From positions 1 to 38,313 of the IMG/VR virus record IMGVR_UViG_3300024262_000102: a stretch of DNA of 38,313 bases, one strand, 5' to 3'. Shown here piece after piece: positions 1-38,313 of this stretch. Source of the DNA: a virus. A model generated the notes under the pieces. It made no database searches, was not told the origin of the DNA, and saw only the letters and a list, made by a program, of their open reading frames with translations. The position numbers and the translations under genes were made by a program. Position 1 is the stretch's first letter; every line of letters begins with the position of its first letter.

Positions 1-298
1 AATTGTCTCTGATTTGGAACGAATCGTGCTGGATGAGTTCGCCTTCCAATAAAGAGAAGAGTCTAAAGTTTTTCTTGGTTAAACTTAATCTCATCTGAGC
101 TATTTCACCCGGAGAAGGATTCGAGGTCGAAGGTAACTCAGCACTAGGGAACGAAAGATTGTTCAAATCAATTGTAACCTGTCCTGCGGTCGCCTTATGA
201 TAAAACCTCACAGTCTTAGCACCAGTGATCCTATTCAATTTAGAATGGACTAAGTCTTTTTTTCTAATTGAGATTGATTCTTTTACATTAACACTCAT
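1..298 (-). CDS. Structural protein of the fibre cluster, unrecognised, 3' end outside the window
   Basis: An open frame of 99 codons runs from an ATG at 296-298 off the left edge. TAGGAATT lies just upstream as a plausible Shine-Dalgarno, overlapping the end of the collar gene, whose stop ends 10 bases away. The visible N-terminus begins MSVNVKESIS and is soluble, with no signal peptide or membrane segment. I do not recognise a family. Its position directly after the collar-domain gene and in the same direction suggests a fibre, adhesin or baseplate-periphery protein, but this is inference from context only. Confidence 0.75.
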   Translation of the reverse strand, partial: MSVNVKESISIRKKDLVHSKLNRITGAKTVRFYHKATAGQVTIDLNNLSFPSAELPSTSNPSPGEIAQMRLSLTKKNFRLFSLLEGELIQHDSFQIRDN

Positions 299-308
299 AT
301 TTTAATTC

Positions 309-890
309 CTATATTTCATATCTTATATAAAAAGCTACATTGGCATTTTTCATTCTTGATTCAGCAGAGGTTCTTGGTTCCCCGTTTGTTCCATCATTTA
401 GTGGCCTTAACCCCTCCGCTAGCCCTTGCCAGCCAGTTGCAAAACGAATAGAACCATAATTAGTCAATGCTTGTTCGTTGTTTGTATAATTAACACTATT
501 TATACGACCGAAATAAGTATTCCCAGATAAAACACCACCTAAATGCCAATTTTGAAAAGCATCTGCTTGATACGAACCAATAGCATCGCCAGAATTTCCA
601 CCATTATTAGCTGTTCTACTTCCAGCATCTGGGTCAATACCTGCCCCACCATCTTTACCTCTTGGAACTTGTCCTCGCATATCTGGTAAATTAAAAGTGG
701 TTGAGCCATCTCCAATTCCCCATGATGTTCCAATCTTTGCAAATAATTTCGCATGAGTTGCTCTAGAAACAGCACTTCCATCACATGGCAAAAATTTAGA
801 TGCTTCTGCTGTTTCGTGTCCAAAAAAACTTATTTTTCCTATTTGGAGTAACTTCTCTGAAACATCTGCTCGATATTTTAAAAATTGCAT
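309..890 (-). CDS. Tail-collar domain protein (short tail fibre / receptor-binding tip)
   Basis: This 193-aa protein has the phage tail collar signature. After a short N-terminus, residues ~20-85 hold the domain, with FLPCDGSAVSR followed by GIGDGSTTFNLPDMRGQVPRG, the classical 'GDGSTTFNLPDLRG' block. The C-terminus (RMKNANVAFYIRYEI) is the usual end of this family, in which the collar domain sits at the distal end of T4 gp12-like or lambda-Stf-like fibres. Gly/Asn-rich segments lie between. The ATG overlaps the stop of the upstream 729-aa fibre gene (TAATG), and AGGAAGG serves as SD, so the two are probably translated together. The likely role is host surface recognition at the end of a fibre. 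The receptor is not predictable. Confidence 0.9.
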   Translation of the reverse strand: MQFLKYRADVSEKLLQIGKISFFGHETAEASKFLPCDGSAVSRATHAKLFAKIGTSWGIGDGSTTFNLPDMRGQVPRGKDGGAGIDPDAGSRTANNGGNSGDAIGSYQADAFQNWHLGGVLSGNTYFGRINSVNYTNNEQALTNYGSIRFATGWQGLAEGLRPLNDGTNGEPRTSAESRMKNANVAFYIRYEI

Positions 891-3079
891 TATTCATTAC
901 CTTCCTCTAAAAAATCTTGCTCTAATTCGGCTTTAAGATTTATAGAAAAAAATGTACTAATATTTGTACCAATAGAGTTATTAGTGATTACATTTATTAC
1001 ACTTTTTTCTTTAAATGTTGTGGTCCCACCCGCATGAATTTGAATACCACCCTCATGTCCATGTGAGCCAGTTGCGACTATTTCTCTGTCAACATAAGGT
1101 CTTTTTAAATACACATTACAGTTTCCAGCAGATAGCGGAATAACTTGAGAAATATTTTTTGATTTATTTATCCCATTAGCTATTGCCTGATCGTAGCTCA
1201 AAAAACTTTCAAATTCTCTATTTGTTCTACGATTTAAAGTCTTTGTTGGATTAAAATTTCTTGAATCTTTTATTCCCATACTGCCATCGTATGTGTCCAT
1301 GTTATAAATTGGAGTGATAATGTCAAAGGCTTGAACTCTAAAAACACCAGAATTAATTTTTTCAAATCTTATTGTATGCAATCCAAGCGGTAAACCAGAC
1401 ACTACTAATCCGGCACCGTGCGTGTTTGTTGATGCTGTAGTGTCGAGTACACCTGTATTGGCCACCCACGAACTAGAGCCGTCACCATAAAGAGAAGATA
1501 TATAACTTGAAAAGTCTGTTATTGCACCATCGAGTGTGACTTGTACTGTAGCAGGTGTTGCTGTTGCAGAAAAAAATCTAAAGTCAAACCCTGTTCCAAA
1601 AAAGGTATACTCGAAATAAGAGTTGATTATATTTATATTAATATCAAAACCACTTGGGGTGGCAGAACTTTGAGCAGTTGTTAAACCAGTTCCAACATAA
1701 ATCCATTCTCTAGTATTTTGTTTTCTAATTACACCAGTTGACATTGTGTTCACATTAGCAACAGTGTTTGCTACATAATCTGCTAATAAACTATATTCAC
1801 CATGAACAATTGCACCACTTGGGATAACCGGTTTTTTAGGTTGGTAAATAATGAAATCACCGAAATATCTATCACCTGAATCAACAGAATTATTAAATTT
1901 AATGGTGTGAGTTCCATCTGGTAATCCAGAACAAATTTTTTCTGTTTTCCATGTAGACGGTACGGGATTTGATTGACTCATAAAACCTTGACTAACACCA
2001 TCAACGAATATCTCTGTTTGGTCTAATGAGCCAGTTGCCCCAGTTGACCACCACGAAATGTCTAATCCTGTTCCCACAAATGTTATAGTGAAGTAAGCAT
2101 TTAAAGCATTGGCCAGAAGTTCATCTGTTGCACCGTTGAAAACACTACTGCCAACTAAAGTTGTTGTTCCATCGTCTAATGTAAATGCTCTATTAGAATT
2201 TGAACCAACCAATGTACTAAAATCATCTGCCCTATTTCTTCCAAACTCTCTCCAATTAATTATTCTTTTAACACTTTCGTTTGAATGGTCGGTATTCGTT
2301 AAGTATTTAGCGGTATCATCAACTTTAGTTAATGCCTTTTTTGTAATACCATCTTTTGGGTCAGTATATACGACGACTCTACCACCCTTTGTACCTACAT
2401 CAATATCTTCCACATTTTCAAAGCCTGTATTATATTTACCAACAACTACGTCAACATCACTTGATACTTCATAACCATTAGCATGACCTTTACCAGCACA
2501 AACAGTTATATCATCAGACTCATTTAAAATTTCAAAACCGTAAACTCTAAAAGCATGAGCGGAATTTTGCCTTATTTTTATGGTATGCCATCCTAGCGTT
2601 CCACCACTGGACAAACTTAATATTTGGTTTGCATTATAGTTTCTAGTTATAAGGATGCTTGAACCCGTTGGCATAATATCGCCACTTTCTACTCCACCAT
2701 CCAATGTCGTTCTAACATCCAATGGGTCTGTGTCAAAACAAGTTAAAATGTTTACACCTGTCCCGTAAAAAGAAACTTCGATAAAACTACCAACTGTAGC
2801 TGATATTGCAAGATTTCCTATGGAACCACTTTGGTTCGCCCACGAACCTACAAATCTAATTCGATTATCAGCTTCATCAGTTTCAAAAACCTCTTCACCG
2901 TTAGGCCCTGATTCATTAGAAACTTTAAAAATAGCAGGAATCATTATTCGTTCTGTTCCCATTATTGCTTGGAACGAACGACTAACTTTTGCTCTGTTCA
3001 CTATTTCTGTATGAGGGGCCGTCTCTCCGACGTGCTGGACATAACTATCAAATGGTGATTTTAATTTTCTAATTGCCAT
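890..3079 (-). CDS. Tail fibre / adhesin with three tandem beta-sandwich-like repeats
   Basis: A 729-aa protein in the fibre cluster. Residues ~1-75 form an N-terminal attachment region. Three diverged copies of one module follow at ~76-186, ~293-420 and ~456-593. Each has a 'xxFxxxFxGTGxxx' core (FIEVSFYGTGVNI, YFTITFVGTGLDI, YFEYTFFGTGFDF), then a 'GxHTIKF' strand (GWHTIKI, GTHTIKF, GLHTIRF) and a closing aromatic strand (FRVYGFEI, YFGDFIIY, FRVQAFDI). This strand pattern suggests carbohydrate-binding-module-like beta sandwiches. Residues ~594-729 form a distinct C-terminal domain. AAGGA precedes the ATG, and the stop overlaps the collar gene start. The likely role is reversible binding to surface glycans. 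The fold is inferred from pattern only. Confidence 0.75.
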   Translation of the reverse strand: MAIRKLKSPFDSYVQHVGETAPHTEIVNRAKVSRSFQAIMGTERIMIPAIFKVSNESGPNGEEVFETDEADNRIRFVGSWANQSGSIGNLAISATVGSFIEVSFYGTGVNILTCFDTDPLDVRTTLDGGVESGDIMPTGSSILITRNYNANQILSLSSGGTLGWHTIKIRQNSAHAFRVYGFEILNESDDITVCAGKGHANGYEVSSDVDVVVGKYNTGFENVEDIDVGTKGGRVVVYTDPKDGITKKALTKVDDTAKYLTNTDHSNESVKRIINWREFGRNRADDFSTLVGSNSNRAFTLDDGTTTLVGSSVFNGATDELLANALNAYFTITFVGTGLDISWWSTGATGSLDQTEIFVDGVSQGFMSQSNPVPSTWKTEKICSGLPDGTHTIKFNNSVDSGDRYFGDFIIYQPKKPVIPSGAIVHGEYSLLADYVANTVANVNTMSTGVIRKQNTREWIYVGTGLTTAQSSATPSGFDININIINSYFEYTFFGTGFDFRFFSATATPATVQVTLDGAITDFSSYISSLYGDGSSSWVANTGVLDTTASTNTHGAGLVVSGLPLGLHTIRFEKINSGVFRVQAFDIITPIYNMDTYDGSMGIKDSRNFNPTKTLNRRTNREFESFLSYDQAIANGINKSKNISQVIPLSAGNCNVYLKRPYVDREIVATGSHGHEGGIQIHAGGTTTFKEKSVINVITNNSIGTNISTFFSINLKAELEQDFLEEGNE
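1300..2850 (-). repeat. Three coding tandem module repeats in the 729-aa fibre
   Basis: Three protein-level repeats lie approximately at 2850-2520, 2200-1820 and 1710-1300. They share a GTG-centred beta-strand, an HTI(K/R) strand and a final aromatic strand. They have diverged strongly at the DNA level, so the duplication is old. Boundaries are approximate. Confidence 0.65.
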
Positions 3080-3088
3080 TTTTATTCC

Positions 3089-5479
3089 TTAAACACTTAA
3101 AATTTGAATAAAACCGTTCTCGTCAAGAGCGACCTCTTTAAGAATACTATTAGTTTCTTGTCGCAGTATAATGCCTCGACCAGCGATTGATTTATCTAAG
3201 CTAGTATCACTACTACCCAAGTGATTTGTAGCTAAAAGATTAGCATTAGAGTCACTGTTATCGTAAGAACCATGATATTGAATAAACTTTACTATTACAT
3301 TTTCACCAGCGATATTAAACATTCCACTTGGAAAGTTAATAAACCTACCATCAATGCTAAAGGCTGGGTAAGAATAAACTTGACCAGTATTAATGTCTAA
3401 TGCCAACATAGTCTCAGGATTAGGTAAGAAGTTTGTTATCTCAAATTGAGTCTTATTCAAATCACCTGAAAATTGGAAAACCTGCTGTTCTTTATACCCT
3501 GTAACCGCTTGGTCTAATTCTTCTGCATAAAATAGTGCAATTGCTTCTAATGACCTATCGATTGCACTACTAGTAATTCTCAATCTTAGGTCATATTCCC
3601 AGCCACTAATAGTCATCGCAGGACCAATGCCTACTTGAGCACTCCATATTGTTCCGTTATATCCGACAGAATCATAGTTGACATTTGTTCTCCAACTGAT
3701 TTTATTAGAACCGTCAGTAGATGCTAAATAATCTGTATCAACCTCAACAACAAACCAGTAATCTCCTTCAGTAAGTATCTTTCCAGAGTCATTTGAGTAA
3801 TCAAAATCACCAATTGCTATGCCTGCAACTGGCTCAAATGCACTTGAATATAATATCTCAGTTCCAGGTGCTGTACCAGAGCCATTATCGTTTAATATAT
3901 TTGCCCTTAGGTTACCTAAAGGAGCACCTAATTTATTTAACTTGGCTAATACTGCAGTTACCTTTGCTTTTTCACCAGCCAGAATACTGAATTTAATACC
4001 TATTTGTTCATGTGTTGCATCAAATGTAATACTACCAGTTTCTGTTATATCTGATAATAGAGAGATAGAGATAGGATCATCCATTTCGACCCTCTCGTTT
4101 CCTGTAGCGCCGAGAGAAATCATTTTGGATGATTGTCCAAGTCTTTCCATAGTGATTGTCTGATAATTCGTTCCATCTAATGCAACTTCAACAGTTGCTG
4201 CTTCGTCTAGTGTGGCATCATCTAACCACTTAGTGTGAAGCTCTATAGCTTTTACCTCTACATTCTCTGCTAAGAATTGAGCATCAAATAGATTCTTGCT
4301 TAAGAGTATATCTCCAATATTTTCAAAATTATATACACCATTTGGAATATCATATGTTGCAGTTGAGGATACATCTATTAGGCTATCTTCATCTGTAGAG
4401 AATACTATAGGTGTTACATATTCCCAGTAAGAGCTAATAAGTCTATCTTCTACTCTGTATGTGAAGACACTTGCATCACCTGCGCCGCCACCAGAACCAC
4501 CACCAACTCCAAGCTGCTTAATATTAACTTGAGCAATATCTTCAACAGCAGTCACACTAGTAGCACTGTCATTCTGAACAACAACTTGACCAAGTTGTAA
4601 TCCATTACCAAAAGCAGCTTTCTGTGCATTAGCAAGAACTGCATCACTATCAGTAGCACCAATGATCAGCAGCTGACCATTGATTGTGTTATCTGCATTT
4701 ACAGTTGATGCTAATAGTGTAACCGAGTAGTAATAATACTCGTCAGCTTTTGCAGTAAAATCAAATAGAGTAAAATCTATTCCTAATGGAGTAGTACCAT
4801 CACTTTCATATATACTACCAGTACTGAAGTCTATCTCAGCACCATTAAAGCTTAATACCAAGTTTTTAATAGCTTGACTAAGTATTGTTCCATCTAGTTT
4901 AGTTATATCTGCACTAGTTACAGTTACTCGTTTTTTATTAGTTAAGTGTTCTCTTAATTGCAGTTGTCCAAAATATCTATTTATCTCTGCTAAAGCCCCA
5001 TCTAATTCTAGTAACTCACCATCTTTTAAAGTAAATGCGTTACCTATGTTTATTTCATTATTGGTTCTTCTAGCTATAATGAAGATATTATCTGTTAATG
5101 TTAGTGCGCTTATAAGGCCTACACTAACTGTAAGTATATTAGCACCAGTTCCAGTTCTTGTTAATTGAACATAAGCAACTTGACCATCAGCGGTAAGACT
5201 TATACTCTGTGCACTTATTGTATTTCTTTGGTCTTCAAGACTAGGTATCTGGATATAAGCATCAGCGGATAAGGATAGGGTTGTCGTAGCTAAATCCCAC
5301 TCCCAAGTTCCACCTTTTATCATCTTAAGACTTCTATCTTGAGCACTACTTGTTGAACTTGAACCGACGCTACTATCAATTAAGCCTAGTATACTATCTA
5401 ATGTCGCATCTGTGCCTGAACCAATATTGCTCAATGCCGCTCTATTTCTCGACTGTCGCGTGTCTATCAAGGTGGGCAT
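3089..5479 (-). CDS. Large tail fibre / baseplate-periphery protein
   Basis: A 796-aa soluble protein between the 1034-aa and 729-aa fibre proteins. AGGGAG lies before the ATG. Residues ~80-150 contain a module (GQVAYVQLTR ... DNIFIIARR ... LKDGELLEL) that resembles one in the 1034-aa neighbour (DKVAYFSVNR ... ENIFIFAYR ... WDGVELAEG). A Gly/Ser linker GVGGGSGGGAG near residue 330 separates an N-terminal half from a beta-rich C-terminal half. The latter contains a jelly-roll-like stretch (EKAKVTAVLAKLNKLG ... GDYWFVVEVD) resembling extracellular sandwich domains. The C-terminus is beta-rich, with no intramolecular chaperone signature that I recognise. Probably a virion fibre subunit. I cannot tell whether it is proximal or distal. 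Confidence 0.7.
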   Translation of the reverse strand: MPTLIDTRQSRNRAALSNIGSGTDATLDSILGLIDSSVGSSSTSSAQDRSLKMIKGGTWEWDLATTTLSLSADAYIQIPSLEDQRNTISAQSISLTADGQVAYVQLTRTGTGANILTVSVGLISALTLTDNIFIIARRTNNEINIGNAFTLKDGELLELDGALAEINRYFGQLQLREHLTNKKRVTVTSADITKLDGTILSQAIKNLVLSFNGAEIDFSTGSIYESDGTTPLGIDFTLFDFTAKADEYYYYSVTLLASTVNADNTINGQLLIIGATDSDAVLANAQKAAFGNGLQLGQVVVQNDSATSVTAVEDIAQVNIKQLGVGGGSGGGAGDASVFTYRVEDRLISSYWEYVTPIVFSTDEDSLIDVSSTATYDIPNGVYNFENIGDILLSKNLFDAQFLAENVEVKAIELHTKWLDDATLDEAATVEVALDGTNYQTITMERLGQSSKMISLGATGNERVEMDDPISISLLSDITETGSITFDATHEQIGIKFSILAGEKAKVTAVLAKLNKLGAPLGNLRANILNDNGSGTAPGTEILYSSAFEPVAGIAIGDFDYSNDSGKILTEGDYWFVVEVDTDYLASTDGSNKISWRTNVNYDSVGYNGTIWSAQVGIGPAMTISGWEYDLRLRITSSAIDRSLEAIALFYAEELDQAVTGYKEQQVFQFSGDLNKTQFEITNFLPNPETMLALDINTGQVYSYPAFSIDGRFINFPSGMFNIAGENVIVKFIQYHGSYDNSDSNANLLATNHLGSSDTSLDKSIAGRGIILRQETNSILKEVALDENGFIQILSV

Positions 5480-5509
5480 ATCTTTACTCCCTAAAAATAA
5501 CTTATTATC

Positions 5510-5518
5510 ATTATACTA
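5510..5518 (-). promoter_or_regulatory. Possible -10 element before the 796-aa fibre gene
   Basis: TAGTATAAT on the minus strand lies in the 61-base gap between the 1034-aa and 796-aa fibre genes, about 30 bases before the start codon. The -10 hexamer is perfect but the TG extension and a good -35 are missing. The same nine bases occur in the gap at 28232-28240. In A+T-rich DNA this could be chance. Confidence 0.3.
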
Positions 5519-5540
5519 CTTCATACATTAACATTTAAAC

Positions 5541-8500
5541 TTACTGTATAATATACCAAGCTGCTCCATCACATGCAATAGTAAGACCATCATACTGTGT
5601 GTTTATGCTCTGAGTTAATTGTCCATCTATAGTCTCAACACCATCGCCATCTATTATCATGTTAAAAGCTGAAACATCTATCTTTTTAAAGCTATACTTT
5701 TTACCATTACTTGTGGATACCAATGGTAATGTTATTGTTACATCTCCACCTGAGGCATCTACCAAGACAATATCATCTGTTAGTAAAGCTACATAATTAA
5801 TAGCTTTAGTAGATATGCTATAGATCGGACTAGCACCTGTAGCTGCATTTATATAACCACCAAATGTATCAATCCTAACTTGTAATTCATCTCCAACAAC
5901 AAGGGCAATATCTATTTGAAATGTTGTGCTAATAGTACCAACAACTCCAACCTCTTGCCAGTCTGTATCTAATTTTAGAAGAATACCATTAAGCGTTATT
6001 TCTAAGACTCCCTTACCTACCACATATCCTTGAGGTGCACCACCATCACGTGAATCATCTGGAAGAGATACTATAGTTCCAGGTGTAACTGGTCCAGTAA
6101 CTTCACGAGTAGTAGCTGGAGCCCCAACTACTACTGTTATTGGCTCATCGTAAGCATTATCACTTACAATCTCATTTATAGCTGATAATGGTATGTTATT
6201 ACCTTCAGCAAGCTCTACTCCATCCCATAAGTATGTTGTATCCCCTATTCTATATGCAAATATGAATATGTTTTCTTCTAGTGGTACGTCTTTTATATCA
6301 ACAATAGTAAGACCAGTTAAGTCTGCCACACTAAGTGCAGCATTTCTATTTACACTAAAGTATGCAACCTTATCTGCTGCTAATATTAATGTACCACCTA
6401 ATCCAATGGAACCATTGTCAGCAGAACTAGACATCATTACATTAAGTGTAGGTGAACCACCATCTCTTAGGAATGTAATCTCTTGATTTATGCCATTAGT
6501 TGTATTGACACATATGTCATAATCAGGAGCAAACTTGATTGTCTTGTCTTGCACCTTATCTGCCATCATTGCAGTAAGTTTAGAAGCTCTTGATGTTAAG
6601 CTGTCAGACTCATTACAGTTATAGTTCATAGAACTATAACGAGTGTTATATGTCTCACCTATATGATACTTAGGATTACTTTGCGATAAAGAATCCATTC
6701 CTATAAAAGATTGAATGTTCTCTGTATCTACTTCACCAACATACTTAGTCTCGCCTTGAGTTATTTTAGCTTGACTAACCTCAGTTCTAACATGAATCTT
6801 TGGAAGAGTTGCTAAACCAGTTGTTACATTGGCGATCAAGCTCCCTACTGGAACAGAGAACTTTGTATCTGATCTTGTAAATATTTGGTATGTATCATCC
6901 CAACTTGAAGCAATGTCAGCGATTATAATTTGCTGATCAGTTTCAAAACCGTGGTTTGCCGTCTCTAGTTGAAGACCATCATCTGTTGACCTTACTCCAG
7001 TGGTTGCAATACCATAATAACCTGTAACGGATTCATCAATTACTTGGGTGGTATATATATAAAAAACACTATCACTTTCTTTTTCTACAGTGTAAGTGTC
7101 GTCATAATTAGTAGAACCAGCAATGGTTATTCTTTCACCATCTGATAAAAGGTGATCAGTAGTAGCAGTTTGACTATTATTGGTACATGTGACTTTAGCT
7201 TTACTACCATCTTGATTAGATATATCTAATGACAATGCTGTTGCTGTTATATCAGTAACATTCATGATTGTGTCTGATCTAAATGCAAGCCACATAAGAT
7301 CGCCACCAGCATCTAAAATGTTAGCTGCAGCTCTATCTTCAACTTTAATATCAATTAGATCATAAACACCTTGACAGTAGATACCCTCAACAACAGCTGA
7401 GGATCCAGCGTAAACATCACTTAATTTTATAGATTGAGCATTAGATGCAGCAGTTATACCTCCACCTTTATTCTCTAGCAAGTAGAATTCCTCTACTCTT
7501 AGATACTTATTAGTATCATCATCTGTTTTCTTTATCCAGTCTCCCTTACTAAGGTTAGTAAAGGATCCAACAGAACCATTTACATGGTTTATCCCGTTAA
7601 ACCATGTTAACGTATAATTGAAATCATTAGGTGGAAGCTCTCTCTGAAGGTTAATATACATAACCTCATCATCTGCAAGCGTCTTCTCACCAGCCCTTAT
7701 GATATAATCTTTCTTACTCTGAAGAGATTGAGATACAATATCCTCAGTCCATATGATCTTACCAGCTGTAATATCACTGTGTTGCCACTGACCCTTTGAT
7801 CTTATAGATGTGGCTAATACATCACTAAACATATTTATCATATTATAAGCAGCTGTATCCTCATACCAAAATGTAGTACCACTGAGCTCAGCAAGTTTTG
7901 TCATTACAGCATCCATCCACTCTTTTAAAGAATAGATGTTCTTATCACCACCTTGAAAAGGATTAGGATTTAGTGGGTTGGTCATCTTTGAACTTGGCTC
8001 TGATCTTGTATAGCCAGCCGTTGGAAGTTCTTTGAATGCATATCTGTTATATGGAGAAGGAGTCATGCCACCTGTTCCAAGACGGAACATCAAATCTCTA
8101 CTGTCCTCTACAGACTCAATAAAGTTTGTCCCAACAACAACCTTACAGATGGGTATTGTATTCTGAGGAAATGATGACACAGATACATTTACATTAGCAA
8201 TAAGAACTGACTCAGTATTTACATCTTGAGTAAACTCTCCACCAACTCCACCTTCTTTATCCGGATCCCAGAAGCTACGAGTATCTTGTGCAGCATCAAC
8301 TGTATCTAGCGTTAAATACACATAGTTTGTTGCGCTTTTCTTTAACTCTGGAACCAAAGGTTGAGCTAACTCATTACCTTCTTCTAATCCATGAAAGAAA
8401 GCACCAGCATTAGAACCAGGATAAAATGTAATCGAATCTGCAACCCTGATAGTGATACCGGTGGAGCCGATACTTTGATCTGGATCGATAACATCGAAGC

Positions 8501-8645
8501 CCTTTAATATATAAGGAGTATCATCACCGACTAAACTCTTGATAAAGAATTTCCAGTCACCTGCTGCATAACTATCTACAGATAAAAAATCAGGAAGGTC
8601 CAATCTCTCTGCGGAGCTAATTAATAATCTACCTAAAACAGACAC
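5541..8645 (-). CDS. Baseplate-to-fibre protein with fibre-like C-terminal domain
   Basis: 1034 aa. The start is GTG, supported by AAGGAG seven bases upstream; no ATG lies near this SD. Residues 1-190 (YILKGFDVI ... FFHGL ... ICKVVVGTNFIESVEDSRD) resemble the N-terminal region of phage baseplate/fibre-attachment proteins. Residues ~360-427 carry a module (KGDWIKKTDDDT ... SDVYAGSSA) that is also present in the giant J protein. Residues ~482-615 hold two beta modules ending in DDTYTVEKES and DDTYQIFTRSD, like the FCCH-type modules of tail proteins. The last ~95 residues (NYVALLTDDIVLVDASGG, ITLPL, GKKYSFKKID, IDGDGVETIDG, ending AAWYIIQ) form a C-terminal domain frequent in tail fibres. The likely role is linking the wedge to the fibres and binding host surface. 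Confidence 0.75.
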   Translation of the reverse strand: MSVLGRLLISSAERLDLPDFLSVDSYAAGDWKFFIKSLVGDDTPYILKGFDVIDPDQSIGSTGITIRVADSITFYPGSNAGAFFHGLEEGNELAQPLVPELKKSATNYVYLTLDTVDAAQDTRSFWDPDKEGGVGGEFTQDVNTESVLIANVNVSVSSFPQNTIPICKVVVGTNFIESVEDSRDLMFRLGTGGMTPSPYNRYAFKELPTAGYTRSEPSSKMTNPLNPNPFQGGDKNIYSLKEWMDAVMTKLAELSGTTFWYEDTAAYNMINMFSDVLATSIRSKGQWQHSDITAGKIIWTEDIVSQSLQSKKDYIIRAGEKTLADDEVMYINLQRELPPNDFNYTLTWFNGINHVNGSVGSFTNLSKGDWIKKTDDDTNKYLRVEEFYLLENKGGGITAASNAQSIKLSDVYAGSSAVVEGIYCQGVYDLIDIKVEDRAAANILDAGGDLMWLAFRSDTIMNVTDITATALSLDISNQDGSKAKVTCTNNSQTATTDHLLSDGERITIAGSTNYDDTYTVEKESDSVFYIYTTQVIDESVTGYYGIATTGVRSTDDGLQLETANHGFETDQQIIIADIASSWDDTYQIFTRSDTKFSVPVGSLIANVTTGLATLPKIHVRTEVSQAKITQGETKYVGEVDTENIQSFIGMDSLSQSNPKYHIGETYNTRYSSMNYNCNESDSLTSRASKLTAMMADKVQDKTIKFAPDYDICVNTTNGINQEITFLRDGGSPTLNVMMSSSADNGSIGLGGTLILAADKVAYFSVNRNAALSVADLTGLTIVDIKDVPLEENIFIFAYRIGDTTYLWDGVELAEGNNIPLSAINEIVSDNAYDEPITVVVGAPATTREVTGPVTPGTIVSLPDDSRDGGAPQGYVVGKGVLEITLNGILLKLDTDWQEVGVVGTISTTFQIDIALVVGDELQVRIDTFGGYINAATGASPIYSISTKAINYVALLTDDIVLVDASGGDVTITLPLVSTSNGKKYSFKKIDVSAFNMIIDGDGVETIDGQLTQSINTQYDGLTIACDGAAWYIIQ

Positions 8646-8705
8646 AATAAAACTCCTTCATATAAATTACTTTTCTTTTGGTTAATCATTTATTCTCCAA
8701 TACTT

Positions 8706-8711
8706 ATTATA
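8706..8711 (-). promoter_or_regulatory. Possible -10 hexamer before the 1034-aa fibre gene
   Basis: TATAAT on the minus strand, preceded by ATG, in the 78-base gap before the GTG start of the 1034-aa gene. TTGATC lies upstream with a 20-base spacer, longer than ideal. This is weak evidence for a separate fibre-cluster promoter. The rest of the gap holds only the SD. Confidence 0.3.
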
Positions 8712-8723
8712 CATTGAATCATC

Positions 8724-10817
8724 TCAACCAGGATCAACTCCACTTCGATACGTGTCAACTGTCCCATAGTATGTTTTAGAAAATCTAACCATGAAGTTTA
8801 AGAAAACTCCAACTGATTTGATCTCTTGCATTAATTCTTCAAGAACTTCTCTAGCAGCAGATGGATCAGTTATATATGGAGCTCTCTCTGAACCATCCCC
8901 CTTAAACTGTATGCCACCTCGCCTATTGATCCTAGTAACAGCTGATCCAATCTCGTGTGTAAACTTAAATACATAGGCTGGATCTATTGCTATTGCTGAT
9001 ATAGATGGCTTGTAGAAGTATCTCACTGGTCCTTCTTGCCTCTCTGTTCCAAAATCAAATATCAAACGTCCTTCTTCTTCTGGTATATCATTTGGCTCAA
9101 CAAGTATGTTTCTATTGGTTGTACCTGCATTTATCTGAGATATTAAGTTGGCTGTATAGGATGATAGAACAAAGTCAGCGTTCTCATCCCACATATATGG
9201 TCCAGGCATGTCTGGCTCAAGCTTAGAACTTCTTAGTATAACTTTTGAATTCTCAGGACTTATACCTATTCTTTCAACTCTAACTGTGCCATTTGTTGAT
9301 GTCCCATCTAAACCTGGAGACGAGCATTTGAAATGAGTTGCATCTATTATCTCTGTTATTCTCCATGTTCCATTTATAGAAGACAAACCTACCACGTCAT
9401 TTAGCACTGCATACTCACCTACTACGTAATCATGATCCACAGAAGTCTCAATGGCTAACTCACTACTCACCCTATCAGCAGATACTAAATTATACTTATT
9501 TAGACTAGATACAGGTGGTAAATCTGGAGATATACCAGTAAGGGTATCACCAACCTTACCTGTGTAAGTATACACAGGCTGATCACTGATAAGTCTACCG
9601 TTGAATCTATACTCAGTTTGATCTGTTGGAGATAACTCAGTCTTAATTTCATTTAGTTGCTCTATAAGTAATTTACCACCTGTATCAGGGAAATCCTCTG
9701 CATTATTTAATTCTATAGAATTAATAGATGGAAAGCTAGTCACTAAGCTAGTTGTTCCATTTACATGAGCAGCACCCTTTCTATTCCTTTTAACAACAGG
9801 TGGAGAAGGTGGTATTTCAACTATAATCTCACCTGGTTTTACTTCCCAAGTAAGGGCACGTCTATCTTGAGTATAAACATGAGTTGTTATATTTTCTATA
9901 AATTTAAGATCATCAGCAGAAGTTTGCGTATAATTACCTGCAGTATTAAACATACCTGTAAAAGAGAATAACTTATCTGCTGTATTCACATCTGTTATCT
10001 TAAAATATCCAGTATTATCTGGTATATCTATCAAAGCTGTATCACCCACACTAATAAACTCTAAGCCGGGATCATCACCTGATACATAGGTAAAAGTTAC
10101 AGTATTACCTACTATAGCAACATTCCATTCTGTATTAACACCGTTGCCGGCACTAAAATTAAAGCCATCAAATTTCATACCAATATTAGCCAATCCACCA
10201 ATCATAGATAACGAGCCCTTAGCTCCTATCGTATTTGTAAATATTCGTATATACGTCTTCTTACTTATGCTGTCTTCATATGATATGGCATAGCTATGTT
10301 GAACTTGCCTATTTATTGCACTAACAATTTCATCAGCTGTTGCATTAGAGATATCAACAAACTCGTCAGTAGAGAATGCTATTCTCTCATTTTTTATTGA
10401 ATCAATTAAATAATCAAGTTCCCATCCATCAGATAAACTAAATGGCTCATACTCACTGGTCTGTATAAAGGATGTAGTTGAATCTTTAAAAAAGAATAAA
10501 TCCAATAACTTATCCAAAACAATTTTAACCTGCTTAGGATTATAGCTCATGATAGGAATAAATTCTCTAAAAGTTTGGTCATCCATCCCTACAAAACGAG
10601 GTCTCTGAACACTATTTGCAGTCCCTAGTCTATCAATATATGGTCTAGATGCTGTCTTTATAAAGAATTGTTTTCTTACTGCTTCAATAAGATCAGCTAT
10701 TTCTTGATCACTCTCACCTATAGCTTCAACAAAAGCTTTCCAATTAGGATTTACCCTCGTATTATAGAGGGCTGGCATGTAATCATGAATTTTCTTGACC
10801 TTATCAAAATCAGCCAT
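8724..10817 (-). CDS. Baseplate wedge / GpI-like tail protein
   Basis: 697 aa. The N-terminal ~130 residues (PALYNTRVNPNWKAFVEAIG ... YIDRLGTANSVQRPRFVGMDD) match the general pattern of GpI-type tail proteins, which follow gpJ in P2-like and related baseplates and connect the wedge to fibres. Position supports this: the gene begins 11 bases after the J stop, with SD AGAGGAT almost identical to that of J. Residues ~227-286 contain a 'GDxxxI...GYFKITDV' module like those repeated inside J. Residues ~446-519 contain an FCCH-like module (VDHDYVVGEYAVLNDV ... INGTWRITEI). The C-terminus (~600-697, AVTRINRRGGIQFKGDG ... VGVFLNFMVRFS) resembles C-terminal regions of phage tail proteins. Typical GpI is ~180-250 aa, so this protein is greatly enlarged by inserted modules. 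Confidence 0.75.
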   Translation of the reverse strand: MADFDKVKKIHDYMPALYNTRVNPNWKAFVEAIGESDQEIADLIEAVRKQFFIKTASRPYIDRLGTANSVQRPRFVGMDDQTFREFIPIMSYNPKQVKIVLDKLLDLFFFKDSTTSFIQTSEYEPFSLSDGWELDYLIDSIKNERIAFSTDEFVDISNATADEIVSAINRQVQHSYAISYEDSISKKTYIRIFTNTIGAKGSLSMIGGLANIGMKFDGFNFSAGNGVNTEWNVAIVGNTVTFTYVSGDDPGLEFISVGDTALIDIPDNTGYFKITDVNTADKLFSFTGMFNTAGNYTQTSADDLKFIENITTHVYTQDRRALTWEVKPGEIIVEIPPSPPVVKRNRKGAAHVNGTTSLVTSFPSINSIELNNAEDFPDTGGKLLIEQLNEIKTELSPTDQTEYRFNGRLISDQPVYTYTGKVGDTLTGISPDLPPVSSLNKYNLVSADRVSSELAIETSVDHDYVVGEYAVLNDVVGLSSINGTWRITEIIDATHFKCSSPGLDGTSTNGTVRVERIGISPENSKVILRSSKLEPDMPGPYMWDENADFVLSSYTANLISQINAGTTNRNILVEPNDIPEEEGRLIFDFGTERQEGPVRYFYKPSISAIAIDPAYVFKFTHEIGSAVTRINRRGGIQFKGDGSERAPYITDPSAAREVLEELMQEIKSVGVFLNFMVRFSKTYYGTVDTYRSGVDPG

Positions 10818-10828
10818 ATCTTATCCTC

Positions 10829-13800
10829 TTATGCTACACTTATATCACTAGCTTTTATAAGTGCCTTCTCATCGTCATTTATGAAAATTCTCTCAGTTGA
10901 TGGTTCAGGCTCTACTAATGTTATAGCTTCAACACCATCGATAGTTTTAACTCTAACAATTATATCAGACATAATTACATCTTCACCAACTTTCAGAGCA
11001 TTAACATAATTTATGATTGTTGACTTAATCTCGTTAGCTATTTCACTTAAGTTTATTCCATCTTTAGTTGTAACATCAACAACAATACTGATTTTTCTGC
11101 TTAATGGTGGAAGTAATTCTATTAAACTACCAACTGCTTTCATACCAGGATAGGTAATTTCATCAGGTTCAAATCCATCAATTGTTCTTTGAACTGTTCT
11201 TAGTAGGCCCGTATAATATAAGTAACCATCAACACCAGTTACGATATTAGTATCGAATCCAACCTTACCCATAGCTTCAATCTTTGAGCCATTGGATTGA
11301 TTCCATTTATAACTTCTATTACCTGGAGATAGGTATATAATTCTTTTTTCATTATCAAAATCATCTATTGCTATATGAAATACCTCTTTAATTGTTGTAA
11401 ATCTACTATCAGCTCCCTCAACAATATAGAAATCAGAGTTCTGAACACTTATTTTTCTGTCTATTTCCGCTATACCAGAGTCATTAACAACGCGTAAGAA
11501 TGGTCTATAATCAGTAGGGTCAGTTCCTATTTCATTTATCTCAAACTCACCAGAGTTACTTGGAGAGAACCAGTTAGCATTAACTGTTGAGGATATAAAT
11601 AATGCATCTGCAACTCTTACTGAATCCCCCTCATAAATGACAATATCTTCTACATTATCAAGTGTTTGTCCACCACCTACACCATCTTTTTGATCATATG
11701 CTTCACCAAGAGCTGAGGCTGATGTTCCAGTGTAAACACTACCTAATGTAATCTGAGTAGTATCTGCAAAACCAGTGCCACTGTCATAGCTAATAACTTG
11801 TCTATAGTATGTATCGTCATCTGTAGTTTTCTTAACCCAATCTCCAACTTTCAAGTTAGCAAATGCGCCAGATACACCAGTTAAAATATCTAAATTTGAT
11901 GTCCAACTAACAGAGACTCCAACATCATTAAAATTAAATATTGTATTAGTTTCTTCTTGAGCAGCACTATTTTCATAGATAATAGAATTATTATCTATAG
12001 CTAATATCCTGAACTCTCCATTATTATAACTCTTAAAGGTGTCGCCGCCGATAACAATTATATCGTCAACTGCAGCACCACAATCAATAAAAGAAGGTGA
12101 ATCACCACTAACAACTGATAACCTAAACATGTCATTATAATTTAAACTTTCAATTTTATACTTAGTTGATCCAGCTGTGTGCTTAAGATCCCATTTTATT
12201 ATTGGAGTTGGCATTATAGCTACAGAACTTGATGTTCCAATTGATGTTGTACTCATTGCAATACCATTTGGATTGGCAACATCAAAATACCTATTACTTG
12301 AGTCAACTACTATAATTGGAAAGCCAGCTACTTTACCATCACCAGCAATATTAGCTTTATTGTTAGCATTCCAACCAATTAAATTACCAAATGCCGATAC
12401 TAGATCGCCAGCATTTACATCATCTAATGTAGCACCTACGCTAAGACTTAAATCAAACTTACCAGTCAGTGGTGTAGTTAATGCTGATATAACTTTAGAT
12501 ATAATCTGGTTTGGAGAATCACTACTTAATATATCAGCTTCAACTTTTATAGTTGCAGCAATATATGTTGCACCTGTAGGTATGGTCCCATTCGCATCAA
12601 TATCAAAATTAACTGCAATTGTATCACCAGCTTGATTCTCAAATGTTATATAGTCTGCTTGTAATGGTTGACCACTCATTGTTAAGTTGAATGTCAGTTT
12701 AGTAGATACACTACCAGCATCTGTAATTACTATATGAATATTTGTTCCACCATCTAAAACAGTACCATCAGCATTATAATGATGAGGTTGATTTGCAACA
12801 ACACCAGCTGTTATATCATTGATATAAAGAAGTGATCCAGCATCACTGTGAGTCCATCTCCACACAGTTCCTGTTCCAGTTCGTCCATGTAAAGCAGATA
12901 CATCAGTTATATCAAACTCTACATACTGTGAAAAATTTACATCTTTTTCATTGTATCGATATTCATATATCTCATCTGTTATCTTTACAACATCGATCTT
13001 GTCATTATTGCTGAGCCTATTAAGCCTTCTAACACTTGCTGTGTTCATAAGTTTAACAAAATCACCAATATTTAATGCATCTGGAAAGGCAGGAATCTTA
13101 GCAGATAGATGATTATTACCTAGTAAATCAGATTCAACTTGAGAATCCCCTATGAGTGAATAATCAACATTATTAGCTCGTCCACCAACTATCTCTATGG
13201 ATCCTTGTGATCCTAATAGTTCTGACTTAATTTGAACCTTACTGTTTGCATCAGAATAATCAATATCAGATATAATTTCTAACTGAGATAATGCCTTGTG
13301 AGAAAACTGATGCTTTAAGTTATTAAGAGTTAACGGTACTAGTTTAAAGAGTTCTCCAATATCAGCTGAATCATAATTAGGCACTGTATCCATTTTATAT
13401 ATAGGTGTAACTGGATTTATAATTAGTGCTGCACTAGGTAGCAAAAATGGAACTTTAAAAGTAAAGTTAGGATTAGTATTATCGAAGCCTAGAACCCAAT
13501 TCTGAGCATCAAAGAATCCAACGTACTCATTTTTACCACTTGTATAATCAGGATCATGTTCGTATGAAACAGATGTAACTTCTTCATGAGTTGCTCTTTC
13601 TATGTTACCTGATCTAAGTGTAACTGCATTTACAACATCACTTTCATTTATCTTACTAACTATATCATCAATACTGACATTGATCAATGGAAATACTGAT
13701 AAAGATGATGGGACATTAATTGTCTCATACGTATCACTAACACCAGGAATTGTCTCTGTTACAGTAAATCCAGAAGTTGCTGCATCTCCAGTAGTAACAA

Positions 13801-16800
13801 CACCATTATCAATGCATTCAACAGTTATAGTTGCTGATATTCCACCACCGTTATTAGCTGTAAAAGCTGCTCCACCAAGTACACCACTTATGTGGCTAAC
13901 TAAGTAGGTAGCAACTTGTATATCTGTCATGATAGATGTAACATCATCAACTTCATGAGACACATCTGTGGTACCAAAAGCTGGCTCAACTGTTACACCA
14001 GTTAGATTAAACCAGAATTTAATCGATTGCGTTGGTGTATATAAAATAAAGTACTTACCATCAAGTGTTGCACCAGCTATACAATCAACCGTCTTAGTTG
14101 ACGGGTTTCCTACTACAGTTATAGTGCCGTTTACATTATATATATCTAGTTCGTTATTAACTATATTTACAGCATCAATTCTAAAGGCTCCAGAATTAGC
14201 AACTGAAAAACCAGAATCTGATCTTACGCTTAATATATCTCCAGCTACAACAGTAGAGAAATCAGTTAATCCACCTAAAAACTTCAGTCTAAATTTCTTA
14301 TCTATAGGTGCACCGATAGCAGATACCGTAACTTGATCACCAGCTTCTACACTTATTACTCTGTTAGTACCTGATCCAAAGGTGTAACTTACAGTTGTAT
14401 AATCAGGTGAATTTGAGTGAGATACTTGATTACTTGTATTATTCAATACTGGATAACCAATGCTAAATCTTAATTTTTCACCTGATGGACCAAACTGATT
14501 CGCTCTAAGCATCATTGCGCCATCAGAGCTGTTAGCACCATTTGATGCATACCAGTTTCTAGCCATGAACCAAACAAGATAATCTCTAAAGTCAGTATTT
14601 GTCTGTGTATCTAGTTTGCCCCAAACGCTCAACGTACCAAAGTCAACTCCTGGCTCGTTATCAGAGTCATCAGCAGAGAATTCTGTACTGGTTGGTATGA
14701 ACGTTGCACTCTGTGAACCAGAGTTAACACGACCTGTTCTAGTAAAACTAAGATCAACTGTTTTTGCAATAGAGTCATCATCAAGGATTATGACCATATT
14801 ATCTTCTGCAGATATAGACATGGACTTAACTATTTGATACTCATCATCTACTATATAATCCATAAGGGTTGTTGGAGTATCTTTTCTAGTTTGTACATTA
14901 TTAGCATCAGGAATTCTTTGGATTACTTTAAGCTGCCCTTTATTGCTACCAGTTATTATATTAATAAGATCATTGTAGTTAGATTTATCACCTATATCGC
15001 CAACCGTATCTTCTAATTCCTCACCGTAGACAACACCAGGTTCACTATTTGATGTTAAAGATCCTTTAACATCTGTATATGTAAATCTATCTAACCATAC
15101 ATCATCCGTTACTGACTCAGTTCTTTTAAAAATTGTAACGATACTTTTATCTGGAGTCTTGTTAGCTATATGAGACTGACTTCCTTCTTCGTCGTTATTG
15201 CCTGTGCTGAAAACAAGAGATGCATTACCTATAGATATTGGTATTGCAATACTTCCACCATCTTCAGTTGATGATGTAATTTTTACAAAATTTGTTCTGT
15301 AGATAGATGCAATAACACCTTTTATATTATTATTTATAGAATCTACAACATCTTGAATTGGTGCAGCAGCAGGAGTAGCTGTAAAAGATCCCTTCCATAG
15401 TTGTGGATACTCATCTGAGAAGAATCCTTGCATGTCACTAGAATCTTGTACTAGATATGGACCACCAGCAATAATGTCATCATTTAATACATCTATATAA
15501 GTATCAACGCCGGCTGATGTATGATAACCCTTGCTCATGACCTTATACAGTCCACAATTTTTTACATCTAACCAAGATCCAACACCTAGTCCATCTATGT
15601 CACCTCTGTTAGCAATATAGACATAATCATTAGGTTGTATACCTTTAAAGGCAGCACTAACGGATGCCATTATCCGCATAACACCACTACCAACATCAGA
15701 TATACTAATAGAACTATTAATTGGTAGGTTTATTATTCTAGTATAAACTCTCTCTGCATCAGCAACTATAATCATCTCAGCTGCTCTAGAGCTTGCATCA
15801 GTAGATATAGAGAATGTACCACTGGTACTTGCTGCAGAAGATATTAAACTTCCCTTTGTATCTTCTAGACCAGCACTGATAGTGTCCCCAGATTCAATAT
15901 CAGTTAATAGCTGTATGTTTCCATTTTGTCTATTTAGTATGAAATCAGAGTTTTGACCAGATGCAGAAACTGCTTGACCACTAAACATCTTATCAAAGTA
16001 TGAACCACCTAAAATATTGAGCTCTGATTCTGCTCCCTCTTTATTAGATGTCATAACCAATTTATTTGTAGTTGTTGTAGTAGCTGTTATACCAGCAAAT
16101 TTATTATTAAATGCCTCTGCATAATCTTCAACAGTTAAGGCTGAAAAAGATGATCCACTAAAATCTGATACATCAAAACTTTGGTCTTGTGCTGGTGTTC
16201 CATCTACAGATATTATTAAATTACCAGCTGATATAATATTCCACAACGCAAAATCAACTGTAATTAAAGAAGCAGATGTCTCTTTTTCTTTAAGTAATTC
16301 GCTCCCCTTATACAGCTTAATATAAGAAAATTCATTCACAGGAAACTTTAGGATATCATTAGCATTACTATTGCCGCCTTCAGCAATCTGAATAGTCTCT
16401 ACATTATGTTCAACAGGGTATATTAGCAATCTCGTTGATTCTTCTGTAAGCCTACATCTAAAAGATGATGCTTTATCATTTATAGCAATAGATATTTCAT
16501 ATAATTGGGCAGACGATATACTGTCAAAATCCTCAGACAAGAAAGTAACACTCTCTTCTACCCCATCGACCAATACTCTAAATTGCATTCCGTCTATAAG
16601 TTCATATGGAGCTTCAGCTATATTCACAATCTGTGGGCGTGGAAGTGGAAAGTTGGACAATTGTAAGAATTCCTCTGAACCACCTGCATTATTAAGTAGC
16701 TTATCTACTGATTGTCCCTGATATGATGGTTCAAATCCTGAACCATCATCTAAATAAACAAGAGAAGGATCACCAACCTTAGTTGGTTCAGTTATAACAG

Positions 16801-17731
16801 CAGATGCAACTTGCTTGCCATCATCAGAATCTGATACACCAATGATTGCCGAAAGAATAGAGTCAACTGTTCCTCTAGCAAGTGTGTTCGTATAAGACTT
16901 GATTCTATCTCTAAATTCTATATCTGTTTCAATATCTCTTCCATCTGTAAAAGCATTAGTGTTAGTAATATTTGCTGATGGGAATGGAGGATTATCAAAT
17001 GTTGTAATTGTATTAATTCCTGCGTTAGATAGGCTTCCAGCTATATCAGCAACAACCAAGACATCTTCTATTTTATCTTCTCCAGCTGGAATAACAGCAT
17101 CGCGTAGTATAGTATATCCAATTTCAGGGGATAGATTATTAGATGGAATCTTAATTCTTGTTCCAGATGATATTAATCTATTAGATGTTCCTTGGCCATC
17201 TACTACCTCTTCAGATATAAGATGATCATTTTGTAATGATGAAGCTAACTCTATGGTAAAGAATGTGCTATTATCTGTTATACTATTATATGCAATCGGT
17301 CCCTCAAAATTTTGAGTATCTCTTCCAATATATAAAAAACCAGTTGCATTCCAACCAGTTGCATCATTAACATATAATGTTGTTGTCCCAGCAATAGGTG
17401 CTGGTTTTATTGGATATAATGTAGTACTTCTCTTAGTTATAGCACTATCAGATATAATTACAAAACCAGAAGACTTAACTGCGGTTATTCTGTCTAATCC
17501 CAAGTTAGATCCATAAGCATCAAGGTCATTGTTTGCTATAGTATCTATATTAAGTAATTCTAATGTATTGAGTATAGATACACCATTTTCAAAATCATTA
17601 GATGCAATAGCTTCTAAAATTGTGAGGAATACCGACCCATCGTGTATGTCATTCACTGATGTATTAGCTTTAATTTTTCTTACTAAGTCACCAAGTGTTT
17701 CATTGTAGCTCTTTATATTTATATTGGCCAT
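10829..17731 (-). CDS. Giant baseplate J-like protein
   Basis: 2300 aa, the largest gene here. Residues ~1-340 match the N-terminal half of the baseplate J family (IHDGSVFLTILEAIAS, LDAYGSNLGLDR, IEFRDRIKSY, LARGTVDSILSAI). The last ~135 residues (YPGMKAVGSLIELLPPL, VDVTTKDG, SDIIVRVKTIDGVEAI) match its C-terminal half. J proteins normally have ~300-500 aa, so about 1800 residues are inserted between the two halves. The insert is a beta-rich, Ser/Thr/Asp-rich array with recurring 'GDxI...NxGEFxI...' modules (for example ~680-747, ~1114-1200, ~1860-1920) and a module near 1955 shared with the 1034-aa protein. In known baseplates J (T4 gp6 equivalent) dimerises to build the wedge ring; here the insert may project outward as a scaffold or adhesin. 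The start is ATG with SD AGAGGAT. Confidence 0.88.
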   Translation of the reverse strand: MANINIKSYNETLGDLVRKIKANTSVNDIHDGSVFLTILEAIASNDFENGVSILNTLELLNIDTIANNDLDAYGSNLGLDRITAVKSSGFVIISDSAITKRSTTLYPIKPAPIAGTTTLYVNDATGWNATGFLYIGRDTQNFEGPIAYNSITDNSTFFTIELASSLQNDHLISEEVVDGQGTSNRLISSGTRIKIPSNNLSPEIGYTILRDAVIPAGEDKIEDVLVVADIAGSLSNAGINTITTFDNPPFPSANITNTNAFTDGRDIETDIEFRDRIKSYTNTLARGTVDSILSAIIGVSDSDDGKQVASAVITEPTKVGDPSLVYLDDGSGFEPSYQGQSVDKLLNNAGGSEEFLQLSNFPLPRPQIVNIAEAPYELIDGMQFRVLVDGVEESVTFLSEDFDSISSAQLYEISIAINDKASSFRCRLTEESTRLLIYPVEHNVETIQIAEGGNSNANDILKFPVNEFSYIKLYKGSELLKEKETSASLITVDFALWNIISAGNLIISVDGTPAQDQSFDVSDFSGSSFSALTVEDYAEAFNNKFAGITATTTTTNKLVMTSNKEGAESELNILGGSYFDKMFSGQAVSASGQNSDFILNRQNGNIQLLTDIESGDTISAGLEDTKGSLISSAASTSGTFSISTDASSRAAEMIIVADAERVYTRIINLPINSSISISDVGSGVMRIMASVSAAFKGIQPNDYVYIANRGDIDGLGVGSWLDVKNCGLYKVMSKGYHTSAGVDTYIDVLNDDIIAGGPYLVQDSSDMQGFFSDEYPQLWKGSFTATPAAAPIQDVVDSINNNIKGVIASIYRTNFVKITSSTEDGGSIAIPISIGNASLVFSTGNNDEEGSQSHIANKTPDKSIVTIFKRTESVTDDVWLDRFTYTDVKGSLTSNSEPGVVYGEELEDTVGDIGDKSNYNDLINIITGSNKGQLKVIQRIPDANNVQTRKDTPTTLMDYIVDDEYQIVKSMSISAEDNMVIILDDDSIAKTVDLSFTRTGRVNSGSQSATFIPTSTEFSADDSDNEPGVDFGTLSVWGKLDTQTNTDFRDYLVWFMARNWYASNGANSSDGAMMLRANQFGPSGEKLRFSIGYPVLNNTSNQVSHSNSPDYTTVSYTFGSGTNRVISVEAGDQVTVSAIGAPIDKKFRLKFLGGLTDFSTVVAGDILSVRSDSGFSVANSGAFRIDAVNIVNNELDIYNVNGTITVVGNPSTKTVDCIAGATLDGKYFILYTPTQSIKFWFNLTGVTVEPAFGTTDVSHEVDDVTSIMTDIQVATYLVSHISGVLGGAAFTANNGGGISATITVECIDNGVVTTGDAATSGFTVTETIPGVSDTYETINVPSSLSVFPLINVSIDDIVSKINESDVVNAVTLRSGNIERATHEEVTSVSYEHDPDYTSGKNEYVGFFDAQNWVLGFDNTNPNFTFKVPFLLPSAALIINPVTPIYKMDTVPNYDSADIGELFKLVPLTLNNLKHQFSHKALSQLEIISDIDYSDANSKVQIKSELLGSQGSIEIVGGRANNVDYSLIGDSQVESDLLGNNHLSAKIPAFPDALNIGDFVKLMNTASVRRLNRLSNNDKIDVVKITDEIYEYRYNEKDVNFSQYVEFDITDVSALHGRTGTGTVWRWTHSDAGSLLYINDITAGVVANQPHHYNADGTVLDGGTNIHIVITDAGSVSTKLTFNLTMSGQPLQADYITFENQAGDTIAVNFDIDANGTIPTGATYIAATIKVEADILSSDSPNQIISKVISALTTPLTGKFDLSLSVGATLDDVNAGDLVSAFGNLIGWNANNKANIAGDGKVAGFPIIVVDSSNRYFDVANPNGIAMSTTSIGTSSSVAIMPTPIIKWDLKHTAGSTKYKIESLNYNDMFRLSVVSGDSPSFIDCGAAVDDIIVIGGDTFKSYNNGEFRILAIDNNSIIYENSAAQEETNTIFNFNDVGVSVSWTSNLDILTGVSGAFANLKVGDWVKKTTDDDTYYRQVISYDSGTGFADTTQITLGSVYTGTSASALGEAYDQKDGVGGGQTLDNVEDIVIYEGDSVRVADALFISSTVNANWFSPSNSGEFEINEIGTDPTDYRPFLRVVNDSGIAEIDRKISVQNSDFYIVEGADSRFTTIKEVFHIAIDDFDNEKRIIYLSPGNRSYKWNQSNGSKIEAMGKVGFDTNIVTGVDGYLYYTGLLRTVQRTIDGFEPDEITYPGMKAVGSLIELLPPLSRKISIVVDVTTKDGINLSEIANEIKSTIINYVNALKVGEDVIMSDIIVRVKTIDGVEAITLVEPEPSTERIFINDDEKALIKASDISVA

Positions 17732-17743
17732 ATCTATCCTCTT

Positions 17744-19342
17744 CTATACATTGACACTAAACGATATAGGAATTGTACTATCAGAACCGGCTAACCTAAC
17801 ATTAATCTTAATGTCAAATCCATTGCCAGTTCCACCATCTCTACCACTAAAATATGCAACATCTAATTTTTCTACTCTATCAAATCTAGAGTCACTGTTT
17901 ATAGCTTCATCTATAGTCTTTATTAAGAACTCTTCGATACTATCTGAATCATCGTTTTTTAATCCCTGTACTGGAATAAGTCCATATTCTGGATGCTTTT
18001 CTAATTCACCATTTTCAACAGATAACTTAAGCTTAATGGCTTGAATAGCATTCTCTAATCCAAAGGATAGTTGTAGGTCCTCATTTGGAGTTATATTAAG
18101 ATCACCATTACTGGTAATCATAAGATCTACTTGCTGTCTCTTTTCACTCTCACTGCTACTTCTTAAGAACCAAGGAGTATCTTGCTTAAGTTCATCTGGT
18201 ATTGTAACAGACGATGGTATGAGTATCAAAAAAGAACTATTTATTGTGTTTGGCTTAAAAACTCTTATATAAGCATTGTCGTTTATCTTGTACTTATCAA
18301 GATCACTGTTGCCATCAACTTCTATAATTATTTCTCCACTAACTGGAGCTTGTTTTATGTTTTTTATTATTCTTTGATCAGAGAATGGACTAGTATCTGA
18401 CTTTATTAATATTATTTGATTAACAAATAACCTATCTATATTTAATGTGCCACTTGTTGTTTCAGTTATATTTAACTGATTACCATTTGCATTGGATAAT
18501 AATGGAATCTTTTCACCTATTTCATCTATATAGGGTGGTTTTAATCCATTAGCTATTGCTATATCTATCCATAAATCGCTATCACCTAACTCTCTTTGAG
18601 CTATATCTTGTAAATTATCACCATAGTTAAAACGAATTAACGTTCCAGAATTATATGATAAAATATCAATATTTGGATTGTTCGCATTAGCTTTAGCCAA
18701 AGCAAACGGATCAACTGCTATAGTCTCTAATGAAAAGATATTAGCTAATATAAAATCTACAGCTTTTATTGTATCTTGAAAATATGACATAAGATTTAAG
18801 TTCTTATTACCTATACTTAGTTGAGCAGGAACACTATTTCTACCATATATACGATTATAATCCTCATCTGCAGTATCAACTATATCGGCAATATAATCTC
18901 TAGCTATAATAACAACATCTCTTATATCAACAAAGTCTTTGCGTATAAAACTCTTTACTTTTGTAATATTTTTACTTAATAGATTATTTTCTTCTTGTGT
19001 TAATTGCAACTCTAAGACAGGTGTAACATCAAAAACAGCGTAAAATCTATAAAGAACATCTCTATTTGAGAATGGATTATTATTTATATTTAAGTTTCTT
19101 TGACTGCTTATGAATGCTGTTAATCTATTGATATGTATATCAAGTAAATCTGGATTAGAGTAAGACGGTATTAGATTAACATACTTCTGTCTAATATTAT
19201 TCCATTCATTTTTAAAATAATTCCATCTATATGGAATAAGTTCTGGAACATCAGATAGTTTTAAATCTGCATTATCATCTATCTTAAACCATAGGTTTAA
19301 TTTAGATACACTAGCAAAAGCATTTTCGATCTGTGTTGCCAT
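17744..19342 (-). CDS. LysM plus gp25/GpW-type baseplate wedge fusion protein
   Basis: 532 aa from the ATG at 19342. A TTG four codons upstream has its SD too close, while the ATG lies one base after the preceding stop, which favours coupled translation. The N-terminal ~230 residues are helical and unassigned. Residues ~235-280 (GTLIRFNYGDNLQDIAQREL ... LWIDIAIANGL) form a LysM-like module, as in T4 gp53. The last ~125 residues (LMITSNGDLNITPNEDLQLS, LSVENGELEKHPEYGL, IEEFLIKTIDEAINSD) form the gp25/GpW 'lysozyme-like' wedge domain, including the conserved E-HPEYGL. In T4, gp25 joins sheath to wedge and gp53 lies against it, so the fusion fits the position directly before J. Confidence 0.87.
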   Translation of the reverse strand: MATQIENAFASVSKLNLWFKIDDNADLKLSDVPELIPYRWNYFKNEWNNIRQKYVNLIPSYSNPDLLDIHINRLTAFISSQRNLNINNNPFSNRDVLYRFYAVFDVTPVLELQLTQEENNLLSKNITKVKSFIRKDFVDIRDVVIIARDYIADIVDTADEDYNRIYGRNSVPAQLSIGNKNLNLMSYFQDTIKAVDFILANIFSLETIAVDPFALAKANANNPNIDILSYNSGTLIRFNYGDNLQDIAQRELGDSDLWIDIAIANGLKPPYIDEIGEKIPLLSNANGNQLNITETTSGTLNIDRLFVNQIILIKSDTSPFSDQRIIKNIKQAPVSGEIIIEVDGNSDLDKYKINDNAYIRVFKPNTINSSFLILIPSSVTIPDELKQDTPWFLRSSSESEKRQQVDLMITSNGDLNITPNEDLQLSFGLENAIQAIKLKLSVENGELEKHPEYGLIPVQGLKNDDSDSIEEFLIKTIDEAINSDSRFDRVEKLDVAYFSGRDGGTGNGFDIKINVRLAGSDSTIPISFSVNV

Positions 19343-19343
19343 A

Positions 19344-20306
19344 CTAAGAACCAAACCCTTTAGCAGCAGCTATGGTGCTAGACAGTACATTTTTAGCATC
19401 TCTTGCTTTATTAGATAATAAAGCTTTAATCGATATACTCTTAACACTATCTAAACCAAGATCTTTTATTTTTTGTGTATCATCTACATCAATTGTTTTA
19501 TCTATTTTAGATAAATTGTATCCTCTCATTACTATATTATACCTATATAACATAGGATCATCAACAGACCTTGTAAGTTGAAAAGTCTGAATAGCTACGT
19601 TATACTGATTATTATCTTTATAATTTATAAATCTTATTGGGTGTTTTTTTCCATCCCATTTACGACTATTATCTTTACCTAATACTTCTTTTTTATATGC
19701 AAGTAAGAATCTATAAAAATTATGAAATGCAATATAACCAGATTTACTGTAATCTATACCTGATTTTGCACCTTCATCATCTCCTATACCAAACAAATCT
19801 ACAGCTTTAGTGGCAATATTTTGTATAAGAGCCTTTGTTCTATTAAAGAAGCCAAACTCATCTAATTTAGATTTAAAAATTAGATGACTAGCTCGACCTG
19901 AGACATTACTAGTAGAATCACCTAACACAACTGACTTAGCTGTTTTTCTTATCTTGTCTAACCAAGACCCAGTAGCTGTTTTACCTACATTAGCATCTCT
20001 AGCTTCTTTTTCTATAGAAATATCATAATTCTTAGGGGCCATTCCAGTAGTTCCAGCTATAACAATATCAAAGTATCTCTGCTCTGAGTGTTCTTCTACT
20101 GTTCCATAAGCTGTAGCGATTACATTAGTAGCAAAATGTGTAGCCACAGTTAAATTAGTAGGATTTATTGGTAAGTAGAAACTGAATTCTTCATTTTTTT
20201 TACGAGTATTAACTCTAAAGCAATATGGACGAGCTTGATACCAGAATTTAAATTGTTTATCATCTATATCATAATCATAATGTGTTCTGTACGTTTTTAA
20301 AGACAT
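19344..20306 (-). CDS. Baseplate/tail hub-associated protein, unassigned
   Basis: 320 aa with SD TAGGAG before the ATG. The N-terminus (FYLPINPTNLTVATHFATNV followed by TVEEHSEQRYFDIVIAGTTG) resembles the start of tail proteins found between spike and wedge genes in many myoviruses, where the 'PxNPxxL' strand and 'R-FDIxIxG' strand form a beta domain. Residues ~110-215 are basic and helical. The C-terminal part (VAIQTFQLTRSVDDPMLYRY) returns to beta structure. No signal peptide or catalytic motif is seen. Position between the 341-aa protein and the LysM-gp25 fusion supports an inner baseplate role. Family assignment is not secure. Confidence 0.6.
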   Translation of the reverse strand: MSLKTYRTHYDYDIDDKQFKFWYQARPYCFRVNTRKKNEEFSFYLPINPTNLTVATHFATNVIATAYGTVEEHSEQRYFDIVIAGTTGMAPKNYDISIEKEARDANVGKTATGSWLDKIRKTAKSVVLGDSTSNVSGRASHLIFKSKLDEFGFFNRTKALIQNIATKAVDLFGIGDDEGAKSGIDYSKSGYIAFHNFYRFLLAYKKEVLGKDNSRKWDGKKHPIRFINYKDNNQYNVAIQTFQLTRSVDDPMLYRYNIVMRGYNLSKIDKTIDVDDTQKIKDLGLDSVKSISIKALLSNKARDAKNVLSSTIAAAKGFGS

Positions 20307-20324
20307 ATTAAGCTCCTACTTACA

Positions 20325-20335
20325 ATTATATAGCA
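20325..20335 (-). promoter_or_regulatory. Possible extended -10 before the 320-aa baseplate gene
   Basis: TGCTATATAAT on the minus strand in the 44-base gap between the 341-aa and 320-aa genes, just upstream of the SD. It could be read as TG-C-TATATA. There is no clear -35, and the distance to the SD leaves a very short leader. Low confidence. Confidence 0.25.
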
Positions 20336-20350
20336 TTTTAAGTTATTACA

Positions 20351-21376
20351 CTACTGGCTTATAATTATATTGGTGAGAGTTATTATTGCTTCTTTATTAT
20401 CTCTAATCAAAGATTCATTTGTAGATTGCTGACCAGATGCAGCTTTCAATTTACTATATGAGCCATTAACAAAGTGCAATCTTAACTTAATTATGCCAAA
20501 AAAGAGTTGTTCTTTGCTTAATGACACTGTCTCTAAATCTGATTTTCTACTACTAACAAAAGTCGTAGTAGAGGTATCTGCATAGGTTTTTAATGAGTCT
20601 ATGGATGTTAATAGTGCACCAATTGGAGCAGGAGTTTGATTAGGATATGTTGGTTCTATTGGTAACAAACCTAAGCAATTATTTATCTCATCTAATATAT
20701 CTTGCCAAAAATCTACAGTAGAGGTACTACTGTACACATCAGCAATTATCACTTCAATATCAGATTTCCATGGATTCAATGCCGCTTTTAATAATCCAAC
20801 AGCTGTTTCTTCAGGAGCCCAGACTGGATCTATCTCTGTCCATATACCACCATTAGTTGTACATTCACCTTCTGTAGTCTCTCCACCAAGTCCACCTACA
20901 CACTCAAAAGTTGTAGTTAATGTCTCATTAGTGTTATCAGGGTAAGCATTTAATGCTGTAAGTGCTGCACCTCTAAATATATCTTCTTTATCGTGAACTC
21001 TTTCTCTATTATATACAGCAGGTGTTGTTCTGGTTGTTGGTGCATCAATGGGTTCAATTCCAGGATCTCCCGCTTGAACAGCTGTCATTCTAAAATATGG
21101 ATTACATTTATCATCTGTCTCTCCATTATAATAAGGATATTTATCTATTTGAATGTCAGTGTAGACAATAGGCCAATTACCAGAATAGTGACGAAGTTCT
21201 TTGTATATATCTTCTAAATCTGTCCTAGAAGAGCCAAGTTCTCCTTTAAAGCCATTGTCTAATTCAGTATACTCATCGACAGCAACTAATAAGGCTTCTT
21301 CGGCCTTAACAAGGGCTTCAGTATTAGCTCTACGCTTTTCTATTTCAACTTTTAGTGGTTTTACATCCATTACCAT
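20351..21376 (-). CDS. Hypothetical baseplate-region protein
   Basis: 341 aa. ATG at 21376 lies one base after the spike stop, with AAGG nine bases upstream; a second in-frame ATG at 21370 is possible. Residues ~1-65 and ~290-341 are predicted helical and may pair as coiled coils. The centre has two cysteine-containing segments, DDKCNPYFRM and FECVGGLGGE followed by EGECTTNGGIWTE, the latter a compact Cys-x14-Cys Gly-rich loop that could be disulphide-linked in the virion. I do not recognise the family. Location immediately after the spike suggests a hub or baseplate component. Confidence 0.55.
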   Translation of the reverse strand: MVMDVKPLKVEIEKRRANTEALVKAEEALLVAVDEYTELDNGFKGELGSSRTDLEDIYKELRHYSGNWPIVYTDIQIDKYPYYNGETDDKCNPYFRMTAVQAGDPGIEPIDAPTTRTTPAVYNRERVHDKEDIFRGAALTALNAYPDNTNETLTTTFECVGGLGGETTEGECTTNGGIWTEIDPVWAPEETAVGLLKAALNPWKSDIEVIIADVYSSTSTVDFWQDILDEINNCLGLLPIEPTYPNQTPAPIGALLTSIDSLKTYADTSTTTFVSSRKSDLETVSLSKEQLFFGIIKLRLHFVNGSYSKLKAASGQQSTNESLIRDNKEAIITLTNIIISQ

Positions 21377-21377
21377 A

Positions 21378-22514
21378 TTAAGTAGCCTTCGTCATTGTAG
21401 TGGTTAATATAGTAGCACTACTGACAACTGGTGCACCAAGATTTCCAGTGCCTATAACAACAATTATATCTGTTATCAATGGTTTAGCACCACCAGCTAA
21501 ACTAGTTACACCAGTTGTACTAAAATTACCTGTTATATCTACATTACCTTTTTGAGTCGTATTTCCAGTCTGATTAGTATCACCTGTTGCTTTAATATTA
21601 CCCTCTATTTCTGTATTGCCCTTAATTTGAGTTTCACCTTCTTGTAACCACTTACCCTTGGTCTTTATATCTTTAGCTTCCATCTGAAACAAATCAGTTG
21701 ATTTTATCTTAGTCTCTTTAGTATCAAGTTGAAATAACTCTTCACTAGCTATAATAGTGCTCTTATTTTTTATAGAATACGTTTCTTCATTTTTATCTAT
21801 GATTAATTCTGTTTTACCAGAAATTATTTCTATTTTTCCATCTGGTTTATTTATCTTTAATACTTGAGGTAGATCATCGATTGCAGCATCTGTTAATAGC
21901 CATGAACCAGTATCATCCCATTCAATATAACTACCACCAATGGTCTCATTATATATAGGTTCAGGTATTGGATTGCCACTTGGTGGTAGTCTTAATTCAT
22001 CTATGTTTTCTTGAATACCTCTAAAGGTCTGTCTCCATTCACCATCTTTACTAATATATGTTTCTATACCATTAAATTCTGATATATAAGCAACTTCATT
22101 ATTTTTATTTAGTGTTTCAGCTCTATATGGATGGTTTATAGAACCTAATATTATACCAGTGGGCGTAATACCACTTTTATTCCCACCATTAAGAATAGCT
22201 ACCACTACTACTTCACCTGTAGTGAACCTAAAGTCGTATTTATTATCTACAAAATTATTTTCAGGCTCATATGTCTGTCTTGTGAATTCTTCATAATTAT
22301 ATGGACTACCAAATCTAACCATTCTGGTACAGGGGATATAATTATGACCATCAGAATCTAAAACATCAACTATATATACAGTTTCATCTTTAACTTCATT
22401 ACGCGTCTCAGACTGAATCATACCAATTTGTATGCGATTATCAGTTCTACCTATAATATCTTTCGCATGACTGCTACACCAAATTGAACTATCTTTTACA
22501 GTATAATTATGCAT
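21378..22514 (-). CDS. Tail spike / central baseplate spike (gp5/gpV-like)
   Basis: 378 aa. Residues ~20-130 (RIQIGMIQSETR, VYIVDVLDSDGH, FTTGEVVVVAILNGG, TGIILGSI) look like the OB-fold domain of gp5/gpV spikes. Residues ~215-330 become a repetitive short-strand region (KIEIISGKTELIIDKNE, then TQIKGNTEIEGNIKATGDTN and GNTTQKGNVDITGNFSTTG) in which 'G-N-xxx-G' units recur every 6-8 residues, as expected for the trimeric beta-helix of the spike. The C-terminal ~50 residues are hydrophobic, Thr/Ser/Gly-rich. No lysozyme domain is seen. The ATG overlaps the stop of the hub gene (TAATG), consistent with hub-spike coexpression. It would sit at the tip below the tube and pierce the outer membrane. 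Confidence 0.8.
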   Translation of the reverse strand: MHNYTVKDSSIWCSSHAKDIIGRTDNRIQIGMIQSETRNEVKDETVYIVDVLDSDGHNYIPCTRMVRFGSPYNYEEFTRQTYEPENNFVDNKYDFRFTTGEVVVVAILNGGNKSGITPTGIILGSINHPYRAETLNKNNEVAYISEFNGIETYISKDGEWRQTFRGIQENIDELRLPPSGNPIPEPIYNETIGGSYIEWDDTGSWLLTDAAIDDLPQVLKINKPDGKIEIISGKTELIIDKNEETYSIKNKSTIIASEELFQLDTKETKIKSTDLFQMEAKDIKTKGKWLQEGETQIKGNTEIEGNIKATGDTNQTGNTTQKGNVDITGNFSTTGVTSLAGGAKPLITDIIVVIGTGNLGAPVVSSATILTTTMTKAT

Positions 22515-24394
22515 TAATCTGGATCCATGTATGTTTTAGTCCAAGTGTTATGATTATTTAGTTCCTGGTCTATTCCTATTTTTTTTGCATCTTGATCTAT
22601 TGTTCCATCACTATTAGCAAATAACGGAGCACCATCATCTCCTGTTATAATACCCCTTACAAAGTTAACAGAGGTAGTAAAGCTTCTAGTACCATTACTA
22701 TTCACAACAAAAGAATGAGAGATATTTTCAACATGCATTAATAAATATGCTTTTTTACTTTTTATTTGATCTAAAGTCATGTTTTCAGCATAACCAGCAA
22801 CTTTAGCATCAACTATTAAATTATCTCCAACTTGAATATATCCATCTTGACCCATAAAAGTTATAGAACCGTTTAACATTCTATGAACATCAAAATACCA
22901 TTCTTTAAAAATATATTTCCATTGAGTAATTTGAGTTACATCTCTTGGTGGTGTATTTTTTATATTGTTTTTATCTCTATTTAGATTCTTAAGCACTCTA
23001 ACATATTTACCTGCTTCTTTTATCTCTATATCTTCTTTCTTCTTTTTCTTTTTTATTGAATCTGCTATAGACTGAACAACTGTGTTTGGTAAGAATCTAG
23101 ATTTAGCGATAAAAGGACGCAATCCTTCTCGTGAAAAACTATCTTCATCATAAAATTGAGCATTTAATCTAACGAGGGATCCAACATTATCTTTAAAGCT
23201 TGGATCATTAACTTTAACTTCTATAAAGTTAATTTTATCTGCCCAATTAGTGCCACCATTAAAGGATAGCACTTCCTTTAATGGTATTTCTATTCTACGT
23301 AGATTCTTATACTCAGATATGAATTCTTCAAGTCTATCTACTGATGCAGGATTCTTATCTCCTACTTTTATATTATTAGCAGTGAGATTATTCCTATCAA
23401 TAATAAAAGGACGTATTCTCTTATACAGTGCCAATTTAGGTTTATCGTCTTCCCATCTAAGGTCACATATGATTTCATTTAAAATTGGATTTGTTATAGA
23501 AAGAATAACAGACCACATATTATTTTGATTAAGTATATCTTCACCATGTATTATTCCAAAAGAGTCTAGAAATCCATCATAGCTATCATCTAACGGCTGT
23601 GCATTATTTATTTTATTTAAAGATCCATGATATATATGAAGTAAGTCAGCTATACTATCAGTTGACCTACCCTTTTCATCCGTAAAGCCAAAGTAATTCT
23701 TAACCTCTTGTGGAATTTTAAAATTAACCTCTGGTTTAACTTTAAAATCAAATCCTTTTATTTCTATGTCAGTTTTGCCCCACATTGCTAATAGTACTTT
23801 TATATTGTTATATGTAGAAGCAGAAAGAACACCTCTATTTAATTGCCCTTTATTTGCTTGATTGTAAATAAGTTGTGAAACATATCCAAGAGGTGTATCA
23901 TTATTTTTCGCATCTTGTGCCATAGCAGGATCAACTAGCAGATTTGAATTAAATATTGAACCCCAATCAACACCAGTGACTATATATTCAGTCACTCTTG
24001 CTCCGCTAGTTTGATCTACATTAACACTTACTCTAACAGAATCTATTCTACCAAAGAATTTAACTTTATTTTTATCTGCCTTAGCATTTATATCATCTGA
24101 ATCTACATCTGCTCTTTTTAACTTATCCCTAGCCATAAGTATAACACACCAACTTCCTGGTGTTAGTAATTGTACCCAATTTTTTGTAGGTGCAAGCTTA
24201 ATTTCAAAAGTTCCACTTGGAGCAGATTTTGTTTTATTAGTTGATATACTCTTTAATGATAATGTACTTATTATCTGTTGATCTACTTTTTGTGCATCGT
24301 GAGTTGTGCGTTTACTACCCATTCTATCTGAATAATTCCAAACTAAAAAAGCAGCATGTGGCGTTATTATAGAAAAGTTATTTGCATCTACCAA
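22514..24394 (-). CDS. Baseplate hub protein (gp27/gpD-like)
   Basis: 626 aa. The start is TTG at 24394, preceded by GGTGGAGG with a six-base spacer; it overlaps the tape-measure stop (TTGGTAG), and no ATG lies near. N-terminal strands (GTFEIKLAPTKNWVQLLTPG, WCVILMARD, VKFFGRIDSVRVSVNVD, TEYIVTGVDW) match the first tube-like domain of hub proteins, where 'aPsxnWxxxlxPGdwv' is typical. The middle is mixed. A Lys-rich coil (IKKKKKKEDIEIKE) lies near residue 445. The C-terminus (YLLMHVENISHSFVVNSNGT followed by FTTSVNFVRG) resembles the closing strands of gpD-type hubs. Order tape measure, hub, spike is standard. Predicted to form the trimeric hub joining the tube to the spike. Confidence 0.78.
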   Translation of the reverse strand: MVDANNFSIITPHAAFLVWNYSDRMGSKRTTHDAQKVDQQIISTLSLKSISTNKTKSAPSGTFEIKLAPTKNWVQLLTPGSWCVILMARDKLKRADVDSDDINAKADKNKVKFFGRIDSVRVSVNVDQTSGARVTEYIVTGVDWGSIFNSNLLVDPAMAQDAKNNDTPLGYVSQLIYNQANKGQLNRGVLSASTYNNIKVLLAMWGKTDIEIKGFDFKVKPEVNFKIPQEVKNYFGFTDEKGRSTDSIADLLHIYHGSLNKINNAQPLDDSYDGFLDSFGIIHGEDILNQNNMWSVILSITNPILNEIICDLRWEDDKPKLALYKRIRPFIIDRNNLTANNIKVGDKNPASVDRLEEFISEYKNLRRIEIPLKEVLSFNGGTNWADKINFIEVKVNDPSFKDNVGSLVRLNAQFYDEDSFSREGLRPFIAKSRFLPNTVVQSIADSIKKKKKKEDIEIKEAGKYVRVLKNLNRDKNNIKNTPPRDVTQITQWKYIFKEWYFDVHRMLNGSITFMGQDGYIQVGDNLIVDAKVAGYAENMTLDQIKSKKAYLLMHVENISHSFVVNSNGTRSFTTSVNFVRGIITGDDGAPLFANSDGTIDQDAKKIGIDQELNNHNTWTKTYMDPD

Positions 24395-27366
24395 AGATAA
24401 CCTCCACCAGGTTTATGTTCCATAGTTTTATTTACTTGTTTGCTTAATTGATCATCAGTTAATGGTTTAGAACTTAATGAATTCATCTTATCAACTGCTT
24501 CTCCAAAATTAGCAACAGATTTAACAAAATCTTCCTTAATGGATGACCCAAATATCTTAGCGGCTGCCGCTAAATCTTTACTTGGATCAATTAAAGATCC
24601 AGGTGCTTGCTGTCTACCTGATTCTTGTTCTCTTTGCTCTTGAGTTTTATCAACTGCAGCATTTGATGTTTTTTCCATAAATTCAGCATTAAACGGCATC
24701 ATCTCTTCTTTAATCCAAGATTGCTTTAATGCTTTTTTTCTTTCTTTTTCATTATACATCATTAAGCCTGGATTAGTTTCATATTGACCACTAGACCAGG
24801 AGTCAAACATTGCTCCTTTACCAAAACCTGTAATATCAAGCCATGTTTGTTCACCTTCTTTAGCTTCTTTAAGTTCTCTGGCGCTCTGCACAGCTTGCTT
24901 TCTTTGTTGACCAGATCTCTTCCCATCAATAGATAAATCTCCTATTTTAGAAGGTTTTTTATTTCCAAGGAATCTAAGCAACACTTCTCCTTGCACATCT
25001 TCATCTGCAGCCCTAGATAAAAAATCTCTAGCACCAACGGTATCTCCCATGTATTTAAGGAAGTCATCTCTTGAATTAATGTTTACATCACCTTTAGCAA
25101 TTTTATTAACCTTTTCTCTATCTGCTGATGTAATGCTATTACCGATTAATCCCATTATTCTATTTGCAACTGTTTGTTTCTTTGATGTAATAACACCACT
25201 TAATGCATCTTCTTCACCAATTAGTGCTCCGAGTCCAACATTCTTTAAAGATTCAGCTGCTTTCTTATATGAATCTGTATCTTGCTTACCACTCAAAACC
25301 TCTTGCATTGCTGCCATCATAGGTGTGCCAGATTTTTCTAAAAGAAGCTTACCAGCATAACCTATTTTTAACCCCTTTGTTGCTTCTGTAATACCAGCTA
25401 ATTCTTGCAATGAATAAATATCAGTTCCACCTCTTGATAGTAAGTTGTCAATTTTACCCATAGAGGTTGCTGCAACCTTCATTCGCTGGCTTTGAGTCAT
25501 GAGCGAGTCTGCACCAAAATCAGCTGCTCTAGTTAAGGTTTGACCAATACCAGCTGTAGCCATTATCCCTATTCCAGCACCTTTCTCAGCTAAAGATGAT
25601 GTTGCAGATACCATTCTACTAATATTTTTAGAATCATCCATACCAATGGTGACAGCTGATTTCATTGTGTTATATAGATCTTGATTACTGCCGCCAATAT
25701 CTGTATATTGACCCAACATTTGCATAAACTGCTCAGAAGATGCTATTCCTGCTTTTTCTACTAAAGCTGCGGATTCAATTGAATCAGCAACAAAATCACG
25801 ACCACCAATAGTTTTACCACCTATACTAGCTAACATTGCAGCTTTTGTAGGAGATACTCCAAGTGGAGCGACTTTAGATAATAATGAATCGTCTTCAAAA
25901 TTAGTAAGTATATCCATTACATCATTATTGGCTCCAAAACCTGTTCCAACAGTATATGATCTACGATATTGATTTTCACGTTCTTGCATTTGTGTTGCTT
26001 TTATCGTATTCGTTGCTTCAAATAATGATTTGTACCTATCTCTTGCTGTTGCTGAAATATCACCTGCTGTAATATTTTTCCACCAGTCTCTGGTAACACC
26101 ATATGCATTTGCTCCACTAGCCATAACATCGCCAGCAACATTTAAAGCAACTGCTCCGCCGCCAATTCCACCACCAACTGTAGCACCTGCTGCTATTTTT
26201 CCACCTGCTAATATAGCATCACCAGCAAAATCAAGACCAGCACTAGTAGCTTTAGTGCCCATCATGAAACTACCACGACTTAAAAAGTCATCAGCAAATT
26301 TCTTACTAGAGTCATACATACCCATTGTTTTTATCAGTGACATTTGATCGCCTTCTGTCATTGACCTCATTGTCGAGTATTGCTCATTTTGCATCCGCAT
26401 AAAACGTTCTTGATTGTTCATTAATCTAAGCGGTTGATCTATTCGTACATTTCCATACCCAGAACTAAAAGAACCAAACATCTTAGATATATCTTTAAGT
26501 GCAGTACCAATCATGTCCCACTTACCACCACCCTTATTGGAGATATCATAGCGATCTTGCTGTGTGTCAAATTCTGATTGAGCTTGCTTTAAATTTTTCT
26601 CTTTTTCTTCTCTTTCTTTACCAGTAGCATTAGATAACTCACTTACTGCTTTATTTAAAGCATTCATTTTTTTAGTTAATTCTGTATACTCACTTGCTAT
26701 ACTGCCAATCTTTCCTTTTAAGGATTCTGATTTCATGCTTTCACTAGTTTTTTGTTTTTCATAACCACTTATAGATGATGTAGCTCTTTCTAACATAGAT
26801 ATAGGATCTATTCCTTGTTTTTTTTGAAAATGCATTGTTAATTCATTTTGTGCTATACTCTTTTCTAAATTTGAAGCGTTTAATATCTTTTTTTCAAGCA
26901 TTTGTTTATTTGTTACTTGACCAGTTTCTGGATCAATCAAGTCTTGCATTTGATTAATCACACTACCTAATCCACTTCTTTGATTTTCTATTGTTCTTTC
27001 TAAGCCATAAGAAGAGCTACCTATATTAGAATAAGCTGCAGTTCTTATTGTTGGAGATTCTTTTTTGTAAAAACTGAGTCTAGATGATAAAGCTTCTTCT
27101 TTTGATGCAGATAATATAGAACCAGATAATGTTTTACCAGCACCCATTTTTCTCTGAGTTGCTATACTTTGCATTTCTAAAGATTTTGTATTTATATCAT
27201 TAGCTAAATCACTTAATTCATCTTCTTCTGCTTCATGTATATTTTCTTTTAAGTATGTATGATCACCAATTTTTTGTTCTATTATATTCTTTAAACTTAA
27301 TTCTTTCTGCGATCTTTGAGAAGTTCTTAACTGATATCTTTTAAGTGCTTCTAAAAAAGTAGCCAT
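24388..27366 (-). CDS. Tail tape measure protein
   Basis: 992 aa, placed between the tail-assembly chaperones and the hub as expected. SD is GAGG five bases before ATG. The N-terminal ~300 residues are long charged helices with coiled-coil character (IASEYTELTKKMNALNKAVS, GKEREEKEKNLKQAQ). Residues ~375-425 form a Gly/Ala-rich hydrophobic stretch (AGGKIAAGATVGGGIGGGAV) that could interact with membrane during DNA ejection. The rest is helical and soluble. Tape measures fix tail length at roughly 0.15 nm per residue in characterised phages, which would predict a tail of about 150 nm; this is inference. The chaperone frameshift product upstream would coat it during assembly. No peptidoglycan hydrolase domain is evident. 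Confidence 0.85.
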   Translation of the reverse strand: MATFLEALKRYQLRTSQRSQKELSLKNIIEQKIGDHTYLKENIHEAEEDELSDLANDINTKSLEMQSIATQRKMGAGKTLSGSILSASKEEALSSRLSFYKKESPTIRTAAYSNIGSSSYGLERTIENQRSGLGSVINQMQDLIDPETGQVTNKQMLEKKILNASNLEKSIAQNELTMHFQKKQGIDPISMLERATSSISGYEKQKTSESMKSESLKGKIGSIASEYTELTKKMNALNKAVSELSNATGKEREEKEKNLKQAQSEFDTQQDRYDISNKGGGKWDMIGTALKDISKMFGSFSSGYGNVRIDQPLRLMNNQERFMRMQNEQYSTMRSMTEGDQMSLIKTMGMYDSSKKFADDFLSRGSFMMGTKATSAGLDFAGDAILAGGKIAAGATVGGGIGGGAVALNVAGDVMASGANAYGVTRDWWKNITAGDISATARDRYKSLFEATNTIKATQMQERENQYRRSYTVGTGFGANNDVMDILTNFEDDSLLSKVAPLGVSPTKAAMLASIGGKTIGGRDFVADSIESAALVEKAGIASSEQFMQMLGQYTDIGGSNQDLYNTMKSAVTIGMDDSKNISRMVSATSSLAEKGAGIGIMATAGIGQTLTRAADFGADSLMTQSQRMKVAATSMGKIDNLLSRGGTDIYSLQELAGITEATKGLKIGYAGKLLLEKSGTPMMAAMQEVLSGKQDTDSYKKAAESLKNVGLGALIGEEDALSGVITSKKQTVANRIMGLIGNSITSADREKVNKIAKGDVNINSRDDFLKYMGDTVGARDFLSRAADEDVQGEVLLRFLGNKKPSKIGDLSIDGKRSGQQRKQAVQSARELKEAKEGEQTWLDITGFGKGAMFDSWSSGQYETNPGLMMYNEKERKKALKQSWIKEEMMPFNAEFMEKTSNAAVDKTQEQREQESGRQQAPGSLIDPSKDLAAAAKIFGSSIKEDFVKSVANFGEAVDKMNSLSSKPLTDDQLSKQVNKTMEHKPGGGYLW

Positions 27367-27379
27367 AATAACCTCAATA

Positions 27380-27820
27380 TTACTCTATATCAAGTGAGCC
27401 AATGCTAATATCCTCACCAAAATCTTCACCATGCAGTTCTTTTTCTTTTTTGATCTGCTCTTTCATCCAAGTTTCTTCTTCTTGCTTTTTCTTAATCTCA
27501 GCAAGCTCTCTAGCTTCTTCTTGCTCTGCCCAATCAATCGAGGCTTTTTCTTTTTCCTCTTCTATTCTATCATATTCTTCTTCAGCCTTGCTTTCAACTG
27601 CTTTTTCACGCTCGACTTTATCAGCATATTCATAATATAATTCTTCAACAGTATATGTATCTAAAATAGGATCCTTCAGTGGTCTAGAATAGTACTTACT
27701 CCACCAGCTTCTTAAAAATAAAGTAAGATCTGCGTCTGAAGCAGCCTCAGAATTAGCTCTCTCTTTTGTAATAATGTCAATATACTGTATAGCGGAGAAA
27801 AGATCATTGTCTTCCCCCAT
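27380..27820 (-). CDS. Tail assembly chaperone, second part (gpT-like), likely also made as a -1 frameshift fusion
   Basis: 146 aa. The N-terminal ~60 residues (LFLRSWWSKYYSRPLKDPIL followed by DTYTVEELYYEYAD) are typical of second tail-assembly chaperone frames in large myoviruses. The C-terminal half is a highly charged Glu/Lys helix (KAEEEYDRIEEEKEK ... KKQEEETWMKEQIKKEKE). The frame is exactly -1 to the preceding 124-aa gene, and the ATG lies two codons after its slippery site, so the reading frame is continuous with the shifted frame. GAGGGA could also serve as SD for independent initiation. Both products are plausible. In known phages the fused product recruits tube subunits to the tape measure. 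Confidence 0.85.
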   Translation of the reverse strand: MGEDNDLFSAIQYIDIITKERANSEAASDADLTLFLRSWWSKYYSRPLKDPILDTYTVEELYYEYADKVEREKAVESKAEEEYDRIEEEKEKASIDWAEQEEARELAEIKKKQEEETWMKEQIKKEKELHGEDFGEDISIGSLDIE

Positions 27821-27832
27821 TATTAGTTTCCC
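27795..27832 (-). promoter_or_regulatory. Programmed -1 frameshift signal (GGGAAAC slippery heptamer plus hairpin)
   Basis: At 27832-27826 the minus strand reads G GGA AAC in the zero frame, a canonical X-XXY-YYZ heptamer one base different from lambda's GGGAAAG, directly before the TAA at 27825-27823. Slipping back one base gives GGG AAA CTA ATA ATG GGG, which enters the 146-aa frame without a stop. Seven bases after the heptamer, 27818-27810 (GGGGGAAGA) can pair with 27803-27795 (TCTTTTCTC) around a six-base loop, with some G-U pairs. This is the position of a stimulatory hairpin. The predicted fusion is about 272 aa (124 zero-frame codons, two linker codons, then 146). Confidence 0.8.
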
Positions 27833-28197
27833 TCTTTAATTTCTCCAGATTTAGCTTTTAATTCTTCACGCCACTCTTCTTCTTGATCCATAACCTTATC
27901 AAAAAGAGTAACTATGATATTCTCATCTTGAATACTATTGCCATCACCACTTTGTTTCCACCACTCAGGACCGTCTTTTATTCTTACTTTTAGATTAGCA
28001 AGAATTGTAGTTAATGCTATTAAATCAGAGGTTGGATTTAATACATCGGTTCTAAGTCTTGACTTTTCAATCTCTAAGATTCTTTTCTCTAGCATGTTTA
28101 AAACACATTTTACTGTAAAGGTTCCATCATACTCTTTACCATACAATTCACCTTTCTCTTTAAATTGAAATGTTCTTTCGTTCTTAGGAAGATCCAT
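27823..28197 (-). CDS. Tail assembly chaperone, first part (gpG-like)
   Basis: 124 aa with SD AAGGAG and ATG. Sequence features are a beta-rich N-terminus (GKEYDGTFTVKCVLNML), a central helical segment (SDLIALTTILANLKVRIKDG followed by PEWW), and an acidic C-terminus. This layout, the 'GPEWW' motif and its position just upstream of a second chaperone frame and the tape measure are typical of first-frame tail-assembly chaperones of myoviruses. It ends on the slippery heptamer GGGAAAC and TAA, so part of the ribosomes should shift -1 into the 146-aa frame. Not expected in the mature virion. Confidence 0.85.
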   Translation of the reverse strand: MDLPKNERTFQFKEKGELYGKEYDGTFTVKCVLNMLEKRILEIEKSRLRTDVLNPTSDLIALTTILANLKVRIKDGPEWWKQSGDGNSIQDENIIVTLFDKVMDQEEEWREELKAKSGEIKEGN

Positions 28198-28231
28198 ACA
28201 AACTCCTTTGTTGTATATGCTTATGTAAGGT

Positions 28232-28240
28232 ATTATACTA
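28232..28240 (-). promoter_or_regulatory. Possible -10 element before the chaperone/tape-measure genes
   Basis: TAGTATAAT on the minus strand in the 63-base gap between the third tube-fold gene and the 124-aa chaperone gene. It is identical to the element at 5510-5518. It lies about 35 bases upstream of the ATG. No good -35 is seen, and the A+T-rich gap makes chance matches likely. Confidence 0.3.
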
Positions 28241-28260
28241 AATTATAAGTTATATAATAT

Positions 28261-28821
28261 TTATCTTATTGGTGTAGTTGATTCTGTATTTGGATCTGTA
28301 ACAGGTATTGGTTTTCTATCATCTTTCCAACCGATTGCTCGCCAGTTTAACATAATTTTACCTAATTGCTCGGAATTAAGTGATTCTGATCTTGTTGTAA
28401 TCATTGCCTTATTAGTAAAAAACAATAAATTATCTGACTGTGAATCTCTAACTTCTATAGTTATATATTTTTGCTGTAAGAAATTTAGTACATCAGATTG
28501 TATTAGTTCATTTGAAGGTCCCATACCTGGAATCATAATACCACTAAATGTTCCTGTTACTGCAACATGTCTTGGTGCTAATTCAGCAGGAAGATAATCG
28601 TCGATAACTCTTAATTCCGATACAGTTGTTTCTATATTCCAAGAAACACCCATAGCAAAACCAACTATCTTATCATTTATCCTTAATACAGTTCTAGCAC
28701 CAGATGCATATTTAGCAACTGGTTTAATCGATATTAGGCTATCGATATTAGACGTTAGATTTGACGCTAATGGTATCTCGATAAACGAGCTAGTATCAAT
28801 TTTATTAGAACCAACTGACAT
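28261..28821 (-). CDS. Third tube-fold tail protein
   Basis: 186 aa with SD AGAGGAT before the ATG. After ~40 variable residues come a tube-like strand order: RTVLRINDKIVGFAMGVSWN, then HVAVTGTFSGIMIPG, then YITIEVRDSQSDNLLFFTNK and a final LNSEQLGKIMLNWRAIGW. This parallels the strand pattern of the two preceding tube paralogues ('IxIAYA...VSY', 'Y.V.GSLSVIRY', 'CRxTS...'), but the similarity is weaker. It could be a tube initiator or terminator (T4 gp54/gp3-like), or a minor tube subunit at the baseplate end. Its place between the tube pair and the chaperones fits. Confidence 0.6.
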   Translation of the reverse strand: MSVGSNKIDTSSFIEIPLASNLTSNIDSLISIKPVAKYASGARTVLRINDKIVGFAMGVSWNIETTVSELRVIDDYLPAELAPRHVAVTGTFSGIMIPGMGPSNELIQSDVLNFLQQKYITIEVRDSQSDNLLFFTNKAMITTRSESLNSEQLGKIMLNWRAIGWKDDRKPIPVTDPNTESTTPIR

Positions 28822-28830
28822 ACTATCCTC

Positions 28831-29427
28831 TTATTTAAGATGTTGACCAAGGCCAGAAAAATCAGATATAAATGAATCCTCATCTACATATAATGCTCTA
28901 AAATTAAAAGCTTGCATTGCAGGAGATTTATTACTGAGATTGAAGTTGGCACTAGTTATCCTACAATCTCTTATTCTAGCAATAGTGTGAGTGTCATTGC
29001 CATTACCATACTTCTGATGTATTTCTATTTCAAATCCAGTTGCTTTCTCTAGCATCTTAGGATTTAGATTATCGTAGACTCTACCATCTGCCTTAGATAC
29101 GTCTAATTTTACTCCAGCTTTAATGCGTTCTACAACACCCTCTGGACCCCAAGCACCAATACCATTCCCAGTATCTTTGACTTCTATTCCATTAAGACCG
29201 CCACTATCTGCAACTATTCCTGCTGTATATCTTATTAATGAAAAAGATCCGTTAACGGCATATGAGAGAGGTTCAACAGAACTTCCCTCATACATGCCAA
29301 GTAACGTAGGTGCAGCATGATTGACAGTGACTGTGTAAGATATATTGGTGCAAAATGCAATAGTCCTATGATTTATCTTGATCTTTGCATTTGCACCAGT
29401 AAGAAAGAATGTCTTTTGATTAGCCAT
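28831..29427 (-). CDS. Tail tube protein paralogue 2
   Basis: 198 aa, clearly homologous to the preceding 181-aa protein. Both begin with FLTGANAKIKI, share 'TIA[YF]xxxxSYxVxV', 'MGxYE / LGMYE', '[YA]xVxGS[LF]S[VL]IRYTA' and a GNGIG(K/A)W block, and end with a '[CR]xTSxxxxxNK' and 'FNAI/FRAL' strand. SD TAGGAT precedes the ATG. The extra ~17 residues are in the central loop. Either it is a second major tube subunit or a tube-end specialist. It lies 16 bases after its paralogue, so both are probably on one mRNA. Confidence 0.75.
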   Translation of the reverse strand: MANQKTFFLTGANAKIKINHRTIAFCTNISYTVTVNHAAPTLLGMYEGSSVEPLSYAVNGSFSLIRYTAGIVADSGGLNGIEVKDTGNGIGAWGPEGVVERIKAGVKLDVSKADGRVYDNLNPKMLEKATGFEIEIHQKYGNGNDTHTIARIRDCRITSANFNLSNKSPAMQAFNFRALYVDEDSFISDFSGLGQHLK

Positions 29428-29443
29428 CCATCAATCCTATTGA

Positions 29444-29989
29444 TTATTCAGCTAAGTCTGTTCCTGATCCACCTGATCTAGCAACAGTAAAGCTATCATC
29501 TTGTGCTAAGATAGCATTAAATGAATACTGCTCAGTTAAAACACCACGCTTGTTAACTGATCCACCTTTACTTGTAAAACGACAATCAATTAACTTAACT
29601 GCAGCTCCATGCTCAGATGTCATAACCTCACCATCGTTCTCTTTTTGAAATACTTGAAGATCAAATGTTTCAGAGAGAAGAAGTTGCTGTGGATTAAATT
29701 GTTGATCACCAGTTTGACTACCAACAGTATTCCATTTACCAATACCATTACCTTCTGCAGCAGCGCCTGCTCCAGTTGCAGCAGCTGTGTATCGAATAAC
29801 ACTCAAGCTACCTTCTACAGTATAAGCAATTGGTTCATGAGCGATAACTTCATAACGACCCATTACTTCAATAGGTATTGTACTAACATTTACTCTATAA
29901 GAGACATCTTGTGCATAAGCGATAGTGATAGATCCAATCTTGATCTTCGCATTAGCACCTGTTAAAAATGATGGTCTTTGTCCTGACAT
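29444..29989 (-). CDS. Tail tube protein
   Basis: 181 aa with strong SD AAGGAG before ATG. It has the tube pattern in myoviruses: an N-terminal 'ANAKIKIGSITIAYAQDVSY' strand pair, a 'EPIAYTVEGSLSVIRYTA' hairpin and a C-terminal 'LIDCRFTSKGGSVNKRG' strand. It follows the tail sheath gene after a terminator and new promoter, as expected for a highly expressed inner tube subunit of the contractile tail. The Ala/Gly-rich stretch TAAATGAGAAAEGNGIG is a flexible loop. Tube rings stack inside the sheath around the tape measure. The 198-aa gene next door is a paralogue. Confidence 0.78.
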   Translation of the reverse strand: MSGQRPSFLTGANAKIKIGSITIAYAQDVSYRVNVSTIPIEVMGRYEVIAHEPIAYTVEGSLSVIRYTAAATGAGAAAEGNGIGKWNTVGSQTGDQQFNPQQLLLSETFDLQVFQKENDGEVMTSEHGAAVKLIDCRFTSKGGSVNKRGVLTEQYSFNAILAQDDSFTVARSGGSGTDLAE

Positions 29990-30031
29990 AATTTGACTCC
30001 TTGGGTTGCGGTTCCCATTACCTTGCTATTT

Positions 30032-30047
30032 TGAGCGTTGTTGCTCA
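30032..30047 (-). promoter_or_regulatory. 5'-leader stem-loop of the tube mRNA
   Basis: TGAGC at 30032-30036 pairs with GCTCA at 30043-30047 around a six-base loop. It lies between the promoter at 30056-30064 and the tube start at 29989, just inside the expected transcript start. It may stabilise the 5' end of a highly expressed mRNA, as leader hairpins do for T4 gene 32 mRNA and E. coli ompA mRNA. Confidence 0.45.
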
Positions 30048-30055
30048 CTTTAATA

Positions 30056-30064
30056 ACTATACCA
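30056..30064 (-). promoter_or_regulatory. Extended -10 promoter for the tail tube genes
   Basis: TGGTATAGT on the minus strand, matching TGnTATAAT with one change in the hexamer. It sits two bases downstream of the T-run of the terminator at 30066-30101 and about 65 bases before the tube ATG, so transcription can restart right after termination. The start site would be near 30049. There is no clear -35, as is usual for extended -10 promoters. Compare TGGTATAAT at 37052-37060. Confidence 0.55.
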
Positions 30065-30065
30065 T

Positions 30066-30101
30066 ATTAAAAGTTAAAAAGCCCCAGGTTTCCCTGGGGC
30101 T
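30066..30101 (-). terminator. Rho-independent terminator after the tail sheath gene
   Basis: On the minus strand GCCCCAGG (30100-30093 complement) and CCTGGGGC form an eight-pair GC-rich stem, extended by one A-T pair, with a GAAA tetraloop, followed by TTTTTAACTTTT. The plus strand has no T-run after the hairpin, so the signal acts on minus-strand transcripts only. It lies about 40 bases beyond the sheath stop and ends most sheath transcripts before the tube genes. Confidence 0.9.
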
Positions 30102-30138
30102 CAACAACAAAGGTAAATATGTATAGCTTAAGTGTTAA

Positions 30139-32319
30139 TTAAGCCGCGCTAGAAACTCTACTAACTGTAATATCAGCAAGAACGAAATCAATACCTTCAA
30201 CAAGTTTAGCAGTAAAGCTAATTCTAATAAGATTACCATCGATAAGAACTGTTAAGTCCTTAAAACCGTTTGGTGCATCATCAGAAGAAACTGTAATACC
30301 CTGTGCAAGATATGTAGAAAGGATACTCTGACAAACAGATTTAACTTCACCAGCAGTAATAACGTTCTTAACACCTACATAAATACTCTCAACTTGATTT
30401 CTAAAATCGTAAGCAAGAATATCAGCAGCATATTGAACATTAGCTCTATTTCGTACCCAGTTTCCATCTTTATTATACGTTGTGTTATCAACAACAACTC
30501 TAAATCCACCAGACTGAGGATTTTCTAAGAATGTTATGCCACTCTTGATTGCATCTTCGTAGTCTGTTCTTGGATCAAAATCTGCCAAGATATCTTCTTC
30601 ATCAGTGCTCATTGGTTGGGCTGTATGACGAATACCAGAGCAGTTCATGAACTTAAATGTAAGGGGTGTACCAACTGGAGAACCAGCTCTTGCACCAGTT
30701 ACATAAGCAGCAAGTGACCAAGGTTGGAACCACTTGATATTTCCAAGTGAATCATTATTTCTTGTATCTTGAACAACAAGTTGAATTCTATAATCAGCAA
30801 GATCAGCAGATTTAAGTTTGCAATCTTCCCAAGACGCTTTGTAAGAAAGAACAGATTGTCTCTCTGACTTGGCCTTAGTTGTTGCAGTCAAAGATAAGTG
30901 AGTCTTGATTGCCTGATGTATAGCATCGATTGTATATGTAGATGCGGGATCTGTTAGTGAATCAGAAATGTCATCAGCTGCATCGCGAGAGAAAAGAGGA
31001 AGAACGAAGTTCATTCTTACACCTTCAAATTTCGCAAGAGCATTGATTATCTCTGCACCAGTTGTTGCACCAAGTGCACCACCAGCAAGAAGTACTTCAG
31101 CTAATGCACCAGGAAGACCTGCTGTTGCCATTGCAACTGTACCATCAACTAAACTACAAAGCTGAGCTTCTTCAAAGAATGCCCTAACTTCATAAGCATC
31201 TTTCTTTATCATCGCAGGATATTCACCTGCTTCAGAAAGAGCTTTAATATCTACATGATCAAGTACTTCTGGATTCAATGAAGAATAAAGAGCACTTGAT
31301 ATTTTAACACTCCACCCTGTAACAAGATTCATATCATCGATCATTATACCGATACTACTGTAAGCTGATTTACTAAAAGTAGCAACTGCAACAGCATTCT
31401 CTTTTAGAATAACACTAGTTGCATCAATTACAATACTAGCACTTGTAAGACCAGTCTTAGAGCAACCAGCCATAAGAGTTATGTTACCACCAACTGTATC
31501 TGATTCTACAAGAAGATCTCTCTTCTGATTTAACTTAATTGTTACAGCAGATTGAACACTTGAACCAGTAATAGCAGGTACAAGTCCAACTTTAGCAAGT
31601 GATACGCCAACATCAGCATCATAAAGTTCTATTGATTTGCCATAACCTTTCTTATAAGCATTAGCATCTGCATCATATGTAAATACGATAGCATCACCAG
31701 AAGCAGCAACTGAAACACCAGTTAGTGCAGCATCAATGAGTGCAGCAACCTTAATAGCATCATCAAATTCTGTAAGCAAGCCAGTAAAAAGATCAAGACT
31801 TGTTTTTACACCATCAATGTAAACATCAAACTGAACATTAGCAAGTAACGCAAAGTCTGGAATATCTATACCAGTTACAATTGGTGCAACTTCAGGAATA
31901 GCTATTGCAGAGTAAGCGATTCTATTACCACCGATACCGTACTCAGCTGCAAGGACTTTTCCATAATCATCAGCTAAATTAAGCCAAGCTCTAACAGAAG
32001 CATTTGTCTTCCATATATAAATAGCTTGTGCTCCAGATGGAATTGCACCATCAGAAGCAGGTGCAAACAACATAGCAGCTGAATCAACTATATTACCTTG
32101 TCCATACTTTTCTCTTATGGCAATCATCTGATCAGGTGTGTAAACATTGAGTCCAATATCTACTTCATCTTTACTGGGTTTACCAGTGGTTGATTCTCCA
32201 ATAATACCGACAATCCCGGTTTGACCAAGAGGAAATGCTCCTCCAAGGTCTATCGACAGCTTTGAATACGCTCCAGGCTTGTAGATTGTGGCTCCATTAT
32301 AACTAACATTAATCGCCAT
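30139..32319 (-). CDS. Tail sheath protein
   Basis: 726 aa with SD AGGAGA before ATG. The N-terminus (YNGATIYKPGAYSKLSIDLG, TGIVGIIGESTTGKP) and the C-terminal half (KWFQPWSLAAYVTGARAGSP, TFKFMNCSGIRH, GFRVVVDNTTYNKDGNWVRN, DILAYDFRNQVESIYVGVKN, followed by the final ISFTAKLVEGIDFVLADITV) are typical of contractile tail sheaths. The C-terminal domain holds the subtilisin-like core and the interlocking arm that joins sheath rings. Length is close to T4 gp18 (659 aa). The region ~150-330 (VDIKALSEAG region excluded) is an inserted protuberance domain on the outer surface. It contracts to drive the tube through the envelope. Own promoter candidate upstream, strong terminator downstream. Confidence 0.93.
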   Translation of the reverse strand: MAINVSYNGATIYKPGAYSKLSIDLGGAFPLGQTGIVGIIGESTTGKPSKDEVDIGLNVYTPDQMIAIREKYGQGNIVDSAAMLFAPASDGAIPSGAQAIYIWKTNASVRAWLNLADDYGKVLAAEYGIGGNRIAYSAIAIPEVAPIVTGIDIPDFALLANVQFDVYIDGVKTSLDLFTGLLTEFDDAIKVAALIDAALTGVSVAASGDAIVFTYDADANAYKKGYGKSIELYDADVGVSLAKVGLVPAITGSSVQSAVTIKLNQKRDLLVESDTVGGNITLMAGCSKTGLTSASIVIDATSVILKENAVAVATFSKSAYSSIGIMIDDMNLVTGWSVKISSALYSSLNPEVLDHVDIKALSEAGEYPAMIKKDAYEVRAFFEEAQLCSLVDGTVAMATAGLPGALAEVLLAGGALGATTGAEIINALAKFEGVRMNFVLPLFSRDAADDISDSLTDPASTYTIDAIHQAIKTHLSLTATTKAKSERQSVLSYKASWEDCKLKSADLADYRIQLVVQDTRNNDSLGNIKWFQPWSLAAYVTGARAGSPVGTPLTFKFMNCSGIRHTAQPMSTDEEDILADFDPRTDYEDAIKSGITFLENPQSGGFRVVVDNTTYNKDGNWVRNRANVQYAADILAYDFRNQVESIYVGVKNVITAGEVKSVCQSILSTYLAQGITVSSDDAPNGFKDLTVLIDGNLIRISFTAKLVEGIDFVLADITVSRVSSAA

Positions 32320-32371
32320 ATCCTATCTCCTATTTTAATTAATTACTTTTCTTATACTACTCTAATACAAT

Positions 32372-32380
32372 ATTATAACA
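32372..32380 (-). promoter_or_regulatory. Extended -10 promoter for the tail sheath gene
   Basis: TGTTATAAT on the minus strand, a full TGnTATAAT match, in the 78-base gap between the 94-aa gene and the sheath gene, about 55 bases before the sheath ATG. No clear -35. The gap contains other TATAAT-like tracts, so exact position is uncertain, but with the downstream terminator this would give a monocistronic sheath transcript. Confidence 0.5.
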
Positions 32381-32397
32381 TAACAGCATTGCTAATA

Positions 32398-32682
32398 TTA
32401 TAACTCAATGCCATATTTCCTGAGTGCCTCATCGAAGATTTCTACAGTCTCTTTTTCTTTAAGCCCACGGGCTTTAAAATCAACAATAATGATTTCTTTC
32501 GCATGCCTACTTGGTATGCTTTTAGATCTCATAAAGTACCAAGTCTCAAAAGCAATCTTAACAGGTTCATCAGCTTTAATAATAGGCTTAGCCTCCTTAA
32601 TAGACTTCTCTCTCATCTCAGATTCCATTCGCTTTATCTCATCTTGAACGTTGTTCTCTAGTTTTTTCTTTCTCTTTGCCAT
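32398..32682 (-). CDS. Small basic helical protein upstream of the sheath gene
   Basis: 94 aa with SD GAGAGG before ATG. The N-terminal ~35 residues are very charged and helical (MAKRKKKLENNVQDEIKRME), the rest forms a compact domain (IAFETWYFMRSKSIPSRHAK, then EIIIVDFKARGLKEKETVEI and an end in YGIEL). I do not recognise a named family. Its position between a tail-terminator-like protein and the sheath suggests a role in tail or neck assembly. It could be a virion component or a small assembly factor. Confidence 0.6.
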   Translation of the reverse strand: MAKRKKKLENNVQDEIKRMESEMREKSIKEAKPIIKADEPVKIAFETWYFMRSKSIPSRHAKEIIIVDFKARGLKEKETVEIFDEALRKYGIEL

Positions 32683-32693
32683 AATACCTCTCC

Positions 32694-33347
32694 CTATGGG
32701 TTGTAAACAGAATCCGTATCTGCAGGACCATTATCTGTACTGTACTTAATAGTTGTATCTATCTCATCGACATCAGATAAATCTTCACCTACTATAAAGT
32801 TTTGAACCGTGCATCTAAATCTTATCCACCTGGTCCATACATTTTCTGCCATATATTTACTTTCTTTATTGTAGTCAGAGGCGTTGAATGTTATCAGTTG
32901 AAGACCTAATTTTCTCAACATACCTTTCTTTCTATATAGTATATAGTTAATCATATAGTATAGCCACAGAACATGATCCTTACTTTTATCAGCATGTATT
33001 CCAATATCCAACATAACAGTCATTGGATTTACCAGCATCTCATTATCATCTGTTGTCCCAAAGAAGTCACCTATAGCTGCTTTTGACTCATCATCAACCT
33101 CGTTACCAAGATGTATACTCACACATGGAACTCTAGTTGCGTCAAATGACCAAGCTTGTAACACAGGTATCTTAGTATCATCAATCCAACTTTTAATACT
33201 GTCTATATATCCACTGCCATAGACATATTCTAATTCTGGAGCTGTATACTGACAAAATACATCATCAAGAATTGTTAGGTCATTCTTTATATATTTCAAC
33301 CCGTCTTTTATTGCCCTCTGCAGGACAACTTCTGTTAATACAAACAT
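32694..33347 (-). CDS. Tail terminator/neck-like protein
   Basis: 217 aa. The ATG directly follows the TAA of the preceding gene, with GAGAAGG upstream as SD, so translation is coupled. Features include an N-terminal helix (VVLQRAIKDGLKYIKND), a conserved 'VPCVSIHLGNEVDDESKAAI' segment, 'MTVMLDIGIHADKSKDHVLW' and 'LYYMINYILYRKKGMLRKLG'. This alpha/beta layout, with 'P-x-I-x-I-x-L-G-x-E' and a helix after a short strand, is like tail-terminator/neck proteins of myoviruses and siphoviruses. Position between a tail-completion-like protein and the sheath supports tail termination. The family assignment is from pattern and order only. Confidence 0.62.
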   Translation of the reverse strand: MFVLTEVVLQRAIKDGLKYIKNDLTILDDVFCQYTAPELEYVYGSGYIDSIKSWIDDTKIPVLQAWSFDATRVPCVSIHLGNEVDDESKAAIGDFFGTTDDNEMLVNPMTVMLDIGIHADKSKDHVLWLYYMINYILYRKKGMLRKLGLQLITFNASDYNKESKYMAENVWTRWIRFRCTVQNFIVGEDLSDVDEIDTTIKYSTDNGPADTDSVYNP

Positions 33348-34058
33348 TTATATAGCCTTCTCATACTGAGTTATTACACTCTGTATTATGTCTTGTACCT
33401 GTTGTTGCAGGTCATTGTTTATCTCTTTAAGGATATCGCTCATATCTCCACTTTTACCAGGGTGTACCCATTGTGTATTGGCATCTTGCTTGCTAGTAAC
33501 AGTTCTGAACTGTGTATTTGAGTATACGTGGTTCTTTTGTATATCATCTTTATGTTTGCTTCGTTGCTTGCCATACATACCTATAAAGGTTTCTCCTTTA
33601 TCACTTGGATCTCTTTTTTTATGACCCCTTAATTCTTTCATCTCATGTCTTGCTCTATTAAGATCACCCATTGCTTTCTGCGTTGTTAAACCTGGTGTGC
33701 CCTTACCAGAGAGTGGTATAACTTTATATCTAGAACCATCTTTTGCTATCTTAGCGTTTTTTAGCAGCTTCGGTAGCATAGGGAACGGAGGAGTTGAGAA
33801 GTCTGTCTTTCCTGAATCCGTCGTTATGTTATACGAATCTCCTATCCTAACAGCTGTTAATTCATTCATGAAATCTTCTAATCTATAATCTTCTCCAGCC
33901 TCATGAGCTCTCTGCATTGCAAAATCTAAGACATCATATATCTCTGATCTTATTGTCTGGTCTATTTCCTCACTTATACCATTGATGAAATCATCAGGAA
34001 CACCTTTCATGGCATACAAGTTCCTTAATCTATTTATTTCATCGCTTATCGTTAACAT
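33348..34058 (-). CDS. Tail completion / neck protein candidate (gp10-like)
   Basis: 236 aa. ATG overlaps the preceding stop (TAATG). The N-terminal ~60 residues are helical (DQTIRSEIYDVLDFAMQRAH); the middle contains PPFPMLPKLLKNAKIAKDGS and KVIPLSGKG, and the C-terminus has NTQWVHPGKSGD followed by a terminal amphipathic helix. The 'W-V-HPG' motif near the C-terminus after a beta strand is typical of head-tail joining/tail-completion proteins of the HK97 gp10 type. Position before a tail-terminator-like gene agrees. Probably acts at the head-tail interface. Confidence 0.62.
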   Translation of the reverse strand: MLTISDEINRLRNLYAMKGVPDDFINGISEEIDQTIRSEIYDVLDFAMQRAHEAGEDYRLEDFMNELTAVRIGDSYNITTDSGKTDFSTPPFPMLPKLLKNAKIAKDGSRYKVIPLSGKGTPGLTTQKAMGDLNRARHEMKELRGHKKRDPSDKGETFIGMYGKQRSKHKDDIQKNHVYSNTQFRTVTSKQDANTQWVHPGKSGDMSDILKEINNDLQQQVQDIIQSVITQYEKAI

Positions 34059-35590
34059 TACTTGTTCTTTATTACTTTAGCTCTCATGTCATTTAAGAAA
34101 TTCTCTCTATCCATTGCTGTCCACTCTTCACCAAATGTTATCTTTATTCTTCCACTTGGCTCTATAGTAACACTTGGTTTTGGCATATAAAAATAATGCT
34201 CATCATGTACATTATCACTATTAGCAGGATTAGATGAGTAAGCTTCAACAGCTGTAGGTGCTCGTTCCATTTCATCTATCTTTCTCTGTAGTTCTAATAA
34301 CTTATGCTCTAATTCATCTATCTCTGATCCAGCATCACCACATAATTTATTGTGTTGCTCTATGAAATTATGATGATGTTGCTCTAGTTTATCAAATAAT
34401 TTCATAACCTTGGACTCAACGACCATAAGATCAACTGCATTATCGTGCCTTATCTCTGATCTTATATTCTCCATCTCTCTATATATATTAGCTAGGTTGT
34501 GTTTGCGATAGTTGTCGACCAACGTCTCCATTCCACCCTCAATAATATCATCATCTAGATCATCATCTTCTAATAGCATCAACTCAGGCTCATCTTCAGG
34601 TAGATACCACTCAAATACACTCATAAGCTCAACAGATAGCTGAGGAAGTGACTTGTTGGTAAATTGATGGATCATCTTTCCACCCTGATTTATTCGACCA
34701 GAATAAATATCGTTCATGTGCTTACGTATGCTTACTTTATAGTCATCGAACATAACATCTTTAAAGTCTTCATCAACCATACCAGCAACAGCATTTCTTA
34801 GCATTCTAAATGTGCCATTACCAACGAGCTTAAGAGCTTCCCCGTGAGATACATCGAATGTAGCGCCCTTACCGTCTGCACCACGAAGTATATTCTTCTC
34901 TAGTTTTTCTAAAGCAACCATCTCTCTTAATGACTTCTTTTTTCTAAGATGACTCTCAAGATACAGCTTTATCCCTTGAAGCGAACACGATCTCATATCC
35001 TGATCTGCAGCAACATGAGCATCCATCCACTCAAAGTCTTTCATCTCACCATCATTACTCTTTGGTTTTCCACTATAATCAGTAACAAGGAATGTCTTTG
35101 AGTCGTTGCCCCAATGCCTGAATGCACCGAGTTCTATCGCATTGTTGGCAGTGATACCAGCTTCTTCATACAGCTCACGTTTGGCACCCTCTTCAAAGGT
35201 CTCACCTGGATCAATGTGTCCACCAGGTGTTGCCAGCTTATCACTGTGACTATCCTTACCAATAAGAATCTGTCCTTTCTCATTAACAACAACACAGCCT
35301 GCACCGCGGCCGTTATAATACTGCTCAAAACTCTTTCTCATCTTAGCTTTACGCTTCTTTCTGTCTAATCTTTTCTGTTGAACCTTAGCCTTATCTTTCT
35401 TCTTAGCGCCAGCTCCCCAAGTTCCACCCCTATCATTGTCTTTGCTTTCAGGTAATCCTTCTTGACTTGATCCAGCATACTTACCGGCTACACTTTTTGG
35501 TGGATTACCTCTAGGATGATCTTTAACATTCTTACCGTGTAGAATGGCCATCATAAAGCGCATTTGCTTTTTAGAAACTGCTTGTGGCAT
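34058..35590 (-). CDS. Nudix-domain fusion protein in the neck operon
   Basis: 510 aa with SD GGAG before ATG. Residues 1-90 are basic (KKKDKAKVQQKRLDRKKRKA). Residues ~95-220 form a Nudix hydrolase domain with a perfect GX5EX7REUXEEXGU box: G124, E130, R138, E139, E142, E143, G145, I146. All metal-binding glutamates are present, so it should hydrolyse a nucleoside diphosphate linked to another moiety; the substrate cannot be read. Residues ~225-350 are unassigned. Residues ~365-460 are an acidic patch (LLEDDDLDDDIIEGG) and long coiled coil (EIDELEHKLLELQRKIDEME). The C-terminus is a short beta/alpha unit (GRIKITFGEEW). Gene order suggests a link with the neck or head, but it could be an enzyme unrelated to the particle. 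Confidence 0.8.
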   Translation of the reverse strand: MPQAVSKKQMRFMMAILHGKNVKDHPRGNPPKSVAGKYAGSSQEGLPESKDNDRGGTWGAGAKKKDKAKVQQKRLDRKKRKAKMRKSFEQYYNGRGAGCVVVNEKGQILIGKDSHSDKLATPGGHIDPGETFEEGAKRELYEEAGITANNAIELGAFRHWGNDSKTFLVTDYSGKPKSNDGEMKDFEWMDAHVAADQDMRSCSLQGIKLYLESHLRKKKSLREMVALEKLEKNILRGADGKGATFDVSHGEALKLVGNGTFRMLRNAVAGMVDEDFKDVMFDDYKVSIRKHMNDIYSGRINQGGKMIHQFTNKSLPQLSVELMSVFEWYLPEDEPELMLLEDDDLDDDIIEGGMETLVDNYRKHNLANIYREMENIRSEIRHDNAVDLMVVESKVMKLFDKLEQHHHNFIEQHNKLCGDAGSEIDELEHKLLELQRKIDEMERAPTAVEAYSSNPANSDNVHDEHYFYMPKPSVTIEPSGRIKITFGEEWTAMDRENFLNDMRAKVIKNK

Positions 35591-35593
35591 ATA

Positions 35594-36232
35594 TTACTCC
35601 ATTTCGCTATATCTGTTATTTTTACTTAAATTATCTTTAGCCCACAACGGCTGCAAGTTGCTCAAAGCCCAACTCTTTTTAAACTCTTTATCTTCTGTTG
35701 ATTTATAATTAAACCAACTATCTGGCTTAATGTGATCAATATGCCATCCATATAGTCCGTAATTATCCCAAGACATCCCATCTTGAAATTGATTCTCTAA
35801 GTGATTTATCAAATCATCTGGTGAATAACCTAAACTACTAAAGGTTTTATTATCTTTAGTTAAACCTCTTCTTTTTAATTTTTGATGTAAAAGAGACCTA
35901 ATATTGTGTTTTATCTTTTTTTGCTCTTTTGTATCCCAATTCTTGTAAGTACGTTCTTTCTTAGGTATATCTTTTTGTGCAATCCAATTTGGATCATTAT
36001 ATCTTAATACAGCACTCACACTCATTTTATTACGAACTTCTTTTGATATGACTTTACCTTTATGTACTTTTTTAGCTATAATAATATTAGCGCATTTATG
36101 GCACAATCTATTCCCTTGACCCTTATCTTTATAGCCTCTATCACAACCACAAGAATCACATGTACATTTATATCTAGGTATTTCTCTACCAGATTTTATA
36201 AGAATATATTTACAATCTTGTAAATCAATCAC
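35594..36232 (-). CDS. HNH homing endonuclease
   Basis: 212 aa. The start is GTG, overlapping the previous stop as TAGTG, with AAGGA six bases before. N-terminal cysteines C23, C25, C28, C30, C44, C47 form one or two zinc-finger-like knuckles. Residues ~57-76 (HKGKVISKEVRNKMSVSA) resemble a NUMOD3 DNA-binding motif. The C-terminal HNH domain has W163-H164-I-D166-H167, then N192-L-Q-P-L-W197 and N201 with K204. Residues ~136-150 (YSPDDLINHLENQF) are the helix that usually precedes the HNH fold in such enzymes. This is a free-standing mobile gene of the type common in T-even and SPO1-like genomes. The neighbours look intact, so it is inserted between genes. Confidence 0.88.
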   Translation of the reverse strand: MIDLQDCKYILIKSGREIPRYKCTCDSCGCDRGYKDKGQGNRLCHKCANIIIAKKVHKGKVISKEVRNKMSVSAVLRYNDPNWIAQKDIPKKERTYKNWDTKEQKKIKHNIRSLLHQKLKRRGLTKDNKTFSSLGYSPDDLINHLENQFQDGMSWDNYGLYGWHIDHIKPDSWFNYKSTEDKEFKKSWALSNLQPLWAKDNLSKNNRYSEME

Positions 36233-37026
36233 TAATTTTCCTTATCTGCATCGTTAATTAAAAAATCTCTCTTAACTAACACTTGTTGGGGTAATCTTCT
36301 AGCTACCTTCTGACCAGTAGCTATATCATACTCCTGTGTAACCCTTAACTCATGCATAACATTAAGGACAGCATACACTGGATTAGCAACATAAGTAATA
36401 GATAATACCTCACCCATCTCTTCCACATCATTATAATATGGTGCCTTACCCGGTAACCATTTTATACTGCCGTCTTCTATTGTATAATCAACTCCATCGG
36501 TGTACTCAAATAATACATTATTTCTTACAGAGGCCATATACTCTATACTTACAATAGGGTAGCGTAGGTGTTGCTTACCATCTGATGTAGTCTCATATTC
36601 TTTTATATCGTTTAATCTTACTTGAAAGTCTGGACAAACAAGCCTGTCAAATGTATTGAAGTCAGCTTGTCCACCAACATCATACTCTGTAGGGAATGTT
36701 ATGATGGCTGTCCCTATCTCCCATACTCCCTGGACCTCAAACATCTTCTCAAGTGTATTGTTTGTAAATACACCCCATATCTCTTTGCCTGGTAGATGGA
36801 TTATCTGCGAGTCATCACAGAACGGACACTCTGGATGATGGTTATTTGCATTTAAACTCTTCATATTTGGACAAGGAGCTGCAATCTGATGCACAAATCT
36901 TATCCCTCTATTCTGAAGCAGCTGATTAAAGCTTTGACCTCTCAAACTTGGGTCTGGTATATAATCTGGCATGAATTTGCCGGACGACCTTGGTGAAGGA
37001 TTATAGTCTTGTGAGGGTTTATCCAT
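36232..37026 (-). CDS. Neck/virion protein with a Cys/His cluster, first gene of the tail block
   Basis: 264 aa. The start ATG has SD AGGAGA and lies about 20 bases from a predicted transcription start. Residues ~41-72 (RFVHQIAAPCPNM ... NNHHPECPFCDD) contain C52, H63, H64, C67 and C70, a likely metal-binding knuckle. The rest is beta-rich (WEIGTAIITFPTEYDVGG, YMASVRNNVLFEYTDGVDYT, EVLSITYVANPVYAVLNVMH). I do not recognise the family, but proteins with a similar N-terminal zinc cluster followed by beta domains occur near neck genes in large phages. Position at the start of the neck/tail block suggests a head-tail connector component. Confidence 0.65.
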   Translation of the reverse strand: MDKPSQDYNPSPRSSGKFMPDYIPDPSLRGQSFNQLLQNRGIRFVHQIAAPCPNMKSLNANNHHPECPFCDDSQIIHLPGKEIWGVFTNNTLEKMFEVQGVWEIGTAIITFPTEYDVGGQADFNTFDRLVCPDFQVRLNDIKEYETTSDGKQHLRYPIVSIEYMASVRNNVLFEYTDGVDYTIEDGSIKWLPGKAPYYNDVEEMGEVLSITYVANPVYAVLNVMHELRVTQEYDIATGQKVARRLPQQVLVKRDFLINDADKEN

Positions 37027-37051
37027 TGTGTCTCCTAATATCTACACTACA

Positions 37052-37060
37052 ATTATACCA
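37052..37060 (-). promoter_or_regulatory. Extended -10 promoter of the neck/tail operon
   Basis: TGGTATAAT on the minus strand is a perfect TGnTATAAT. It lies 26 bases before the ATG of the 264-aa gene; transcription would begin near 37045, giving a leader of about 20 bases containing the AGGAGA SD. No convincing -35 at 17 bases. It is one half of a divergent promoter region. Confidence 0.6.
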
Positions 37061-37095
37061 AATATGGACTTTAAACTTATTACAAGATTATACAG

Positions 37096-37106
37096 TATAA
37101 TATAAT
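37096..37106 (+). promoter_or_regulatory. Candidate -10 element of the rightward small-gene operon
   Basis: Two overlapping perfect TATAAT hexamers (37096-37101 and 37101-37106) lie 27-32 bases before the ATG at 37133. TTAAAC at 37071-37076 could be a weak -35 with a 19-base spacer to the first hexamer. With the opposite promoter at 37052-37060 this makes a compact divergent control region of 106 bases. Confidence 0.5.
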
Positions 37107-37132
37107 AAGAGATAATATAAACCAACAAAAGA

Positions 37133-37357
37133 ATGTATTACATGGAAGTATTGGAAAAGATTGTCAGACTTAAGGGTAATTGCTTGTCAGTGCTTATATG
37201 TACTCACTGCCCCTTTAAGAAAGAATGCTTACCGTCTTTTTTGGATAAAGAGTCAAGGTTTTCCCAAAAGAAAAGGTTTAACATAGCATTGAGTGCCTTA
37301 GCTAATGCAGCAATACTCGATGACAATTGCTACCAAGAGACTGTGAATGGAAACTGA
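37133..37357 (+). CDS. Small Cys-rich protein of unknown function
   Basis: 74 aa from ATG 37133, or 71 aa from ATG 37142 in the same frame. Neither start has a strong SD. Counting from the second Met, C14, C20, C23 and C29 (GNCLSVLICTHCPFKKEC) form a likely zinc-binding knuckle, with a further Cys near the C-terminus. The remainder is basic and helical (KKRFNIALSALANAAI). I recognise no family. It is the first gene of a rightward operon divergent from the tail block and overlaps the next gene by 11 bases. It could be a small regulator. Confidence 0.6.
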   Translation: MYYMEVLEKIVRLKGNCLSVLICTHCPFKKECLPSFLDKESRFSQKKRFNIALSALANAAILDDNCYQETVNGN

Positions 37358-37511
37358 GGACTATAGAGTCATCGGTGTAACCATCGAAGACTACCTAACA
37401 TGTGAGATTAGTGAGAGAAGACTCAAGAAAGACGAGACATTAGATGATTTACTACATGACATAGAAAAAGATGACTTTATAACCCTGATTGGCTTCATAT
37501 ACGAAAAGTAA
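37347..37511 (+). CDS. Small acidic protein of unknown function
   Basis: 54 codons from ATG 37347 to TAA 37511, beginning METEDYRVIGV and ending TLIGFIYEK. It overlaps the 3' end of the 74-aa gene by 11 bases in another frame, which suggests translational coupling; only a weak AGAG lies upstream. The protein is acidic, with a beta-like start and end and a charged helix between (SERRLKKDETLDDLLHDIEK). No known family. Confidence 0.55.
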   Translation: METEDYRVIGVTIEDYLTCEISERRLKKDETLDDLLHDIEKDDFITLIGFIYEK

Positions 37512-37594
37512 CCCCGTTACATCACAAACATCGCGACTCAAACCCAAAAACCGATTTGATTTTTTATCGAGAGCAAACCGAAAGGAGGGAAGAG

Positions 37595-37825
37595 ATGAGC
37601 ACAAAAAATAGTTACACGAAAGAAGAGATTGACGCGATACAGCCATCTAACAGTCCACTTTCAAAGAGCGTTATAAAGTTATTAAATCGCCCAGATATTA
37701 AAAAGTGTTTGGATGAATTGTTAGAAATAGAATATGAGATTGATGAAGAAAGAGAAGAGCAACTACGTAATGAAAATAACAGGTTGCTTGAGGAATTTGA
37801 ACAAAGATTTAGTAAAGCAGCTTGA
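37595..37825 (+). CDS. Small helical protein of unknown function
   Basis: 76 aa from ATG 37595, chosen because AAAGGAGGG lies seven bases upstream; an in-frame ATG 13 codons earlier has no SD. The N-terminus is polar (MSTKNSYTKEEIDAIQPSN), followed by two helices (SKSVIKLLNRPDIKKCLDEL and EIDEEREEQLRNENNRLLEE) with heptad-like leucines, so it may dimerise. No DNA-binding motif or family is recognised. It is third in the rightward operon, 83 bases after the 54-aa gene. Confidence 0.7.
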   Translation: MSTKNSYTKEEIDAIQPSNSPLSKSVIKLLNRPDIKKCLDELLEIEYEIDEEREEQLRNENNRLLEEFEQRFSKAA

Positions 37826-37942
37826 ATCTCCGTTGGAGCTGTACACTAAAAGAGCTTGAAAGGTTTACCGACTAACAGGCTCACATAAAGAAAGCATGGA
37901 CAATTTGGTAGTTGTCAACAAACATGCAGCAAACACAACTAT

Positions 37943-37985
37943 AGGGGCAATCTTTGGAATCAAAGTTGCCCCTTTTGCTTTTTAG
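37943..37985 (+). terminator. Rho-independent terminator / possible attenuator
   Basis: AGGGGCAA at 37943-37950 pairs with TTGCCCCT at 37966-37973, and CTTTG (37952-37956) with CAAAG (37961-37965), separated by one bulged T and a four-base loop. The stem of 13 pairs is followed by TTTGCTTTTT. It ends the transcript of the three small genes, but the next gene starts only about 20 bases later with no promoter in between, so it may act as an attenuator. Confidence 0.85.
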
Positions 37986-38004
37986 GATATGCGGAGGTAT
38001 GTAT

Positions 38005-38313
38005 ATGATAAAAACAGCACGGACAAAGTTAATGGAAGCATACATAAACTTGATTGGTGATTTCCTAATTGACTCCATGAGTGCCCCGCTTTTAAAAGAA
38101 GAGCTGGAGGCAATATTAGATGAGGACTTAACAGTAGAGGATTTTCATGATATTATAAAAGAGAATGCACGAGTGTATGATATTTACATGATAAAGTATA
38201 AGCCACACGATAAAGCACACTACAATGGTTACCTACAGCTCGGCGATCGCAAGGTAGGGGAAATATCCATGGAGGCAAGGAAAGATGAGAAAAAGGCTAC
38301 TGTAGGTGGTATT
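38005..38313 (+). CDS. Hypothetical protein, 3' end outside the window
   Basis: 103 codons are visible from ATG 38005 to the right edge without a stop. GGAGG at 37993-37997 gives a seven-base spacing to this ATG; the in-frame ATG at 37999 is too close to the SD. The visible part begins MIKTARTKLMEAYIN, then has an acidic helical region (LKEELEAILDEDLTVEDFHD) and a beta-like end (NGYLQLGDRKVGEISMEARK). No family is recognised. It follows a terminator by about 20 bases, so its expression probably depends on read-through. Confidence 0.7.
   Translation, partial: MIKTARTKLMEAYINLIGDFLIDSMSAPLLKEELEAILDEDLTVEDFHDIIKENARVYDIYMIKYKPHDKAHYNGYLQLGDRKVGEISMEARKDEKKATVGGI

Follow-up and report, generated by a model that had tools for sequence, protein, structure and literature searches.

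Tail assembly chaperones linked by a frameshift are already well known from phages lambda, KL1 and Colossus. The slippery site of the lambda gpG/gpGT pair is G GGA AAG. For gp18/gp19 of Burkholderia phage KL1, GGGAAAC is predicted immediately before the TGA, with a possible downstream stem-loop (PMC3483164), and the same heptamer is predicted in the chaperone that precedes the tape measure of Caulobacter phage Colossus (PMC3556154). The mechanism of frameshifting between lambda G and T has been described (PMC5009743). The chaperones of T4-like phages are made without frameshifting, according to the title of Vladimirov, Gautam and Davidson 2022 (cited in PMC12846349).

The window analyzed here, which covers all 38,313 bases of its virus record, carries a gene pair that resembles the lambda pair in the order tube, G, T and tape measure, in a predicted −1 shift toward the 3′ end of the G gene and in an XXXYYYZ heptamer with a GGGAAA core. 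In contrast to lambda, Z is C instead of G, the heptamer touches the stop codon and the predicted tail is contractile. The likeness to lambda gpG was drawn by arrangement. KL1 and Colossus also have GGGAAAC in the chaperone before the tape measure, and the KL1 heptamer lies next to the stop codon, as in the window. However, both are siphoviruses, KL1 has a gene between the chaperones and the tape measure, and the likeness to the two likewise concerns the motif and its position.

The chaperone gene pair and its surroundings

Two open reading frames lie between the tube and tape-measure genes of the window, giving the order tube, gene 1, gene 2 and tape measure. The genes of this region are as follows.

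24388–27366, minus strand: probable tape measure protein of 992 aa, directly downstream of the pair, assigned from position and length
27380–27835, minus strand: gene 2, T domain in the −1 frame, assigned from the open −1 frame and a core conserved in relatives
27823–28197, minus strand: gene 1, gpG-like tail assembly chaperone of 124 aa ending in KEGN-TAA, assigned from position, weak PHROG matches and fold
28261–28821, minus strand: tail-tube-like protein upstream of gene 1, used as the query for relatives, with its role assigned from its position after the sheath and from its paralogues
30139–32319, minus strand: tail sheath protein (phrog_279 tail sheath, E 8.5e-32)

The sheath gene indicates that the uncultured window phage is contractile-tailed, and the window also encodes a baseplate J-like protein and a collar-domain protein. 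The sheath is related to those of SPO1-like phages. Gene 1 has weak matches to PHROG tail assembly chaperones, and a Pfam search with it gave no match. Its AlphaFold model, built from 43 relatives, has a pLDDT of 91. A comparison of this model with BFVD retrieved, among others, a Bacillus phage JL protein annotated as a tail assembly chaperone (E 5.3e-4, TM 0.62), while a fold search of the PDB returned nothing significant. By sequence or fold, gene 1 is predicted to be a tail assembly chaperone. The likeness to JL and similar large Gram-positive myophages concerns the predicted chaperone fold, and the JL protein is longer. Gene 2 spans 27380–27820 (minus strand) when counted from its ATG. Its core, WWxKxYxRPLKDPLL, is strongly conserved among relatives, and no family match was common to more than one member. 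The 992-aa probable tape measure had no family match. An Rfam search gave no match.

The closest cultured relative found, via the sheath and gene 1, is Myxococcus phage Mx1 (OR576727), which has a homologous sheath (29.7%), a gene 1 match at E 3.5e-20 and a gene 2 in the −1 frame. It differs in that it has no slippery heptamer, its gene 2 GTG being preceded by AAGGAG beside the gene 1 stop, and in that its chaperones are not beside the sheath. A tube match at 138.8 kb of Mx1 was rejected as a marker of the chaperones, which lie at 74.3–75.3 kb. The Mx1 loci (L140, L144 and L138) are scattered, with the sheath at 39 kb, the chaperones at 74 kb and the baseplate at 130 kb, while the window module is compact.

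Three further observations concern the structural genes of the window. Three tandem tube-like genes occupy 28261–29989 (minus strand); the upstream two are 33% identical and the third is weakly similar. A 510-aa open reading frame in the head–tail region (34058–35590, minus strand) contains a NUDIX domain (PF00293, E 1.6e-19) with long flanks. An open reading frame with a GTG start among the structural genes (35594–36232, minus strand) has an HNH-like HIDHIKP stretch, recognized by eye, and is possibly a homing endonuclease; a Pfam search with it gave no match.

The slippery junction and its conservation

The minus strand at the junction of the two genes reads ...AAA GAG GGA AAC TAA TAATGGGGGAAGAC... 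and contains the following features.

27826–27832, minus strand: slippery heptamer GGGAAAC in the phase G GGA AAC, adjoining the gene 1 stop and conserved in relatives
27823–27825, minus strand: TAA stop of gene 1, abutting the heptamer, as in 23 of the 38 slippery-site loci described below
27789–27823, minus strand: putative stimulatory hairpin (main stem 27793–27819) with a spacer of 6–7 nt, matching the position in relatives
27818–27834, minus strand: possible stand-alone start of gene 2, consisting of GAGG, 10 nt and ATG (27818–27820), not conserved in relatives

The in-phase GGGAAAC that the original prediction had placed right before the TAA of the first chaperone is found at 27826–27832 (minus strand), within GAG GGA AAC TAA. 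Reading the sequence also bears out a −1 frame, GGG AAA CTA ATA ATG GGG GAA, that meets no stop on its way through CTA ATA to the ATG of gene 2. From 27826 downward, this frame adds 148 aa to gene 1 and yields a 272-aa fusion. A TAA just upstream closes the −1 frame, so that a productive shift is possible across about four codons, the heptamer among them. In 24 window genes, with 11,988 codon junctions in total, GGGAAA is in phase once, at 27826–27832, and XXXYYYZ 67 times (0.56%). Transcriptional slippage at the junction was set aside, there being no long homopolymer.

To collect relatives, viral contigs were scanned with alignments of the tube protein and gene 1, giving more than 130 loci and one genome contig, which were reduced to 76 distinct gene pairs encoding relatives of both genes. 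A search of deposited phage genomes by DNA and by tube protein found no close relative. One locus, L139, lies on a contig of 5 kb from a Bacteroidales MAG; this contig has the module of the window phage with CCCAAAC and is probably of phage origin, having been binned together with the MAG. The exact −1 relation between the two genes, claimed for the window and true there, is kept in 75 of the 76 distinct pairs. The alignment of related phages, which had been proposed as a check on the heptamer, revealed an in-phase slippery site at the end of gene 1 in 38 of the 76 loci: GGGAAAC in 20, GGGAAAA in 10, CCCAAAC in three, GGGGGAR in three, and GGGAAAT and AAACCCT in one each. The GGGGGAR and AAACCCT motifs are less secure as slippery sites; GGGGGAA is listed among the slippery motifs of annotated phage frameshifts (PMC10885494).

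These 38 loci fall into 22 clusters (gene 1, 70% identity), and their gene overlaps contain 42 XXXYYYZ motifs in phase versus two and two in the other phases. Since the class was defined by the motif, a fairer figure is the count over the last 10 junctions of gene 1 in all 76 loci, where GGGAAA is in phase in 31 and in the other phases in one and none. The background expectation for an in-phase GGGAAA near the end of gene 1 is about 0.2% per locus. No ATG, GTG or TTG lies at least 20 codons before the gene 2 core in 31 of the 38 slippery-site loci, leaving frameshifting as the only evident route to the start of the T domain there. The nearest relatives of the window on the tree (L002, L003 and L006) all carry GGGAAAC, and none has a gene 2 start with a usable Shine–Dalgarno sequence before the conserved part.

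A hairpin beginning seven bases downstream of the heptamer had also been proposed. At tail chaperone frameshifts of the gpG/gpGT type, stimulatory structures of this kind are common without being essential. A stem is indeed predicted 6–7 nt past the heptamer (−8.6 kcal/mol). By itself, this stem does not reach significance (z −0.65, with 46 of 200 shuffles folding as well). Against synonymous recoding, it is among the weakest of the family (z −0.74). Over the slippery-site loci, the 50 nt downstream have a mean z of −3.0 relative to dinucleotide shuffles; for the loci that lack the site, the mean past the stop is −0.94. Because some of the stem bases also specify conserved amino acids (in many loci Gly-Glu and Leu-Ser), synonymous codons were resampled in the −1 frame. 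For the 38 loci this gave a mean z of −2.55, with p < 0.05 in 24 and a combined p of 2e-28, which is only indicative because related loci are not independent. The hairpins of the slippery-site relatives are stronger than protein coding demands. They arise at about the same place from sequences that differ by subgroup, such as GGAGAGC/GCTCTCC and GCCGAC/GTCGGC; L011 and L080 have no adjacent strong hairpin. A consensus fold of ten hairpins has double changes in two pairs only. With so few covarying pairs, the argument for the hairpin rests on the shuffling and synonymous-recoding tests.

Expression of gene 2 in the window

Frameshifting is the best explanation for the window, because the frame, the site and the hairpin position are conserved in relatives that have no other route. 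The gene 2 product is very probably made by a −1 programmed frameshift at GGGAAAC, with the two genes forming a chaperone pair of the gpG/gpGT type. The original prediction of such a frameshift is thereby reinforced by the conserved −1 relation (75/76), the 38 slippery sites, the loci among them that lack a start (31/38) and the hairpins (mean z −2.55). Counting against it are the weak hairpin of the window, its own ATG with a fair Shine–Dalgarno sequence and 37 relatives without a slippery site.

In the proposed mechanism, most ribosomes would end at the TAA of gene 1 and release the 124-aa short chaperone. In a minority, the tRNA-Gly and tRNA-Asn on GGA AAC would slip back by one base to GGG AAA. 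The hairpin 6–7 nt downstream probably slows the slipping ribosomes, which would then read CTA ATA ATG and produce the 272-aa fusion with the T domain. The phase, the open −1 frame, the hairpin position and the conservation are read from the sequence, whereas the occurrence of slippage and its efficiency are inferred. By analogy with lambda, the short form may coat the tape measure and the fusion may recruit tube subunits. The standard tandem-slippage model also predicts the residues at the junction. Since AAC would be decoded as Asn before the tandem slippage, the main junction is expected to be KEGN-LIMGED. The KEGK-LI-MGED form that had been proposed would instead be the minor one, and the junction-spanning peptide should be EGNLIMGEDNDLFSAIQYIDIITK, the expected Asn form, with the Lys variant minor.

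It is conceivable, and we consider it tentatively, that both routes operate in the window, yielding the short protein, the frameshift fusion and, from the ATG, a certain amount of separate T domain. Such a combination does not conflict with the frameshift explanation, and our confidences in the two overlap. Three products had been suggested on the grounds of a good Shine–Dalgarno sequence for gene 2. The GAGG is ordinary for this genome, with a duplex energy of −6.3 kcal/mol that is as good as in most window genes. Both signals are present, and the GAGG overlaps the slippery site. Two relatives, L007 and L073, carry a slippery site together with an in-frame ATG, in another place. However, the start is not conserved, and only the window phage has this ATG after the gene 1 stop. 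In gene 2 the corresponding Met sits in a linker of variable sequence, and the 10-nt spacing is at the long end. Three products are possible in the window phage alone, with no support from conservation.

An exclusively separate gene 2, translated by restart at the ATG 2 nt downstream of the stop (TAA-TA-ATG) or by binding at the GAGG, with the heptamer incidental, is highly improbable. The duplex at the ATG is typical of the genes of this phage, and the 37 relatives and the distant Mx1, L135 and L137 use or could use separate starts, but this ATG is absent in the relatives that share the slippery site, most of which (31/38) have no start, and the chance of an in-phase GGGAAA is about 0.2% per locus. 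The idea that a sequencing error has split a single continuous gene at the junction can practically be dismissed: indels can yield short two-frame overlaps, but the −1 relation recurs, with either a slippery site or an in-frame start, in 75 of the 76 loci, which come from many metagenomes.

Internal-start relatives and a possible exchange of modes

The slippery site is absent in 37 loci (L012, L022, L058 and 34 more). All 37 carry, within gene 1 and 33–102 nt before its stop, a −1-frame ATG that in most cases has a Shine–Dalgarno sequence; the −1 frame is open from this ATG onward. The ATG spans two conserved codons of gene 1 (Glu/Gln-Trp), with the final base of the first joining the Trp codon (typically GA ATG G). 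TGG is preceded by A in all 37 loci, as the class definition dictates, versus 12 of 35 slippery-site loci. The presence of the internal ATG in each −1 pair lacking a slippery site is not dictated by the definition. Shine–Dalgarno pairing at the homologous spot averages −6.8 kcal/mol in the 37 loci versus −2.4 kcal/mol in the slippery-site loci (p 1.7e-10). Hidden in-phase slippery sites were found at five of 1,062 junctions in the 37 loci versus two and four out of phase, with no clear enrichment. The window reads GAG TGG (GTG) at the internal-start spot and its −1 frame is closed there; it is therefore not of the internal-start type.

Related phages with intact genes and no heptamer, named at the outset as evidence that would speak against the frameshift, thus literally exist in these 37 loci. 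The claim for the window nevertheless stands, because they form mainly one clade, of 36 loci, that falls outside the window's group, and all have the ATG at one homologous spot. On a tree built from the tube protein, gene 1 and the gene 2 core, two changes are required to account for the internal-start state, one for this clade and one for L067, which is sister to the slippery-site locus L068 with a support of 100. Placing all internal-start loci in a single clade is rejected, though weakly (AU p 0.029). Separate gene 2 starts are present in the outgroups Mx1, L135 and L137, whose branches are too long to root the tree or to polarize the change. L007 (ATG near 5020, GGGAAAC at 5062–5068) and L073 (GGGAAAC at 4381–4387) have both signals, a moderate Shine–Dalgarno sequence and a hairpin, and are possible intermediates between the two modes.

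Judged from their sequences, slippage and the predicted internal start replace one another across the family. On balance, we favor the view that frameshift fusion and separate T-domain translation have been exchanged within the family, in one direction or the other. Production without frameshifting, as the title on T4-like chaperones states it, resembles that proposed for the internal-start relatives, whereas the family of the window holds frameshift and internal-start versions together. An exchange of the two modes within one homologous family was not found in the literature searched, which is no proof of newness.

For annotation, these findings mean that the two genes should be joined across 27380–28197 by a −1 shift at 27826–27832, instead of listing a separate downstream gene. 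If the exchange of modes is true, some phages would be able to do without the physical gpG–T fusion, and both solutions would be available for direct testing within a single homologous family. The family would provide a natural experiment in which the same two proteins are made by a frameshift or from a separate start, making the need for the fusion and for a fixed short-to-long ratio testable.
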